Source: Thalassococcus profundi (GTDB lineage: Bacteria; Pseudomonadota; Alphaproteobacteria; Rhodobacterales; Rhodobacteraceae). Taken from it: a DNA stretch of 64,000 nucleotides. Below are positions 1 through 64,000 of this stretch, piece after piece (within the stretch, counting starts at the first letter, position 1; every line of letters starts with the position of its first letter). The translations under genes were made by a program, and so were the position numbers. The DNA is taken from NCBI RefSeq assembly GCF_003344785.1, contig NZ_QPMK01000006.1, forward strand, positions 186,001-250,000, given 5' to 3'. The notes under the pieces were generated by a model. The model was not told the DNA's origin. It saw nothing but the letters and a program-made list of their open reading frames with translations, and did no database searches.

Positions 1-597
1 GGCGGCGATCCAAAGCAGCGCGATCCCGACGTTTCCGGCCCAGACCATGCCGGTCTCTTTCCAGCGCAGCCCGTGCAGATCCTCGGTCTCGCCGTTCAGG
101 ATCGACTCGATCATCGCGGAATCCATGCCCCAGACCGACATGCCGAGGTAATGTTCGAAGACCCCCTGGGCGAACAGCACCGCGATGGCGATCATCTGCA
201 GCGTCGTCTTCCACTTCGCGAGGTTCGTGACCTTGAGCGTCCCGGCGGTGTCGCCGAGGTATTCGCGCAGGCCCGAGACAAAGACCTCGCGGAAGAGGAT
301 GAAGGTGGCGGGCAGCACCAGCCAGGGCGACATCGAGGAATAGCCGACGATCACCATGAGCGCGATCACCACCATCGCCTTGTCGGCGATGGGGTCGAGC
401 ATCGCGCCGATCTTGGTTTGCTGGCCCCAGGCGCGCGCCAGGTAGCCGTCGAACCAGTCTGTGATGGCCGCGCCGACGAAGAGCGTGAGCGCGAACCAGT
501 CGGCATAGGGCCGGGTGAAGAACAGGAACATGACCGCCACGCCGGGGGCGGCGAGCAGGCGCAGGGCGGTGAGCACATTGGGCACGTTCCAGATCAT
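1..597 (-). CDS. pgsA: CDP-diacylglycerol--glycerol-3-phosphate 3-phosphatidyltransferase, partial (C-terminus off the window)
   Basis: Makes phosphatidylglycerophosphate from CDP-diacylglycerol and glycerol-3-phosphate, the committed step of phosphatidylglycerol synthesis in the inner membrane. Reading the minus strand from the ATG at 597 gives 199 residues without a stop before the window edge. The CDP-alcohol phosphotransferase signature DGx2ARx8Gx3Dx3D is complete (D50, G51, A54, R55, G64, D68, D72), inside a protein with several hydrophobic segments. The N-terminus MIWNVPNVLTALRLLAAP is typical of PgsA. The C-terminal end is missing only because the window starts here. Family assignment is firm; nothing unusual seen. 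Confidence 0.93.
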   Translation of the reverse strand, partial: MIWNVPNVLTALRLLAAPGVAVMFLFFTRPYADWFALTLFVGAAITDWFDGYLARAWGQQTKIGAMLDPIADKAMVVIALMVIVGYSSMSPWLVLPATFILFREVFVSGLREYLGDTAGTLKVTNLAKWKTTLQMIAIAVLFAQGVFEHYLGMSVWGMDSAMIESILNGETEDLHGLRWKETGMVWAGNVGIALLWIAA

Positions 598-698
598 GGG
601 GGTTACCTAGCGCGGAATGATGCCGCAGGGAAGATGGCGCGGTCGGTCTCGTGTCGAGGTCTCTTGTGGGACAAACGCAGGCGGGCTAGGACCGTTGC

Positions 699-1094
699 AT
701 GCGAATTGACCTGCTTCTTTCAATCGGCCTTCTGGCGGCGTGCAGCGCGGACGAGACGGTGTTCTCCTACGGCGCCGGGGAACGCACCTTTGCGGTGCAG
801 AGCATCGACGGCGATGGGTTCGACGCCCGCGCCACCTTGTCCTTTCCCGAACCGGGCCGCATCGCCGGACGCGCGCCCTGCAACGCCTATTCCGGCGCGC
901 AGCTGGTGCCTTACCCGTGGTTCGAAGCAGGTGAGATCATCGCGACCAAGATGGCCTGTCCGGACCTTGCCGCCGAGGCCGCCTATTTCGAGGCGCTGGC
1001 CGAGATGGCCCTGGTCAAGGTCGAGGACGGGACCATGCGGCTCTGGAACGACGCGGGGCGCGAGATCGTGCTGACAGAGGTCGCGGCGGAGTAA
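699..1094 (+). CDS. Small META/HslJ-like lipoprotein
   Basis: A 131-residue protein with an N-terminal lipoprotein signal: after a short hydrophobic stretch the lipobox L12-A-A-C15 predicts lipidation at C15. The rest resembles the META domain (HslJ-like): a GxRxPCNxYSG-type motif near residues 57-66 and a later KMACPDLAAEAAYFEAL segment (residues about 84-100), where META proteins carry T-x-MAC. The biochemical role of META lipoproteins is unclear; HslJ has been linked to novobiocin resistance in E. coli. It lies alone between divergent pgsA and convergent recO (13 bp gap), so it is probably monocistronic. The start at 699 is fixed by the signal peptide. Confidence 0.8.
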   Translation: MRIDLLLSIGLLAACSADETVFSYGAGERTFAVQSIDGDGFDARATLSFPEPGRIAGRAPCNAYSGAQLVPYPWFEAGEIIATKMACPDLAAEAAYFEALAEMALVKVEDGTMRLWNDAGREIVLTEVAAE

Positions 1095-1107
1095 CCCGGC
1101 GTCGGCG

Positions 1108-1842
1108 CTAGGCGCTGTCGACCCGTCTGCCGAAACGCTCCACGAACAAGGCCCGCGCGGCGGGCAGCGGCCTGTCGCCCAGCGACGCGGCCAGGTGCGC
1201 GCTCAGGAAGTGACCGGTGGTGCCGAGCGCCGTCAGCACCTCGTGATCGGCGCCCATGCCTTCGCCCAGCATCACCGGCGGCAGCGGCAGCAGCCGCGGC
1301 GCCCAGTCGCCGGCCCCCGAGGCCGACACCGCGCGGCCGGTGCGCGGCGAGACGTAGACCAGGTGATCGTTGCCCCCCGTCGCGGCGCAGGCGGAAAGGT
1401 CGAGGCCGAAGCCCATCTCGTCGAGCAGCGCCATTTCCCAGCGCAGGTAGGCCAGCGGCCAGAGGTCGGGCTGGTCCAGCAGGTCGAGCAGGTTGTGCGT
1501 GCGGGCGTAGAGCGCGGGATGCGATTCGCGTTCGGGCAGGCAGAAGGCCAGCAGCGCCGTGACCGCGTTGAGCCCCGCCAGCGCCAGCCGGTCGGACATC
1601 GCCTGCGCGGCCCGCGACCGCTGCGGTTCGACCGTATAGGTGCCCAGGTGATCCTCGAGCCGGGCGCGCCAGGCGAGGTCGAGCTGCGCGCCGGGTTGCA
1701 GGCTGGGCGCGATCCTGCGCGAGGTGCCGCCGCGCAGGATGCCCGCATGCCGCCCGTGCTCGGCGGTGAACACGTCGAGAATGGCCGAGGTTTCGCCATG
1801 CCGCCGGGTGGTCAGAAGGATGCCTGTGTCGCGCCAGTCCAT
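1108..1842 (-). CDS. recO: DNA repair protein RecO
   Basis: RecO helps load RecA onto SSB-coated DNA in the RecFOR pathway and anneals complementary strands. The product from the ATG at 1842 is 244 residues, normal for the family. The OB-fold N-terminus begins [17 protein letters not shown], the usual opening of alphaproteobacterial RecO, followed by the helical domain with [16 protein letters not shown] and the [27 protein letters not shown] region. A longer frame opens at 1908, but those 22 extra residues have no RecO similarity. In many Rhodobacterales recO follows era and DUF1491, as it nearly does here; ndh and a membrane-protein gene separate them. Confidence 0.92.
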
Positions 1843-1967
1843 GGCGTCAAACTGGGCTTGGCGCGGGTCTGGCGCAAGCCCGATCGCGGCTCTGGCGCTA
1901 TTGCGCATTGGAACCGGCCGGCGCCCGCGCTAGCGTTGCCCGGAGTGACACGAAAGGCGCGGCGGCG

Positions 1968-3599
1968 ATGGCACAGAAAATCCTGATCCTGGGCGGCGGA
2001 TTTGGCGGCATGTTCGCCGCCCGCGAGCTGCGCAAGCGTCTGGGCGGCCGCGCCGAGATCGAAATCATCAACAACACCAACTACTTCGTTTTCCAGCCGC
2101 TCCTGCCCGAGGTCGGCGCCGGGTCGATCACCGCGATGCACGCCGTGTCGCCGTTGCGCAAGCTCCTGCGCGGGGTGCGGGTGCGCAAGGCGCGGATTTC
2201 GTCTGTCGATACGGACCGAAAGGTGGTCACGGTGTTCCAGGGCGTGCAGCGCCGCCCGACCGAGGTGACCTACGATCACCTCGTCGTGGCGCTGGGGCAG
2301 GGCGTGGACCTTACGCGCACGCCGGGGCTGGCGGACCACGCGCTGACGATGAAGACGCTGGACGACGCCCGCCGCCTGCGCGCGCATGTGCTGGAACGGC
2401 TGGAGCATGCCGACATCACCGCCTTGCCCGAGGTCAAGCGTGAGGCGCTGACCTTCTGCATCGTCGGCGCCGGGTTCTCCGGGATCGAGACGGCAGGCGA
2501 GCTGGGCGAGATGATCGACCGCGCACTGGGCGATTATCCCAACATCAAGCGCAGCGAGATCCGGATCGTCCTCATCGAATTCATGGGCCGGGTGCTCGCG
2601 GAACTGCCCGAGACGCTGGCCACCTATGCGCAGAAGACGCTGGAGGATCGCGGCTTCGAAGTGATGCTGAACACCGGTGTGAAATCCGCGACCGGCACGT
2701 CGCTCGAAACCACGACCGGAGAGATCATCGGCACCCGCACCATCGTCGCCACCATCGGCAACACGCCATCCCCGGTGGTTCAGGAGATGCCGCTCGAGAC
2801 CCGGCACGGGCGGATCGCGGTCAACCGTCACCTGCAGGCGCAGGGGGCCGAGAATGTCTGGAGCCTGGGCGACTGCGCGCTGATCCCGATGAAGGAGGAC
2901 GCCACCGAGCGCGGCGATTTCGCCCCGCCCACCGCGCAGTTCGCCGTGCGCGAGGCGCGGTGCCTGGCGCAGAACATCGAGGCCGCCATCGCCTGCCGCC
3001 CGCTGCAGCCGTTCGAGTACACGTCGCAAGGCGCGCTGGCGTCGCTGGGCGCGCATCGCGGCGTGGCCGAGGTCTGGGGCATGACCTTCCGGGGCTATCC
3101 GGCCTGGCTCTTGTGGCGGGCCTATTACCTGTCGTTCCTGCCGGGGTTCCGGACCCGGATCACCGTGCTTCTGAACTGGTTCATCGACGGCTTTTCCCGC
3201 AGCACCGTGCAGATCCGCGCCGAAGACAACAACGGCGCGCGCTACGTGCATTACCGCGCCGGCGACCGGGTGTTCGAGGCGGGCAACCGGTCCGACGGAG
3301 TCTACTCGGTGATCTCGGGCGCGGTGGAGTTGCGCATCGCCGACCCGGAGACCGGCGAGGAGCGCGTCAGCCGCATCGGCCCCGGCGAGATCTTCGGCGA
3401 CCGGGTGATCTTCGGCAAGATGCAGCGCACCGGCACGGTGCGGGCGCTGGAGAACACGCAGGTCCTGGTCCTGCGCCGCGAGGAGGTGGCCAAGATCGCC
3501 ACCGGCTTCGCCCCGTTCCGCGACTATTTCCAGCGCCACATGAAAGAGGCCTATGGCGTGGAGTGGAACCCCGAGGACGGCATCGGGCCGGATCGGTAG
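1968..3599 (+). CDS. ndh: Type II NADH dehydrogenase fused to a C-terminal cyclic-nucleotide-binding-like domain
   Basis: A 543-residue protein. Residues 1 to about 400 are a type II NADH:quinone oxidoreductase, a single-subunit non-proton-pumping flavoenzyme on the inner membrane. It has an FAD-binding GGGFGG at 9-14, a second Rossmann motif VGAGFSGIETAGEL near 165-178, and a C-terminal amphipathic stretch (YPAWLLWRAYYLSFLPGF) typical of membrane-bound NDH-2. Residues about 428-520 form a CRP-like cNMP-binding fold: RAGDRVFEAGNRSDGVYSV, then IGPGEIFGDRVIFG and RTGTVRA. The phosphate-binding cassette is not canonical: Asp follows FG where Glu is usual. Ligand binding is therefore uncertain. 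The start at 1968 is chosen because MAQKILILGGG begins the fold; the frame extends 20 codons further up. Confidence 0.88.
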   Translation: MAQKILILGGGFGGMFAARELRKRLGGRAEIEIINNTNYFVFQPLLPEVGAGSITAMHAVSPLRKLLRGVRVRKARISSVDTDRKVVTVFQGVQRRPTEVTYDHLVVALGQGVDLTRTPGLADHALTMKTLDDARRLRAHVLERLEHADITALPEVKREALTFCIVGAGFSGIETAGELGEMIDRALGDYPNIKRSEIRIVLIEFMGRVLAELPETLATYAQKTLEDRGFEVMLNTGVKSATGTSLETTTGEIIGTRTIVATIGNTPSPVVQEMPLETRHGRIAVNRHLQAQGAENVWSLGDCALIPMKEDATERGDFAPPTAQFAVREARCLAQNIEAAIACRPLQPFEYTSQGALASLGAHRGVAEVWGMTFRGYPAWLLWRAYYLSFLPGFRTRITVLLNWFIDGFSRSTVQIRAEDNNGARYVHYRAGDRVFEAGNRSDGVYSVISGAVELRIADPETGEERVSRIGPGEIFGDRVIFGKMQRTGTVRALENTQVLVLRREEVAKIATGFAPFRDYFQRHMKEAYGVEWNPEDGIGPDR

Positions 3600-3868
3600 G
3601 GGGCCTGCTTGATCGGGCAGACGGGAGCGGTGCGCGCGGGTCTGGTCCCCTTCTTGCCCTCCGCGAAAGCCTCGCTCTGCCGAAACGGCGATGCGGGCCG
3701 TGCGCCGCACCCGGAGACCCTTCGATGGCACCGTGAGAATGTCTTTGGCCGAAATCTGCCCGGCGGCTGGGCGCCTTGGGCGTGACCTGACGCACTTGTG
3801 CTCGACTGCGGCATTTGGCGCCCTGAGGCAGGGTTGCGACGGGGTGGCGAACGGCCCATCTAGCGGCC

Positions 3869-4513
3869 ATGCCCGCGTCCGTCCGAACCTGTGCCGCAAT
3901 GATCGCCCTGCTGACCTGGGCGGTACTGGTGATGCATGTGCAGGTCGGCCTCGACCGGCGGCCGCACTGGACGCTCTGGCAGGAGTTGTGGCGCACGGGG
4001 CGATATTTCACCATTCTGACCAATGCCCTGACCGCCGCGACGATGACCGCGGTGGCGGCGGGCTGGCGCGTCCCGGCGGGCTGGGCGGCGGGGCTGACGC
4101 TGTGGATGGGGATCGTGGCGCTGGTCTATCACGGCATCCTGTCGCGGGACCTTTCCGGCCTGCGCTGGTGGACTGACCAGGGGATGCACACCGCCGTGCC
4201 AGCGGCGGTTGGCCTGTGGTGGTGGGCCTGTGCGCCGAAGGACGGGCTGCGTCGCCTCCACGCGGTCTGGTGGCTGGGCTGGCCGGCGCTTTACCTCGCC
4301 TACGCGCTGGTGCGCGGAGAGATCGACGGGCGGCATCCCTATTTCTTCATCGACCCGCCGCGGATCGGCTGGGACATGGTGGCGCTCTGGATCCTCGGGC
4401 TGGGGCTGGTGTTCTGGCTCTTCGGACTGGGGATGGTGGCGCTGGCCCGGTGGATCAGCTCAGACCGTCCTCGTCCAGCAGGTGCCGTCCCTGCCGATCC
4501 TCGACCTCGATGA
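3869..4513 (+). CDS. Pr6Pr / FAR-17a-AIG1-like multi-spanning membrane protein
   Basis: A 214-residue protein with about six hydrophobic segments spread along its length. The pattern (WRTGRYFTILTNALT near residues 41-55, VYHGILSRDLSGLRWWTDQGMHTAVP near 90-115, and ALVRGEIDGRHPYFFID near 155-172) matches the bacterial Pr6Pr family, distantly related to FAR-17a/AIG1. Substrate and function are unknown. The 3' end overlaps the convergent DUF1491 gene by 59 bp, so the last about 18 residues (RPRPAGAVPADPRPR) are hydrophilic read-through into antisense DNA. The 269 bp upstream contain no gene I can support. Confidence 0.72.
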   Translation: MPASVRTCAAMIALLTWAVLVMHVQVGLDRRPHWTLWQELWRTGRYFTILTNALTAATMTAVAAGWRVPAGWAAGLTLWMGIVALVYHGILSRDLSGLRWWTDQGMHTAVPAAVGLWWWACAPKDGLRRLHAVWWLGWPALYLAYALVRGEIDGRHPYFFIDPPRIGWDMVALWILGLGLVFWLFGLGMVALARWISSDRPRPAGAVPADPRPR

Positions 4514-4790
4514 CCCAGAGATCCGGGTCGAAGCCGCGCTGACGGGCGATGGCGGCATCGACATCGTTTTCGGGACCCGCCGTAAGTTCGGTCCAGGCGC
4601 GGTCGCCGGTGCTCAGGTCGAACATCCGCGTGAAGGCGCGGGCGGCTCCGTCCAGCGTGTTGAGCTTGACCAGCACCGCGCCCGCCGTGTCGTCTCCATG
4701 GGCGGTGACGAAGGCGGGGATGTCATGAAGCGACAGGCGGCGCAGGTAGGCCTGCACCCAGAAGCCCGCCGCGAGGCGCGGTTCAGGCAT
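4455..4790 (-). CDS. DUF1491 family protein
   Basis: A 111-residue soluble protein of the alphaproteobacterial DUF1491 family (MPEPRLAAGFWVQAYLRR start, AVLVKLNTLDGAARAFTRM centre, DPDLWVIEVEDRQGRHLL end). Its function is unknown. The ATG at 4790 lies inside the end of era (8 bp overlap), so the two genes are almost certainly translationally coupled. The era-DUF1491-recO order is common in Rhodobacterales, which suggests a housekeeping role. Its 3' end overlaps the convergent Pr6Pr gene by 59 bp. Confidence 0.85.
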   Translation of the reverse strand: MPEPRLAAGFWVQAYLRRLSLHDIPAFVTAHGDDTAGAVLVKLNTLDGAARAFTRMFDLSTGDRAWTELTAGPENDVDAAIARQRGFDPDLWVIEVEDRQGRHLLDEDGLS

Positions 4791-5691
4791 TGCCGTCCTT
4801 GAAGTTCAGGCCCATTTCCGAATAGCGCTCTGATTCCTCGAGCCATTTCTCGCGGACCTTGACCTGCAGGAACAGGTGCACCTTGCGGCCCAGAAATTCC
4901 TCGAGCTCTTCGCGCGAGGCCTTGGAGACGGCTTTGATCGTCTCGCCCTTGTGGCCCAGCAGGATCCCCTTATGCCCGTCGCGGGCCACGTAAACCACTT
5001 GGTCGATGCGGGCGGTGCCGTCGGGGCGTTCCTCCCAGTTCTCGGTCTCGACCGTCAGCTGGTAGGGCAGTTCCTGGTGCAGGCGCAGGGTCAGTTTCTC
5101 GCGAGTCATCTCGGCGGCGATCATGCGCAGCGGCAGGTCGGCGATCTGGTCCTCGGGATAGAGCCAAGGGCCTTCGGGCAGCTCTCCGGCCAGCCAGTCG
5201 CGCAGGTCCTCGACACCGTGGCCCTTTTCGGCGGAGATCATGAAGGTGCGCACGAAGGGAAAGGCGTCGTTCATCTCCTGGCTGAGCGCCAGCAATGCCT
5301 CGGCCTTCACGCGGTCGATCTTGTTGATGGCGAGCGCGACGGTGCGGCCCTTGGCGATGTCGCCCAATCCTTCGAGAATGTTCTTGACGCCCTCGGTGAC
5401 GCCACGGTGCGCTTCGATCAGCAGCACGACGACATCGGCATCCGCGGCGCCTGACCAGGCGGCGGCGACCATGGCGCGGTCGAGCCGGCGCTTGGGGGCG
5501 AAGAGGCCGGGCGTGTCGACGAAGACGATCTGCGCTTCGCCGGCCATCGCGACGCCACGGATGCGGGCGCGGGTGGTCTGGACCTTGTGGGTGACGATCG
5601 ACACCTTGGCCCCGACCATGCGGTTGGTCAGGGTGGACTTGCCCGCGTTGGGCTCTCCGATCAGGGCGACGAATCCGGCGCGTGTGGGCAT
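4783..5691 (-). CDS. era: GTPase Era
   Basis: Era is an essential GTPase that binds the 3' end of 16S rRNA and aids small-subunit assembly. The 302-residue product has the full domain set: P-loop GEPNAGKST at 12-20, switch region with KVQTTRARIRG near 35-45, DTPG at 58-61, NKID near 123-126, and a C-terminal KH domain (GHKGILLGHKGETIKAVS and EEFLGRKVHLFLQVKVREKW). It is normally just downstream of rnc in this order. Here an EamA transporter and dddL separate rnc from era. It overlaps the following DUF1491 gene by 8 bp. Confidence 0.96.
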   Translation of the reverse strand: MPTRAGFVALIGEPNAGKSTLTNRMVGAKVSIVTHKVQTTRARIRGVAMAGEAQIVFVDTPGLFAPKRRLDRAMVAAAWSGAADADVVVLLIEAHRGVTEGVKNILEGLGDIAKGRTVALAINKIDRVKAEALLALSQEMNDAFPFVRTFMISAEKGHGVEDLRDWLAGELPEGPWLYPEDQIADLPLRMIAAEMTREKLTLRLHQELPYQLTVETENWEERPDGTARIDQVVYVARDGHKGILLGHKGETIKAVSKASREELEEFLGRKVHLFLQVKVREKWLEESERYSEMGLNFKDGNA

Positions 5692-5772
5692 CTTGGGAAC
5701 CTGTCTGCGGTTGCAAGTCTGCGCCTATAGGCGAAATCGCGGCCAAGGGCCAGAGGGTCGTCGCGGAGGGCG

Positions 5773-5846
5773 ATCCGCGCGGGGCGCGCGGATACGAGAG
5801 ACGCTGTCTCTCGTGCTCTCTGGAGTTTATCGGCAAGATGAAGGGG
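5773..5846. repeat. Two-hairpin intergenic element, copy A
   Basis: Two inverted repeats sit back to back. Hairpin 1 (5773-5793) has 8 bp arms ATCCGCGC/GCGCGGAT. Hairpin 2 (5794-5814) has 9 bp arms ACGAGAGAC/GTCTCTCGT around the loop GCT. They are followed by a conserved tail, GCTCTCTGGAGTTTATCGGC then AAGATGAAGGGG, ending at 5846. The same arrangement recurs at 9298-9370 and 52407-52475. This copy lies between era and dddL, both on the minus strand. Orientation, transcription and function are unknown; see findings. Confidence 0.85.
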
Positions 5847-5940
5847 CGGCGGGCGGCTGCCGTTCCTCTGACGGGCCGTTGGTTTTACGCTTGTCTGCGG
5901 GGGCCTCCGGTTCGGGAGCCGCCGCGTCCGTGCCTCGGGG

Positions 5941-6639
5941 TTATGGTGTCGCGCGGCGGCGGTAGCTGAGCTTCATCCCCGGGGCGGCGAGGCGGTCGGT
6001 ATTGCCGACCCAGGCATAGGCCAGCAGGCAGGGGTCGACCTGGCCGGTGGTGATGCGGTGTTCGTGTTCCGACCGGTTGAGGATCAGCGAGCCGGGCGCG
6101 TAGACGGCGGCATCGTTTTCCGACCAGGCGCCGGCGAGGGAGATGTAGCTTTCCTCGATTTCCTTGTGGCTGTGCTGCGGATAGGTGGTGTTGGGCGCGA
6201 AGAGCACGAACCCGAGGATCAGCCGTTCGGCCATCACCGGGCCCTTGGGACCCAGCACTTCGCAATAGGCGTATTTGCGGGCCAGGGCCTTGGGCACTTT
6301 TTCGTAGCCGTATTCCCAGGTCAGCAGGTGCGCCACACGCTCCAGCGCGCGGGACAGGCCGCAGAGCGCGCCGCGCGCGCCGATGTCGAGCGCGCGGTCG
6401 AGGTGCGCGGTCACCGGCTTGGCTTCGGGCGCGCGGGCGGCGAGCACGGGGTTGGCGTCGATCACCGAGGACAGGGTTTCGCGCACCCGCTTGCGGTGGC
6501 TGCGGATCGCCTTGCTGCCGCCGGCCGACCCGTGTCGGTAGAGGGTTTCGAATTCGCGCAGCAGGTAGATCCAGTTCGGCGTATCCTGCAGCCGCTGGGT
6601 CTGGTCGGGCTCGGCTTGGAACGGGCGGAATTCGGACAT
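5941..6639 (-). CDS. dddL: Dimethylsulfoniopropionate lyase DddL
   Basis: Cleaves DMSP to dimethyl sulfide and acrylate in the cytoplasm. The 232-residue protein has an N-terminal helical part and a C-terminal cupin carrying the DddL signature YPQHSHKEIEESYISLAGAW. Likely metal ligands are H156, H158, E162 or E163, and a second histidine in SEHEHR (H192/H194). Length and motif match DddL of Sulfitobacter and Rhodobacter, and no other Ddd family has this block. It is transcribed with, and 104 bp after, the EamA transporter gene. Both sit inside the normally contiguous lepB-rnc-era block, which suggests insertion. No acrylate-handling genes are nearby. Confidence 0.9.
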   Translation of the reverse strand: MSEFRPFQAEPDQTQRLQDTPNWIYLLREFETLYRHGSAGGSKAIRSHRKRVRETLSSVIDANPVLAARAPEAKPVTAHLDRALDIGARGALCGLSRALERVAHLLTWEYGYEKVPKALARKYAYCEVLGPKGPVMAERLILGFVLFAPNTTYPQHSHKEIEESYISLAGAWSENDAAVYAPGSLILNRSEHEHRITTGQVDPCLLAYAWVGNTDRLAAPGMKLSYRRRATP

Positions 6640-6743
6640 CGGGCAGGGCTTTCAGATCGGCGTGGTGGTTCGGGCCGTAGCCGACTCGCCGGTGTTTCCA
6701 CCGCCCATGGGCGACAGGATCGTGTCGGTTTTCGACCGGGTGG

Positions 6744-7619
6744 CTATTGCGGCCGCGGGCCTGGGCGGCGCAGAAGCGTGTAGGTGCCGCTGGCGACGAT
6801 GATCGCGGCGCCCAGCAGGGTCAGCGCGTCGGGCGTTTCCCCAAAGAGCAGCACCGCGAGGACAAGCGCCACCAGCAGCCGGCTGTAGCGGAACGGGGCC
6901 ACGACCGAAACCTCGCCGGTGCGCATCGCGAGGGTCAGCGCCGAGTAGCCCAGCACGCCGCAGATCGCGGTGCCGGTGATCTTGAACGCGGCGCTGGCGG
7001 TGGGCAGGGCGAGCGGCTGCGGCTCGAAAGCCAGGATGGCGAGGCCCGCGGCGGTGACCACCGCGAAGCCGAGGATGCCCAGCTGGTGCGCGTGCACCTG
7101 CGGCGGGCTGGTGCGGGTGGCGAGGTCGCGTCCGGCAAAGCCGATCATGCCGAGAATCGCGAAGATCGCATTGGCCTCGAGCCCATCTGCCGTGGGCCGC
7201 AGGATCAGCAGCACGCCTGCAAAGCCGACGGTCATGGCGATCCAGCGCCGCGGTCCGACCTTTTCGCGCAGGACAAGCGCCGCACCCAGCGTGACCACCA
7301 GCGGCGCGGCCTGCAGGATCGCGGTGGTGGTGGCGAGCGGCGTGTAGGCGAGGCTGAGGGCGAAGAAGATGCGCCCGCAAAGCTCGAACCCGGTGCGGAT
7401 CAGCAGGCGGGTCTGCAAAAAGGCCGGGTGCCAGAGCGGCGTACCGCGGGCGCGCAGCAGGGCGGCGTAGATCAGCATGGCCATCAGCCCGTATTGCAGC
7501 GTGCCCATGCCGGGACTGGTGCCGCCGGAATTGGTGGCGGCTTTGAAAAAGGCGTCCTCGATCCCGAAGCCGATCATCGCCAGCACCATGAAGGCGCTGC
7601 CGCGCAGGTTATCCGTCAC
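6744..7619 (-). CDS. DMT-superfamily (EamA) transporter
   Basis: A 291-residue inner-membrane protein with about ten hydrophobic helices in two EamA repeats: repeat 1 starts at [19 protein letters not shown], repeat 2 near [21 protein letters not shown] (about residue 150). The repeat-1 segment [20 protein letters not shown] and repeat-2 ending [24 protein letters not shown] are typical of drug/metabolite exporters. The substrate cannot be told from sequence. Position suggests DMSP, acrylate or a related compound, because dddL follows on the same strand, but that is inference. It starts inside the end of rnc (11 bp overlap), so it is translationally coupled to a housekeeping gene. Confidence 0.85.
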
Positions 7620-8298
7620 GGTCCGTCACCCGGTCGAGCAGCGCCCGTGCCGCGGCCTGTTCGGCGGCGCGTTTCGATCCCGCCGTGGCCTCGGCGCCGG
7701 TGCCGTCGGCAAGCTCTGCGCGGATGGTGAAGACCGGCGCGTGATCGGGGCCGGTGCGGGCGGTTTCGGTATAGCTGGGCGGAGTCTGCCCGCGCGCCTG
7801 GGCCCATTCCTGCAACGATGTCTTGGCGTCGCGACTGTCGTCCTCGACGGTGTGGATGCGCTTGCCCCAAAGCTTCAGGATCACCGTCTTGGCGGCGTCG
7901 AAACCCGCGTCGAGGTAGATCGCGGCGATCACCGCCTCCATCGCGTCGCCCAGCAGCGCCTCTTTCCGGCGGCCGCCGGACAGCATCTCGGACCGTCCGA
8001 GTTTCAGTGCCGCCCCAAGGTCGATCTGGCGGGCCACCTCGGCACAGGTTTCCTTGCGCACCAGCGCGTTGAAGCGCGGCGCGAGCTGGCCTTCGGCGGC
8101 CTTGCGATCGGCGGCGAGCAGTGCCTCGGCCATCACCAGGCCCAGCACCCGGTCGCCGAGGAATTCCAGCCGCTGGTTGTCGTCGCGGTTGGGGCCGGAC
8201 ATGGAGGCATGGGTGACCGCGCGCAGGATCAGCTCGGGCCGGCCGAAGCGGTGGCCGATCCTGTCCTGGAGCGCGATGAGGTCGGCAGAGAGCTTCAT
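7609..8298 (-). CDS. rnc: Ribonuclease III
   Basis: Processes double-stranded RNA, including rRNA precursors. The 229-residue protein has the RNase III signature [18 protein letters not shown] from residue 41 with the metal-binding Glu/Asp residues, a second acidic cluster at [19 protein letters not shown], and a C-terminal dsRNA-binding domain from about residue 155 ([20 protein letters not shown] ... [17 protein letters not shown]). It follows lepB by 31 bp on the same strand, the standard lepB-rnc pair. Its 3' end overlaps the EamA gene by 11 bp. Confidence 0.96.
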
Positions 8299-8329
8299 CG
8301 GCGGGCCATGGATGCGCAGGCCGGCAGCA

Positions 8330-9163
8330 TCACTCGATCTTTTCGAAGAAGCGGTCGCCGCGCCAGGTCCAGAAGAACAGCATCGAGGCCCCAGCCGAGG
8401 AGAACACCACGCGGTCGGCGCGGCCCACGAGGTTCTCGTATGGCACGAAGCCGACGCCGCCGGTCACCGACGGCACGCGGCTGTCGGCGGAATTGTCGCG
8501 GTTGTCGCCCATGAAGAAGTAATGCCCTTCGGGCACCGTGTAGACGGGCGTGTTGTCCGATCCCTGGTTGGCGATGTTGAGAATGTCGTGGCTCACGCCG
8601 TTGGGCAGGGTTTCGGTGAAGCGCGATTTCGTGCAGGCGCCGCCGTCGCCCACGGGACCGTTTTCGCAGCGCGGGCGCGAACCTTGCGGGCCCTGGGGTT
8701 CGGAGGTCTCTTCGAAGGTGCCGTTGGGGGTCAGCTCGACCGCGGCGCCGTTGATGTGCAGCACGCCGTCCCGCATCTGCACGGTTTCGCCCGGCAGGCC
8801 GATCAGGCGCTTGATGAAGTCGCGCCCGGTGATCGGGTGGCGGAAGACCACCACGTCGCCGCGCTGCGGCTCGCCGCCCAGGATGCGGGTATTGTCGCCG
8901 TCGAGAAAGCCGCAGATGTCGGCGGCGTCGATGTCGATGCCGATCTGCGGCAGGTAGACCGACGGGCAGGAGGCATAGGAATAGCCGTAGGCCATCTTGT
9001 TGACGAAGAGGAAATCGCCGATCAGCAGCGTGTCCTTCATGGAGCCGGAGGGGATCCAGAACGGCTGGAAGAAGAGCGTGCGGAAGACCCCGGCGATCAG
9101 CAGGGCATAGACAACCGTCTTGATCGTCTCGACGATCGCGTTGCCCTTTTTCTCGGACGCCAT
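8330..9163 (-). CDS. lepB: Signal peptidase I
   Basis: Cleaves signal peptides from exported proteins at the periplasmic face of the inner membrane. The product from the ATG at 9163 is 277 residues, with an N-terminal membrane anchor ([16 protein letters not shown], residues about 17-32). The Ser/Lys dyad is clear: S41 in [10 protein letters not shown] and K118 in [14 protein letters not shown]. Box E follows as [11 protein letters not shown]. Residues about 150-185 form an insertion typical of alphaproteobacterial LepB, with a pair of cysteines (CENG...CTKS). The frame is open 77 codons further upstream, but [16 protein letters not shown] is the usual start. A 513 bp gap separates it from the amidase. 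Confidence 0.95.
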
Positions 9164-9297
9164 GGAATGCCCCTTTCGCGGTTTTCTTGCGCGCTTCATG
9201 CGGGGGGGCGCGGCGGGTGTCAAGGTGGCGGGGTGACCGCCTGGTGCGCGTGATCCCGGAGAGGCCGTCCGGTGGGCTTGCGCGGAGGCGCTGCCGG

Positions 9298-9370
9298 ATC
9301 GCCCGTGCCGGGCGATACGAGAGACGCTGTCTCTCGTGCTCTCTGGAGGTTTATCGGCAAGATGAAGGGG
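9298..9370. repeat. Two-hairpin intergenic element, copy B
   Basis: Same architecture as copy A. Hairpin 1 (9298-9316) has 7 bp arms ATCGCCC/GGGCGAT. It directly abuts hairpin 2 (9317-9337), which has the identical 9 bp arms ACGAGAGAC/GTCTCTCGT and loop GCT. The tail GCTCTCTGGAGGTTTATCGG then CAAGATGAAGGGG runs to 9370 and differs from copy A by a single inserted G. It lies in the 513 bp gap between lepB and the amidase gene (both minus strand). Confidence 0.85.
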
Positions 9371-9468
9371 GCGCCGGTTTCGATGCTTCAGCACGGGGCC
9401 GCTCGGATTCGCTCGGGACGGCGATGCGCGGGAGCGGCTTGATGGATGACCGTGAATGCGCGCCGGGG

Positions 9469-9486
9469 GCCGCGAAATTTCGCGGC
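9469..9486. repeat. Perfect 18 bp palindrome
   Basis: GCCGCGAAATTTCGCGGC is fully self-complementary with no spacer, about 190 bp beyond the amidase stop codon on the minus strand and about 310 bp upstream of lepB. It could be a protein-binding site or the core of a transcript-end structure. There is no T-run to call it a terminator. Confidence 0.6.
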
Positions 9487-9676
9487 ACGCGGCGAGTCTT
9501 TCTGAGCGGACGCGGCGACCGAGATGCGGTGACGGTCGCGCTTGTTGCGGCGCGCGTGCGGCCCGGTCCGTTCAGTGGATTCCGGCCCTTGGGCGGTGGA
9601 CTGGCGCGCCGCACTCTCTGCTCTCGTGTGCCCGGGAGGAGGCGGACGCGATGGCGGGCGGATCGGGTGCCGCGGG

Positions 9677-11011
9677 TCAGGCGGACAGGGCGGCCTCGAC
9701 CGAGAGGGCGAGGCGCAGCAGCGGCTCTTCGCCCATGGGGCGGCCCAGGAGTTGCAGCCCGCAGGAGGGCGTGCCGGTGGGCAGGGTGATCGCCGCGAGC
9801 CCCATGAGGTTGCCGACGCGGGTGTTGCGCAGGGTCAGCAGGTTTTCGGTCACGTAATAATCGTTCTCGGTCATCAGCCGGTCGACCTTGGGCGGCAGGT
9901 TGGGAGCCGTGGGGCAAAGCACCGCATCGAAACCCGCCGTGGCGGCGGCCCACGCGGCGCGGACCCGATCGAGTCGCCGCCAGGCGGCGACGTAGTCGGC
10001 GCCCGAAACCACCTTGCCGCCTTCGAAGCGTTCGCGGATCGGGGCGAACATCAGGTCCGGCTGTGCCGCGATGGTCTCTCCCCAGGTGCCCCAGGCCTCG
10101 GTGGTGTAGAGAACGCCCGAGTCGCCCATCGGGCCCGTGATCTCGGGCACCTCGATATCCGCAACGCTGGCGCCCGCGGCGCGCAGGCGGTTAAGGGCCG
10201 CGGCATGAGCGGCGGCGGGTTCGGGGCGGATGTCGTCCTGGACGACCGTCAGCAGGTTGGCGAAGCGGCGGCCCTCGAGCGAGGCGGGGGCGCGGGTGTC
10301 GATTGCACGGCCACCTTCGAGTGCCGCGAGGAGCAGGGCGGCATCCTCGACCGTGCGGCAGAGCGGGCCCACGGTGTCGAATTTCGCGGCAAGCGGCACG
10401 GTGCCTGTAAGCGGAATGCGCCCGGCGGTGGTCTTGAGCCCGACGAGATCGTTCCAGGCCGCGGGGATGCGCACCGACCCGCCGGTGTCGGACCCGATCC
10501 CGGCCGCCGCGAGGCCGAAGGCGACGGAGGCGGCGGCGCCCGAGGAGGAGCCGCCGGGCACCGCGTCGGCATCGTTGATGCAGGGCGGGGTGGCGGTCAC
10601 CGGGTTGAGGCCCAGGCCGGAGAAGGCGAGTTCGGACATGTGGGTCTTGCCGAGGCAGACGAGGCCCAGGGCGGTGGCGGTGCGCAGGACCGGCGCGTCG
10701 GTTTCGGGCACGCGGTCCCTGAGCAGCGCGGAGCCCGCCTCGGTCGCCACGCCGGCGCTGTCGAAGAGATCCTTCCAGCTGACCGGTACACCGTCGAGCG
10801 GCGAGCGGCGCTGGCCGCTGCGGGCACGGGCGGCGGCGGCAAGCGCCTCGGCCCGGGCGCGGTCGGGCGTGGTGCGGGCGTAGATGCGGTCGGACAGGGG
10901 GTGGTCTTTGATCTTGTCGAGGAAGGCCTCTGTCAGGTCCACCGGATCGACCTTCCCGGCGGCGATGGCCCGGCCGAGTTCGGCGGCGGTTTGAACGGTC
11001 CAGTCGGTCAT
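9677..11011 (-). CDS. Amidase-signature family hydrolase
   Basis: A 444-residue amidase-signature enzyme. The Ser-cisSer-Lys triad is intact: K80 in PVSWKDLF, cis-Ser S155 in the GGSSSG loop, and nucleophile S179 in SDTGGSVR; the 24-residue spacing between the serines is standard. It most resembles stand-alone aliphatic or indole-acetamide-type amidases. GatA function is unlikely, because no gatC or gatB is adjacent. The substrate is unknown. The start at 11011 (MTDWTVQTAAELGRAI) is preferred to an upstream frame extending to 11158, since those residues lie in the promoter region shared with the divergent ubiH-type gene. Confidence 0.87.
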   Translation of the reverse strand: MTDWTVQTAAELGRAIAAGKVDPVDLTEAFLDKIKDHPLSDRIYARTTPDRARAEALAAAARARSGQRRSPLDGVPVSWKDLFDSAGVATEAGSALLRDRVPETDAPVLRTATALGLVCLGKTHMSELAFSGLGLNPVTATPPCINDADAVPGGSSSGAAASVAFGLAAAGIGSDTGGSVRIPAAWNDLVGLKTTAGRIPLTGTVPLAAKFDTVGPLCRTVEDAALLLAALEGGRAIDTRAPASLEGRRFANLLTVVQDDIRPEPAAAHAAALNRLRAAGASVADIEVPEITGPMGDSGVLYTTEAWGTWGETIAAQPDLMFAPIRERFEGGKVVSGADYVAAWRRLDRVRAAWAAATAGFDAVLCPTAPNLPPKVDRLMTENDYYVTENLLTLRNTRVGNLMGLAAITLPTGTPSCGLQLLGRPMGEEPLLRLALSVEAALSA

Positions 11012-11135
11012 GTCGGTGCCCTCTTGATGTGTGGCGAAGCTAGAGCAAAGAGCAGGGGCAGGGAAAGGGGCTTTGCCGGGCCGGACGCGCATGCGCCGCA
11101 TGGACAATCGGATGCGACCGGCCATATTGCGGGGC

Positions 11136-12353
11136 ATGGAGACAGAGACCGATATCATCGTCGTGGGCGGCGGGCTGAACGGGGCGGCGCTGGCGCTGGG
11201 GCTGGCGGAGCTGGGTTGTGCCGTGACCGTGGTCGATGCCCAGCCCGCGGGTGCGCAGGAGGCGCCGGGCTTTGACGGCCGGTCCTATGCGCTGGCGCTG
11301 GCGTCGCAGCGAATGCTGGCGCGGCTGGGACTGTGGCAGGCGCTGGAGGCCGATGCGCAGCCGATGCTCGAGATCAAGGTCGCCGACGGCCGGGTGGGTG
11401 ACGGCGCGGTGTTCCTTGGCCTGCATTTCGACCATGCCGAGATCGAGGAAGGACCGATGGGCTACATGGTCGAGGACCGGCACCTGCGGCGCGGCCTTCT
11501 GTCGGCGATGGCTGCGGCGGACCGCATCACCCATCTGCGCGGCGAGACGGTCGTGGCGCAGGAGACGACGGCGCGCGGTGCGTCGGTGACTCTGGCTTCG
11601 GGCGCTGTGCTGCGGGGGCGGCTGATTATCGGCGCTGACGGGCGCGGGTCGGGCACGCGGGCGCGGGCCGGGATCGGGCGGATGCGGCGCGGCTACGGAC
11701 AGACGGCTCTGGTCTGCGCCATCGCCCACGCGCTGCCGCACCACGGCATCGCGCACCAGCTGTTCCTGCCCTCCGGGCCGCTGGCGATCCTGCCGCTGGC
11801 GGGCAACCGGTCGTCCATCGTCTGGAGCGAACGCACCGAACTGGCGGAAAAGATCAACGCGCTGCCGGACGCGGCCTATCTGCAGGTGCTGCGGCCGCGG
11901 TTCGGCGATTTCCTGGGAGACATCGGCCTTGCCGGCGCGCGCTTTGCCTATCCGCTGGAGCTGAGCCTCGCCGATGCCTTCGTGGCGGAGCGGCTCGCGC
12001 TGGTCGGCGACGCCGCGCATGCGGTGCACCCGATCGCGGGGCAAGGGCTCAATGCCGGGCTGCGCGACGTGGCGGCGCTGGTCGAGGTGCTGGACCAGGC
12101 GCGACGGCATGGCGAGGATTTCGCAAGCCTGGGCGTGCTTGAACGCTATGCACAATGGCGACGGTTCGATACGGCGTCGCTGGCGGTGGCGACGGATGTC
12201 TTCGCGCGGCTCTTTTCCAACGACAGTGCGGTGTTGCGCGGCCTGCGCGATCTGGGCATGCGGGCGGTGCAGGGGACGCCGGCGCTGCGGCGGGCGTTCA
12301 TCCGCGAGGCGACAGGTCTGACCGGGGATGTGCCGGAGTTGATGCGGCCCTGA
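11136..12353 (+). CDS. UbiH/UbiF-family FAD-dependent hydroxylase (ubiquinone biosynthesis)
   Basis: A 405-residue flavin monooxygenase of the UbiH/COQ6 family, which hydroxylates the aromatic ring of ubiquinone intermediates. It shows the FAD fingerprint GGGLNGAALALGLAELG (residues about 9-25), the central ADGRGSGTRARAGI (DG motif), and LALVGDAAHAVHPIAGQGLNAGLRD (GD motif). All are in the usual order. The start at 11136 places METETDIIVVGGG at the N-terminus; a frame open 35 codons upstream is ignored. Which ring position it hydroxylates cannot be told, because alphaproteobacteria use various UbiH/UbiL/UbiM paralogues. The SDR gene follows by 17 bp. Confidence 0.88.
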   Translation: METETDIIVVGGGLNGAALALGLAELGCAVTVVDAQPAGAQEAPGFDGRSYALALASQRMLARLGLWQALEADAQPMLEIKVADGRVGDGAVFLGLHFDHAEIEEGPMGYMVEDRHLRRGLLSAMAAADRITHLRGETVVAQETTARGASVTLASGAVLRGRLIIGADGRGSGTRARAGIGRMRRGYGQTALVCAIAHALPHHGIAHQLFLPSGPLAILPLAGNRSSIVWSERTELAEKINALPDAAYLQVLRPRFGDFLGDIGLAGARFAYPLELSLADAFVAERLALVGDAAHAVHPIAGQGLNAGLRDVAALVEVLDQARRHGEDFASLGVLERYAQWRRFDTASLAVATDVFARLFSNDSAVLRGLRDLGMRAVQGTPALRRAFIREATGLTGDVPELMRP

Positions 12354-12370
12354 GGCCGAAGGGGAACGAG

Positions 12371-13138
12371 ATGGATCAGAAAACGGCGGTGGTGACCGGA
12401 GCGGCGCGGGGGATCGGTCTGGCCACGGCCGATCTTTTCCTCGAGATGGGCTGGCGTGTGGTCATGGTCGACCGGGATGCCGAGGCGCTGGAGGCCGAGG
12501 CGGGTCAGCGGCAGAGCGTGCGGGCCGTCCATTGCGACGTGTCGGACCCTGACGCGGTGACGGCGATGGCCGAGGCGGCGGCCGGCTGGGCCGGGCGGAT
12601 CGACGCGCTGGTGAACAATGCCGGCGTGGCGGAGTTCGGGCCGATCGAACAGACCGACTTCGCAACCTGGAGGCGGGTCATGGCGACCAACCTCGACGGG
12701 GTGTTCCTGTGTTCGCAGGCGCTGGTGCCGGCGTTGAAGGAGACGCGGGGTGCGATCCTCAACATCGCGTCGATCAGCGGGCTGCGCGCCTCGACGCTGC
12801 GGGTGGCCTACGGGACGTCGAAAGCGGCGGTGATCCAGCTGACGAAACAGCAGGCGGCGGAGCTGGGGGAATACGGCATCCGCGCCAACTGCGTCTGTCC
12901 GGGGCCGGTGCGGACGAAACTGGCCATGGCGGTGCATACGCAAGAGATCATCGACGCCTATCACGATGCGATTCCGCTCAACCGTTACGGCACCGAACGG
13001 GAGCTGGCCGAGGTCATCACCTTTCTCTGCTCCGACAAGGCGTCCTACGTCACCGGGCAGGTGCTGGCCGCGGATGGCGGGTTCGACAGCACCGGTGTCG
13101 GGCTGCCGGCGCTGCGAGGAAAGCCCGCGCGGGCTTGA
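12371..13138 (+). CDS. SDR-family oxidoreductase
   Basis: A 255-residue classical short-chain dehydrogenase. The cofactor motif TGAARGIG is at about residues 9-16, the NNAG motif near 83-86, the catalytic Ser in NIASISG near 135, and the YxxxK pair in AYGTSKAA near 149-153. An acidic residue after the second beta-strand (VMVDRD) suggests NAD over NADP. The ADGG ending is typical. It is probably co-transcribed with the hydroxylase 17 bp upstream (GGGGAACGAG precedes the ATG). The substrate is unknown. Confidence 0.85.
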   Translation: MDQKTAVVTGAARGIGLATADLFLEMGWRVVMVDRDAEALEAEAGQRQSVRAVHCDVSDPDAVTAMAEAAAGWAGRIDALVNNAGVAEFGPIEQTDFATWRRVMATNLDGVFLCSQALVPALKETRGAILNIASISGLRASTLRVAYGTSKAAVIQLTKQQAAELGEYGIRANCVCPGPVRTKLAMAVHTQEIIDAYHDAIPLNRYGTERELAEVITFLCSDKASYVTGQVLAADGGFDSTGVGLPALRGKPARA

Positions 13139-13175
13139 GGAGCAGCTTATCCGCCCGTGCGGGCGTCTGCGCGAG

Positions 13176-14324
13176 TCAGCGCGGCGGCGGCAGGCTGGCG
13201 CGGTTGTAGGGCGTCCAGTCGGTGATCTCGGGGTAATGCCGCGCCCGCCACTGCCGCACGCGCGGGTTCATCACCCGGCGCCAGAGCGGCGGGATCATCG
13301 CGGCCATGGTCATCACCGGGTAGCCGTAGGGCAATTGCGGCGCCTCGTCCTCGGCGTAGGTCTGCAGCAGCGGAAACCGACGGTCGGGCTTGTAGTGATG
13401 ATCCGAATGCCGTTGCAGGTTGATCAGCAGCCAGTTCGACGCCTTCTGCGCCGCGTTCCAGGAATGCCGCGGCTTGACGTGTTCGTACTTGCCGTCGCCC
13501 AGGTGCTTGCGGGTCAGCCCGTAGTGTTCGATGTAGTTCACCAGTTCCAACTGCCAGATCGCCACTCCGGCCTGCAGCAGGAACAGCCCGACGCCGATCC
13601 AGCCGCCCAGGGCCGCGGCGATTGCCAGCATCCCGGCCTGCAGCGCCGCGTAGCGCCAGAACGGATTGCCGGCGTGATACCAGGGCCGGCCCCGGCGCGC
13701 CTGCATCGCCGCCTCGGCCTTGAAGGCCGAGACCAGGCTTTGCCGCAGGACGCGCGGGTAGAAGCGGTGGAAGCCTTCGTTGTAGCGCGCCGTCACCGGG
13801 TCGCGCGACGTGCCGACATAGCGGTGGTGCACCAGCAGGTGTTCCGAGCGGAAATGGCTGTAGAGCACCATCGCCAGAAGCAGGTCGCCCAGCCACCGTT
13901 CCAGCGCGTTCTTCTGGTGCATGAGTTCGTGGCTGTAGTTGATGCCCACCGTTCCGGTCAGGACGCCGATGCCGAAGAAGACGCCGAAGGTTTCCCAGCC
14001 GTTCAGGTGCCCGGCGCGGCTTACGTACCAGATCAGGCCAAAGAGCGAGACCGCCTGCAGCGGCACCCAGATTAGAGTGACGAGGCGGTACCAGAAAAGC
14101 TGGTCCTCGCCGGTCTGCGGATCGAGGTTGTCGAGGTTCAGGCCCAAAACCGCGTCCAGGGCCGAGAACAGGTACCAGGTCGCCACGATCGGCAGCAGCA
14201 CCCAGAGCCCGCCCTGCAGGGCGCCGAGCCAGACCAGCGGCACCAGCCCGAGCGACAGCCAGAAGGGAAGCGCGGGCGCTATGGCCGCGAGGCGGGACGG
14301 AACCGGATCGGATTGCTCTGCCAT
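13176..14324 (-). CDS. alkB: Alkane 1-monooxygenase (AlkB-type membrane di-iron hydroxylase)
   Basis: Terminal hydroxylation of medium-chain alkanes or related hydrocarbons in the inner membrane, with electrons from rubredoxin. The 382-residue protein has about six hydrophobic segments and all histidine clusters of AlkB: HELMHQ (132-137), EHLLVHHRYVGTSRDP (161-176), NYIEHYGLTR (263-272) and LQRHSDHH (303-310). No rubredoxin or rubredoxin reductase gene is adjacent, and none of the usual alkane regulators is visible. It converges on the SDR gene with only 37 bp between stops. Specificity for alkanes over other fatty compounds is inferred from the NYIEHYG motif. Confidence 0.92.
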   Translation of the reverse strand: MAEQSDPVPSRLAAIAPALPFWLSLGLVPLVWLGALQGGLWVLLPIVATWYLFSALDAVLGLNLDNLDPQTGEDQLFWYRLVTLIWVPLQAVSLFGLIWYVSRAGHLNGWETFGVFFGIGVLTGTVGINYSHELMHQKNALERWLGDLLLAMVLYSHFRSEHLLVHHRYVGTSRDPVTARYNEGFHRFYPRVLRQSLVSAFKAEAAMQARRGRPWYHAGNPFWRYAALQAGMLAIAAALGGWIGVGLFLLQAGVAIWQLELVNYIEHYGLTRKHLGDGKYEHVKPRHSWNAAQKASNWLLINLQRHSDHHYKPDRRFPLLQTYAEDEAPQLPYGYPVMTMAAMIPPLWRRVMNPRVRQWRARHYPEITDWTPYNRASLPPPR

Positions 14325-14510
14325 GGGTCCTCGCTTTCTGCCTGTGGCGGATCATAGAAGTGACGGGCCAGCCTCGCAAAGCGGGACGTCGCGTTCCGTG
14401 ATCCATATCAAGGTCATGGCGGCGCGGCGCGGCGATTTTATGACGATTCGGCGCCGGGCGCGGGGCGTCTCCGGATTGCCGGGCGCGGCAGAAGCTCGGC
14501 CCCGGACCGG

Positions 14511-14837
14511 TCAGTTCGCGCTGATGCGCTCCACATAGGCGCGCATTTCCTCGGCCTCGTGGCGGGCGTCGCGCAGGCCTTCCATGGCGGCCGAAAGCTC
14601 TGCCTCGGTCTGGGCCAGCTGGTTGGTCAACTCGGCCTCGCGCTGCTGCAGATAGGTGATCGCCTGGTCGCGGGTTTCCTCGGCCTCGTGCAGTTCCTGC
14701 GCCATCCGGTCGAGTTGGTCGACATCGGACTGGCTGACGCGGCGGAACCGGTGCACCAGCCAGTTGGTGAACCAGCCCATGCAGAACGCCACGAAGAGGA
14801 TGATGGCTGTGGCGACGATAAACTCAATTCTGTTCAA
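14511..14837 (-). CDS. Small membrane-anchored coiled-coil protein, unknown function
   Basis: A 108-residue protein with one N-terminal transmembrane helix (IEFIVATAIILFVAFCMGWF, residues about 4-23). A predicted coiled coil occupies the rest, with heptad-like QLDRMAQELHEAEETRD and REAELTNQLAQTEAELSAA. It overlaps the end of the OmpA/BON gene by 14 bp, so the two are coupled. A membrane-anchored coiled coil beside a peptidoglycan-binding protein suggests a cell-envelope role, but that is inference only. I do not recognise a named family. The 186 bp on its far side up to alkB hold no gene I can support. Confidence 0.75.
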   Translation of the reverse strand: MNRIEFIVATAIILFVAFCMGWFTNWLVHRFRRVSQSDVDQLDRMAQELHEAEETRDQAITYLQQREAELTNQLAQTEAELSAAMEGLRDARHEAEEMRAYVERISAN

Positions 14838-16737
14838 CGGGTGCGTCCTCTGCGGCGTCGTCCTCCGGCGCAGCGGCCGGATCGTCGGAAGCCTCTAGCG
14901 CGGTTTCCTCCTCGGGAACAGGGTCTGACGGGATCAATTTGAACTCGATCCGGCGATTTGCCTCGCGGCCTTCCTCGGTGTCGTTGGGCGCGATGGGCTG
15001 CGCTTCGCCGTAGCCGCGCACGGCGTAGGACGCGGTCAGCACACGCCGGGCGCGCAGGGCGTCGACCACCGACTGGGCGCGGTCCTGGCTCAGCTGCTGG
15101 TTCATCGATTCGCGGCCCTGGCTGTCGGTGTGGCCCTGCACTTCGAGCGGGATGTCGCCGCAGATCTTCAGCAGCTCCGCCACCTCGTCGAGGATGTCCT
15201 TGGCCGACAGGTCCAGCGTCGCCGAGCCGGGTTCGAAGGTGATCTTTCGATCGCCGATGATCTGGCGGATCTGGGTGACGCATTCCTCGGGCGAGGGGAT
15301 GCCGAGCGTCGGGTCGAGCTTCTCCTGGTAGACCACGGCGATGTCGAAATTCTGGGTTCCGCCCAGCTTGTCGGCCAGCAGCCCCGCGATCTCGGCCCCG
15401 GCGTTCTGGTTGCCGGTGTTGCCCATGACCGACACGCTCTCGGGGGTGACTTTGACGGTGCCGTTGGCGAGCTTGGCCAGCGATTCCAGCGCGGCGAGCA
15501 CCCGGGTGGCCCAGCTTGCAGGCAGGTCCTCGTCGACCCGCGCGCCGGTATAGACCGACTCGGAACCGAAAGACGCCTTGGCATAGCTTTCCGCCGTGGT
15601 GCGCGTCAGTTCGGAATTGACCCGGCCGCGCAGTTGCACCTGGCCCTCGGGCGACAGGGTCGCGGTGAATTCGGGCGGACCCTCGTTGGCATCGGCTTCG
15701 GGCGGTTCCGGCAGCAGCGCCTGCAGGGCAAAGACCTCGGGCAGGGCGTTTTCAAGCTCGCCCACCACGCGGTCGAAAAGCGCCTGGTCGGTGCCCATGG
15801 TGGCGATCAGCGACACGTCGGCATTCGAGAAGGTAATCGACTCCCCGCCCAGTTCCGCCAGCGCGGCGATCCCGGTCTCGACCGCCTCGGCCCAGCTTCG
15901 GGTGGGCACGCCCAAGCCGATGGTGCATGTCGCCTTGCCCTCGAGCCCGGCGGCGCGGGCGGCGGCGAGGATGCGGTCGCGGGCCTCTTCGGTATCGGCC
16001 GAGCAGGCGTCGAACCGGGCGCCGTTCTCGCCAAGGACAAAGCGGGTGGTGAAGGGCGTGATCACCGGGCGCGGTGCCGACAGGTCGAGCGCCAGACGCA
16101 CCGTGTCGGGGGCGCGGCGGGCGAGGTCCGCCTCGAGCCGGCGGCGGGCGCCGTCGCTTTCGGTCATCGCCTTGACCGCAACGCGCCCGGCCTCGACCGA
16201 CACCTTGGAGCGCGGCAGGTTGCGCAGCGCCGTGAGCGCGAAACGCAGGGAATCCGACCAGCCTTCGGGTTCGGGGAAATCGGCGGCATCGAGAAGGTCG
16301 GAGATCTGCGCATCCTCTCCGGCCAGAGCGGTGACATCGGCGATCAACTGTTCGCGATCGGTCTCCGCCGGAACCAGGCCGATCAGCTGCACACCACCGT
16401 CATTGCGCAGGATCTCGATGGAAAAGCGCGGGGGCTCGGCGTTGTTCCGGTCCTCCACATTGATCTGGTCGATCACCCGGGCGGCGTCGACCACCCGGCC
16501 CGCGACGGTGAGCGCGCGGAACCGGTCGGCCTCGGTGGGGGCGGTGCCGGCCATGAAGAGCTGCAGACCGTTCGCGTCCACCTCGGCCCAGGTCATTGCC
16601 TCGCGGTCCAGTTCTGCCCGGACCCCGATCACCGAGCTGTCTTCGATCATCCTGACCGAGAAATAGGCGGCGACGAGGCACAGCGCGGCGGCTCCGAGAA
16701 AGGCACCGGCGGTGATGAACAGGGACGACAGGCGCAT
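14824..16737 (-). CDS. OmpA-family protein with BON-like repeats and acidic tail
   Basis: A 637-residue envelope protein. Residues about 8-29 form an N-terminal hydrophobic anchor. The middle (about 35-480) contains repeated alpha/beta modules of BON type, such as TVAGRVVDAARVIDQINVED and the EGQVQLRGRVNSELTRT segment. Residues about 490-605 are a peptidoglycan-binding OmpA C-terminal domain with FEPGSATL, LEVQGHTDSQG, LSQDRAQSVVDAL and NRRIEFKLI. The final 30 residues are very acidic (EEETALEASDD...). It probably links the inner membrane to the cell wall. It is followed directly by the coiled-coil gene. Function is inferred from domains only. Confidence 0.85.
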   Translation of the reverse strand: MRLSSLFITAGAFLGAAALCLVAAYFSVRMIEDSSVIGVRAELDREAMTWAEVDANGLQLFMAGTAPTEADRFRALTVAGRVVDAARVIDQINVEDRNNAEPPRFSIEILRNDGGVQLIGLVPAETDREQLIADVTALAGEDAQISDLLDAADFPEPEGWSDSLRFALTALRNLPRSKVSVEAGRVAVKAMTESDGARRRLEADLARRAPDTVRLALDLSAPRPVITPFTTRFVLGENGARFDACSADTEEARDRILAAARAAGLEGKATCTIGLGVPTRSWAEAVETGIAALAELGGESITFSNADVSLIATMGTDQALFDRVVGELENALPEVFALQALLPEPPEADANEGPPEFTATLSPEGQVQLRGRVNSELTRTTAESYAKASFGSESVYTGARVDEDLPASWATRVLAALESLAKLANGTVKVTPESVSVMGNTGNQNAGAEIAGLLADKLGGTQNFDIAVVYQEKLDPTLGIPSPEECVTQIRQIIGDRKITFEPGSATLDLSAKDILDEVAELLKICGDIPLEVQGHTDSQGRESMNQQLSQDRAQSVVDALRARRVLTASYAVRGYGEAQPIAPNDTEEGREANRRIEFKLIPSDPVPEEETALEASDDPAAAPEDDAAEDAPVEQN

Positions 16738-16796
16738 GGGCGCTCCGGATCAGTCAACGGGTACAGTCTGATACGCCGCAAGGGCTTGGCGTGCAA

Positions 16797-17780
16797 TCAG
16801 GCGAACAGGGCTGTGGCGAAAAACAGCACAGGCAGAAGGCCCGCGTTGCGGTTCGAGCGGAACAGTGACAGCAGCCTGTCGTTGTCGTCGAGCTTGAGCC
16901 GGCGCAGCTGCCACAGCATGTGCACGCCCATGGCGCAGGCCCCGGCGACGGCCAGCGCCAGTGCCGGAATTCCGCCGATTGGGGCGGCGGCGACGATGGC
17001 CAGCCCCATCAGCGCCACGGCGGCGACCATGAACCGCGCGAGCCAGGCGGGCGTGGCGTCGTCGCCGAAGAGCCGGGCGGTGGATTTCACCCCGATCAGC
17101 GCGTCGTCCTCCTTGTCCTGGTGGGCGTAGATCGTGTCGTAGAACAGCGTCCAGGCCATGCCCGCGAGATAGAGCAGCACCGCCGGCAGCTGCAGTTCCC
17201 CGGTATGGGCTGTCCAGGCCAGCAGCGCGCCCCAGTTGAAGGCGAGGCCGAGGAAGATCTGCGGCCACCAGGTAAAGCGCTTGGCGAAGGGATAGACCGC
17301 CACCGGCAGCAGCGACAGGATGCCCAGCAGGATGGCGTTGAGGTTGAAGGTGATGAGGATCAGGAAGGCCACCAGCGACTGCGCCACCGCCCAGCCCAAC
17401 GCCTGTTTCGCCGAGACCTGGCCGGAGGGGATGGGCCGCGAGGCGGTGCGTGCCACCGATCCGTCGATGTCGCGGTCGGTGATGTCGTTCCAGGTGCAGC
17501 CCGCGCCGCGCATCAGGAAGGCGCCGATGCCGCAGCCCGCGAAGATCCACAGGTCGTGCCATGTGGCGCGGCCATCCGACAGCATTGCCAGGGTCAGACC
17601 CCACCAGCAGGGCAGCAGCAGCAGCCAGGTGCCGATGGGCCGGTCGGCGCGGCTGAGCCGCAGGTAGGGCCGTGTCGCGGGAGGGGCCAGGCGGTCGACC
17701 CAGTTGCCCTTGACGGCGTCGGCAACCTGGCCGCTGTCGGGGCTGTCCGCGGCCTCTGGCGTTGTCTTGGGATGGCTCAT
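16797..17780 (-). CDS. ubiA: 4-hydroxybenzoate polyprenyltransferase
   Basis: Attaches the polyprenyl chain to 4-hydroxybenzoate, the membrane step of ubiquinone synthesis. The 327-residue protein has the two Asp-rich motifs of UbiA: NDITDRDIDGSVART and YDTIYAHQDKEDD, among eight or nine hydrophobic helices. The C-terminus SLFRSNRNAGLLPVLFFA is characteristic. The start at 17780 (MSHPKTTPEAADS) is supported by a GAGG about 8 nt upstream on the minus strand. The ATG directly abuts the first possible ATG of divergent rsmE (CATATG), so the two 5' regions must overlap. Confidence 0.94.
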   Translation of the reverse strand: MSHPKTTPEAADSPDSGQVADAVKGNWVDRLAPPATRPYLRLSRADRPIGTWLLLLPCWWGLTLAMLSDGRATWHDLWIFAGCGIGAFLMRGAGCTWNDITDRDIDGSVARTASRPIPSGQVSAKQALGWAVAQSLVAFLILITFNLNAILLGILSLLPVAVYPFAKRFTWWPQIFLGLAFNWGALLAWTAHTGELQLPAVLLYLAGMAWTLFYDTIYAHQDKEDDALIGVKSTARLFGDDATPAWLARFMVAAVALMGLAIVAAAPIGGIPALALAVAGACAMGVHMLWQLRRLKLDDNDRLLSLFRSNRNAGLLPVLFFATALFA

Positions 17781-18527
17781 ATGGTGCGCCTCATGGCTGG
17801 ACCTCTTCGCCTTTTTGTAGAGCACCCCCTGGGGGAGGCACAACCGGTTCCCCTGACGCGGGAGCAGGCGCATTATCTCTTTGGCGTGATGCGCCAGGGG
17901 GTTGGCGCCGAGGTGCGGCTGTTCAATTCGCGTGACGGTGAATGGCGCGCGCGGGTCACGGAGGCGGGCAAGCGCGGTGGCCTGTTGACGGTCGAGGACC
18001 GGACCGCGCCGCTGCGGGTGCCGCCGGACCTGTGGCTGCTGTTCGCCCCGATCAAGAAGGCGCGCACCGATTTTATCGTGGAGAAGGCGGTGGAGATGGG
18101 GGCGGCGCGCATCATGCCGGTGCAGACCGACTTCACCAATTCCGAACGTATCCGGCAGGACCGTCTGCAGGCGCATGCCGTCGAGGCGGCAGAGCAATGC
18201 GGCGGCACCTTCGTGCCCGAGGTCTGCGAGCTGCAAAAGCTGAGCACGTTGCTGGCGGGCTGGCCTGCGGACCGGCAGCTGATGTTCTGCGACGAGGCCG
18301 AAGCGGACGGCGAGGCCGGCTCTTCCGCCCTTGGGGGCGTTCTCGCCGGCGGTCCCTGGGCGATCCTGATCGGGCCCGAGGGCGGGTTCAGCGAGGCTGA
18401 GCGCGCGCGCCTGCGTGACATGGCGCAGTCGCATGTGGTGCAGCTCGGGCCGCGCATCTTGCGCGCCGACACCGCGGCGGTCGCGGCGCTCACGCTGTGG
18501 CAGCTGCGGCTGGGGGACTGGGCGTGA
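17781..18527 (+). CDS. rsmE: 16S rRNA (uracil1498-N3)-methyltransferase
   Basis: Methylates N3 of U1498 in 16S rRNA. The 248-residue product has the N-terminal PUA-like domain (LTREQAHYLFGVMRQGVGAE ... FNSRDGEW) and a SPOUT methyltransferase core: FAPIKKARTDFIVEKAVEMG, HAVEAAEQCGG, ILIGPEGGFSEAE and LGPRILRADTAAVAAL, the SAM-binding knot. Starts are possible at 17781 and at 17793 (MAGPLRLFVEHPLG). Neither has a strong Shine-Dalgarno; the first is taken because GGGATGG lies just upstream. Its stop overlaps the GTG of the next gene (GTGA). Confidence 0.92.
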   Translation: MVRLMAGPLRLFVEHPLGEAQPVPLTREQAHYLFGVMRQGVGAEVRLFNSRDGEWRARVTEAGKRGGLLTVEDRTAPLRVPPDLWLLFAPIKKARTDFIVEKAVEMGAARIMPVQTDFTNSERIRQDRLQAHAVEAAEQCGGTFVPEVCELQKLSTLLAGWPADRQLMFCDEAEADGEAGSSALGGVLAGGPWAILIGPEGGFSEAERARLRDMAQSHVVQLGPRILRADTAAVAALTLWQLRLGDWA

Positions 18528-19048
18528 TCCGGCCCGCTGCCAAGGCCGCGCTGTGGCGCTGGCGCGAGACGCTGATCGGCCTGGGGCTGATGGCGCTGGG
18601 CGGCTGGTGGGGATTCTTCACCGGCGGCGGGCTGTTGCATTACGTGGGCTATGCCGTGCTGCTGGCGGGGGCGGCGCTGGTCGTCGCGGGCGTCCAGCGC
18701 GCGCGGTTCCGGCAGGGCGGCGGCGGGCCGGGCGTGGTGCAGATCACCGAGGGGCGCATCGGCTATTTCGGGCCTCTGGACGGCGGGCTGGTGGACCTGC
18801 GCGAGATGACGCAGCTGCGGCTCGACCGGCGTGACACCCCGCCGCACTGGGTTCTGGAGCAACCCGGCCAGCCGCCGCTGCACATTCCGCTGACCGCCGC
18901 GGGCGCCGACCAGCTTTTCGACGCCTTCGCCACCCTGCCGGGGCTGCGGACCGAACACATGCTGCGGCAGATGCAGGCGACCGGCGCGAAGGCGGTGGTG
19001 ATCTGGCAAAAGCCCGAGACCCGCGACTCCATCGTTCGGCTGCATTGA
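18524..19048 (+). CDS. Conserved membrane protein of unknown function
   Basis: A 174-residue protein read from a GTG at 18524 that overlaps the rsmE stop by 4 bp (GTGA), so it is coupled to rsmE. It has two transmembrane helices near the N-terminus (about residues 17-33 and 38-56). A cytosolic domain of about 110 residues follows, with a pleckstrin-like beta pattern (VVQITEGRIGYFGPLDGGLVDL). I do not recognise a named family. Rhodobacterales often keep a gene of this kind between rsmE and gshA, which suggests conservation rather than transfer. Function unknown. Confidence 0.78.
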   Translation: MIRPAAKAALWRWRETLIGLGLMALGGWWGFFTGGGLLHYVGYAVLLAGAALVVAGVQRARFRQGGGGPGVVQITEGRIGYFGPLDGGLVDLREMTQLRLDRRDTPPHWVLEQPGQPPLHIPLTAAGADQLFDAFATLPGLRTEHMLRQMQATGAKAVVIWQKPETRDSIVRLH

Positions 19049-19109
19049 CAGCCCTGGCTTTTCTGGCCATGGCTGGGCCTCGTTGCAAGACAAGACGGAG
19101 CCTGTCCCG

Positions 19110-20480
19110 ATGTCCATTCCCCAGTCCGGCGGCGGGCCGATCGAACACCATTCCCAGCTGGCCGAATACATGGCGCAGGGCTGCAAGCCGCGCGCCGACT
19201 GGCGGATCGGAACCGAGCACGAGAAATTCGGCTATGACAAGCAGACGCTGGCGCCGCTGCCCTACGAGGGCCGCTGCTCGATCAAGGCGATGCTGGAAGG
19301 GCTGCGCGACGGGCACGGCTGGGACCCGGTCGAGGAGGGCGGCAAGCTCACCGGTCTGACCAAGGGGCTGGCCAACATCAGCCTAGAACCCGGCGGCGCG
19401 CTGGAACTGTCGGGTGCGCCGCTTGAGACGATCCATGAGACCTGCGACGAGGTAAACGAGCACCTGGCGCAGGTGCGCGACGTGGCCGACCGCATCGGCG
19501 CCGGGTTCATCGGCCTGGGTGCCGCGCCGATCTGGAGCCACGAGGACGTCGGGCTGATGCCCAAGGGCCGCTACAAGCTCATGGATTCCTACATGGGCAA
19601 GGTCGGCACCATGGGAAAGGTGATGATGCGGCGGACCTGCACCGTGCAGGTCAACCTCGATTTCGGCTCCGAGGCGGACATGGTGCAGAAGATGCGGGTG
19701 GCCGTCGCCCTGCAGCCGGTGGCAACCGCGCTTTTCGCCAATTCGCCGTTTTTCGAAGGCAAGGTGAACGGCCACAAGTCCTGGCGCAGCCGGGTCTGGC
19801 GCGATCTCGATCCGGCGCGCACGGGCATGGTGCCCTTCATCTTCGAAGACGGTTTCGGGTTCGAACGCTGGGCCGAATACGCGCTCGATGTGCCGATGTA
19901 TTTCGTCTACCGCGACGGCAAGTACATCGACGCATTGGGCCAGTCCTTCCGCGATTTCCTGCGCGGCGAATTGCCGGCGCTGCCGGGTGAAAAGCCGACA
20001 CTGAGCGACTGGGCCGATCATCTGACGACGCTGTTTCCCGAGGCGCGGGTGAAGAAATACATCGAGATGCGCGGCGCCGATGGCGGGCCGTGGCGGCGGC
20101 TTTGCGCGCTGCCGGCCTTCTGGGTCGGGCTGATGTATGAACAGGGGCCGCTCGACGCTGCCTGGGACCTGGTCAGGGGCTGGGATGCAGAGACGCGCGA
20201 AGGGCTGCGGGTCGCGGCTTCGGTCGACGGTCTTCAGGCCGAGGTGAACGGCATCCGGATGCACGACCTGGCCCGCGAGGTGCTGGCGCTCTCGGACCAG
20301 GGGTTGCGGGCGCGCGCGCGCACCGGCGCGGGTGGGCTGGTGCCGGACGAGACGCATTTCCTCAACGCGCTGCGCGAAAGCATCGACACCGGCAAGGTTC
20401 CCGCCGACGAACTGCTCGAACGATTCCGCGGCGACTGGGGCGGCGACCTGACCCGGATTTACGCGGATTACTCATACTGA
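19110..20480 (+). CDS. gshA: Glutamate--cysteine ligase (plant/alphaproteobacterial type)
   Basis: First step of glutathione synthesis, ATP-dependent joining of glutamate and cysteine. The 456-residue protein belongs to the class shared by alphaproteobacteria and plants. Recognisable segments are DWRIGTEHEKFGYD near the N-terminus, LEPGGALELSGAPLETIHETCDEVNEH, MMRRTCTVQVNLDFGSEADM, FFEGKVNGHKSWRSRVWRD and LPAFWVGLMYEQGPLD. The start at 19110 has GGAG nine bases upstream. It is convergent with the DUF2474-cydBA operon; the 191 bp between contain a GC-rich inverted repeat (arms TGCCCTGC/GCAGGGCA at 20546-20579) but no gene. Confidence 0.93.
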   Translation: MSIPQSGGGPIEHHSQLAEYMAQGCKPRADWRIGTEHEKFGYDKQTLAPLPYEGRCSIKAMLEGLRDGHGWDPVEEGGKLTGLTKGLANISLEPGGALELSGAPLETIHETCDEVNEHLAQVRDVADRIGAGFIGLGAAPIWSHEDVGLMPKGRYKLMDSYMGKVGTMGKVMMRRTCTVQVNLDFGSEADMVQKMRVAVALQPVATALFANSPFFEGKVNGHKSWRSRVWRDLDPARTGMVPFIFEDGFGFERWAEYALDVPMYFVYRDGKYIDALGQSFRDFLRGELPALPGEKPTLSDWADHLTTLFPEARVKKYIEMRGADGGPWRRLCALPAFWVGLMYEQGPLDAAWDLVRGWDAETREGLRVAASVDGLQAEVNGIRMHDLAREVLALSDQGLRARARTGAGGLVPDETHFLNALRESIDTGKVPADELLERFRGDWGGDLTRIYADYSY

Positions 20481-20671
20481 TCCGGCAAGTTCGTCGGCGC
20501 AAGGCGGGGCGGCTGGTGAAGCAATCGGTTGGCAACCGTTATCAATGCCCTGCGCGAATGCGTCAAAACCGGCAGGGCAGAGGGGAACCAAAGACTTGAA
20601 TGGTGCGACGACTTTCGGGGCGGAGCTCGGCCGGATTTCTCAAGGACATCCCCGCTGATCCGTCGCCGCTG

Positions 20672-20782
20672 TCAGAGCACGGCAAGGCGGATCAGGTAGG
20701 CGACGATCCCCAGCAGCCCAACGCTGAGGACCCAGATCGCGGCGAACCACGCCAGCCGCTGCCAGAGCGGTCTGTCGGGCAT
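20672..20782 (-). CDS. DUF2474 small bd-oxidase subunit (CydX-like)
   Basis: A 36-residue protein, MPDRPLWQRLAWFAAIWVLS followed by VGLLGIVAYLIRLAVL, with a single transmembrane helix (residues about 12-32). It begins on the last base of cydB (TGATG, 1 nt overlap), so translation is coupled. The sequence pattern (R-P-L-W-x-R-L-x-W-F ... W-x-x-S) is that of DUF2474, the short protein that accompanies cyanide-insensitive-type bd oxidases, analogous in position and size to CydX. Too short for normal gene finders. Expected to sit in the CydAB complex and stabilise it; that role is inferred. Confidence 0.85.
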   Translation of the reverse strand: MPDRPLWQRLAWFAAIWVLSVGLLGIVAYLIRLAVL

Positions 20783-21786
20783 CAGTGGTATCCTTCGTCA
20801 GGGTCAATCTTGCCGCGGAACACCCAGTAGGCATAGGCGGTGTAGCCCAGGATAAGCGGAATCAGCACCACCGCGCCCACCAGCGCGAAGGCGAGGCTGC
20901 TGTCTGGGGCCGCGGCCTCCCAGATGGTGAGGTCGGGCGGCACCATGTGCGGGTAGAAGCTGATGCCGATGCCGACAAATCCCGCGACGAAGAATCCCAG
21001 CGCCGACAGGAACGGCTGCAGATCCTTGTGATCGCGCAGGCCGGTGAAGAAGAGATAGGTCAGCGCCAGCATGATCGCGGGCATGATGACCGACCAGAAC
21101 ACGCCGGGCAGGGCGAACCAGCGGTCGAAATAGACGCTGTCCTGGAACGGGGTCAGCAGGCTCACCAACCCGATCAGCGCCAGCGTCGCGATGCACAGCC
21201 ACTTGGCATAGCCCTGCATGCGCTTTTGCAGCGGGCCTTCGGTCTTGTAGATCAGCCAGGTGGCGCCCAATAGCGCATAGCCCACCACGACCGCCACGCC
21301 GGTCAGCAGCGAGAACGGGGTCAGCCAGTCGAACCAGCCGCCGGCATAGGCGCGGCCCTCGATCTCGATCCCCTGCACCATGGCACCGAGGGCGATGCCC
21401 TGGCATAGCGCCGCGATGGTCGATCCGCCGAAAAACGCGATGTCCCAGACGCCGCGCCAGCGCGTGGTCTTCCAGCGGTATTCGAAAGACACGCCGCGGA
21501 AGACCAGCGCCAGCAGCATGATGAGGATCGGCATGTAAAGCGCCGGCATGACCACTGCATAGGCCAGCGGAAAAACCGCGAAAAGCCCGCCGCCGCCCAG
21601 CACCAGCCAGGTTTCGTTGCCGTCCCAGACCGGGGCCACGGAGTTCATCATCACGTCGCGGTCCTTGTGCGTCTCGGCAAAGGGAAAGAGGATGCCGAGG
21701 CCAAGATCGAAGCCGTCGAGCACGACGTAGGTGAGGATGGCAAAGGCGATGAGCCCGGCCCAGATGAAGGCAAGATCGAAAACCAT
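20782..21786 (-). CDS. cydB: Cytochrome bd-type ubiquinol oxidase subunit II
   Basis: Subunit II of a bd-type quinol oxidase, which reduces oxygen to water without proton pumping. The 334-residue protein has about eight hydrophobic helices and the family blocks TYVVLDGFDLGLGILFPF (about 19-36), VAPVWDGNETWLVLGGGGLFA (about 50-70), FRGVSFEYRWK and PHMVPPDLTIWEAAAP. The relatively short length fits the CioB/AppB type. It lies 12 bp after cydA and overlaps the DUF2474 gene by 1 bp: a three-gene operon. Confidence 0.94.
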   Translation of the reverse strand: MVFDLAFIWAGLIAFAILTYVVLDGFDLGLGILFPFAETHKDRDVMMNSVAPVWDGNETWLVLGGGGLFAVFPLAYAVVMPALYMPILIMLLALVFRGVSFEYRWKTTRWRGVWDIAFFGGSTIAALCQGIALGAMVQGIEIEGRAYAGGWFDWLTPFSLLTGVAVVVGYALLGATWLIYKTEGPLQKRMQGYAKWLCIATLALIGLVSLLTPFQDSVYFDRWFALPGVFWSVIMPAIMLALTYLFFTGLRDHKDLQPFLSALGFFVAGFVGIGISFYPHMVPPDLTIWEAAAPDSSLAFALVGAVVLIPLILGYTAYAYWVFRGKIDPDEGYH

Positions 21787-21798
21787 TGCAACTCTCCT

Positions 21799-23217
21799 TT
21801 ATTCGCCGGGGCTGGTGGCCGAACCGGCCGAAACCTGCTGGATCGGCGTGATCCCGGCGGCGCGGTTCGGCCCTTCGCGCAGGCCCAGTTTCGGGTCGTT
21901 GCTGGGCCGCTTGTTCATCATCCGCAGGATGTAGTAGGTGCCCGCGCCGAAGACGAAGAAGTAGACCACGATGAAGGCGATCAGCGAGGCCGCGACGGCG
22001 GGCGCGTCGATGGGCGCAAGCGAGTCCGAGGTGCGCAGCAGGTTGTAGACCGTAAAGGGCTGGCGGCCGACCTCGGTCGTGATCCATCCGGCCAGCACCG
22101 CGACGAAGCCGCTGGGCCCCATGATCATCACCGTCCGGTGCAGCCATGGCGAATGGTAAAGCTGCCCGCGGAATCGGGCCCAGGCGCTCCAGAGGCCGAC
22201 CGCCAGCATCGCGAACCCCACGGCGATCATCACCCGGAAGCTGAAAAACACGATGGCAACCGGCGGTTCCTCGTCGTCGGGGATGGTGTCGAGCCCTGGC
22301 AGCGGCGCGTTCAGGTCGTGTTTGAGGATCAGCGAGCTGAGCTTGGGGATCTCGATGGCGTAGTCGATCCGCTTCTCGGCCTCGTTGGGAATGCCGAAGA
22401 GGATCAGCGGCGCGCCGTCCGGATGGCTGTCGAAATGCCCCTCCATCGCCATGACCTTCTGCGGCTGGTGTTCGAGCGTGTTGAGCCCGTGCAGGTCGCC
22501 GGCGAAGATCTGGATCGGGGTGACGATCACCGCCATCCACATCGCCATGGAGAACATCCGCCGCGCCTCGGCGTTCATGCGCTCGCGCAGCAGGTGCATG
22601 GCCGCGACGCCGCCGACGACGAATGCCGTGGTGAGGTAGGCCGCCAGCACCATGTGCACCAGCCGGTAGGGGAAGGACGGGTTGAACACGATGGCCCACC
22701 AGTCCTCGGGCACGAACTGGCCGTTCTCGGCGATGGAGTAGCCCGCCGGGGTCTGCATCCAGCTGTTCACCGAGAGAATCCAGGTGGCCGACATCAGCGT
22801 GCCGAAGGCGACCAGGGCGGTTGCGAACATGTGCAGCTTGTCGCCCACCCGTTCGCGGCCGAAAAGCATGATGCCGAGGAACCCGGCCTCGAGGAAGAAG
22901 GCCGACAGCACCTCGTAGGCCATGAGCGGGCCGAGGATCGGGCCGGTCTTGTCCGAGAAGACCGACCAGTTGGTGCCGAACTGGTAGGACATGACGATGC
23001 CCGACACCACGCCCATGCCAAAGGCCACGGCAAAGATCTTTTTCCAGTAGTTGAAGAGGTTCAGGTAGGTCCGGTCCTTGGTCCAGAGCCAGGCGCCGTT
23101 CAGAACCGCCAGGTAACTGGCCAGCCCGATGGAAAAGGCCGGAAAGATGATGTGGAACGACACCGTAAAGGCGAATTGAAAGCGTGCCAGCAACTCTGCT
23201 GAGGCTCCGTCGAACAT
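21799..23217 (-). CDS. cydA: Cytochrome bd-type ubiquinol oxidase subunit I (cyanide-insensitive type)
   Basis: Subunit I, which carries hemes b558, b595 and d and the quinol site. The 472-residue protein has nine or so transmembrane helices, a heme-ligand His near residue 22 (FHIIFPAFSIG), and the blocks SYQFGTNWSVFSDKTGPILG, LEAGFLGIMLFGRERVGDKLH and TEVGRQPFTVYNLLRTSDS. The Q-loop is short, as in CIO-type enzymes, and the usual GRQPW is GRQPF here. The start at 23217 has AGAGGAG upstream; the frame extends to 23280 without similarity. The divergent region toward 23484 shows no obvious FNR box. Confidence 0.94.
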   Translation of the reverse strand: MFDGASAELLARFQFAFTVSFHIIFPAFSIGLASYLAVLNGAWLWTKDRTYLNLFNYWKKIFAVAFGMGVVSGIVMSYQFGTNWSVFSDKTGPILGPLMAYEVLSAFFLEAGFLGIMLFGRERVGDKLHMFATALVAFGTLMSATWILSVNSWMQTPAGYSIAENGQFVPEDWWAIVFNPSFPYRLVHMVLAAYLTTAFVVGGVAAMHLLRERMNAEARRMFSMAMWMAVIVTPIQIFAGDLHGLNTLEHQPQKVMAMEGHFDSHPDGAPLILFGIPNEAEKRIDYAIEIPKLSSLILKHDLNAPLPGLDTIPDDEEPPVAIVFFSFRVMIAVGFAMLAVGLWSAWARFRGQLYHSPWLHRTVMIMGPSGFVAVLAGWITTEVGRQPFTVYNLLRTSDSLAPIDAPAVAASLIAFIVVYFFVFGAGTYYILRMMNKRPSNDPKLGLREGPNRAAGITPIQQVSAGSATSPGE

Positions 23218-23483
23218 CCTGTGCTCCTCTCGGCGATTTCCCGGTACGTCGCTTGGTCCGTGTAACACGAAACGGTGCACGACGCGCTGTCCTGCCGGAA
23301 AAACTATGGCGAAACGCCCCGATTGCCACCACTCTGCGCCCGCCTTGCGTCACTCTGTCCTGCGCGGATTGCCGCAGGGTGGACCCTGTCGGCGCGCAGC
23401 ATCCGTCGCGTCGCATGTCGGTTCCGGAACGGACAGTCGCGGCGCCTTGGGCCAGCGTCGTGCCGACAGAGGGAGGGACGGAC

Positions 23484-24434
23484 ATGAAAATCGGTTTCAT
23501 CGGGTTGGGCGCCGTGGGCGCGAAACTGGCGGGCAGCCTGCTGCGCAACGGGCAGGATCTGGTGGTTCACGACCTCGATCCCGGTCCGGTCGCCGATTTC
23601 GTCGCCCGCGGGGCGCAGGCCGGCGCGGACCCTGCGCAGATGATGCGCGACGCCGATGTCGTCATCACCAGCCTGCCCAGCCCCGCCGCGTCGCGCGCGG
23701 TGCTGGATGCGATGCTGCCCGAGATGGGGCCGGGCAAGATCTGGATGGAGATGTCGACGACCGACCCAGCGCAGATCGAGGCGCAGGCGGCCGAGGTTGC
23801 AGGCCGGGGCGCGCTCGCCATCGATTGCCCGGTCTCGGGCGGCTGCCACCGCGCGGCCACCGGCAACATCTCGATCTTCGCGGGCTGCGACCGAGCCGCC
23901 TTTGACCGGGTGCTGCCGATTCTGACGTTGCTGGGACGGCGGGTGCTGCACACCGGCGCGGTCGGTACGGCATCGCGGCTGAAGGTGATGACGAACTACC
24001 TTGCCACCGCCAACCTGTTGACGCTTTGCGAGGCTCTGGTGACGATGAAGGCGCAGGGTCTCGATATGGCCACGACCTACGAGGCGATCAGGATTTCGTC
24101 GGGCACATCCTTCGTGCATGAAACCGAAAGCCAGCTGATCCTGTCGGGATCGCGGGACGTGGATTTCACCATGGACCTCATTCTCAAGGACCTGGGGCTT
24201 TTCCAGGCCCTTGCCGACGACGCGCAGGTGCCGCTGGAACTGTCACCCAAGGTGATCGAGATCATGCAGGACGGCGCGCGCCGTTACGGGATGCGCGGCC
24301 AGACCGACCGCATCATCGAACGGCTCGAAGAGGCGGCGGGGCTCAAGGTCACCGCCCCCGGCTTTCCCGACGAACTGATCGACGAGGAACCCGAGGAGCG
24401 CGGCTACGAGGTGCGTCCGCCCGCCGCCTCCTGA
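23484..24434 (+). CDS. 3-hydroxyisobutyrate dehydrogenase-family NAD(P)-dependent oxidoreductase
   Basis: A 316-residue beta-hydroxyacid dehydrogenase. It has the nucleotide-binding motif GFIGLGAVGAKLA (residues 4-16), the substrate loop DCPVSGGCHRAATGNISIFAG (the usual DAPVSGG), and the catalytic lysine in LKVMTNYLATANLLTLCEAL. The C-terminal tail (FPDELIDEEPEERGYEV) is longer than in HIBADH. The substrate could be 3-hydroxyisobutyrate, 2-hydroxy-3-oxopropionate or another hydroxyacid. The start at 23484 follows GGGAGGGACGGAC. It is convergent with ridA (13 bp). Confidence 0.85.
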   Translation: MKIGFIGLGAVGAKLAGSLLRNGQDLVVHDLDPGPVADFVARGAQAGADPAQMMRDADVVITSLPSPAASRAVLDAMLPEMGPGKIWMEMSTTDPAQIEAQAAEVAGRGALAIDCPVSGGCHRAATGNISIFAGCDRAAFDRVLPILTLLGRRVLHTGAVGTASRLKVMTNYLATANLLTLCEALVTMKAQGLDMATTYEAIRISSGTSFVHETESQLILSGSRDVDFTMDLILKDLGLFQALADDAQVPLELSPKVIEIMQDGARRYGMRGQTDRIIERLEEAAGLKVTAPGFPDELIDEEPEERGYEVRPPAAS

Positions 24435-24447
24435 GAGGTATTGGGGA

Positions 24448-24843
24448 TCAGACCGCTGCCGTCGCCTCGATCTCGAACATCAGCCCGGGGATCGCCAGCC
24501 GCGTCACGCCAAGGAGAGTCATCGGCGGGGCGCTGTTGTACTGACCGAAACGCATGCCCAGAAGGTCGAAATTCTTCAGCGCCTCGTCCACATCGGTGGC
24601 ATAGACCCCGAGGCGGGTCACGTCGCCAAGGCCCATGCCGGCGGCCGTCAGCACCGCCTCGAGGTTGTCCAGCGCGAGGCCGATCTGGCCGCGCATATCG
24701 CCCGGATGCTGGGGCGCGCCCGTGCCATCCACGGCAGTCTGCCCGGCGCAGACAACCTGGCGCGCGGCGCCCCGGGTCACTTCGGCCTGATTGTAGCCCA
24801 GTTTCAGGGACCAGTCCCGGGGGTTCACTGCGGTGCGTTCCAT
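24448..24843 (-). CDS. RidA/YjgF-family protein
   Basis: A 131-residue member of the RidA superfamily, trimeric proteins that hydrolyse reactive enamine/imine intermediates. Recognisable are the VVCAGQTAVDGTGAPQHPGDMRGQI segment, the NLEAVLTAAGMGLGDVTRLGVYATD block and LAIPGLMFEIEATA. The arginine that usually binds the substrate carboxylate in the archetypal IGPYSQA-type RidA is not clearly conserved, so it may belong to a less characterised Rid subgroup. It is divergent from the WYL regulator; a palindromic site lies between them and may control both. Confidence 0.83.
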   Translation of the reverse strand: MERTAVNPRDWSLKLGYNQAEVTRGAARQVVCAGQTAVDGTGAPQHPGDMRGQIGLALDNLEAVLTAAGMGLGDVTRLGVYATDVDEALKNFDLLGMRFGQYNSAPPMTLLGVTRLAIPGLMFEIEATAAV

Positions 24844-24888
24844 TGGTCTATTCTCCGTATTGGTTGCGATGACGACGGGTTAGACCGA

Positions 24889-24913
24889 AATGGTGCCAAA
24901 AAATGACACCATT
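24889..24913. promoter_or_regulatory. Putative operator between ridA-family gene and WYL regulator
   Basis: Inverted repeat with 7 bp arms AATGGTG (24889-24895) and CACCATT (24907-24913) separated by 11 bases; one more CA/TG pair extends the symmetry inward. It lies 17 bp upstream of the WYL regulator start and 45 bp upstream of the ridA-family start. Position and symmetry suggest a dimeric regulator site, most simply autoregulation by the WYL protein. Inference from sequence only. Confidence 0.55.
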
Positions 24914-24930
24914 CATGTTAGGCTTGGGCT

Positions 24931-25650
24931 ATGAACATCCGATCCAGACACGACGCCATCGTGCGCAGCCTGCGCCGCAACGGCACAACCACCATCGACG
25001 ATCTCGCCGGCGAGGTGGGCGCCTCGCGCCGCACGGTTCTGCGCGACATCGGCGCCCTGCGCGACCAGGGCTTCGTGATCCATTCCGATGTCGGTCGCGG
25101 CGGCGGCGTGCAGCTTGATCCGCAGTCCATGCAGACCACCGCACGGCTTTCGGTGCCCGAAGTCTTCGCGCTCCTGATCAGCGTCGCGGCGATGCGCGCC
25201 GCCGGCAACCTGCCGTTTTCGGATCTCGCCGACGCCGGGCTGGCCAAGATCGAACGCGCGCTGCCGTCGGACAAGGTCAGGGATCTGCGCGCCGTGCTGG
25301 ATTGCCTTCACATCGGCCAGCTGTCGCCGCTGCAGGATCTTTCGGACATGGGCCGGATCGACCCGCAGCTGCTGCCCGCCTTTGAAACCGCGTTCCTGCA
25401 GCGCCTTCTGATCCGCTTCGACTATCGCGATGCGAAAGGGCGAGAAACGGCGCGCGAGGTCGAACCGCAGGCGATGCTGATCCTGCCGCCGCTTTGGTAT
25501 CTCGTGGCCTGGGACCCGGCGCGCTGCGATTTCAGACATTTCCGCATGGATCGGATCAGCGGGCCGGCCGCACTGGACGGCACGTCTTTCCGCCGCCGGC
25601 ATGTGCCGTTCGAAGACGACGTCTGTCCATTCCGTGACCTGCCGCGATGA
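24931..25650 (+). CDS. YafY-type HTH/WYL-domain transcriptional regulator
   Basis: A 239-residue regulator. Residues 1-60 are a DeoR/HTH_11 winged helix (TTTIDDLAGEVGASRRTVLRD, then GFVIHSDVGRGGGVQLD). The C-terminal part is a WYL domain, with PPLWYLVAWDPARCDFRHFRMDRI at about residues 186-209 and the predicted ligand-binding arginines. WYL domains sense small molecules or nucleic acids. The palindrome at 24889-24913 just upstream and the divergent ridA-family gene suggest a local regulon. The effector is unknown. Confidence 0.86.
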   Translation: MNIRSRHDAIVRSLRRNGTTTIDDLAGEVGASRRTVLRDIGALRDQGFVIHSDVGRGGGVQLDPQSMQTTARLSVPEVFALLISVAAMRAAGNLPFSDLADAGLAKIERALPSDKVRDLRAVLDCLHIGQLSPLQDLSDMGRIDPQLLPAFETAFLQRLLIRFDYRDAKGRETAREVEPQAMLILPPLWYLVAWDPARCDFRHFRMDRISGPAALDGTSFRRRHVPFEDDVCPFRDLPR

Positions 25651-25770
25651 AACGATTGGCCGGAAAGGTCCGGTCCCGCCTCATTATGCGAAGAGGCACG
25701 CGCGGAAAGCGGTTTCCCGGCGGCGCCGGCGGCGCTAAGACGCGGCATCGCCAGCGAAAGGGCCACGCAC

Positions 25771-26250
25771 ATGACCGATGAGAAAATCCTCGCGCGGATC
25801 ACCGCCTCCGCCCCGCGGCGGCTGCTGGGGGTGGGGGCGCTGGTCTTTCTGGGTGCGCTGCTGATCTACATGGCCTTCGCGGCGCCGCCGAGCCTGGTTT
25901 GGCAGCTATTCCTGCTGGCGCTTGGGGCGGGCGCCTTGGTGCTGGCCGCGCTGATGCGGCAGGCGACGGCGCTGGAGCTGGAACTGACCGAGACCGAACT
26001 GCGCGACACCTCGGGCGCGGTGCTGGCGCGGATCGACGACGTGGTGCGGGTCGACCGAGGGGCCTTTGCGATGAAACCGTCCAATGGCTTCACCCTGACG
26101 ACGAACCGGCCGCAAGCGGGATGCTGGCGGCCGGGTCTTTGGTGGCGGCTGGGACGCCGGGTTGCCGTGGGCGGGGTCACCTCCGGCGCTCAGACCCGCC
26201 CAGTGGCGGATGTGATCGCCGCGATGATCGCCCGGCGGCAGGCGGACTAG
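25771..26250 (+). CDS. Conserved two-helix membrane protein, unknown function
   Basis: A 159-residue protein with two transmembrane helices near the N-terminus (about residues 17-36 and 42-62). A hydrophilic C-terminal domain of about 95 residues follows, including ELTETELRDTSGAVLARIDDVVRVDRG. The layout resembles the small membrane protein encoded after rsmE (18524-19048), although clear sequence similarity is not visible by eye. It ends 3 bp before the convergent TadF-like gene. No function can be proposed. Confidence 0.7.
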   Translation: MTDEKILARITASAPRRLLGVGALVFLGALLIYMAFAAPPSLVWQLFLLALGAGALVLAALMRQATALELELTETELRDTSGAVLARIDDVVRVDRGAFAMKPSNGFTLTTNRPQAGCWRPGLWWRLGRRVAVGGVTSGAQTRPVADVIAAMIARRQAD

Positions 26251-26253
26251 GCG

Positions 26254-26964
26254 TTACGCCTTGCCCTTGCCCTTCTTGCTGGGCTCGACGTTCTCTTCGC
26301 CGTTGTCGTTGGCGCAGTCGGTGGCGTTCTCTGCGTTGTTGTTGCAGAGCGAGCCGCCCGGTGCGTCCTGGTCGCCGTTGCCCCAGCCGTTGTCCTGGCC
26401 ATCGTCTTCGGAGCTCGCATAAAGGATCTGCGGCGCGAAGCGGGGGCGGGTGAAGGAGTAGGTGCGGATCTCGAAGAAATCCATGCCCACGCCGCGGAAG
26501 TCGGCCCAGTAGTCGTCCCAGGTTTCCACGATCACCACCTGGTCGTTGTTGGCCATGATCGGCAGACGGTCTTCGTAATGCCGCATCATGTTGTTGGCCA
26601 GCGGCTCCGGGTTGCCCCGTGCCTCGGACCAGACGACCTGGTAATTGCCGTTCTTGGCGTTGAACTTCACAACGGTGATGCGCATGTCGGTCGACACGGC
26701 GTCCGATTCGTTCATCGCCATGAGCAGCTTGTACGTGTTGTCGATGTATTCCGGCGTGATCGGATCGGTTTCCCGGCTGATCATGTCGCCGATCGTGTAG
26801 TTGGCCTTCTGGTTCACCGAGCTTTCGCGGGACAGGTCGAAGTAGACCCAGCAGGCGGCGAAGAGCCAGAGCAGCGCGGGCAGGACGATCATCGCCTCTG
26901 TGGTGACGTAGCCGTCGGTGTCCCGGCCGAAGCGGCGGAGGCGGGAGGTGATCTTGTTCAGCAT
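26254..26964 (-). CDS. TadE/TadF-family pilus-assembly-like protein (minor pseudopilin)
   Basis: A 236-residue protein with an N-terminal signature of Tad minor pseudopilins: a basic leader, then TDGYVTTEAMIVLPALLWLF, a transmembrane segment preceded by a conserved Glu (E23 in TTEA). The rest is predicted extracytoplasmic, ending in a low-complexity Asn/Asp-rich and Lys-rich tail (residues about 190-236, DDGQDNGWGNGDQDAPGG ... KKGKGKA). Third gene of the operon after the VWA-Tad protein and a second TadE-like gene, 10 bp downstream. No Tad ATPase, platform or prepilin peptidase gene is in this window. Confidence 0.8.
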   Translation of the reverse strand: MLNKITSRLRRFGRDTDGYVTTEAMIVLPALLWLFAACWVYFDLSRESSVNQKANYTIGDMISRETDPITPEYIDNTYKLLMAMNESDAVSTDMRITVVKFNAKNGNYQVVWSEARGNPEPLANNMMRHYEDRLPIMANNDQVVIVETWDDYWADFRGVGMDFFEIRTYSFTRPRFAPQILYASSEDDGQDNGWGNGDQDAPGGSLCNNNAENATDCANDNGEENVEPSKKGKGKA

Positions 26965-26974
26965 GTCCGTCTCC

Positions 26975-27514
26975 TTAGCTCGGTTCCTGCACGAAGGCAG
27001 AGGTGGAAATCAGGGCCGAATAACCTTCGCTGTCGGTCCGCAGGCTGGATCCCAGGCCGCTGGCCGGAGAGAAGGGCCGGTACTTGTAGCAGGCGCGCAA
27101 GTACATCAACTCGTTGTCGCGGCCGTATTCGAAGGTCAGGACCGGCGCCACGGTTTCGGAGTGGTCGACGCAGTCCACCGCTGCGGGCGGCTCGTGCCAG
27201 TTGCGGATGTTCAGCTTGACCATCTCGAGACGCAGGTTGTCTTCGCAGCCCGGGAGGATGTCGGCCTTTTCGCAGATCGACGCCTTGATCGACGCGTGAT
27301 CGTAGTTCGTGCCGGTGCCCAGGCGGATGTCCCGCACGGTCTGGTCCAGCGCCCGTTCGAGGACGGTGTGCCGCAGGGTGATGGCGCCCAGTTCGATGCC
27401 CGACACGACGATGCCGATGAAGAGCGGCAGCCAGAGGGCGAAGGGCACGATCATCAGGGCCCCGTCTTCGCTGAGCCAGAAGCGGCGCAGTTTGGTGTGC
27501 ATGTTCCGGGTCAT
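26975..27514 (-). CDS. TadE-like pseudopilin family protein
   Basis: A 179-residue protein with the Tad-type N-terminus: basic leader RRFWLSEDGALMIVPFALWL, then a hydrophobic helix (about residues 20-42). The conserved Glu typical of TadE is replaced: SEDGALMIVP instead of EEG-x-x-x-x-E, which would affect prepilin-peptidase processing if it occurs. The C-terminal domain has four cysteines (near residues 82, 90, 115, 139) that could pair in the periplasm. It overlaps the upstream VWA gene by 4 bp (ATGA). Confidence 0.75.
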   Translation of the reverse strand: MTRNMHTKLRRFWLSEDGALMIVPFALWLPLFIGIVVSGIELGAITLRHTVLERALDQTVRDIRLGTGTNYDHASIKASICEKADILPGCEDNLRLEMVKLNIRNWHEPPAAVDCVDHSETVAPVLTFEYGRDNELMYLRACYKYRPFSPASGLGSSLRTDSEGYSALISTSAFVQEPS

Positions 27515-28947
27515 TGGGTCAGCCTCAACTGGTTGATCGCACGGGCGATGGAATAAAAGGCATCCTGGATCTCGGCACCCTGCACACGGAAGAAGTGCGA
27601 GGGCGAGGAGGCGCAGTTCTGCATGACGCCGGCGCCGTGGTCGGTGACCTCAAATCCGATGGTCCAGATCACGATGCCGCTTTCCTTTGCCGCGTCGCAG
27701 ATCTTGTCCAGAAGCCAGTCGCCGGTTTCGGCGTTGTATTTCTGCTCGTAGAAATAACTGCGGTTGTACGAGGACACGTTCCGCGCGAGGTAGTACCAAA
27801 GGTTGTAGCGGTCCCAGTGCGCCACCTCGCTCGGCTCGTTGTAGGCCCAGTCCTGGATCCGGTAGGACTTGTCATGCTGACCGTCGGTCATCAGGACGAT
27901 GGTCTTGAGCGTCTCGACGTCGTTGTAGTTCGCCGGACGGCCGGCAAAGGCGCTGTCCATGTCGCCCGAGCTTTGCAGGCTGTTGGCGATCGTACGGGTC
28001 GACGGGTCGAGCAGGGCAGTGCCCCACTTCATGCCCAGGAAGATCGACGTACCGGCACGCGGCTGGAACTGCGCGACCTGCTGCTTGAGCTCGTTCGCAT
28101 CCTGACTGAACGGGGTGATCCGCTCGTAAGAATAGCGCGGGCAGACGGTGTCATCGCGGTCGTTGTTGCCGAAGTAGTTCCACTGGAAGTGCTGCATCTG
28201 TTCGTAGGTGCGGTTCAGGTCCAGCGCGACGGAGTCGAATTCGGAGTTCGGGAACTCGAGGCAGTGCGAGTAGCCGTGCTTCCAGTTGACGCGCATGTGC
28301 TGGGTCAGCAGAGGCCCGGCGTTCACATGCTCGGAATAGGGCACCATCGAGACCGAGATCAGGTCCTGCGTGTCGTCGTCGAGCACCGTGTCGATGAAGG
28401 TGTTCGCCGCGTTGCGCAGGTTTCCGATCTTGTTGTTGTCGTCCATCGAGCCCGAGATATCGAGGACCATGGAGATCTCGACCTTGGCGATCCGCTCTTC
28501 GGCGGCCGACAGGGCGGTCGCCTGAAGCTGTTCGACGCCCAGCGTCTTCATGAAGTTCGCCGGAGACGTGACCGTCGCCTCGCCCTGCACGGCCTTGTAG
28601 TTCAGGCCGGTGGAGACCGAAACGTTGGACAGGGACCCGTTCAGGTTCATCTTGTCCATGTAGTCGTTCACGACCGCGGTGGGGTCGATCGTCTGCTCCA
28701 GGTCGGCGGCGGCCAGAACGGCGCGGTCGAGCGTGTTTTGCAGCTTGGTACGCTGAAGTTCATTGCCGATCAGGTCGACGCCGATGCCGGCGAACACCAT
28801 CAGCAGCAGGGACGAGACGATCGCCACTTCGGACATGGCGCCCGATTCGTCCTGTCCGAACCGCGACAGCCGCCGTCCGAACAACGCTTCGGAAGCACGG
28901 TTGCGCGGGATCGGCCTGACCTCTTGTACAGGTTTCATATTTGACAT
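27511..28947 (-). CDS. TadG-like protein with von Willebrand factor A domain
   Basis: A 478-residue protein. The N-terminus has a Tad-type helix (DESGAMSEVAIVSSLLLMVF, residues about 32-51). A von Willebrand A domain starts near residue 155 with the MIDAS motif MVLDISGSMDDNN; a later TIVLMTDGQHD and the C-terminal IVIWTIGFEVTD complete the fold. TadG proteins of this kind are surface or periplasmic components of Flp/Tad pili. The start at 28947 (MSNMKPVQEV) has AGGAAGG upstream. First gene of a three-gene operon that is divergent from gdhA. Confidence 0.85.
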   Translation of the reverse strand: MSNMKPVQEVRPIPRNRASEALFGRRLSRFGQDESGAMSEVAIVSSLLLMVFAGIGVDLIGNELQRTKLQNTLDRAVLAAADLEQTIDPTAVVNDYMDKMNLNGSLSNVSVSTGLNYKAVQGEATVTSPANFMKTLGVEQLQATALSAAEERIAKVEISMVLDISGSMDDNNKIGNLRNAANTFIDTVLDDDTQDLISVSMVPYSEHVNAGPLLTQHMRVNWKHGYSHCLEFPNSEFDSVALDLNRTYEQMQHFQWNYFGNNDRDDTVCPRYSYERITPFSQDANELKQQVAQFQPRAGTSIFLGMKWGTALLDPSTRTIANSLQSSGDMDSAFAGRPANYNDVETLKTIVLMTDGQHDKSYRIQDWAYNEPSEVAHWDRYNLWYYLARNVSSYNRSYFYEQKYNAETGDWLLDKICDAAKESGIVIWTIGFEVTDHGAGVMQNCASSPSHFFRVQGAEIQDAFYSIARAINQLRLTQ

Positions 28948-29270
28948 CCCATTACCTTCCTCTTGGACCCTCATCCAAGATCGCGCCCCACCATCGCGCA
29001 GTTACATGGGCTGGTTATGCTTGGGTATAATGGCCAAATTTGGGCGGTTTACCTTGATTTTTCAGGGCATTATCATCGAATTTCGGGCTAATTGTCCTGA
29101 GGTCGATCATTGTTCTCCGGGCCGGAACAGTCGGAAAATTCGCCGCGTCAAAAGTTGGGCGGGCGCGGCCGGAAATAAGTCATGGTCAATCTTTACCGGG
29201 TCGTCATACGCTGATTGCACATTTTCCAAGCAACCGAGTCGTCGGTTTCAGAAAAAAAGGGAGCGCCATC
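28948..29270. other. 323 bp divergent promoter region between the tad locus and gdhA
   Basis: No gene. The stretch is visibly more AT-rich than its neighbours, as expected for promoters. On the plus strand a consensus -10 hexamer TATAAT lies at 29026-29031 with TTACAT 18 bp upstream (29002-29007); this could start a long gdhA leader. No convincing promoter pair was found on the minus strand for the tad operon. The gdhA ribosome-binding site GGGAG is just before the ATG at 29271. Confidence 0.5.
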
Positions 29271-30707
29271 ATGTCTGCAGCACCGATCAACGAACCCACC
29301 TTCCGCGAAAGCGTGGACCTGATGTTCAACCGGGCCGTGGCGCTGATGGACCTGAGCCCCGGGCTCGAAGAAAAGATCCGCGTGTGCAACGCCACCTATA
29401 CCGTCCGCTTCGGGGTGCGGCTGCGCGGCAAGATCCAGACCTTCACCGGTTACCGCTCGGTGCATTCCGAACATATGGAGCCGGTCAAGGGCGGCATCCG
29501 CTACTCGATGGCCGTGAACCAGGACGAGGTCGAGGCGCTGGCGGCTCTGATGACCTACAAATGCGCGCTGGTCGAAGCGCCTTTCGGCGGGTCCAAGGGC
29601 GGGCTTTGCATAGACCCGCGCGAATATGACGAGCACGAACTCGAGCTTATCACCCGCCGCTTTGCCTATGAACTGGCCAAGCGCGACCTAATCCATCCCA
29701 GCCAGAACGTGCCCGCCCCCGACATGGGCACCGGTGAACGCGAGATGGCCTGGATCGCCGATCAGTACCGGCGGATGAACACCACCGACATCAATGCGGC
29801 GGCCTGCGTGACCGGCAAGCCGATCAACGCCGGCGGTATCCAGGGCCGGACCGAAGCGACGGGCCGCGGCGTGCAATACGCGCTGCAGGAATTCTTCCGC
29901 CACCCCGAAGACGTGAAGGCCGCGGGCCTTTCGGGCAAGCTCGACGGCAAACGGGTGATCGTGCAGGGGCTCGGCAACGTCGGCTACCACGCGGCCAAGT
30001 TCCTGCAAGAGGAAGACGGCTGCGTGATCACCGGCATCATCGAACGCGACGGCGCGCTCTACAACGATTCCGGCATCGACGTGGAGTCGGTGCGCGGCTG
30101 GATCGTCAAGCACGGCGGCGTCACCGGATACCCGGAGGCCAGCCATGTGAAGGACGGCGGCAGCGTGCTGGAAAAGCCCTGCGACATCCTGATCCCTGCG
30201 GCGCTCGAAGGGGTGATCAACCTGGCGAACGCCAAGCGCATCGAGGCGCCGTTGATCATCGAGGCCGCAAACGGCCCGATCACCGCCGGTGCCGACGAGA
30301 TCCTGCGCGAAAAGGGTACGGTGATCATTCCGGACATGTACGCCAACGCCGGCGGCGTGACCGTGTCCTATTTCGAATGGGTCAAGAACCTGAGTCACAT
30401 CCGCTTCGGCCGGATGCAGCGGCGGCAGGAGGAAACCCGCCACCAGCTGGTCGTCGACGAGCTGGAAAGGCTCAGCGCGGACAAGGGGCTGGGCTGGCAG
30501 CTGAGCCCGGGATTCAAGGAAAAATACCTCAAGGGTGCAGGCGAACTCGAACTGGTGCGCTCGGGCCTCGACGACACGATGCGCGCCGCCTACCAGTCGA
30601 TGCGCGAGATCTGGCATAGCCGCGAGGACGTCACCGACCTGCGCACCGCCGCTTACCTCGTGGCCATCGGCAAGGTCGCGCAAAGCTACCGGGCCAAGGG
30701 ACTGTAA
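29271..30707 (+). CDS. gdhA: Glu/Leu/Phe/Val-family dehydrogenase (glutamate dehydrogenase)
   Basis: Reversible oxidative deamination of glutamate to 2-oxoglutarate and ammonia, a link between carbon and nitrogen metabolism. The 478-residue protein has the catalytic-lysine motif EAPFGGSKGGL (residues about 102-112), the HMEPVKGGIRYSM substrate block, the VPAPDMGTGEREMAW segment and a Rossmann motif VQGLGNVGYHAAKFLQEEDG (about 231-250). It most resembles the NAD-type or dual-specificity small GDH of alphaproteobacteria. Coenzyme preference is not certain. Flanked on both sides by Tad pseudopilin loci. Confidence 0.93.
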   Translation: MSAAPINEPTFRESVDLMFNRAVALMDLSPGLEEKIRVCNATYTVRFGVRLRGKIQTFTGYRSVHSEHMEPVKGGIRYSMAVNQDEVEALAALMTYKCALVEAPFGGSKGGLCIDPREYDEHELELITRRFAYELAKRDLIHPSQNVPAPDMGTGEREMAWIADQYRRMNTTDINAAACVTGKPINAGGIQGRTEATGRGVQYALQEFFRHPEDVKAAGLSGKLDGKRVIVQGLGNVGYHAAKFLQEEDGCVITGIIERDGALYNDSGIDVESVRGWIVKHGGVTGYPEASHVKDGGSVLEKPCDILIPAALEGVINLANAKRIEAPLIIEAANGPITAGADEILREKGTVIIPDMYANAGGVTVSYFEWVKNLSHIRFGRMQRRQEETRHQLVVDELERLSADKGLGWQLSPGFKEKYLKGAGELELVRSGLDDTMRAAYQSMREIWHSREDVTDLRTAAYLVAIGKVAQSYRAKGL

Positions 30708-30716
30708 CGCGCGGAC

Positions 30717-30759
30717 CCGCATGCGCCGCGCCGAGGCGGCCGCTTCGGCGCGGATGCGG
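30717..30759. terminator. Strong hairpin after gdhA (terminator-like)
   Basis: Inverted repeat nine bases after the gdhA stop. The outer arms are CCGCAT/ATGCGG and the inner arms CCGCGCCGA/TCGGCGCGG, with a 3-base bulge and a 10-base loop. No T-run follows, so it would be an atypical or Rho-assisted terminator, or an mRNA-stabilising structure. A second imperfect hairpin with arms GAAGT(c)CACGG/CCGTGACTTC lies at 30794-30819. Confidence 0.5.
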
Positions 30760-30919
30760 CAAAATCCGCGAAAGATCGCGAAAAATCGTAAGTGAAGTCC
30801 ACGGTTTTGCCGTGACTTCGCCGTCGCGGGCCGGATCCGGCCACCGGCGCGCCACAGTTGATGGCAAAGCTTCCTGGAACGGCGCCCTCACGCCGCGTGC
30901 CTTGCCAGGAGACATCCCG

Positions 30920-31321
30920 ATGAAAAGCCTTTCCCGTTTTATCCGCCGCATCACCCGCGACGAGGAGGGTTCCCAGACCGTCGAGGCGGTCCTGTGGCTG
31001 CCGGTCTTCGTGATGTTCCTCTCTCTAGTGATCGACGTGTCGATGGTGTTCAACCGGCAGTCCGAGTTCAACCGCATCGTGCAGGACGCCAACCGCAGCT
31101 ACGCCACCGGACGGCTCGGGTCCGAAGATGCGGCCGAGGCCTTCATCAAGACCGCGCTGGGTAATTTCGGCGCCAGCGCCACCGTGACGACATCCCTGAT
31201 CGATGGCATCATCTTCACCCGGCTGACGGTGCCGGTGACCGACCTGATGCCGATCAACAGCTTCCCGATCTTCCGCGACCGCGATGTCGTGGTGGCCAAC
31301 CAGCAGCTGGCGGAATTCTGA
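30920..31321 (+). CDS. TadE-family pseudopilin protein
   Basis: A 133-residue protein with a textbook TadE N-terminus: basic leader, then DEEGSQTVEAVLWLPVFVMF (residues about 14-33) with the conserved Glu23 ahead of the hydrophobic helix. The remaining about 90 residues are predicted extracytoplasmic (FNRIVQDANRSYATGRL ... LMPINSFPIFRDRDVVV). The start at 30920 is preceded by CAGGAGAC. Its stop shares one base with the ATG of the next gene (TGATG). Together they form a second, plus-strand tad locus, separate from that at 26254-28947. Confidence 0.85.
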   Translation: MKSLSRFIRRITRDEEGSQTVEAVLWLPVFVMFLSLVIDVSMVFNRQSEFNRIVQDANRSYATGRLGSEDAAEAFIKTALGNFGASATVTTSLIDGIIFTRLTVPVTDLMPINSFPIFRDRDVVVANQQLAEF

Positions 31322-32628
31322 TGGGACGGCCCATTCTGCGCCGCTGGTTGCGCGATGAAACCGGCAGCCTGACGATCCTGTCCATCTATTTCCTGATGAT
31401 CACCCTGATCATGGGCGGGCTGGCCATCGACTTTTCCAACCGGGCGGCCAAGGCGACCAAGATGCAGACCGCGACCGACGCAGTGGCCCACGCGGCGCTG
31501 CTGTCGCGGGTGACCGCCTCGGCGCAGGTCGCCAAGGCCCGCGCCATCGAGATCGCCCGGGCCAACCTGTCCGTCGACCTGCACGGCGATGCGATCCGGG
31601 CCGAGGATATCGAATTTGGCCGCTGGGATACGGACAGCGCCAGCTTCACCGCCGATGCCGACGCCCGCGACGCGGTGCGGGTGACGGCCCGCCGAATCGC
31701 CGCGCGCGGCAACTTCGTCGACAACCTGATGCTGCATGTGGTCGGCTACGCCGGGTTCGAGGTCGAAACCTCCACCGTTTTCCGGATGTGGGAGCCGCCG
31801 TGTTTCCTTAATGGCTTCATGGCCCGCCGTGTGGTCGATACGCAAAGCAACAACGTCTTCGGCGAATATTTCTGCATGCACGGCAACGACCACGTCAGCC
31901 TGAACAGCAATTCGCTGTTCAGAACCGGATCGGTCGTGTCGATGCCCGATCTCGCCGATCTGTCGGTGCCGGCATCGGGCATGGAGTCGAACCTGGGCCT
32001 GGCCGAGGCACTGCGCGCGGCGTGGTATCCGTTCACCGTGCTGGACAGGATGGACGACGCCATCGCCGATCTGCTTGCGGGGGGCACGACCTATGCGCCC
32101 GGGCTGATCTCGGGGACCGGCGGCATCGCGCTGTCCGGCAGGAAATTCGATGCGGGCAGCTTCGAATCCGACCGCCTGCACACGGCGCTGACCTGCGGCG
32201 GCAACCAGTCGATCACGTTTCAGGCAGGCATCTACGAAGACTTCATCCTCGTCACCAATTGCAAGGTCAAGTTCAACCAGGGGGTCGAGTTGCGCGGCGT
32301 CATCATCGCCAGCACCAACACCGACCCCAAGGCGTTCAACTCGCCCTCGAGCCTGGTGCTGGGTCTCGATGACAACTGCGCGCCCGGCGGCGGGGCGGTG
32401 TTGCTGACCTACGGTGGCTTCAGCGTCGCTGCGGATCTCGCGGTGCACGGCAGCCAGGTGGTGGCACTCAAGGACATCGACTTTGCCGCGCAGGCCACCG
32501 GCATCAAGGGCGTGTCGATGATCGCGGGCAATGACGTCAACACCACGTCGAACGTGCAGATGAACGGCTGCCCGCCCGAAGGTGTCGACCATGTACTGAC
32601 CGAACGGGTGCTGCGTATGGCCGAATGA
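31321..32628 (+). CDS. TadG-like pilus assembly protein (Tad domain, no VWA)
   Basis: A 435-residue protein with the Tad N-terminal domain: DETGSLTILSIYFLMITLIM (residues about 12-31), then LAIDFSNRAAKATKMQTATDAVAHAALL, the usual TadG/Flp-family opening. The large C-terminal part is predicted outside the membrane, has no MIDAS motif and no recognised domain. Paired cysteines are seen near residues 160, 181, 297, 317, 359 and 420. It is translationally coupled to the TadE gene before it. It may be an adhesin-like or assembly component; exact role unknown. Confidence 0.8.
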   Translation: MGRPILRRWLRDETGSLTILSIYFLMITLIMGGLAIDFSNRAAKATKMQTATDAVAHAALLSRVTASAQVAKARAIEIARANLSVDLHGDAIRAEDIEFGRWDTDSASFTADADARDAVRVTARRIAARGNFVDNLMLHVVGYAGFEVETSTVFRMWEPPCFLNGFMARRVVDTQSNNVFGEYFCMHGNDHVSLNSNSLFRTGSVVSMPDLADLSVPASGMESNLGLAEALRAAWYPFTVLDRMDDAIADLLAGGTTYAPGLISGTGGIALSGRKFDAGSFESDRLHTALTCGGNQSITFQAGIYEDFILVTNCKVKFNQGVELRGVIIASTNTDPKAFNSPSSLVLGLDDNCAPGGGAVLLTYGGFSVAADLAVHGSQVVALKDIDFAAQATGIKGVSMIAGNDVNTTSNVQMNGCPPEGVDHVLTERVLRMAE

Positions 32629-32714
32629 CGATGACCGGGCCGGGGGACTTGCAACTTCGGCCCGCTCTGACATCCTGACGGCATTTCGATCCAGAACCGG
32701 CCGCGAGAGACGCC

Positions 32715-33305
32715 ATGACCCGGACCGCGCATTTTTCCTGCCGCTGCGGCGGAGTCACCGGCTTGTTGCACGATGCTGCACCCGCGCAGGTCTGCCACCT
32801 GGTCTGCTATTGCCGCGACTGCCGCGCCTTTGCCCGTCACATGGACCGGATGGGCGCGCTGGAACCCGGCGGCGGGTCGTCGCTGGTGCAGGTGCTGCCC
32901 GCGCGCATCGAGATGTCGTCGGGTGCGCAGCACATCGGTTGCCTGCGCCTGTCTCCCAAGGGGCTGCACCGCTGGTACGCCACCTGCTGCGGCTCGCCTC
33001 TGGCCAACACGGTGGGCAGTTCGAGAATGCCGCTGGCGGGGATGTGGCGACCGCTCTTTGCCGATCCGTCGATATTCGGCCCCGTGCGGGTGCACGGCTT
33101 TGTCAAATCTGCGCTGTCCGGGCAGGGCGCGCCGACCAAGGACAAGGGACTGGCGTTCATGCTGGGCGGGCTGATCAAGCGCGGGCTGGGGGCCTACATG
33201 GCCGGCACGGCGCGGCACAGCCCGTTCTTCGACGCCGCGGGCGCGCCGGTCTCGGTGCCGCATGTGCTGACCGGCGACGAGCGCAGGGCCGCCTACGCTG
33301 ACTGA
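32715..33305 (+). CDS. DUF6151/GFA-like zinc-binding protein
   Basis: A 196-residue protein with the cysteine pattern of GFA-fold (glutathione-dependent formaldehyde-activating enzyme-like) proteins: CRCGG at 10-14, CYCRDC at 31-36 and CCGSPLANT near 93-101. It fits the DUF6151 group better than true Gfa. Probably binds zinc. GFA relatives scavenge thiol-aldehyde adducts, and the sarcosine oxidase operon 84 bp downstream would release formaldehyde or methylene-folate, so a link is possible. That link is inference. Confidence 0.78.
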   Translation: MTRTAHFSCRCGGVTGLLHDAAPAQVCHLVCYCRDCRAFARHMDRMGALEPGGGSSLVQVLPARIEMSSGAQHIGCLRLSPKGLHRWYATCCGSPLANTVGSSRMPLAGMWRPLFADPSIFGPVRVHGFVKSALSGQGAPTKDKGLAFMLGGLIKRGLGAYMAGTARHSPFFDAAGAPVSVPHVLTGDERRAAYAD

Positions 33306-33389
33306 CCGTTTCCGACGCGGAATGTCGGAAAAGGCAAAGGAAGGCGCGCCTCCTGGCGACTAGTCTGTGGCATCAGGACGGAGCATTCG

Positions 33390-34643
33390 ATGCGTTTTTC
33401 CGCGCTGCGCCTTCTTACCGAGGGGCTGACAGGTAATAGGGGCTGGGGCCCGCACTGGCGCGATCCGGCGCCGAAATCCGAGTATGACATCGTCATCATC
33501 GGCGGTGGCGGGCATGGGCTGTCGACGGCCTACTACCTCGCCAAGGAACACGGTCTGCGCAACGTCGCGGTGCTTGAGAAAGGCTACCTTGGCGGCGGCA
33601 ACGTCGGGCGCAACACCACCATCGTGCGCGCCAACTATTTCCTGCCGGGAAATTCCGAGTTCTATTCCCATTCCCTGAAGCTTTGGGAGGGGCTGGAGGA
33701 CGAGCTCAACTACAACGTGATGCATTCGCAGCGCGGGCTGATCAACCTCTTTCACTCCGACGGCCAGCGCGACGCCTTCGCCCGGCGCGGCAACGCGATG
33801 ATCAACCAGGGCGACGACGCGGTGCTGCTGGACCGCGCGGGAGTGCGAAAACACCTGCCCTACCTCGATTTCGACAACACCCGCTTTCCGATCTACGGCG
33901 GGCTGCTGCATCCGCGCGGCGGTACCGCGCGGCACGACGCGGTGGCCTGGGGCTATGCGCGGGGGGCGGATCGGCGCGGCGTCGACCTGATCCAGAATTG
34001 CGAGGTTACCGGCATCGACATCTCCGGCGGCCGGGTCACCGGTGTGCAGACCACCCGCGGGGCGATCCGCGCGAAGAAGGTCGGCATCGTCGTCGCCGGG
34101 CGGTCGGGGCAGGTGGCGGCGATGGCGGGCATGCGCCTGCCCGTCGAGAGCCACGTTCTGCAAGCCTTCGTCACCGAGGGGCTGAAGCCCTGCATCGACC
34201 ACGTGGTGAGCTTCGGCATGGGGCATTTCTACATCAGCCAGTCCGACAAAGGCGGGCTGGTGTTCGGCGGCGACCTGGATTTCTACGCCTCCTACGCAGC
34301 CCGCGGCAACTTGCCGATGAAGGAACACGTCATGGAGGCCGCGATGACGCTGATGCCGATGATCGGCAAGGCCCGCGTGCTGCGGTCCTGGGGCGGGATC
34401 ATGGACATGACGCCGGACGGATCGCCGATCATCGACAAGACCGGCATCGACGGGCTCTATATCGATTGCGGCTGGTGTTACGGCGGGTTCAAGGCGGTGC
34501 CGGGATCGGGCTTCAGCTTCGCGCATCTGATCGCGCAGGACCGGCACCACGCGCCGGCGGCGAAGTTCCGGCTCGACCGATTCCGCACCGGCGTGGGTCT
34601 GATGGATGAAGAGGGCACCGGGGCGCAACATAACCTGCATTGA
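33390..34643 (+). CDS. soxB: Sarcosine oxidase subunit beta
   Basis: FAD/FMN-containing catalytic subunit of heterotetrameric sarcosine oxidase, which demethylates sarcosine to glycine. The 417-residue protein has the FAD fingerprint DIVIIGGGGHGLSTAYYLAKE (residues about 33-53), the GNVGRNTTIVRANYF segment near 72-86, and the C-terminal IDKTGIDGLYIDCGWCYGGFKAVPGSG. The order soxB-soxD-soxA-soxG is the usual one. The next gene, soxD, starts 87 bp downstream, and that gap holds a degenerate tail of the two-hairpin repeat family. Confidence 0.93.
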   Translation: MRFSALRLLTEGLTGNRGWGPHWRDPAPKSEYDIVIIGGGGHGLSTAYYLAKEHGLRNVAVLEKGYLGGGNVGRNTTIVRANYFLPGNSEFYSHSLKLWEGLEDELNYNVMHSQRGLINLFHSDGQRDAFARRGNAMINQGDDAVLLDRAGVRKHLPYLDFDNTRFPIYGGLLHPRGGTARHDAVAWGYARGADRRGVDLIQNCEVTGIDISGGRVTGVQTTRGAIRAKKVGIVVAGRSGQVAAMAGMRLPVESHVLQAFVTEGLKPCIDHVVSFGMGHFYISQSDKGGLVFGGDLDFYASYAARGNLPMKEHVMEAAMTLMPMIGKARVLRSWGGIMDMTPDGSPIIDKTGIDGLYIDCGWCYGGFKAVPGSGFSFAHLIAQDRHHAPAAKFRLDRFRTGVGLMDEEGTGAQHNLH

Positions 34644-34660
34644 CGCGGGTCGATGGGGCA

Positions 34661-34696
34661 GGAGCCTCCGGCGGGAGTTTTGGGGCAAGATGAAGA
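34661..34696 (+). repeat. Degenerate tail of the two-hairpin element, copy D
   Basis: GGAGCCTCCGGCGGGAGTTT followed by TGGGGCAAGATGAAG matches the tail part of copies A and B (GGAG, TTT-rich stretch, GGCAAGATGAAG). The conserved 9 bp hairpin is missing; only a short CTCC/GGAG stem remains. It lies between soxB and soxD on the plus strand. Similarity by eye only. Confidence 0.5.
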
Positions 34697-34730
34697 CGGA
34701 TCGTTTCGAGATGACCGGTAGGGCGCGCCT

Positions 34731-35000
34731 ATGAGGCTGCCCTGTCCGATCTGTGGAGAACGGGACCTGCGCGAGTTTTCCTATCTCGGCGATGCGGTGC
34801 GGCTGCACCGGCCCGCGCCCGATGCCGGCACGGACGCCTGGGACGCCTACCTGCATCTGCGCGACAATCCTGCGGGGCGGACGCGCGACCTCTGGCAGCA
34901 CGAGGCAGGCTGCGGCGCCTGGATCGTGGTGACCCGCGACACGGTGAGCCACGCCGTCGAGGGCGCCCAACTGGCGGCGGAGATGCGCGATGCGGATTAA
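34731..35000 (+). CDS. soxD: Sarcosine oxidase subunit delta
   Basis: The 89-residue zinc-binding small subunit of heterotetrameric sarcosine oxidase. The N-terminal RLPCPICGERDLREFSYLGD and the later QHEAGCGAWIVVTRDT supply the Cys and His residues that bind the structural zinc in this family. The length is normal. It overlaps soxA by 11 bp, so the two are coupled. Confidence 0.92.
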   Translation: MRLPCPICGERDLREFSYLGDAVRLHRPAPDAGTDAWDAYLHLRDNPAGRTRDLWQHEAGCGAWIVVTRDTVSHAVEGAQLAAEMRDAD

Positions 35001-37914
35001 TGGACGCGGCCGTGTGGACCGGGGCAGGGCGCTGTCCTTCACCTTCGACGGGCGGCGCTATTCCGGGTTCGCCGGGGACACCCTGGCCTCGGCTCTGGTG
35101 GCCAACGACGTGAAGCTGCTGGGCCGGTCGTTCAAGTATCACCGGCCGCGCGGGTTGCTGACGGCGGGATCGGAAGAGCCGAACGCGCTGGTGACCCTGG
35201 GGGCGGGGGCGGCGTCTGAGCCCAATGCCCGCGCGACCATGGTGGAGCTGCGCGACGGGCTGCAGGTCCGGAGCCAGAACCGCTGGCCCTCGCTCGACTG
35301 GGATCTGTTGGCGCTCAACGACCTCGCGGCGCCGTTCCTGGGGGCGGGGTTCTATTACAAGACCTTCATGTGGCCGCGCGCCTTCTGGGAAAAGCTCTAC
35401 GAACCGGCAATCCGCCGCGCGGCGGGGCTGGGGGCCTTGTCGGGAAAGTCGAACCCGGACCGGTACGAGAAGGCCTTTGCTTTCTGCGACCTGCTGGTGA
35501 TCGGCGGCGGCCCGACCGGGATGATGGCGGCGCACCGCGCGGCGGAGGCGGGGCTCGACGTGATCCTCTGCGACGAGGGCACGGTGCTGGGCGGGCGGCT
35601 CTTGTCCGAGGACGAGACGGTGGATGGTCAGCCCGGTGCCGACTGGGCGGCGGCGATGCAGCGCGACCTTGCGGCGCATCCGAAGGTGCGCGTGATGACC
35701 CGCACGACGGTGACCGGCGCCTATGACCAGGGCACCTTCGGGGCGCTGGAGCGGATCGTTCCGGACGCCGAGGGCGCGCCGCTGGAATGTTTCTGGCGGA
35801 TTGTTGCGAAGCGGTCGATCCTGGCCGCCGGGGCGCTGGAGCGGCCGGTGGCCTTTGCGGGCAACGACCGGCCCGGCATCCTGCTGGCCGGCGCGATGCG
35901 CGCCTACCTGCACCGCTGGGGCGTGGTGCCGGGGCGCAGGGTCGCTGTCTTCGGCAACACTGACGATGCCCATCGCACCGCGCGCGATCTTGCGGCGGCG
36001 GGGGTGCATGTGGCGGCGGTGATCGACAGCCGGACGGATGCGAAGGTGCAGGGCGATTTCCCGGTCTACACCGGCGCGCAGGTCTGCCGCGGCGCGGGCG
36101 GGCGCGACGGGGTCGAGGCGATCCGCATCCGCACACCGCGCGGCGAGGAGTCGATTGCCGTCGATGCGTTGGCCGTGTCGGGCGGCTGGAACCCCAGCTT
36201 GCACTTGGCGTGCCACATGAACGGCCGGCCGGACTGGCGCGAGGACATCGCGGCCTTCGTGCCGCGGGACGGCATGGTGCCGGGGATGACGGCGGCAGGC
36301 GCCTGCGCCGGAGCCTTCTCGACCCATGGCTGCCTGTCTGCCGGGGCCGCGGCGGCGGCACTTGTGGCGCGTGACCTCGGGCGGACGCCGTCCGACGCCG
36401 CCCTGCCCGAGGCCGAGGATGCGCCTTACCGGATCAAGGCGCTTTGGGCGGTGCCGGGCAGGGGCCGGGCCTGGCTCGATTTCCAGAACGACGTGACGGT
36501 CAAGGACGTGGTGCAGGCGGCGCAGGAGAATTTCCGCTCGGTCGAGCATATGAAGCGTTACACCACGCAGGGCATGGCGCCGGACCAGGGCAAGTCGTCG
36601 AACGTCGCGGCGCTTGCGGTGCTGGCGGATGCCACCGGGCGCGGCATTCCCGAGACCGGCACGACCACCTTTCGCCCGCCCTTCGTGCCGGTCAGCATCG
36701 CCGCTATGGGGGCGGGGGCGCAGGGGATGGGCTTTGCGCCGCGCCGGCGCACAACCTCGGATGCAGCGGCGCGGGCGCGGGGGGCGCCGATGATCGAGGC
36801 CGGGCTCTGGTATCGCGCGAGCTATTTTCCGCAGGCCGGAGAGGCGACGTGGCGGCAGTCCTGCGACCGCGAGGTCGGGATGGTGCGCAATCACGTGGGC
36901 ATCTGCGACGTCAGCACCCTGGGCAAGATCGACTTGCAGGGACCGGACGCGGCGGACTTCCTCGATCTCGTCTACACCAACCGCATGTCGACGCTGAAAC
37001 CGGGGCGGGTGCGCTACGGGCTGATGCTGCGCGAGGACGGGCATGTCATGGACGACGGCACCTGCGCGCGGCTGGGAGAAGGGCATTTCGTCATCACGAC
37101 CACCACCGCGGCAGCGGGGGCGGTGATGAAACATCTGGAGTTCGTGCATCAGTGCCTTGTGCCGCATCTGGACCTCGCGATGATCTCGGTCACGGAAAGC
37201 TGGGCGCAGTTCGCCGTAGCGGGACCGAAATCGCGCGACCTGCTGAACGGGCTGCTGGAAACGCCGGTCGACGATGCGTCCTTCCCGTTCATGGCCTGCG
37301 GGCCGGTGCGGCTGGGCGGCGTCGCGGCACGGCTGTTCCGCATCTCCTTCTCGGGGGAACACGCCTACGAGATCGCCGTGCCGGCGCGCTATGGCGCCAG
37401 CCTCTTCGACCTGCTGGTGGCACGGGCCGAGGCGATGGGCGGCGGCGCCTACGGGATGGAGGCGCTGAACGTGCTGCGTCTGGAAAAGGGGCACATCACC
37501 CATGCCGAGATTCACGGGCGCACCACCGCCTTTGACATTGGCATGGACCGGATGGTGAGCGCCGCCAAGGAGTGCATCGGCAAGACCATGGCGGCGCGGC
37601 CCGGCCTGGTCGGCCCGGAGCGCGAACAGCTGGTGGGCCTTGCGCCGCAGGATGGCCGGTCGGCGCTGCTGCCGGGGGCGTTCCTCTTTGCGCCCGACGA
37701 CAAGGCCGAGCGCGCGGCGGCACAGGGCTATGTGACCTCGGCGGGGTATTCGCCGACGCTGGGCGCGCCGCTGGCGCTGGGGTTCCTGCGCGACGGACGG
37801 GCGCGGCAGGGCGAAGTGGTGAAGATGGTTGACCACCTGCGCGGGGCGGAGGTGCTGTGCACCGTCACCGACTCGGTGCGCGTCGATCCAGAGGGAGGGC
37901 GGTTGCGTGGGTGA
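34990..37914 (+). CDS. soxA: Sarcosine oxidase subunit alpha
   Basis: The 974-residue large subunit, which binds NAD and folate. Domains in order: an N-terminal ferredoxin-like domain (TFDGRRYSGFAGDTLASALV ... LGRSFKYHRPRG, about 15-55); an FAD/NAD-binding region with VIGGGPTGMMAAHRAAEAG near 169-187; a central segment with the Fer2-BFD-like CACMNGR-type Cys; and a GcvT-like aminomethyltransferase C-terminal half from about residue 590 (VGICDVSTLGKIDLQGPDAADFL, YEIAVPARYGASLFDLL). The GcvT half passes the methylene group to tetrahydrofolate. The stop region overlaps the GTG start of soxG. Confidence 0.94.
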   Translation: MRINGRGRVDRGRALSFTFDGRRYSGFAGDTLASALVANDVKLLGRSFKYHRPRGLLTAGSEEPNALVTLGAGAASEPNARATMVELRDGLQVRSQNRWPSLDWDLLALNDLAAPFLGAGFYYKTFMWPRAFWEKLYEPAIRRAAGLGALSGKSNPDRYEKAFAFCDLLVIGGGPTGMMAAHRAAEAGLDVILCDEGTVLGGRLLSEDETVDGQPGADWAAAMQRDLAAHPKVRVMTRTTVTGAYDQGTFGALERIVPDAEGAPLECFWRIVAKRSILAAGALERPVAFAGNDRPGILLAGAMRAYLHRWGVVPGRRVAVFGNTDDAHRTARDLAAAGVHVAAVIDSRTDAKVQGDFPVYTGAQVCRGAGGRDGVEAIRIRTPRGEESIAVDALAVSGGWNPSLHLACHMNGRPDWREDIAAFVPRDGMVPGMTAAGACAGAFSTHGCLSAGAAAAALVARDLGRTPSDAALPEAEDAPYRIKALWAVPGRGRAWLDFQNDVTVKDVVQAAQENFRSVEHMKRYTTQGMAPDQGKSSNVAALAVLADATGRGIPETGTTTFRPPFVPVSIAAMGAGAQGMGFAPRRRTTSDAAARARGAPMIEAGLWYRASYFPQAGEATWRQSCDREVGMVRNHVGICDVSTLGKIDLQGPDAADFLDLVYTNRMSTLKPGRVRYGLMLREDGHVMDDGTCARLGEGHFVITTTTAAAGAVMKHLEFVHQCLVPHLDLAMISVTESWAQFAVAGPKSRDLLNGLLETPVDDASFPFMACGPVRLGGVAARLFRISFSGEHAYEIAVPARYGASLFDLLVARAEAMGGGAYGMEALNVLRLEKGHITHAEIHGRTTAFDIGMDRMVSAAKECIGKTMAARPGLVGPEREQLVGLAPQDGRSALLPGAFLFAPDDKAERAAAQGYVTSAGYSPTLGAPLALGFLRDGRARQGEVVKMVDHLRGAEVLCTVTDSVRVDPEGGRLRG

Positions 37915-38458
37915 GCTTGAAGCCAGATCGCCCTGCGACGTGCTGCTGCCGATCACCCGGGGCGGCTGGACCCTGAGCGAGGTGGATACGGGGCGTATCA
38001 CCTCGATCGCGCCGTTTGCAGGACAGGAGGCGGCGCTGTCAGGGGCTTTGCAGACGGCGTATGGCCTGGGTTTTCCGGAGCCGGGCCACAGCGCCGAAGC
38101 GGATGGCGCGCGCATCCTCTGGTCCGGGCGGCGGCAGGCGTTTCTGCTGGGGCCGGAACCCGATGCGGCACTGGCGCGACATGCGGCGGTGACCGACCAG
38201 TCGGACGGCTGGGCGGCGCTGCACCTGAGCGGCGCGGGCTGCGAGGCGGTGCTGGCGCGGCTGGTGCCGCTGGACCTGCGGGCAGAGGTCTTTGCGCCGG
38301 GCTGCACCGCACGCAGCCTCTTGCAGCATTGCCATGTGTCGGTCACGCGGCTGGACGATACAGGGTTCCTCATCCTGGGGTACCGGTCCATGGCCGGGAC
38401 GCTGGTACATGAGCTGGACACGGCAATGTCATCGCTGGCCGCACGGTCGGGGGCGTGA
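37907..38458 (+). CDS. soxG: Sarcosine oxidase subunit gamma
   Basis: The 183-residue gamma subunit, structurally a GcvT-like fragment that completes the alpha/beta/gamma/delta complex. The start is taken at the GTG at 37907, preceded by GAGGGAGGGCGG and overlapping the soxA stop by 8 bp; the first in-frame ATG-like start upstream (37829) lies well inside soxA. Recognisable parts are GRRQAFLLGPEPDA, the VLARLVPLDLRAEVF block and SLLQHCHVSVTRLDDTGFLI. Last gene of the sox operon. Confidence 0.9.
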   Translation: MGELEARSPCDVLLPITRGGWTLSEVDTGRITSIAPFAGQEAALSGALQTAYGLGFPEPGHSAEADGARILWSGRRQAFLLGPEPDAALARHAAVTDQSDGWAALHLSGAGCEAVLARLVPLDLRAEVFAPGCTARSLLQHCHVSVTRLDDTGFLILGYRSMAGTLVHELDTAMSSLAARSGA

Positions 38459-38516
38459 CAGCGCGGCCTTTGGGCGCTAGTGCCGGGACAGATGTTCGCA
38501 GACCAGGAGACCCGTG

Positions 38517-38828
38517 ATGTCCCTTCGTGCCCTTTGTCTTTCCCTCGCGTTTGTCGCCGCCGGACCGGTCGCTTCGCCCGTTGCAGCGCAGACCGCCGAG
38601 GCAGAATGCGACGTGCAGCGGAACGTCGTGATGGCCGTGGTCGAGGCGCGCACGGGTGGTGCCGACAGGACTGCGGCGATCCAGGATGTCTCCGGATCGC
38701 TTTCCGGCGAGGCCGAGAAATACGCCACGGTCGTCCCTGACCTCGCAGCATGGATTTACGAACTGCCGGAGGATCAGCTGGGCAGCGGCGTCGGCCTGGG
38801 CTGGATGGAGGCCTGCCTCGCGCAGTAA
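38517..38828 (+). CDS. Small secreted protein of unknown function
   Basis: A 103-residue protein with an N-terminal signal peptide (LRALCLSLAFVAAGPVASPV, predicted cleavage after VAAQ near residue 25). The mature about 78 residues have two cysteines near the ends (AECDVQ and EACLAQ), which could form a disulfide. AGGAGA lies just before the start. A GTG at 38514 directly precedes the ATG at 38517 and is an alternative. No family recognised. It sits between soxG and dnaG and looks monocistronic. Confidence 0.68.
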   Translation: MSLRALCLSLAFVAAGPVASPVAAQTAEAECDVQRNVVMAVVEARTGGADRTAAIQDVSGSLSGEAEKYATVVPDLAAWIYELPEDQLGSGVGLGWMEACLAQ

Positions 38829-38981
38829 GCCGCACTTTGCAAACGTGATCCAGCGGTGCGGGCACGCCCGCGCAGTGTGTCGCAGCCGCCACCTTTTGGG
38901 TGTGGGCCGCGGCGTGGGCTGCATCCTGACACGTTCGATCGAACGCCGCGCGTTTGGCTGGCGGCGGAACGCCTCGCCCGC

Positions 38982-39010
38982 TGGACTCTGCTTCGGGGGC
39001 ACGGGATAAT
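38982..39010 (+). promoter_or_regulatory. Possible dnaG promoter (leaderless mRNA)
   Basis: TGGACT (38982-38987), a 17 bp spacer, and GATAAT (39005-39010). The predicted transcription start, 6-7 bases on, falls on or beside the dnaG ATG at 39017. There is no ribosome-binding site, which fits a leaderless transcript. Hexamer matches are 4/6 and 5/6. Confidence 0.4.
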
Positions 39011-39016
39011 ACCGGC

Positions 39017-40960
39017 ATGAGTCTGCCCCCGGGATTTCTGGACGAATTGCGCACCCGCACGAGCCTGAGCCAGGTCGTGGGGCGCAAGGTGCTGTGGGAC
39101 AACCGCAAGTCCAACCAGGGCAAGGGCGACATGTGGGCGCCGTGCCCGTTCCACCAGGAAAAGAGCGCATCGTTTCACGTCGATGATCGCAAGGGCTATT
39201 ATTACTGCTTCGGCTGCCACGCCAAGGGCGACGCGATCTCCTTCGTGCGCGAGACCGAGAACGTCGGCTTCATGGAGGCGGTGGAAATCCTCGCGCAGGA
39301 AGCCGGTATGCCGATGCCCAAGCGCGACCCGCAGGCGCAGCAGAAGGCCGACCGCCGCACCGAGCTTGCCGAGGTGATGGAGGCCGCGGCGGGCTTCTTC
39401 CGCCTGCAGCTGCGCACCGGGCAGGGCGGGGCGGCGCGCGACTACCTGGCCCGGCGCGGCATGAGCGAGGCGACGCAGGAGCGGTTCGGCATCGGGTTTG
39501 CGCCGGACGGCTGGCAGAACCTGTGGGATCATCTGCAGGGCAAGGGTGTCCCGGCGGAGCTGATCCAGGCGGCAGGGCTCGTGCGCGAGTCCACCAAGGG
39601 CGGTAAGCCCTACGACGTCTTCCGCAACCGCATCATGTTCCCGATCCGCGATGCCCGCGGACGCTGCATTGCCTTCGGCGGCCGGGCAATGGACCCCAAC
39701 GACAACGCCAAGTACCTCAATTCGCCCGAGACCGAGCTGTTCGACAAGGGCCGCAACCTCTACAACCACGGCCCCGCGCGCGAGGCCGCCGGTAAGGGTT
39801 TGCCGCTGATCGTCGCCGAGGGCTACATGGACGTGATCGCGCTGGTCGAGGCCGGGTTCGGAGCGGCGGTGGCGCCCTTGGGCACGGCGGTGACGGAAAA
39901 CCAGTTGCAACTGCTCTGGCGCATCTCGGACGAGCCGATCGTGGCACTCGACGGCGACGCGGCGGGGCTGCGCGCCGCCTACCGGGTGATCGACCTCGCC
40001 CTGCCGCTGATGGAGTCGGGAAAGTCGCTGCGCTTTGCGCTCATGCCCGAGGGCAAGGACCCCGACGACCTGATCCGGGCCGAGGGCGCCAAGGGCGTAC
40101 AGGCGGTGCTGCACCGCGCCCTGCCGATGGTGCAGCTGCTTTGGAAACGCGAGACCGAGGGCAAGGTCTTTGACAGTCCCGAGCGCAAGGCGGCGCTGGA
40201 CAAGGCATTGCGCGAGACGATCCTGCAGATCAAGGACCCCAGCCTGCGCAGCCATTATGGCCAGGAAATCAAGGACCTGCGCTGGCAGCTGTTCCGTGCG
40301 CGCCCCTCCGGCACCGGCCCGCGGTCGCGCCGCGACTGGAAAGCGCCGCCGCCCGCCACCGACAGCGCAAAGCTGTCGCTGCTGGTCGCCGCCGGAGCCG
40401 AAGGGCAGGACCGGCTGCGCGAGGCCGTGATCCTCGCTGCGCTGCTGTCGACGCCGCAGATCATTGCGGAATTCGACACCCAAGTCGAGGTGATGACCTG
40501 TTCCGACCCGGTGCACGCGGCGTTGCGCGACCTGCTGCTGCGCAGCGACGGGTCCGATCCCGCGGCCCTGCGCGCCGAGGCCGAGAACAGAATAGGGGCC
40601 GAGGCCCTTGAATCCCTCTTCGCGGCGCGCCATGTGGCCATAACACCCTGTGTGCGCAATCCCAGCGACGTGGACCTTGCGCGCCAGACGGTGGCGGAGG
40701 AGTTGGCGAAACTGGACGCCCGGCGCGGTCTCTTGGCCGAGATCGCGGAGGCGTCGGAAGACCTCGACGGCCTCGCGGACGAAGCGTTGACGTGGCGGCT
40801 GGCGCAGGCGGCGCAGGCCATGACACTGGCGGAACGGGCGCAGCAGGTGGATTCGGCGGAATACGACACCGGGCCCAACGGCGCCCGCATGGACAAGGAC
40901 GAGCGCAGCGCCTTTGCCGCGCTTCTGGAGAAGATCGAATCGCCCAAATCTGGCTCATAA
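39017..40960 (+). CDS. dnaG: DNA primase DnaG
   Basis: Synthesises RNA primers at the replication fork. The 647-residue protein has an N-terminal CHC2 zinc finger (CPFHQEKSASFHV then CFGCHAKGDA, about residues 39-75). A TOPRIM core follows with LIVAEGYMDVIAL and the metal-binding LDGDAAG (about 270-320), then a C-terminal helicase-interaction region. Length and order are normal. There is no Shine-Dalgarno before the ATG. A possible promoter TGGACT-N17-GATAAT (38982-39010) ends only 6 bases upstream, suggesting a leaderless transcript. rpoD follows in the classic dnaG-rpoD order. Confidence 0.95.
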   Translation: MSLPPGFLDELRTRTSLSQVVGRKVLWDNRKSNQGKGDMWAPCPFHQEKSASFHVDDRKGYYYCFGCHAKGDAISFVRETENVGFMEAVEILAQEAGMPMPKRDPQAQQKADRRTELAEVMEAAAGFFRLQLRTGQGGAARDYLARRGMSEATQERFGIGFAPDGWQNLWDHLQGKGVPAELIQAAGLVRESTKGGKPYDVFRNRIMFPIRDARGRCIAFGGRAMDPNDNAKYLNSPETELFDKGRNLYNHGPAREAAGKGLPLIVAEGYMDVIALVEAGFGAAVAPLGTAVTENQLQLLWRISDEPIVALDGDAAGLRAAYRVIDLALPLMESGKSLRFALMPEGKDPDDLIRAEGAKGVQAVLHRALPMVQLLWKRETEGKVFDSPERKAALDKALRETILQIKDPSLRSHYGQEIKDLRWQLFRARPSGTGPRSRRDWKAPPPATDSAKLSLLVAAGAEGQDRLREAVILAALLSTPQIIAEFDTQVEVMTCSDPVHAALRDLLLRSDGSDPAALRAEAENRIGAEALESLFAARHVAITPCVRNPSDVDLARQTVAEELAKLDARRGLLAEIAEASEDLDGLADEALTWRLAQAAQAMTLAERAQQVDSAEYDTGPNGARMDKDERSAFAALLEKIESPKSGS

Positions 40961-41008
40961 GCCGCTATGGACGAGGAATTGGTAAGGAAATCAGGGTAGA
41001 CGGGTGTG

Positions 41009-41060
41009 CGAATCGGTATATCGCGCTATTGATTCGAGTTATTCGAATCAGACCCGAATC
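41009..41060. promoter_or_regulatory. GANTC cluster and inverted repeat upstream of rpoD
   Basis: Four GANTC sites lie within 51 bp: GAATC 41010-41014, GATTC 41031-41035, GAATC 41045-41049 and GAATC 41056-41060. Two of them form the arms of a perfect inverted repeat, TGATTCGA (41030-41037) and TCGAATCA (41043-41050), with a 5-base spacer. GANTC is the target of the alphaproteobacterial CcrM methylase. The cluster ends 24 bp before the rpoD ATG. A fifth site is at 40937-40941 in the end of dnaG. Confidence 0.6.
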
Positions 41061-41083
41061 ATCGCCCCTTGCAGGAGCACCAC

Positions 41084-43072
<1,989 letters not shown>

Positions 43073-43081
43073 GGGCGCGGG

Positions 43082-43360
43082 ATGTCCTGGCTCAAGAAAC
43101 TTTTCGGCGGCGGCGGTGAGGCATCCGCCGCGCAGGTCGAGCCCGTCGAGTACAAAGGCTTCCGCATCTACCCGGAGCCCGCCGTGGTCGACGGCCAGTA
43201 CCGGATCGGCGCCCGGATCGAACTGGACAGCGGCGGCGAGACAAGGGTGCACGAACTGATCCGGGCGGACCTGCTGCGCGACCGCGAGGATGCGGTGGAG
43301 GCGTCCCTGCGCAAGGCGCGGCAAGTCATCGACGAACAGGGCGAGAAAATCTTTCGGTGA
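43082..43360 (+). CDS. HlyU-family protein
   Basis: A 92-residue protein of the HlyU family (MSWLKKLFGGGGE start, YKGFRIYPEPAVVDGQYRIG, HELIRADLLRDREDAVEASL, KARQVIDEQG). HlyU in Vibrio activates haemolysin genes, but the alphaproteobacterial members lack an obvious helix-turn-helix, and their role is unknown. It begins 9 bp after rpoD and is probably transcribed with it. A REP-like hairpin follows 42 bp after the stop. Confidence 0.85.
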   Translation: MSWLKKLFGGGGEASAAQVEPVEYKGFRIYPEPAVVDGQYRIGARIELDSGGETRVHELIRADLLRDREDAVEASLRKARQVIDEQGEKIFR

Positions 43361-43402
43361 GGACGCAGGCCGCGTCGTCCTCGCTTACCTTCCGAGCGTA
43401 GG

Positions 43403-43419
43403 GTGGGTTTCCAACCCAC
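43403..43419. repeat. REP-like hairpin after the rpoD-hlyU transcript
   Basis: Perfect 7 bp stem GTGGGTT/AACCCAC with loop TCC, embedded in GTAGGGTGGGTTTCCAACCC. The GTAGGGTGGG... palindrome type is widespread in bacterial intergenic DNA. It could act as a terminator or mRNA end-protection hairpin. No further copy seen in this window. Confidence 0.5.
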
Positions 43420-43501
43420 GGCCCCCCAGACCGCTTCCCGCCATGACGTTTCCACCACCCTTGGCGTGGTGCGTCTTGACACCGCCGCCCGCAGCGCGGA
43501 T

Positions 43502-43520
43502 TTGCAGGTCGAACCTGCAA
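43502..43520 (+). promoter_or_regulatory. Hairpin abutting the rpe ribosome-binding site
   Basis: Perfect 8 bp stem TTGCAGGT/ACCTGCAA with loop CGA. It ends directly at the GGAG (43521-43524) that precedes the rpe ATG at 43532. A leader hairpin touching the Shine-Dalgarno could tune translation, or it could be a binding site. Inference only. Confidence 0.45.
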
Positions 43521-43531
43521 GGAGCCGCGCC

Positions 43532-44212
43532 ATGACCTTTGACCGTTCCATCAAGATCGCCCCGTCGATCCTCTCGGCCGATTTCGCCAACTTCGGACAG
43601 GAGATCCAGGCGATCGAGGCGCAGGGCGCGGACTGGGTCCATGTCGACGTGATGGACGGGCATTTCGTGCCGAACCTCACCTTCGGCCCGGCGCTCTGCA
43701 AGGCGATCCGCCCGCACATCAAGACCGTGATGGACGTGCACCTGATGATCTCCCCGGTCGATCCCTATATCGACGCCTATGCCCAGGCCGGCGCGGATGT
43801 GCTGACCGCGCATCTCGAGGCCGGGCCGCACACGCACCGCACGCTGCAGGCGATCCGCGCGGCGGGCTGCAAGGCCGGCCTCGCGCTCAATCCCGGCACG
43901 CCGGTCGAGGCGGCGGCGCCGCTGCTGGGCCTCTGCGATCTGGTTTGCGTGATGACCGTGAACCCCGGTTTCGGCGGGCAATCCTTCATCCACAGCCAGG
44001 TCGACCAGGTCCGGCGCCTGCGCGCGCTGATCGGCGACCGCCCCGTGCATATCGAGATCGACGGCGGTGTCGATCCGTCCACGGCGCCCGCGGTGGTTGC
44101 GGCGGGCGCGAACGTGCTGGTCGCGGGCTCGGCGGTGTTCCGAGGCGGGTCGGTGGCCGATCCCGCGCCCTATGGCACCAACATGCGCGCGATCCGCGAC
44201 GCGGTGGCCTGA
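43532..44212 (+). CDS. rpe: Ribulose-phosphate 3-epimerase
   Basis: Interconverts ribulose-5-phosphate and xylulose-5-phosphate in the pentose phosphate and Calvin pathways. The 226-residue TIM barrel has all family blocks: IAPSILSADFANFGQE, DWVHVDVMDGHFVPNLTFGP (residues about 32-51), VMDVHLMI, VMTVNPGFGGQSFI and EIDGGVDPSTAP. The start at 43532 follows GGAG eight bases upstream. gph starts 2 bp after the stop. Confidence 0.95.
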   Translation: MTFDRSIKIAPSILSADFANFGQEIQAIEAQGADWVHVDVMDGHFVPNLTFGPALCKAIRPHIKTVMDVHLMISPVDPYIDAYAQAGADVLTAHLEAGPHTHRTLQAIRAAGCKAGLALNPGTPVEAAAPLLGLCDLVCVMTVNPGFGGQSFIHSQVDQVRRLRALIGDRPVHIEIDGGVDPSTAPAVVAAGANVLVAGSAVFRGGSVADPAPYGTNMRAIRDAVA

Positions 44213-44214
44213 GC

Positions 44215-44865
44215 GTGGCGTCGGTTGCGGTTGTCTTCGACCTCGACGGCACGCTGATCGACAGCGCGCCGGACATTCGCGGCATCGCCAATACGCTGCT
44301 TGCGGCGCGCGACCTGCCGCCGCTGGACCTGGCCGAAACCGTCAGTTTCATCGGCAGCGGGGCGGGCGTCTTCATCGAGCGGATGCGCGCCGCGCGGGGC
44401 ATTCCGGACAGCGCGCATCGAGCACTGCTTGAAGAGTTCATCGACCGGTACGAGGGCGCCGTGGAGCTGACGCAGGTCTATCCTGGCGTAAGGAGCGCGC
44501 TGGCGGCCCTGACCGGGGCCGGCCATCCGCTCGCGATCTGCACCAACAAGCCCGAAGCCCCTGCCCGCAGCGTGCTCGCGCATTTCGGCCTGCTCGACCG
44601 GTTCGCGGCCGTGGTCGGCGGTGACAGCCTGCCGGTGCGCAAACCCGATCCGGGGCCGCTTCTGGAGTGTCTGCGGCGGTTGGACACCGACCGGTGCCTC
44701 TACGTGGGCGACAGCGAGGTCGACGCAGAGACCGCCCAAGCTGCCCGGCTGCCCTTCTTTCTCTACACCCATGGCTATCGCAAGACCGGGGTCACAGAGA
44801 TCGCGCCCGCCGCAGCCTTCGACCATTTCAGCGCCCTGCCGGGGCTGGTGGCAAAGGCGGGCTGA
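44215..44865 (+). CDS. gph: Phosphoglycolate phosphatase (HAD family)
   Basis: Dephosphorylates 2-phosphoglycolate. The 216-residue HAD hydrolase has motif I VFDLDGTLIDSAPDI, motif II in AICTNKPEAPARSVL, the lysine of VRKPDPGPLLECL, and motif III YVGDSEVDAETA. The start is taken at a GTG at 44215, two bases after the rpe stop. The rpe-gph arrangement supports the assignment; related HAD phosphatases cannot be fully excluded. Confidence 0.88.
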   Translation: MASVAVVFDLDGTLIDSAPDIRGIANTLLAARDLPPLDLAETVSFIGSGAGVFIERMRAARGIPDSAHRALLEEFIDRYEGAVELTQVYPGVRSALAALTGAGHPLAICTNKPEAPARSVLAHFGLLDRFAAVVGGDSLPVRKPDPGPLLECLRRLDTDRCLYVGDSEVDAETAQAARLPFFLYTHGYRKTGVTEIAPAAAFDHFSALPGLVAKAG

Positions 44866-44965
44866 GGCTAGCGATCCGGCGGCGATCTCTTGCCGCACGG
44901 GCAATCTGCGATCTGGTCAACGCCCATGGATCGGCTAGGCTGTCTCAAGGCACAGGGGGCAGCGG

Positions 44966-45451
44966 ATGGCAGACACCGACGATATGCGCGCGGGCGAAAA
45001 GCGGGTCGACCTTGCCCCGCCAGCCGATGCGGTCCTCCGCTTCATAGGCCATATCGAAACACCCTTCACCTCCCGCGACCTTTGTCCGCGTCAGGGCCGC
45101 ATCGACGGACCCGAGTGCGTGCTGCACCTGGCGCCGGAATGGGTCCCTGCGCTGCGCGGGATCGAGGCATACGAGATGGTCGAAGTGCTTTACTGGCTGC
45201 ACGAATCGCGGCGCGACCTGGTGCTGCAGAGCCCGAAATCCGACGGTGAGACACGCGGCACCTTCGCCCTGCGCTCCCCGGTGCGGCCCAATCCGATCGG
45301 CACGGCGCATGTGCGGCTGATCCGCGTTGACGGACCGCGCGTCACGGTGCGGGGGCTCGATTGCCTGAACGCCACGCCGCTCATCGACCTGAAGCCCGAC
45401 CGCTGCGCCTATTCCCCGGCGGCGCCGGAGAAGCCGACGGCGACGGGATGA
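44966..45451 (+). CDS. trmO: tRNA (N6-threonylcarbamoyladenosine37-N6)-methyltransferase TrmO-like
   Basis: TrmO methylates t6A37 in certain tRNAs. The 161-residue protein has the TsaA/TrmO beta-barrel blocks FIGHIETPFTSRDLCPRQG, GIEAYEMVEVLYWLHESRRDL and the signature RPNPIGTAHVRLIRVDG, then LDCLNATPLIDLKPD. It is shorter than E. coli TrmO, lacking its C-terminal domain, as is common in alphaproteobacteria. The start at 44966 follows AGGGGGCAGCGG. Confidence 0.85.
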   Translation: MADTDDMRAGEKRVDLAPPADAVLRFIGHIETPFTSRDLCPRQGRIDGPECVLHLAPEWVPALRGIEAYEMVEVLYWLHESRRDLVLQSPKSDGETRGTFALRSPVRPNPIGTAHVRLIRVDGPRVTVRGLDCLNATPLIDLKPDRCAYSPAAPEKPTATG

Positions 45452-45634
45452 CGGGGCAGGTGCTGAAAAAGCAGGCAGAATGCGCCGTGACACGGGCCGG
45501 GCGCATGATATTTCAGCGCGGCGCTTGTCTCTGTCCCGCGGGGTGTGCTGGCATCTGCCCGGGGCCTCCGGCCCTTTGCATGCGCTTTGACAGCCCAGGA
45601 GAGAACCGCCATTCCCTTTGACCGCGCCCCAGCC

Positions 45635-46438
45635 GTGACCGACAGCAACCGCGCCCGCGGATGCGGGCATCTGCGCGTGGGTCGGCGCGGAGTGGCCTCG
45701 GTCCTGCGCGACCTGTCGCAGTCCGGATCGGGCAAGCTGCTGTTTCCACGGCACGGGACAGGCGCGTTGCAGGCGGTCTGGCTCAACACCGCGGGCGGCA
45801 TCACCGGCGGCGACCGGTTCGCGCTGTCGGCAGAGGCAGAGACCGGCGCGGCGCTGTCGCTGACCACCCAGGCGGCGGAACGCATCTATCGCGCCCAGCC
45901 CGGCGCGCCGGGCGAGGTTCACACGGTGCTGACCGCCGGCGCGGGCGCGCGCATCGAATGGCTGCCGCAGGAGACCATTTTGTTCGACGGCGCCGCGCTC
46001 GACCGGCGCCTCGACATCCGCATGACGGCGGATGCGCGGGTGCTGGCCTGTGAAACGCTGCTGTTCGGCCGCGCGGCCATGGGCGAGGTGGTGCACCGGC
46101 TGTCGTTCCGGGACAGGATCGACCTGCGCGTGGATGGCCGGCTCGCCTTTGCCGACCGCCTGCGGCTCGACGGCGATGCGGCGGCGGCGCTCACCCGCTG
46201 CGGCGTCGCGGACGGGGCGCATGCCATGGCCTCGGTGCTGCTCGCGGCACCGGGGGCCGAGACCTATCTGGACCCGCTGCGCGCGATCCTGCCGCGGACC
46301 GCCGGCGTCAGCGCCCCGGACCGGTCCATCCTCTTCCTGCGGCTCGTGGCTCCCGACGGGTTCGAGCTGCGCCGTCACCTCATCCCGGTCCTGCGCCTGC
46401 TCTCGGGCGCGGACTTGCCCAGACCCTGGACGCTCTGA
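45635..46438 (+). CDS. ureD: Urease accessory protein UreD
   Basis: UreD with UreF and UreG delivers nickel to the urease apoenzyme. The frame contains the family blocks [54 protein letters not shown] and [14 protein letters not shown]. The start is unclear. The feature begins at the GTG at 45635, which lacks a Shine-Dalgarno. A strong AGGAGAG (45597-45603) sits eight bases before an ATT codon at 45611 in the same frame (IPFDRAPAV). The frame is open back to a GTG at 45545. It ends one base before the ureA ATG. Confidence 0.88.
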
Positions 46439-46439
46439 C

Positions 46440-46742
46440 ATGCAACTGACCCCCCGCGAAAAAGACAAGCTGATGGTGGCCATGGCCGCCGAGATCGCCC
46501 GCAAGCGTCTGGCGCGGGGCGTGAAGCTCAACCACCCCGAGGCCATTGCGCTCATCACCGACGCGGTGGTCGAGGGCGCGCGCGACGGGCGGTCGGTCTC
46601 CGAGATGATGCAGGCAGGTGCGCAGGTCGTCACCCGCGACCAGTGCATGGAGGGCGTGCCCGAGATGATCCACGAGGTGCAGGTCGAGGCGACCTTTCCC
46701 GACGGCACCAAGCTTGTCACCGTTCACAACCCGATCCGCTGA
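46440..46742 (+). CDS. ureA: Urease subunit gamma
   Basis: The 100-residue gamma subunit of urease, which hydrolyses urea to ammonia and carbamate. Sequence blocks [60 protein letters not shown] and [10 protein letters not shown] are diagnostic. It starts directly after the ureD stop. A small membrane-protein gene separates it from ureB. Confidence 0.97.
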
Positions 46743-46758
46743 CTTTGAAAGGACTCCG

Positions 46759-46944
46759 ATGATGACCCGTTTCTTTCCTCTGACCGCTACCCTGCTGGCC
46801 GCGGGCCCGGCGCTGGCCCATCCCGGCGCGCATCTGCATCCGCATGACGGGGCGTCCTGGCTCGCGGTGGCGGGCGGACTGGCGGTGATCGCTCTCGCCG
46901 GGGGTCTTGCCGTGGCGCGGCAGCGCGGGCGCGCCCGCAAATGA
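46759..46944 (+). CDS. Small His-rich membrane protein in the urease cluster
   Basis: A 61-residue protein. Residues 1-20 form a signal-peptide-like segment ending ALA; then comes a short His-rich stretch, [11 protein letters not shown] (21-31); then one hydrophobic helix ([20 protein letters not shown], residues 33-52) and a basic C-terminus RQRGRARK. The start at 46759 follows GAAAGGACTCC; a second ATG is at 46762. It overlaps ureB by 4 bp (ATGA), so translation is coupled. Function unknown; the four histidines may bind metal, but that is a guess. Confidence 0.72.
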
Positions 46945-47246
46945 TCCCCGGAGAGCTCTTTCCCGCGCCGGGCGATCTCACGCTCAACACCGGGCGCGAA
47001 CCGGTGACGGTCATGGTGGCCAACACCGGCGACCGCCCGGTGCAGGTCGGCAGCCACTACCACTTTGCCGAGGCGAACGCCGCGCTCGACTTCGACCGGG
47101 ACGCGGCGCGGGGCAAGCGGCTCGACATCGCCGCGGGCACCGCGGTGCGGTTCGAACCGGGCCAGCGGCGCGAGGTGACGCTGGTCGACATGGCCGGTGC
47201 GCGCAGGATCTACGGGTTCAACCAGGCGGTGATGGGCGCGCTCTGA
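46941..47246 (+). CDS. ureB: Urease subunit beta
   Basis: The 101-residue beta subunit of urease. [58 protein letters not shown] and [12 protein letters not shown] are diagnostic. It overlaps the small membrane-protein gene by 4 bp. Three further genes separate it from ureC, an expanded layout often seen in Rhodobacterales urease clusters. Confidence 0.97.
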
Positions 47247-47279
47247 GCGGGCCGTTGCGAGAGACAGAGGGAGACGAAG

Positions 47280-47567
47280 ATGAATTGGCGCGTGAAACCC
47301 TACGACCTGACCGCAGCCTATTGCACGCTGGCGGGGCGGATGATCGAACAGCAGCTGCGCATGGCCAAGGTCGTCATGGACCACACCTGGCGCAGCCATC
47401 TGACCTTTGCCGGACTGGCGCCGGTGACCCGGCCCAAAGCCGTGACGCTGCGCCGGCGCAGCGCCGAGATCAGCGAACTGCGCCCCGGCACCGCGAAACC
47501 GCATCGCGCGCCCTCGGCCCCGCCGCCTATGCCGGAGCGTCTGCCGCGAACGGGGTCGGAGGCCTGA
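47280..47567 (+). CDS. Hypothetical protein between ureB and ureC
   Basis: A 95-residue protein. The first half is helical (YDLTAAYCTLAGRMIEQQLR and MAKVVMDHTW); the second half is basic and proline-rich (APSAPPPMPERLPR). The start at 47280 follows GAGGGAGACGAAG. It shares a loose pattern with the protein at 48039-48359 (P-Y/F-D-L followed by a helix with Met/Ala), but the similarity is weak. No family recognised. It ends 3 bp before the AhpD-like gene, so it belongs to the urease operon. Confidence 0.6.
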   Translation: MNWRVKPYDLTAAYCTLAGRMIEQQLRMAKVVMDHTWRSHLTFAGLAPVTRPKAVTLRRRSAEISELRPGTAKPHRAPSAPPPMPERLPRTGSEA

Positions 47568-47570
47568 TCC

Positions 47571-47978
47571 ATGGCGACCCTGCCTCTTTTGTCCGATGCC
47601 GATCTGACGCCCGAAGCGCGGGCGGTCTTCGACGACATCCGCGCTACCCGCGGGTCGGATTTCATCAACAATTTCTGGCGCGCGCTGGCCCACGACCCGG
47701 CGCTGCTGGCGGCGACCTGGGACCGGCTCAAGGTGGTGATGGGGCCGGGGACGCTCGATCCGCTGGTCAAGGAGATGCTCTACATCGCCGTGTCGGTGAC
47801 AAACGGATGCAGCTATTGCGTCCATTCCCACACCGCCGCGGCGCGGGCCAAGGGCATGACCGACGCCCAGCACACCGAGATGCTGGCGGTGATCGCCATG
47901 GCGGCGCAGACCAACGCGCTCGCCACGGCCACGCAGGTGCCGGTAGATGCCGCGTTCGACGCGGGCGCGCCGACGTGA
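47571..47978 (+). CDS. Carboxymuconolactone decarboxylase (AhpD-like) family protein
   Basis: A 135-residue all-helical protein of the CMD/AhpD family. The redox motif is NGCSYCVHSHTAAARAKG (CxxC then H, residues about 81-98), which in AhpD-type proteins acts as a peroxidase or disulfide reductase. It is not a lactone decarboxylase by motif. The family often appears in Rhodobacterales gene clusters as a small redox protein. Its relation to urease is unknown. Confidence 0.83.
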   Translation: MATLPLLSDADLTPEARAVFDDIRATRGSDFINNFWRALAHDPALLAATWDRLKVVMGPGTLDPLVKEMLYIAVSVTNGCSYCVHSHTAAARAKGMTDAQHTEMLAVIAMAAQTNALATATQVPVDAAFDAGAPT

Positions 47979-48038
47979 CATGGGACAGACAACCGGTTTC
48001 CGCGGGTCAGGCCGCATTTTCAAAGGTGAGACGACGGT

Positions 48039-48359
48039 ATGAAACGCACAACCATGGTCACCCCGTTCGACCTCTGGGGCGCATCACTTCAGATGGGATA
48101 CCTCCTGGCCGAGGCACAGTCGGTCATCGCCATGCGCCTCTGGGGCATGGCCGGGGTCTGGAACGTCACCGCATCGGAACGAACGCGGATGGTGGATGAA
48201 AAGCCCGCCGCTCTGACCCAGTCGGCGATGAATGCGGCCTTTGCCGCGATGCGTGGCGAACGGCCCGACCAGATCGTGACCTCGGCGATCCGGCCGCTGC
48301 GCGCCAAGACCCGCAGCAACGCCCGCCGCCTCGCCAAGCGCGGATTGAAACTGAAGTAA
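48039..48359 (+). CDS. Phasin-like small helical protein in the urease cluster
   Basis: A 106-residue, Met- and Ala-rich helical protein ([40 protein letters not shown]), ending in a basic tail [17 protein letters not shown]. Similar short proteins in Rhodobacterales are sometimes labelled phasin-like or, misleadingly, antifreeze protein. No catalytic motif. It is 10 bp from ureC, so it is probably in the urease operon. Role unknown. Confidence 0.62.
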
Positions 48360-48369
48360 GGATTTCGCC

Positions 48370-50118
<1,749 letters not shown>

Positions 50119-50381
50119 GTGCGGATCACGGTAGGAACTCCGGGATGACTTTCTGGCTCAGGCAAACGGGAAAATGACGACGATGGTTTCCAGCCAAGTT
50201 TCGCACGATGCACCCGGCCGGGCGTCCCGCGCGCAACATCGCGTAGAGACAGGCGAAACCCCGCCTGCAGCCATGCAAATGCTGCATTGCGGCATTGCCG
50301 AACTCGGGGTTTTGGATCGTTCACAAACTGCCTACTTCCTGTGCAACAGCAACGACGAAGCAAGCACAAGGACGGCTTCAA

Positions 50382-50603
50382 ATGGCACATGCCGCAACAT
50401 ATCCCGACGTCTACCCCAAGGCGGGCGTCTTCACCCGACTGAACGCATGGTTCTTTGCAACCATGGAGAAAATCGCAGAGAACAACCCGCGCATCCGCCG
50501 CGTGCGCAAGCTCGAAGCGCTGAGCGACGCGCAACTGGCCGCGCTGGGCATCCGCCGCGCGGACATCGTGCATCACGTTTTCCGCGACGCCTACTACCGC
50601 TGA
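50382..50603 (+). CDS. DUF1127 small protein
   Basis: A 73-residue protein whose C-terminal half is the arginine-rich DUF1127 domain (NPRIRRVRKLEALSDAQLAA then LGIRRADIVHHVF). DUF1127 proteins in Rhodobacter and Agrobacterium bind RNA and affect RNA turnover and nutrient responses. The start at 50382 follows AAGGACGG. It is 19 bp upstream of ureE, in the middle of the urease cluster, with a 263 bp gap behind it after ureC. That gap probably holds its own promoter. Confidence 0.82.
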   Translation: MAHAATYPDVYPKAGVFTRLNAWFFATMEKIAENNPRIRRVRKLEALSDAQLAALGIRRADIVHHVFRDAYYR

Positions 50604-50622
50604 CTTCGGTCCGGGGGCGCGC

Positions 50623-51117
50623 ATGAGCGCCCCCGACCTCACCGCGCGCCGCTACCACGGCCACGCGCATGCCGCACCCGCCGGGCGGGCGGTGCTCGAC
50701 TACGAATCGCGGTTCCTGCGCCGCAAGGTCCTGACGCTCGAAGACGGCCGCCGCCTGCTGGCGGACCTGCCGCAGACCACATCTCTGGACCATGGCGGCG
50801 TGCTCATTGCCGAGGACGGCAGCGAAATCGCCATCGTCGCGGCGCCCGAGCCGCTTTTGCAGGTGACCGGCACCGACCTTCCGCGCATCGCCTGGCACAT
50901 CGGCAACCGCCACACCCCCTGCCAGATCGAATCGGACCGCCTGCTGATCCAGCGCGACCACGTCATCGCCGACATGCTGCGTCGCATCGGCGCCGAAGTC
51001 ATCGAGTTGATCGAGCCTTTCACCCCCGAGGGCGGCGCCTATGGTCACGGCCGCACCCATGGCCACGACCATTCGCACAGTCACGGTCCCGAGGGTCATG
51101 CGCACAGCCATGACTGA
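50623..51117 (+). CDS. ureE: Urease accessory protein UreE
   Basis: Nickel-binding metallochaperone. The 164-residue protein has the UreE N-terminal barrel (RRKVLTLEDGRRLLADLP), the conserved nickel-binding histidine in IAWHIGNRHTPCQIE, and a His-rich C-terminal tail (HGRTHGHDHSHSHG...). The tail provides extra nickel-binding capacity. It overlaps ureF by 8 bp. Confidence 0.95.
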   Translation: MSAPDLTARRYHGHAHAAPAGRAVLDYESRFLRRKVLTLEDGRRLLADLPQTTSLDHGGVLIAEDGSEIAIVAAPEPLLQVTGTDLPRIAWHIGNRHTPCQIESDRLLIQRDHVIADMLRRIGAEVIELIEPFTPEGGAYGHGRTHGHDHSHSHGPEGHAHSHD

Positions 51118-51739
51118 TCCGCATCTGACCCTGCACCAGCTTTTCTCCCCGGCCTTTCCGGTCGGGGCCTTCGCCTATTCGCACGGGCTGGAGACGGCGG
51201 TGCAGGAAGGCGGCGTCGGCGATGCCGCCGCCTTGCAGGCGTGGGTCGAGACCGTCTTGCGACATGGCGCGGGCTGGTCCGACGCGGTGCTGATGGCGCA
51301 GTCGATGGAGGGCGATCCCGAAGCGCTGTCGGATCTGGCGCTGGCGCTCTCGCCGTCGTCCGAGCGGCGGCTGGAAACGCTGCTGCAGGGCGCGGCCTTT
51401 GCCCGCACGGTCGCCGAGGTCTGGGGCGTCGACCTGCCGGACCTGGCCTACCCGGTGGCCGCGGGCCGTGCCGCGGCGCTGCTGGACCTGCCGGCGGACC
51501 CCGCGATCCGGCTCTACCTGCACGCCTTTGCCGCCAATCTCGTCGGCGCCGGCGTGCGGCTGGTCCCGCTGGGCCAGACCGACGGGCAGCGTATCGTGTC
51601 GGCTCTGGCGCCGCTCTGCGCGCAGCTTGCAGGCGCAGCCCTGCGGGCCGATCTCGACGACCTCGGCGGTTTCGCCCCGCTGGTGGATATTGCCAGCATG
51701 CGGCATGAAACTCTTTATTCCCGGCTGTTCCGATCCTGA
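51110..51739 (+). CDS. ureF: Urease accessory protein UreF
   Basis: UreF works with UreD and UreG in urease activation. The 209-residue helical protein has the family motifs [20 protein letters not shown] near the N-terminus, a central [20 protein letters not shown] and [15 protein letters not shown]-like segment (here [16 protein letters not shown]), and the C-terminal [18 protein letters not shown]-like end. The start at 51110 overlaps the ureE stop by 8 bp. Confidence 0.94.
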
Positions 51740-51749
51740 GGAGACGATC

Positions 51750-52385
51750 ATGACATCCCCCAACGGACCTTTGCGCGTGGGCCTTGGCGGCCCGGTTGGC
51801 GCGGGCAAGACCACGCTGACGGCGGAACTGTGCCGCGCGCTGGGACACCGCCTGTCGATGGCGGTGGTGACCAACGACATTTACACGCAAGAGGATGCCG
51901 AGGCGCTGATGCGCATGCAGGTGCTGCCGCTGGAACGGATCCGCGGGGTCGAAACCGGCGGCTGCCCGCACACCGCGATCCGCGAGGATGCCTCGATCAA
52001 CCTCGCGGCCATTGCCGAGCTGAACGCGGCGATTCCCGACCTCGACCTGATCCTGATCGAGAGCGGCGGCGATAACCTCTCGGCCACGTTCTCGCCCGAG
52101 CTTGCCGACGTGACGATCTACGTGATCGACGTTGCCGCGGGCGAGGAAATCCCGCGCAAGGGCGGACCCGCGATAACCCGCTCGGACATCCTGGTGATCA
52201 ACAAGACCGATCTCGCGCCCCATGTCGGCGCGTCGCTCGAGGTGATGGAGCGGGACGCCACGCGGATGCGCGCCGGGCGGCCCTTCGTCTTTGCCGCCCT
52301 GCGCCATGGTGACGGTGTGGGGCGGATCGTCGATCTCCTGTCCGAGATCGGCGGACTGGCGCTGGAACGGACGGCGGCGGAATAG
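51750..52385 (+). CDS. ureG: Urease accessory GTPase UreG
   Basis: SIMIBI GTPase that drives nickel insertion into urease. The 211-residue protein has the P-loop [19 protein letters not shown] (residues about 13-31), the nickel-binding Cys-Pro-His motif in [15 protein letters not shown], the ESGGDNL switch II block and [18 protein letters not shown] complete set of ureDABCEFG is therefore present. Copy C of the two-hairpin repeat follows 21 bp after the stop. Confidence 0.96.
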
Positions 52386-52406
52386 CCTCGGCTGCCGGCG
52401 CGAGGA

Positions 52407-52475
52407 AGCGCGCGTGCCGCGCGCTACGAGAGGCCAGCCTCTCGTGCTCTCCGAGGGTTATTGTGAACCGAAGAA
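52407..52475. repeat. Two-hairpin intergenic element, copy C
   Basis: Hairpin 1 (52407-52425) has 8 bp arms AGCGCGCG/CGCGCGCT. Hairpin 2 (52426-52445) directly abuts it, with arms ACGAGAGGC/GCCTCTCGT. Compared with copies A and B, the stem has changed from GAGAGAC/GTCTCTC to GAGAGGC/GCCTCTC: both sides of one base pair changed together. The tail is diverged (GCTCTCCGAGGGTTATTGTG then AACCGAAGAAGGG). It lies between ureG (plus) and the Asp/Glu racemase-like gene (minus), i.e. between convergent gene ends. Confidence 0.8.
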
Positions 52476-52508
52476 GGGCTGAACCTTCAGGAATGGGACG
52501 GTGCGCCG

Positions 52509-53246
52509 TCAATGGTCGCGGAAGAGGCGACCGAAGCCGGGCATGGCGTCGGTCATGCCGGCCAAGCGCAGCATGTGCCAGGCGATCACCTGGTTGCTCG
52601 ACAGGACCGGCAGACCGGTCCTGGCTTCGAGTTCCTCGATGAGGTCGAGGGTGCGCAGGTTGGTGCAGGACAGGAAAAGCGCGTCGATGCCGCCCCTGGG
52701 TGCGAGGGTTTCGCAGGCGGCCCGAATGGACTGCGGGGCGATGCGGACGACGCGTTCCTCGCGCGCCTCGTTGAAGCTGCCGAAGACCGGCGTGTCGATG
52801 CAGTTCTCTGACAGCACGCGGCGCAGGCGGTCCGACACCTCTGCGGTATAGGGCGACAGGATGCCCAGCCGGGTGATCTGCAGTCTTTGACAGGCGGCGA
52901 GCAGGGCGGTCAGCGGGTTGGTGACGTGATCCGTGGGCGCAGCGGCTCCCACCAGGTCCGCCACCCGGGCGGGGCCGATCACGGCGGCGCCCGAGGTGCA
53001 ACCGTAGCCGATCGCCGCGTAGCGTTGCATCTGTGGCAACAGCGCCGCCGAGGCGGGCAGGTCGCGGGCCATTTGGCCCAACGTCTCTTCGGTCACCTCG
53101 TCGCCGCTTGGCACGCGGCTCACCAGCAGGTTCACCGAGGCGGGAATGAGCTGGCGCAGGTCCCGTTCGAGGCTTTCGTCGGTCTGCAGGACGATCAGGC
53201 CCAGCCGCGCCTCGTCGGCCTGGATCAGCGTGTAGGGCATGTTCAT
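52509..53246 (-). CDS. Asp/Glu racemase or maleate isomerase-family protein (EutA-like)
   Basis: A 245-residue member of the Asp/Glu racemase superfamily with both catalytic cysteines: C83 in GYGCTSGAAVIG and C194 in FLSCTNLRTLDLI. The pattern and spacing fit the maleate isomerase/arylmalonate decarboxylase subgroup, which also includes EutA of ectoine catabolism. No other ectoine-degradation gene of the doe/eut set is clearly present, so EutA function is only a possibility. It is the last gene of a three-gene operon, overlapping the M24 gene by 4 bp (ATGA). Confidence 0.8.
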   Translation of the reverse strand: MNMPYTLIQADEARLGLIVLQTDESLERDLRQLIPASVNLLVSRVPSGDEVTEETLGQMARDLPASAALLPQMQRYAAIGYGCTSGAAVIGPARVADLVGAAAPTDHVTNPLTALLAACQRLQITRLGILSPYTAEVSDRLRRVLSENCIDTPVFGSFNEAREERVVRIAPQSIRAACETLAPRGGIDALFLSCTNLRTLDLIEELEARTGLPVLSSNQVIAWHMLRLAGMTDAMPGFGRLFRDH

Positions 53247-54394
53247 GTGCCGATCTCCATGATGTCGGGGTCTGCCGGCGGCGACAGCCAGGCTGCGCCG
53301 GCGTCAGTGATGACGATGTTCTCTTCGTGCACAAGCATCTTGCCGGGGGCGAGGTCGATGCCCGGCTCCAGCGTCAGCACCATGCCCGGGCGCAGTTCGG
53401 TGGTGTCGGCGGGGATCAAGGACGGCCCCTCGGTCAGCTGCATGCCCAGCCCGTGACCCAGCCGCCCGCCGGCGCCGCTGCCGCCGCCGCCGAGGGTCAC
53501 AATCCGGTTCATCGCCTCGAAGAGCGTCGCCGCCGTGGCGCCTGGGCGGGCGGCGTCGAAGCCTTCCTGCGTCGCCTCGATCAGCCGGGCATGGGCGTCG
53601 CGGACGGCGGGCGATGCAGGGCCGATGCTGTAGTTGCGGTCGAAGTCGCAAAAATAGCCGCCCCGGGTCAGGCCGGTATCGAGCATCAGCACATCGCCAC
53701 TTTCGAGCGGGCGGTCGGTGGCGGGTGAGATGACGTCGGCATAGCCCCCGTGTGCCGCGGCACCGGCGAGGTAAGGCACCCAGTCGGCGCCTTCCTCCAG
53801 CGCCAGCACCTGGAAGCGGCGGAACACTTGGCTGAGCGGCACGCCGGGGCGGGCGATCTCGGGCACGCGGGCAAAGGCGCGGGCGGCGATCCGGCAGGCT
53901 TCGGCGATCTGCGCGATCTCGGCCTCGGACTTGACCAGGCGCAGGCTGCGCAGGATGCCGCCGTCGCCGGTCAGCCGTTGCGGGGCCAGCAGCTGCGCCA
54001 GGCGGGCGTAGTCTTCCAACGGCATGCGCAGGTGGGTTTCGTGGCCCGAGGGCAGGCCGATGTCGCCAGCGCCCGCGAGCTCGCGCAGGGTGTCGGCCAG
54101 CAGTGTCACGCCGTCGTCCGAAAGGTCCGGCGCGGACCAGCAGCGGATGTCGGTGATCCAGGTGCGGGCCATGAGGGCGGCGCCGATGCCGGGGATGACC
54201 GCGACCGGATCGCCTGCGGCGGGAACGACCAGGAACCAGGGGCGCGTGGGGCTTTCCCAGAATCGGGTGAGGAAGCCGGTGAAATAGCGCACATCGGGTT
54301 CGGTGGTGAGCAGCAGCGCCGCCAGCCCGCGCTTTGCCATCATCGCCTGGGCTTTCGCGGTGCGGGCGGCGAATTCCTCGGGCGGAAAGATCAT
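53243..54394 (-). CDS. M24-family peptidase (Xaa-Pro aminopeptidase-like)
   Basis: A 383-residue M24 metallopeptidase. The N-terminal creatinase-like domain (about 1-150) is followed by the pita-bread catalytic domain with all five metal ligands: D239, D250, H314, E343 and E357. It could be a prolidase, creatinase or amidohydrolase. Ectoine hydrolase DoeA belongs to the same family but has a different N-terminal motif from what I recall. The start at 54394 overlaps the stop of the DAP-lyase-like gene by 4 bp. The frame stays open much further upstream, antisense to nothing real. Confidence 0.85.
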   Translation of the reverse strand: MIFPPEEFAARTAKAQAMMAKRGLAALLLTTEPDVRYFTGFLTRFWESPTRPWFLVVPAAGDPVAVIPGIGAALMARTWITDIRCWSAPDLSDDGVTLLADTLRELAGAGDIGLPSGHETHLRMPLEDYARLAQLLAPQRLTGDGGILRSLRLVKSEAEIAQIAEACRIAARAFARVPEIARPGVPLSQVFRRFQVLALEEGADWVPYLAGAAAHGGYADVISPATDRPLESGDVLMLDTGLTRGGYFCDFDRNYSIGPASPAVRDAHARLIEATQEGFDAARPGATAATLFEAMNRIVTLGGGGSGAGGRLGHGLGMQLTEGPSLIPADTTELRPGMVLTLEPGIDLAPGKMLVHEENIVITDAGAAWLSPPADPDIMEIGT

Positions 54395-55452
54395 GGGGCC
54401 TCGGTGACGAAGGTGAGGACGCGCGAGGTCCCGTCCAGGCCCAGCGTGTCGCGGTAGGGTCCGCTCAGCAGCAGCGCCGCGAGGCTCGCACCGCCCGAGG
54501 GGGTGGTGTCGAGCCCGAGGTCGGCCAGTCGCGGCAAGTGTCCGGCGACCTCGGCATCGGACACGGTCTGGACGAAATCGGCATCCCGGGCGAGTCCGCG
54601 CAGGGCGATGAACGACGGCTCCTTGCAGTCGAGGCGGCCCATGGTTGACACCGGCCCGGCGACGCGCGTCGGCGTGCCGTGGCGAAGCGAGTCTGCGATG
54701 CAGGCGGCGGCGGTGGGTTCCACCACGACGATGCGGGGGCTTTCGCCCCAGCTGCGCCGGGCCGCGGCGGCGACGGCGGCGGCGAGCCCGCCGACACCGG
54801 CCTGCACGAAAACATGGGTCGGGTCGGTGTCCAGCGCCTCTGCCACCTCGGCCATGAGCGCGAGGTAGCCCTGCATCAGGATGCGCGGCGCGTCCGTGTA
54901 GCCGGGCCACGAACTGTCCGACAGGAGCGTCCAGCCGTTGTCCTGCGCGGCCTGGGCGGCGGCATCCATGCTGTCTTCGTAGGTGCGGCCGGCGCGGACA
55001 ACCTCGGCGCCTTTGTCCTGCAGGCGCTGCGCGAAGGCGTCGGGCACAGTGTCCGAAAGGTACACGATCGCGCGGGCGCCGAAGACACGCGCCCCGGCCG
55101 CGACCGACAGGCCGTGATTGCCCGCGGAGGCGGTGACGTAGGTGCGGTCGCCAAGCGCGCCTTCGGGCGCGTCGGGGCGGGCTTCGACGGCCTGGGATGC
55201 GATGACATGCGCCGCGCCGAGGGCCTTGAACGACCCCAGCCCCATGCGCCCGCGTTCGTCCTTGGCCCAGACCTCGGCCAGATCCAGTGTCCGGGCAAGA
55301 TCGGGCAGGGGGGTGAGCGGCGTGGGACGTGCCGCGGGGCAGCGGGACAACAGCCGCTGTACCGGCGCGGCGTCGTCGCACGGCAGGGGGATGTCGGTAA
55401 GCGAGAGTCCCCCTTCGGCGCGGCGGGGGTTGGGCAGAAGCGTGGAGCGCAT
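54391..55452 (-). CDS. PLP-dependent lyase, diaminopropionate ammonia-lyase-like
   Basis: A 353-residue fold-type II PLP enzyme. The PLP lysine is K76 in GLGSFKALGA. The phosphate-binding glycine loop is QAGVGGLAAAVAAAARRSWG. The motif ASAGNHGLSVAAGARVFGARA is shared by diaminopropionate ammonia-lyases and threonine dehydratases. The SFKALG motif and overall layout favour a DAP-lyase-like enzyme. First gene of an operon of three, all overlapping by 4 bp (ATGA). Substrate unknown; it may deaminate a diamino acid. Confidence 0.83.
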   Translation of the reverse strand: MRSTLLPNPRRAEGGLSLTDIPLPCDDAAPVQRLLSRCPAARPTPLTPLPDLARTLDLAEVWAKDERGRMGLGSFKALGAAHVIASQAVEARPDAPEGALGDRTYVTASAGNHGLSVAAGARVFGARAIVYLSDTVPDAFAQRLQDKGAEVVRAGRTYEDSMDAAAQAAQDNGWTLLSDSSWPGYTDAPRILMQGYLALMAEVAEALDTDPTHVFVQAGVGGLAAAVAAAARRSWGESPRIVVVEPTAAACIADSLRHGTPTRVAGPVSTMGRLDCKEPSFIALRGLARDADFVQTVSDAEVAGHLPRLADLGLDTTPSGGASLAALLLSGPYRDTLGLDGTSRVLTFVTEAP

Positions 55453-55595
55453 GGCAGGCCTTTCGGGCAGAGTGACCCGATTGGGGCAGCGCGGCGGTGG
55501 GCTGTCAAACGATAATGCCGGTGGCCGCCCGGTATTTCAGCGGCCGGAAGCAGGAGTGACGAAACATCGGACGCGTTCACATTGGCGGAGTGTCG

Positions 55596-55617
55596 CCGGA
55601 AAACACGTGTTTTCCGG
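55596..55617. repeat. Perfect 22 bp palindrome
   Basis: Arms CCGGAAAACAC and GTGTTTTCCGG with no spacer. It is one of two consecutive palindromes, two bases apart, between the DAP-lyase-like gene and ask. It could be a strong terminator structure in either direction or a protein-binding site. Confidence 0.7.
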
Positions 55618-55619
55618 GC

Positions 55620-55639
55620 CGTTTTTCTCGAGAAAAACG
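55620..55639. repeat. Perfect 20 bp palindrome
   Basis: Arms CGTTTTTCTC and GAGAAAAACG with no spacer, two bases after the 22 bp palindrome. As RNA it would form a self-complementary hairpin with U-rich and A-rich arms. It lies about 75-95 bp beyond the ask stop and about 165-185 bp upstream of the DAP-lyase-like gene (minus strand). Confidence 0.7.
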
Positions 55640-55670
55640 CGCTCTGCGACACCCTTGGATGCAAGACGGC

Positions 55671-55695
55671 CCCGCGCGGGGCGGGGCCGTCACGA
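55671..55695 (-). terminator. Hairpin after the ectoine operon (terminator candidate)
   Basis: Arms ACGGCCCCGC and GCGGGGCCGT (10 bp) with a 5-base loop, 20 bp beyond the ask stop codon on the minus strand. The downstream T-run is weak, so it may be an attenuated or bidirectional terminator acting with the palindromes that follow. Confidence 0.6.
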
Positions 55696-55715
55696 AGCAT
55701 CGGACCTGTGTCGCG

Positions 55716-57146
55716 TCAGGCGGCGAGCTGCTTGTCCTTACCCTTGACCGGGAAGAACGTGTCGTGCAGCACCTTGATGCTGCGGTCCAGATCGGCGCGG
55801 CTGACCACGAATTGCGCATCCACCGTCCGCGTGGTCTGGTGGGCGCTGATCACGTCCACATCCGCTTCGCGCAGCGCGCCGAGGCCCCGTTCCAGCACAT
55901 GCAGCCCGCGCAGGTCGCGCCCGATCACCGACACGATGGCGGCCGATTTCACGTTGATCTCGGCGCCCGGGTAGAATTCGGAAAGGTCCGATTCCACCTG
56001 CTTGATCGTGTTGAGCGGCGCTTCGACGTAGTGGGTGATCGTGTTTGCGTTAGAGGTCTTGGACACGATACGGCAGTCGCGGCGGGTCAGCCGCTCCAGC
56101 GTCTTGGCGTCGTAGCCTTTCACGCCGACCATATCCTGTTCGAACAGCTCCAGCGCGTAGATCTCGAGCCCGGTGACGATTTCGGCCACGCCTTTCTCGG
56201 CCTCGGCCTCGTCGATCAGCGTGCCGGGGTCCCCCGGCTCGAAGGCGTTTGTCACGCGCAGGGGCACCTCGTTCTGGCGCAGGGCCTTGGCGGCGGTGGG
56301 GTGGATCGCCTCCATCCCCATGTTCGACAGCTGATCGGCCACGTCGTAATTGGTGTGACCGAGCTTGCGCACATTCTCTGCGCCGACCAGCTTGGGATCG
56401 GCGGAGGAGAGGTGGAATTCCTTGTGGATGATCGCCTCGCGCGCCTTGCTCTGCGCGGCGATCTGGCTGAACGTGACCTCGGAATAGCCGCGGTCGTACT
56501 TGTTCATCAAGCCTTCGGCGCATTGCGCATAGCCGGTGACGATCGGCATTTCTTCGGACAGATCGACCGAGCCGAGCCCGTCCTCGATCCGTTCCTCCAG
56601 GTTCATCTCGCGTTCGTCGCGCCAGCCCGACAGGTCCACGAAACGCGCGTTGACGCCGTGACGGCGCAGCAGCAGCATGGTGACATAGGCGGAATGAGCC
56701 TCGCCCAGGCCCGAGAGCAGCTCGCGGGTGATGGCCATGTGCGCCGACAGGCGGAAATGACCGTAGGAACACAGGCGGTGCAGGTCGATCAGGCAGGACC
56801 GCGCACCCTCGATCCGGTCGCGCACGAAATCGTTGGCCTCGGATCGGTCGGCGGGATGGTCGAGCAGAGCATCATGCGCCTCGCGCATGGCGTTCTGCAC
56901 CTTGCTGAGGGCGGCCAGCCAGCCGTGGTCGTCGGTGCCGTTGGCGAAATGCGCATAGACGCCCGGCTCGCCCGACTTCTTGTGCTCCAGCAGCAGGTTG
57001 GTAATGCCTCCGAAGGCCGAAACGACGAAGATGCGCCCGTATTCAGGGTCATTGACCTTGAACAGCGGGTCGAGCAATTCCGACAGGCGGGACATGGATG
57101 TCCCGCCGATCTTTTCGACCGTGTGATTGGTGAAGTTCAGGGGCAT
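55716..57146 (-). CDS. ask: Ectoine-operon aspartate kinase (Ask_Ect)
   Basis: Phosphorylates aspartate at the start of the aspartate-semialdehyde route, here dedicated to ectoine precursor supply. The 476-residue protein has the kinase motif VEKIGGTSM (residues about 10-18), a VVSAFGGITNLL block, the FSQIAAQSKAREAIIHKEFHLSSADP region and two C-terminal ACT domains (VGVKGYDAKTLERLTRRDCR; SAAIVSVIGRDLRGLHVLERG). Ask_Ect enzymes typically differ in feedback control from biosynthetic LysC. It starts 9 bp after ectC in the operon ectA-ectB-ectC-ask. Confidence 0.93.
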   Translation of the reverse strand: MPLNFTNHTVEKIGGTSMSRLSELLDPLFKVNDPEYGRIFVVSAFGGITNLLLEHKKSGEPGVYAHFANGTDDHGWLAALSKVQNAMREAHDALLDHPADRSEANDFVRDRIEGARSCLIDLHRLCSYGHFRLSAHMAITRELLSGLGEAHSAYVTMLLLRRHGVNARFVDLSGWRDEREMNLEERIEDGLGSVDLSEEMPIVTGYAQCAEGLMNKYDRGYSEVTFSQIAAQSKAREAIIHKEFHLSSADPKLVGAENVRKLGHTNYDVADQLSNMGMEAIHPTAAKALRQNEVPLRVTNAFEPGDPGTLIDEAEAEKGVAEIVTGLEIYALELFEQDMVGVKGYDAKTLERLTRRDCRIVSKTSNANTITHYVEAPLNTIKQVESDLSEFYPGAEINVKSAAIVSVIGRDLRGLHVLERGLGALREADVDVISAHQTTRTVDAQFVVSRADLDRSIKVLHDTFFPVKGKDKQLAA

Positions 57147-57155
57147 GAAATCCTC

Positions 57156-57548
57156 TTAGGCTGCCTCGTCCGGAGCGGCATAGGAGCCATCTTCGCGGTG
57201 CACTTCCTTGCCGGTGACCGGCGGGTTGAAACAGCAGGCCATGACCAGTTCTTCCTCGGCGCGCAGCGTGTGCTTGTCGTGCAGGTTCAGCGCGTACATC
57301 ACACCCGGGTAAATCTCGTGCGTCTCGCCGGTGGCGAGGTCGGTGATCGACCCCTTGCCGGACATGCAGTAGACCGACTCAAAGTGGTTCTTGTAGTGGA
57401 ACGTATGCTCGGACCCGGCCTTGAGATAGGTGATGTGGAAGGAAAACCCCATCTCGTCATCGGCCAGAAGCATCCGCACGGAGGTCCAATCGGCGTCCGA
57501 GACGGACCGGTCGGTGCCTTTCAGTTTGTTCACGTCGCGTACAATCAT
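57156..57548 (-). CDS. ectC: L-ectoine synthase
   Basis: Cyclises N-gamma-acetyl-diaminobutyrate to ectoine. The 130-residue cupin keeps the iron ligands known for EctC: E57, Y85 and H93. Diagnostic stretches are [37 protein letters not shown] and [19 protein letters not shown]. It lies 5 bp after ectB. No ectD (ectoine hydroxylase) is found in the operon, so hydroxyectoine is not expected from this locus. Confidence 0.97.
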
Positions 57549-57553
57549 ATCCG

Positions 57554-58852
57554 TTACTCCGCAGCGATCTTGTGGGTGTCGACAGCTTCCTGCGTGGCCT
57601 CGAGCAGGATGGAGAGGCCCTTGCGGAAGGTTTCGGTCGACGTTGTCAGCGGGGCGAGCACCTTGACCACCTCGTCGTGGGCGCCCGAGGTCTCGATGAT
57701 CAGGCCCTTTTCAAAGCAGCGCGCGCAGATGTCGCCGGCCAGATCGCCCGAGAGCACGTCGACGCCCTGCATCAGACCGCGGCCCTTGAGACGGGACCCC
57801 GGAACGGCATCGGCCACCGCTTGCAGACCGGCGGTCAGCATCACGGCCTTTTCCTGAAGTTCCTTCTGGAAGTCGTCGGTTTTCCAGAACTTCTCCAGCG
57901 CCACGCGTCCGGTGACAAAGGCGTGGGTGTTGCCGCGGAAGGTGCCGTTGTGCTCGGCCGGCTTCCAGATATCGTGTTCGGGCTTAATAAGAAGCGCCGC
58001 GAAGGGCAGGCCGAAACCCGACAGCGACTTCGCCTGGGTGATCATGTCGGGCTCGATATCCATGCCCTCGAAGGCGAAATAGGTGCCCGAGCGACCGCAG
58101 CCGGACTGGATGTCGTCGACGATGATCAGCGCGCCGATCTCTTTCGCCAGCTTGCCGATGCCCTCGATCCATTCCTTCGAGGCGGCGTTCAGGCCGCCTT
58201 CGCCCTGGATCGGCTCGAACACGAAGGCCGCGGGCTTGTCGACGCCCGAGGACGGGTTGTTCACCATCATTTTGATCTGCTCGAGCGTGTCGACGCCGTC
58301 GCCGAACGCGCCGTCATAGGGCAGGTGCGTCACGCCGCAAAGGCCGCCGCAGGAGTTGCCCGCGCCCGCACGCTTGCCGGCGTTGCCGGTCAGTGCCAGC
58401 GCGCCCATGGTCATGCCGTGGAAGCCGTTGGTGAAGGACACGACATTCCGGCGACCGGTGACCTTGCGCGCCAGTTTTATCGCCGCCTCGACCGCGTTGG
58501 TGCCGGTCGGACCGGTCATCATCACCTTGTAGTCCATGTTCCGCGGCTTGAGGATGATGTCCTCGTAGGCCTGCAGGAACGCGGCTTTCTGCGTTGTGTA
58601 CATGTCGAGCCCGTGGGCCACGCCATCGGCGGTGATGTGGTCGATCAGCGCCTGTTTCATGTCCGGGTCGTTGTGCCCGTAGTTGAGCGAAGAGCAGCCC
58701 GCGAGGAAGTCGATATAGGTCTTTCCGTCTTCGCCGGTCATGTGCGACCCCGAAGCGGAGGCGAAGACTGTATCGAAGTTGCGGCAGTAGCTGCGCGCCT
58801 CGGATTCGCGGCGCTCGAATACGGTTTTGTCGGCTGAATGTTCAGTCGTCAT
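57554..58852 (-). CDS. ectB: Diaminobutyrate--2-oxoglutarate transaminase
   Basis: Aminates aspartate semialdehyde with glutamate to make L-2,4-diaminobutyrate, the first step specific to ectoine. The 432-residue class III aminotransferase has [20 protein letters not shown], the PLP Asp in [15 protein letters not shown] and the PLP lysine K275 in [11 protein letters not shown]. Length and motif are typical of EctB. It follows ectA by 44 bp. Confidence 0.97.
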
Positions 58853-58896
58853 GGGAGATATCCTTTTTTTAGGGACGTGAGGGCGTCGGTCTGCGC

Positions 58897-59436
58897 TCAG
58901 GCAGCCGACTGTGCGGCCTCACGGAATGTGATGTTGACCATGTGCTCGGTCGCGTGTTCGCCCTGGAAGTGCGTGTCGCGCGTAAAGTGCGCTTCGGACG
59001 TCAGGAACGCGTCCTTCTGGTCGGCAAACTTGCGGAACAGGCCCCAGGAGGCGTCATTGTCGAGCGTGATCGTGGTGCGCATGCGACGAACACCCACACA
59101 CTCTTCGCGCAGCATCAGCGCGTCGAGCATCCGCGTGCCCATGCCCATGCCGCGCGCGGCGCTGGACACGGCCACCTGCCAGACGAACACTGTGTCGGCA
59201 TCGCTGGGCAGAAGGTAGGCCGAAATCCATCCGACGATTTCTCCATCGAGTTCGGCCACCACGCAGGTGTCGCGGAAGTGGTCGGCTTGCAGCAGGTTCG
59301 CATACATGGAATTTTCGTCGAGAGGCTTGCAGGCGCGGATCAGTTCCCAGATCTGGGCGCCGTCCTCGCGGAGGGGCTTTCGAAAGGTCACTGTTCCTTC
59401 GGATTTCACGCTTTGCAATGTCTGCACGTTTGTCAC
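58897..59436 (-). CDS. ectA: L-2,4-diaminobutyrate N-acetyltransferase
   Basis: Acetylates diaminobutyrate, second step of ectoine synthesis. The 179-residue GNAT protein has the EctA N-terminus (VTFRKPLREDGAQIWELIRA) and the acetyl-CoA motif AARGMGMGTRMLDALML with WQVAVSSAARG. The start is a GTG at 59436; a second GTG at 59427 has the better-placed AAGG and may be the real start. First gene of ectABC-ask; divergent from ectR with about 200-290 bp of AT-rich DNA between them. Confidence 0.93.
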   Translation of the reverse strand: MTNVQTLQSVKSEGTVTFRKPLREDGAQIWELIRACKPLDENSMYANLLQADHFRDTCVVAELDGEIVGWISAYLLPSDADTVFVWQVAVSSAARGMGMGTRMLDALMLREECVGVRRMRTTITLDNDASWGLFRKFADQKDAFLTSEAHFTRDTHFQGEHATEHMVNITFREAAQSAA

Positions 59437-59557
59437 CTTGGCTTGGTTTGCTTTGAGGCACTAAGTAATCGAGCGCATTTTTAATTTCAACAGTCAAAGT
59501 AACAATGCGCGTCTTAATGAATGGTTCCGCGGCGTCAGGTCGATAATAGCGCAAAAT

Positions 59558-59576
59558 CTGCGGCAGACTGCCGCAG
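59558..59576. promoter_or_regulatory. Perfect inverted repeat in the ectA-ectR region
   Basis: CTGCGGCA and TGCCGCAG, 8 bp arms with a 3 bp spacer (GAC). It lies about 120-140 bp upstream of ectA, outside the EctR-like site at 59604-59623. On the minus strand TATTAT follows 9 bases further on. It may bind a regulator of the ect promoter; unproven. Confidence 0.45.
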
Positions 59577-59603
59577 CGCAAGGCGTTAAAGTTGCATATT
59601 GAA

Positions 59604-59623
59604 TAGTTTGACTAAGCAAACTA
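59604..59623. promoter_or_regulatory. Putative EctR operator
   Basis: Inverted repeat TAGTTTG-N6-CAAACTA, 20 bp, with the length and symmetry of MarR-family operators. A possible -10 box TATACT (59626-59631) lies immediately downstream on the plus strand, so bound EctR would block its own promoter. EctR1 of methylotrophs represses ect operons through a comparable palindrome. Assignment by position and symmetry. Confidence 0.6.
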
Positions 59624-59726
59624 GCTATACTGCATGTTACAGAACGCCAGAAGCCAGAGCGTCGCTTCGAGCATTGCCATCGGCAAGACCCGTCGCGACA
59701 TCGAAACCACGGACTCGCTGAACGAT

Positions 59727-60209
59727 ATGGACCGGACCGATCACAGCCTTGTCGCCCTGCGGCGTATCCTGCGCGCGACAGAGTTATACGGACGTGACCT
59801 TGCCCAAGAGGCGGGACTGACGGCAGTGCAGCTGCGCGTGCTCCAGATCATCGGCGAGACCGATCACAGCACCCCTTCCGAGATCGCGACCCGCATGGGG
59901 GTCAGCCAGGCGACGATCTCCGTGCTGCTCAACAAGCTTGAAGGCTACGGATTGATCGCACGGCAGAAATCCCGCGCCGACCGCCGGCAGACCGATCTGC
60001 AGATCACCGACAAGGGCCGGGCCAAGGTCGAGGTGGCCCCGGATGCGCTGCAACAGCGGTATGTCGCGCAGTTCGAGGCGCTGCCGGACTGGGAACAGTC
60101 GATGATCGTCACGGTGCTGGAACGCGTCGCCGGGATGTTGGATGCCGGCAAAATCGACGCGGCCCCGGTGCTGACCGGCGGCGAGCTGCTGCGCAACGGG
60201 CGCGGCTGA
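59727..60209 (+). CDS. ectR: MarR-family ectoine regulator EctR
   Basis: A 160-residue MarR repressor: dimerisation helices at both ends and a winged helix (STPSEIATRMGVSQATISVL, then NKLEGYGLIARQKSRADRRQ). The C-terminal block VERVAGMLDAGKIDAAPVL-like (here LERVAGMLDAGKIDAAPVLT) is seen in EctR. The frame is open to an ATG at 59634, but family members align from MDRTDHSLVALRRILRAT, and a -10-like TATACT at 59626 would place the transcript start near 59637. The 59727 start is preferred, with 59634 as alternative. Divergent from ectA. Confidence 0.85.
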   Translation: MDRTDHSLVALRRILRATELYGRDLAQEAGLTAVQLRVLQIIGETDHSTPSEIATRMGVSQATISVLLNKLEGYGLIARQKSRADRRQTDLQITDKGRAKVEVAPDALQQRYVAQFEALPDWEQSMIVTVLERVAGMLDAGKIDAAPVLTGGELLRNGRG

Positions 60210-60218
60210 GCCCGCCGC

Positions 60219-63200
60219 TCAGTAGTCCTTTTCGAAAAAGATGCCGAGGCTCGTGTTGCCGTCGGTTCCCACCGTTCCACGGGCGGTGACCTGCGGCGTG
60301 ATGTCGAGGTTGAGGTTCACGTCGGTGCTGCCTTCGGAATTGACCGTGACATCGGTATAGAGGTTCTCACCGATGTACTTGCCAAAGCGCAATTCGGTCG
60401 ATCCGTCGGCCGCAGTCTGCACGTCGAAATCATCAAGCCCGATACCCGTGCGCAGGCGATCGACGATCCCGGTGCCGCCGCGGCCGACGAGCGTGTTCAC
60501 GGCGGCCGCGATCCGCACCGCCTGAAATGCCGAGATCTCGGTCACGTCGCGCCCGAACAGCAGCAGTGCCAGCACTTCTTCCTCGGGGCGATCGGGGCTT
60601 GAGGTGATATTGACCTCGGGGTCGGACACCGGTCCCTGGATGACAACGGCGATCGACGTCTCGGCACGGGTGGTCTCGGCCCGCACGAAGATGAAGGCGT
60701 CGAAATCGCCTTCGAGCTGGATGCGTGCCTGTGCGAGGTCGAGCCGCTGGCCCAGAATGTCGAGCCGTCCGCGGATCAGCTCGAAACTGCCCGCCGGGAT
60801 GATGTTGGACGTGGTGCCGCCCAGCCGCAGGGTGCCGCCCAATTCTGCATCCAGCCCGCGCCCGCGGATGAAGATGCGCGACGGGGCGTTCACCACAATG
60901 TCGAGAGGATAGTTGATGCCGGGACCGCTGGTGCCCGCTTCGCTCTCGATCAGGCCGGCCCGTTCGCGGGTCCGGCGCACGTCCGCCGGTTCGTTGACAT
61001 GGGTCAGGGTGAAGTCCAGCCCGGCGGCGCCCAAGCCGGTGTCGGGAATGCGGATCTCCATCGTCTCGAAGTCCAGATTGCCCGCAAGCCGCGCATCTCG
61101 GGTGAGCGCACCGCGCAGGGTCAGCGCGCCGTTCACTTCGGTTTCGATCAGACCGGGCCGCACGATCCCGACGCTGTTCAGCGCGATGGACAAGTCGCCG
61201 TTGAACGGCGCCGACAACGTCACGGGACCGGTGACACTCAGGGACCCGCCCGTGGACACGCCCGATTGCAGGTCGATCTGCGCGCGCCCGCCGGTCAGGT
61301 TCACGTTCGCATTGATGTTCTCGAGCGTCAGCTGGGCCGCCTGGATCACCATCTGCGCGCCGGAGCTGGTCACCGTGCCCGACACCGCGTCGAGGCCCGG
61401 CGCGCCGTTGACCCGCAGGTTGAATTGCGCGGTACCCGACAGGATGTTCGGTTCGGTGAACTGGTTGACCAGCGCCAGCGGGGCGGAACCGTTGGCGGAA
61501 AGGTTCACGCGGCTGAAATCCGGCGCGATGGTGCCCGCCACATCGGCGGTGGTGCCGCCGGGACCGGTCAGCGCTGTATCGATCCGGTATTCGCCACCCG
61601 AAGAGGACGCCGTTCCGCGCGCCGTCGCCTGCCCGTCGAAGCCGGGGGCGAAGAGGCCGAGGTTGCGCAGAACCACGTTGTAGCTCAGCTGGCCCGAACC
61701 GTTGGGCGACAATGCGCCATTGGCATCGGCCGTCAGCTGCGGGGTGGCGAGGTCGAAGGTTTCCACCACGATCCGCCCGTCGGCGCCGCGCGCCGCATCC
61801 ACAGTCACGGTGCTGCGCCCTGCGGTCAGCTGGTCCACCGCGGCGATGCCGCTGCGCAGGTTGTTGGTGCTGCCGGTGAGTGCGACGTCGAAACTGCCGT
61901 CCGCGGGGTTGAAGCCGCCGTTGCCTTGGAAATCGAAGGAGCCGCCCAGCGACCGGCCGGCAACGCCGGAAAACGCCGACAGGTCCGAGGCGCGGAGCGT
62001 GCCCTGCCCGGAAATCCGGCCCAGCGTGTCGTCGGCGTAACGCACCGTCCCTTCGGCATCGACCGCCAGCCCGCCGGGGCCGGAGCCGGTGATGTCGAAG
62101 GCGAAATCGTCGCCCGCCTGGTCGATGCTGCCCGAAAGCCGCGCGCCGCCGCTGCCGGCCATCTGGGGCAGGGCGTCGGCCAGATCCTCCAGCACCACGT
62201 CGAAGCGCGCGGCACTGGCCTGGTCGCGCAGAATGCCTTCGCCGCTGGCGGTCAGCTGCGGGTTTTCGACACGCAGGTTGCGGACCAGAAGGCCTTCGGC
62301 GTCCTGCCCCGCATCGACCGTGAAGGTGGTCACGCCAGCGAGCAGGTTGTCGGCCTGTTCGATGCCGGTGCGCAGATCGCGGGACGTGCCGGACACGTCC
62401 ACCTCGAAATATTGCGTTTCGGGGTCGAAGGACCCGTTGCCTTCGACCGATACGGCGCCGCCCAGGTCGCGGCCCGCCACGCCGGAATAGACCGACAGGT
62501 CGTCGGCGCTGACCGTGCCGTTGCCCGACACCGGTCCCAGAGTGCCCGCGGCGATGTTCTCAAGCCCGTCGTAGGTGTAGGTGACCGTGGCCAGAGCGTC
62601 GATGGCGGCGCGGCCGGGGCCGGTGCCGTCGATGTCGATTTCGAAGGCGTCGCCGTTCTGGGTCACCGTGCCGGCCAGTTCCGCTGCGCCTGACAATTCC
62701 GGCAGCACGTCCGCAAGATCGACCAGCGCCACGTCGAAGCGGGCGTTGCTGTTCTCGTCGCGCAGGATGCCGTTGCCGCTTGCGGTGATGCGCGGCGTGG
62801 TCAGGGTCAGGCTGGTGAGGTCCACGCGGTCGCCGACGCGGGCAGCCACCACGTCGAAGGTGCTGCGGCCCTGCATGAGGTTGTCCACCTGGGCGACGTC
62901 CACGCGCAGGTTGTTGGCGCTGCCCTCGATATCCGCCTCGAAGTTCTGGCTGCGCGGGTCGAAGGTGCCCGACCCGGTGATGTCCAGCCCGCCGGCCAGA
63001 TCGCGCTGCGCCAACTGCGAATAGAGCGACAGATTATCGGCGGCGAGGCTGCCGCGACCGCTGACCTGGGCCAGCACGCCCTCGATCACCTGCACCGTGG
63101 CCTGGCCGTCGAAGACTACGCCGCCGGGCGCATTGGCATCGAGGTCGAGCGCATAGCTGCCGCCGGTTTGCCGGACATTGCCGCGCAGCCGGGTCTGACC

Positions 63201-64000
63201 CTGAAGTTGCGGCACGGCCAGCGCGGTTTCCGGCAGGGTGATGTCGAAATCGGCGATGGTGCCGGTAGAATTCAATCGTCCGTCGGCGGTGATCGTGGCG
63301 CCGGGGGCGGTGATGTCGAACTGGCGCAGGCTGACGCCGGTTTCGTCGCGCGCGGCGTCGATGGCCAGCGTGCTCTGGCCGTCCAGCAGGCCGTCGAGCT
63401 CGGCGATGCCGGTCACGAGGTCGTTGGCAGTGCCGTTGACCGTCGCGTCGAAGCTGCCGTCGAGCGGCGCCACGGTGCCGATCACCCGCACGTCCACGTC
63501 GCCGCCAAGCTCTTGCCCGGCAAGCGCGGAAAAGCGCGATACGTCGTCGGCGTTTACCTGCAGGTCGGCGACCACGACGGGGCTGACGCGGTCCTCGGGG
63601 ATCTCGACCGACATGGTGCCGTCAAGTGCGTATTCGTCGCCGGACAGGCGGATTTCCGGCAGGTTGAGCGGCATGCCCTCCTGCCAGTCGAAGGTGATGC
63701 GGCCGGTCAGCGCGTCGCCGACGCCCGAGGCCAGGCCCGGATCGGAAAAGGCCAGTTGGCTGGCGTCGATGTCGAATCCGCCCTGGACGCGGCCCACGGC
63801 AGAGCCGGTGCCGCGGGTCAGCGTGCCATTGCCGGTCAGCGCGGCACTGCCCAGCGACAGGTCCGGTCGCGACAGGTCGTCGAGCGTGATTTCGGCGGTC
63901 CAGGCGTCACCTTCGCTGGCATCGTATTGCACCGACAGGTCCACCGCCTGCACCTCGGTGTCGCCGCCGGCGACGGGCAGCACCACCTGCGTGTCGTCGT
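60219..64000 (-). CDS. tamB: Translocation and assembly module protein TamB, partial (N-terminus off the window)
   Basis: Inner-membrane-anchored periplasmic bridge protein that helps move lipids and outer-membrane proteins with TamA. About 1,260 residues are present, with the start beyond the right edge. The C-terminal about 350 residues are the DUF490/TamB domain (VVIQGPVSDPEVNITSSPDR, EEEVLALLLFGRDVTEISAF, TARGTVGTDGNTSLGIFFEK, D-Y end). Before it lie four tandem modules of about 170-178 residues. Their lead motifs are DVSRFSALAGQELGG, NLSLYSQLAQRDLAGG, DLSVYSGVAGRDLGG and DLSAFSGVAGRSLGG, at roughly 63545, 63035, 62501 and 61985. It ends 9 bp from the convergent ectR stop. Confidence 0.93.
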   Translation of the reverse strand, partial: DDTQVVLPVAGGDTEVQAVDLSVQYDASEGDAWTAEITLDDLSRPDLSLGSAALTGNGTLTRGTGSAVGRVQGGFDIDASQLAFSDPGLASGVGDALTGRITFDWQEGMPLNLPEIRLSGDEYALDGTMSVEIPEDRVSPVVVADLQVNADDVSRFSALAGQELGGDVDVRVIGTVAPLDGSFDATVNGTANDLVTGIAELDGLLDGQSTLAIDAARDETGVSLRQFDITAPGATITADGRLNSTGTIADFDITLPETALAVPQLQGQTRLRGNVRQTGGSYALDLDANAPGGVVFDGQATVQVIEGVLAQVSGRGSLAADNLSLYSQLAQRDLAGGLDITGSGTFDPRSQNFEADIEGSANNLRVDVAQVDNLMQGRSTFDVVAARVGDRVDLTSLTLTTPRITASGNGILRDENSNARFDVALVDLADVLPELSGAAELAGTVTQNGDAFEIDIDGTGPGRAAIDALATVTYTYDGLENIAAGTLGPVSGNGTVSADDLSVYSGVAGRDLGGAVSVEGNGSFDPETQYFEVDVSGTSRDLRTGIEQADNLLAGVTTFTVDAGQDAEGLLVRNLRVENPQLTASGEGILRDQASAARFDVVLEDLADALPQMAGSGGARLSGSIDQAGDDFAFDITGSGPGGLAVDAEGTVRYADDTLGRISGQGTLRASDLSAFSGVAGRSLGGSFDFQGNGGFNPADGSFDVALTGSTNNLRSGIAAVDQLTAGRSTVTVDAARGADGRIVVETFDLATPQLTADANGALSPNGSGQLSYNVVLRNLGLFAPGFDGQATARGTASSSGGEYRIDTALTGPGGTTADVAGTIAPDFSRVNLSANGSAPLALVNQFTEPNILSGTAQFNLRVNGAPGLDAVSGTVTSSGAQMVIQAAQLTLENINANVNLTGGRAQIDLQSGVSTGGSLSVTGPVTLSAPFNGDLSIALNSVGIVRPGLIETEVNGALTLRGALTRDARLAGNLDFETMEIRIPDTGLGAAGLDFTLTHVNEPADVRRTRERAGLIESEAGTSGPGINYPLDIVVNAPSRIFIRGRGLDAELGGTLRLGGTTSNIIPAGSFELIRGRLDILGQRLDLAQARIQLEGDFDAFIFVRAETTRAETSIAVVIQGPVSDPEVNITSSPDRPEEEVLALLLFGRDVTEISAFQAVRIAAAVNTLVGRGGTGIVDRLRTGIGLDDFDVQTAADGSTELRFGKYIGENLYTDVTVNSEGSTDVNLNLDITPQVTARGTVGTDGNTSLGIFFEKDY

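Follow-up and report, generated by a model that had tools for sequence, protein, structure and literature searches.

Layout of the three copies in the window

The window, that is, the whole 64,000-nucleotide stretch analysed here, contains three copies of an intergenic repeat, referred to as A, B and C, all read on the plus strand. Copy A is located between the genes for an era-like GTPase with MMR_HSR1 and KH_2 domains (4783–5691, minus strand) and for a DMSP lyase family protein (5941–6639, minus strand), on the 3' side of the latter gene and antisense to it. Copy B has a similar setting between the genes for a signal peptidase (Peptidase_S26; 8330–9163, minus strand) and an amidase (9677–11011, minus strand), again on the 3' side of the second gene and antisense; both copies are antisense to the neighbours on either side. 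Copy C follows, in the sense direction, the stop codon of a gene that adjoins ureF and encodes a CobW/HypB/UreG-domain protein (51777–52385, plus strand), and it faces a convergent gene for an Asp/Glu racemase / arylmalonate decarboxylase-type protein (52509–53246, minus strand). Gene calls, here and below, come from our own codon-usage caller rather than from a curated annotation. Two other features of the window are recorded here. The segment 48562–48849 (minus strand), antisense to the ORF 48370–50118 near ureF, matches the Rfam family 5_ureB_sRNA with 110 bits, a match more probably due to conserved urease coding sequence than to a genuine antisense RNA. Within a single long ORF (60219–63998, minus strand), the interval 61779–63434 holds four copies of a repeat of about 96 nt, spaced 510–534 nt apart; the ORF looks like a gene for a protein with repeated domains.

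Copy A consists of (i) hairpin 1, a variable palindrome (5773–5793); (ii) hairpin 2 (5794–5814), made of a purine arm ACGAGAGAC, a GCT loop and a pyrimidine arm GTCTCTCGT; (iii) a third segment, GCTCTCT (5815–5821), which mirrors the pyrimidine arm and is the parallel complement of the purine arm; and (iv) a tail, GGAG-TTTATCGGC-AAGATGAAGG (5822–5844). In copy B, the corresponding parts are found at 9298–9316, 9317–9337, 9338–9344 (also GCTCTCT) and 9345–9368, the tail reading GGAGG-TTTATCGGC-AAGATGAAGG. Copy C represents a second subtype, of which the genome contains about 35 copies, A and B forming one subtype: its hairpin 1 (52407–52425) precedes a G-C variant of hairpin 2, ACGAGAGGC/GCCTCTCGT (52426–52445), its third segment, GCTCTCC (52446–52452), carries a C in place of the T of A and B, in step with the stem, and its tail, GAGGGTTATTGTGAACCGAAGAAGGG (52453–52478), includes a GGTT/AACC mini-hairpin. 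The three sites and the direct abutment of the two hairpins in each of them are thus as given in a preliminary description of this DNA, and so is the conserved tail end of A and B, both of which close on AAGATGAAGG. The constant 9 bp arms that it ascribed to hairpin 2 are present in A and B, where ACGAGAGAC-GCT-GTCTCTCGT is identical (mean number of matches in shuffled sequences 0.00, n=100), but not in C, which has a shorter loop and a compensatory change.

For each of A, B and C, the RNA of either strand is predicted to fold more stably than shuffled sequences, with z values from −2.3 to −3.2. A weak hairpin inside the tail (UUUA..UGAA, or GGUU..AACC in the subtype of copy C) may be real. 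A pairing of the third segment with purines of the tail, also seen in RNA folds, was discarded as not general, the bases past GATGAAG differing among copies. The preliminary description had also read the tail as a Shine-Dalgarno sequence followed by ATG, and a small ORF or small RNA is indeed brought to mind by the GGAG(G) located about 12 nt before the ATG in A and B. The ATG is not conserved: GAAGAAGG stands at this position in the second subtype (copy C) and in many elements of G014 and G031, and GATGAAAG in others, so that the second subtype lacks the ATG, as do many tails in at least two other genera. In addition, no Rfam family matches A, B or C at its gathering threshold (the best weak match at A, PrrB_RsmZ, scores 13 bits for 44 required), and none matches the elements found at three loci from two other genera. 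The Shine-Dalgarno/ATG or small-ORF reading was therefore rejected, a small RNA or small ORF being hardly conceivable here.

Copy number, layouts and distribution

The motif AAGATGAAGG occurs 86 times in the 4.78 Mb genome, against 4 occurrences for the backwards control; 60 of the 86 sites can be assigned to four layouts, and 59 of these 60 lie outside called genes. A whole-genome search with a covariance model built on hairpin 2 and the tail retrieved at least 149 related sites at an E value of 0.05 or better among the best 150 of 2149 candidates scored, which bears out the description of a dispersed element of fixed layout. Layout and placement were classified for 135 of these sites, the 14 weaker ones being left out: 42 belong to T1a (the type of A and B), 35 to T1b (the type of C), 16 to T2a, 26 to T2b and 12 to T3, in which the tail is present and the third segment absent, and 4 to other layouts. 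The core of the element comprises the purine-pyrimidine hairpin, the mirror pyrimidine segment, GGAG, a short T-rich stretch and a genus-dependent tail; some forms also include a variable GC-rich palindrome, either before the core, as in the layouts of the window, or, in other genera, after the hairpin and ahead of the third segment. Two kinds of unusual copies were observed in the same genome. In rare ones (L063, L075 and also C45:148882), other sequence, partly another hairpin, breaks up the purine arm of hairpin 2 or takes its place. Six others (L010, L037, L046, L065, L071 and L074) contain an extra CCGCGAGTTTTGC...GCAAAACTTGCGG hairpin between the T stretch and GGCAAGATGAAGG.

Hairpin 1 had been described as keeping its pairing while its sequence varies, and this proved correct for pattern-selected T1 copies: in 71 of the 76 with an intact hairpin-2 arm, a perfect stem of 5–11 bp abuts hairpin 2, with 33 different arm sequences among T1 copies. 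A stem of at least 5 bp is present at this position in 1.5% of shuffled sequences and in 25.7% of two-copy chimeras. Co-occurrence of the two hairpins, on which the unity of the element had been made to depend, therefore holds genome-wide for T1 but not for T2, where hairpin 1 was found in none of the 38 copies searched. Retention of the stem across 33 arms indicates that pairing is kept rather than sequence; it is no proof of selection, since templated palindrome correction could have the same outcome.

In many genera, the core ends with CCCCGGRDTATTT. This motif is present in 124 of the 149 genomes of an order-wide sample, all from one family of Rhodobacterales, with at least five occurrences in 97 genomes, at least 20 in 48 and a maximum of 124 (G102); its backwards control never exceeds one occurrence in any of these genomes. 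It occurs only three times in the genome under study because the copies there mostly end otherwise. In a class-wide sample, it was found in 26 of 190 genomes, most of the sample being near background: three occurrences in the genome under study, six in G048, which lies outside the family, and one or two in each of the remaining genomes. A model of the window layout matched 18 of 60 genomes, including the one under study, which has at least 98 such copies; the other 59 have 0–15 (1–15 in 17 of them under stricter filters). Twenty-one stretches matched this layout. Seven of them, all from Rhodobacterales, have the hairpin and originate from Shimia (Rhodobacterales, Roseobacteraceae), Roseivivax, Pseudooceanicola, Jannaschia and Tateyamaria, the Tateyamaria stem being imperfect; the other 14, from unrelated taxa, lack the hairpin and were taken as chance matches. 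The seven point to Rhodobacterales as the order of the genome under study as well. Tails differ between genera.

Comparison with congeners points to gain and loss at individual sites, since at none of the three orthologous sites was the same copy present in a congener that was compared. The two genes flanking copy A are adjacent to an empty site in G001 and G004, and site C is likewise empty in G001, where the same convergent gene was recognised. At site B, the same peptidase gene is preceded in G001 by an element that belongs to a different subtype and points the other way, and no element was detected in G002 or G004 with the pattern used; this is the weakest of the three comparisons, the amidase neighbour having been found in none of G001, G002 and G004. 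As a separate observation, the gap that corresponds to element A upstream of era holds several CCATACG-type units in the congeners G001 and G004 (L315 and L316).

Such empty sites, the differing subtype and orientation at site B and the sharply different copy numbers of the window layouts among genomes are what one would expect from a REP/PIT-like DNA repeat that forms structures and is mobile or self-propagating, or is occupied by a protein that binds DNA or governs its topology, with no role in transcripts. REP elements have a hairpin with a 5' tetranucleotide, REP/BIME elements are commonly placed at 3' ends, and ERIC elements are enterobacterial in distribution. The present repeat resembles REP/BIME elements as a high-copy palindromic intergenic repeat; it differs from them by its combination of a hairpin, a mirror segment and a long one-sided tail, and by the lack of a Y1/RAYT transposase. 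The domain of the latter, PF01797, has no match in the genome, while it was found in 5 of 14 genomes used as a control, which speaks against a DNA repeat of this type and led us to discard a REP with a RAYT system. The lack of an Rfam match at gathering threshold and of a REP-associated transposase domain agrees with the preliminary description, whose author knew of no named element with this layout. No description of the element was found among the open-access papers listed.

Covariation between hairpin 2 and the third segment

The segment that follows hairpin 2 mirrors the pyrimidine arm, and its bases change in concert with those of both arms; the preliminary description missed this feature, as it did the layouts that lack hairpin 1 and the distribution across the family. 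Among 88 T1/T2a elements of the genome, the triplet made of stem position 6 and its partners in the two other segments reads A-T-T in 72 cases and G-C-C in 16. That of position 8 is A-T-T in 52 and G-C-C in 33; three elements are exceptions. In other genomes (n=29), the triplets are G-C-C (15), A-T-T (11), G-T-T (2) and G-G-C (1) at position 6, and G-C-C (23), A-T-T (5) and G-T-C (1) at position 8. Stems with mixed purines separate the two possible registers: among 121 such stems (83 from the genome under study and 38 from others, each at its best placement), 112 obey the parallel rule at six bases out of six, and none obeys the antiparallel rule to this extent. These counts and those by position concern pattern-selected copies, from which identical repeats of the same stretch were dropped. 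Two of the nine exceptions to the parallel rule are overlapping readings of one G014 copy with CCCACCC; in the G014 copies L291 and L293, CCCACCC is found where the CCCTCCC arm predicts CCCTCCC. Note that GAGAGA, GAGGGG and GAGAGG account for 115 of the 121 stems and that these three dominant stems are common by descent, so that independent triple changes are few.

The lengths of the segments are also correlated. Among 164 elements whose stem is a G-run, 129 have a second C-run of the same length as the stem (matched lengths of 4, 5 or 6) and 35 do not, compared with a maximum of 76 matches under random pairing (20,000 permutations) and of 84 when pairing was randomised within genomes (5,000 permutations). 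This set is restricted to anchors with a C-run of at least 3 and a detectable G-run hairpin, and 26 of its 164 rows are GAGGGG stems shared with the mixed-purine set. The lengths match in 39/39 elements of the genome under study, 31/38 of G009, 28/43 of G020, 8/10 of G031, 6/9 of G029, 4/7 of G014, 5/5 of G024, 2/6 of G022 and 6/7 of other genomes, the mismatches thus including 15/43 in G020 and 4/6 in G022. A spacer of at least 6 nt, corresponding to the inserted hairpin, precedes the third segment in 125 of the 164 rows, and the match persists across these inserts of 6–45 nt, which by eye are usually the variable hairpin, in 91 of 125.

In pure G/C-run elements, the 129 matches in 164 would suit equally well a second pyrimidine run that competes with the first one for the purine arm, giving an alternative duplex and an attenuator-like switch instead of a triplex. 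Such a duplex predicts the antiparallel rule, which fails in all of the 121 mixed-purine stems, whereas the parallel rule holds in 112, and the positions that co-vary are the mirrored ones; this explanation is thus very unlikely. The mirror relation was also compared with a backwards-reading control, which is invalid because the motif is symmetric under reversal (204 mirror and 78 direct arrangements in both the real and the control data). Mirror copies seem to be beyond the reach of ordinary slippage or palindrome correction.

At the level of sequence, the mirror relation has the geometry that Holder et al. 2015 (PMC4666352) define for class III among intrastrand triplexes: a purine arm, a pyrimidine arm and a parallel-complementary pyrimidine segment, with a stem of at least 6 nt, are present in 112 of the 121 mixed-purine elements. 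The loops of A, B, C and of the short-link layouts of the genome fall within the limits of 1–6 nt given for the search in that paper, but not those of elements with a hairpin inserted before the third segment (spacer of 6 nt or more in 125 of the 164 G-run rows). The repeat has much in common with the PIT/BoxC/TM_ECO repeats of Enterobacteria, as portrayed in the same source: both are dispersed, intergenic, GC-rich, without strand bias and variable among close relatives, and both combine a purine arm, a pyrimidine arm and a third strand. TM_ECO belongs to class II (Y-R-R'), with nine-nt stems and a 37-nt consensus (PMC4666352), whereas the present repeat, of six or seven triplets, would be of the R-Y-Y' type (class III). 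It differs further from TM_ECO as described there in its additional palindrome, its conserved tail and the existence of several stem variants whose segments change together. The TM_ECO/PIT pattern CCCTCNCCC N3-6 GGGNGAGGG N3 GGGNGAGGG has no exact match in the whole genome. The words Rhodobacter, Roseobacter and Alphaproteobacteria are absent from the main text of PMC4666352; the ITxF database described there may list such sites automatically. H-DNA mirror repeats share with the element the mirror symmetry of polypyrimidine tracts, e.g. TCTCTCG-T-GCTCTCT, but the arms are only about 7 nt long here and an extra purine arm is present on the same strand.

Placement relative to genes and possible function

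Of the 135 classified sites, 66 lie between convergent genes, 31 and 32 in tandem gaps of the ++ and -- types, respectively, 5 between divergent genes and 1 inside a called gene. The distribution is similar for 110 sites from five other genera (convergent 52, ++ 21, -- 27, divergent 5, inside a gene 3, locus edge 2), a set drawn from motif-rich genomes and multi-hit regions, with matches near locus ends dropped, so that its densities are not representative. Being rich in convergent gaps, poor in divergent ones and even in tandem ones, this placement indicates a preference for 3' ends and no overall direction. Stop codons are close to the element on both sides, with median distances of 34.5 and 65 nt. 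Finally, face-to-face pairs about 45–60 bp apart, with the tails facing each other, were found in G020 (C1:316057/316106, C3:11316/11369 and C19:87875/87919), G136 (C1:1028511/1028569) and G078 (C1:176824/176878).

Proximity to stop codons raises the possibility of a one-directional intrinsic terminator, with a weak U-tract, UAUUU or UUUA, after the hairpin or hairpins. The element resembles Rho-independent terminators by a GC-rich hairpin close to stop codons and the T-containing stretch after it, the median distance from the ends of the 98 plus-strand genes to hairpin 2 being 34.5 nt, and the face-to-face pairs of three genomes give the impression that each convergent gene has an element of its own. 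Terminator-like sites, when the element itself is included, are found for 19 of 98 genes on the left, in the sense direction, versus 11 of 93 on the right, a difference in the expected direction but not significant (p 0.17), and the tandem copies of T2a and T3 lean to sense (6 vs 2 and 5 vs 2). On the other hand, the T stretch begins some 7–12 nt past the hairpin and contains just three or four T, so that no U-tract adjoins the stem, and conserved bases extend to about 30 nt past the hairpin. Both orientations are used, tandem copies being evenly divided between sense and antisense (31 vs 32 in the genome, 21 vs 27 in the other genera); T2b is balanced (8 vs 7), and T1, the layout of the window itself, leans to antisense (11 vs 20, p 0.15), all these splits by layout resting on small numbers. 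A terminator scan of 5400–10000 returned no site at A or B, and canonical terminators between stop codon and element are no more frequent on one side than on the other (6/98 and 5/93, for 4/93 in an opposite-strand control). Altogether, one-directional termination is an unlikely role for the element.

Among the roles put forward in the preliminary description, a mobile repeat, a processing or termination signal and an RNase III substrate are all conceivable. The even tandem orientation is hard to square with a function in the sense RNA. Together with the rarity of copies in divergent gaps, it suits the DNA repeat introduced above, whose accumulation at 3' ends would then result from selection removing insertions elsewhere; TM_ECO of E. 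coli is likewise intergenic and devoid of strand bias in the account given in PMC4666352. In that account, no gene-level function could be assigned to TM_ECO, in vivo footprinting lent no support to stable triplex formation, and the work cited on the PIT repeats of E. coli reported no terminator activity. Retention throughout the family, genus-specific tails and three-way covariation suggest in turn that selection acts on the structure, over and above mere spread. We regard a DNA repeat devoid of a role in transcripts as a serious possibility that falls somewhat below an even chance.

The reading that we tentatively favour, while placing it just short of even probability, is that of a repeat of the PIT/REP kind that would act at transcript ends whatever its orientation; the DNA repeat is nearly as likely. 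In this transcript-end element, the third segment would fold, at least transiently, into the major groove of hairpin 2 to give a class III intrastrand triplex, and the opposite strand would give a purine-motif class I triplex. Approached from either side, the structured block might then work where transcripts end: it could make RNA polymerase pause or stop, or shield the 3' end once Rho-type termination has taken place. The element would spread, or undergo gain and loss, as a mobile repeat without coding capacity. C+.G-C triplets form only with protonation, and a triplex of six or seven triplets is short. According to Holder et al. (PMC4666352), purine-motif triplexes cannot form in RNA. That selection maintains a triple helix, with three strands changing together in mirror register across the family, in up to about 100 or more copies per genome and at a gene-end boundary that works in both directions, is conceivable but on the whole doubtful.

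The element marks many gene ends where canonical terminators are few, in a family of bacteria that is common in the sea, and it merits annotation. Possible triplex-forming repeats have already been catalogued in bacteria, as reported in PMC4666352, and a third strand that tracks the other two, even across an inserted hairpin, would offer natural compensatory variants for testing bacterial triplexes.
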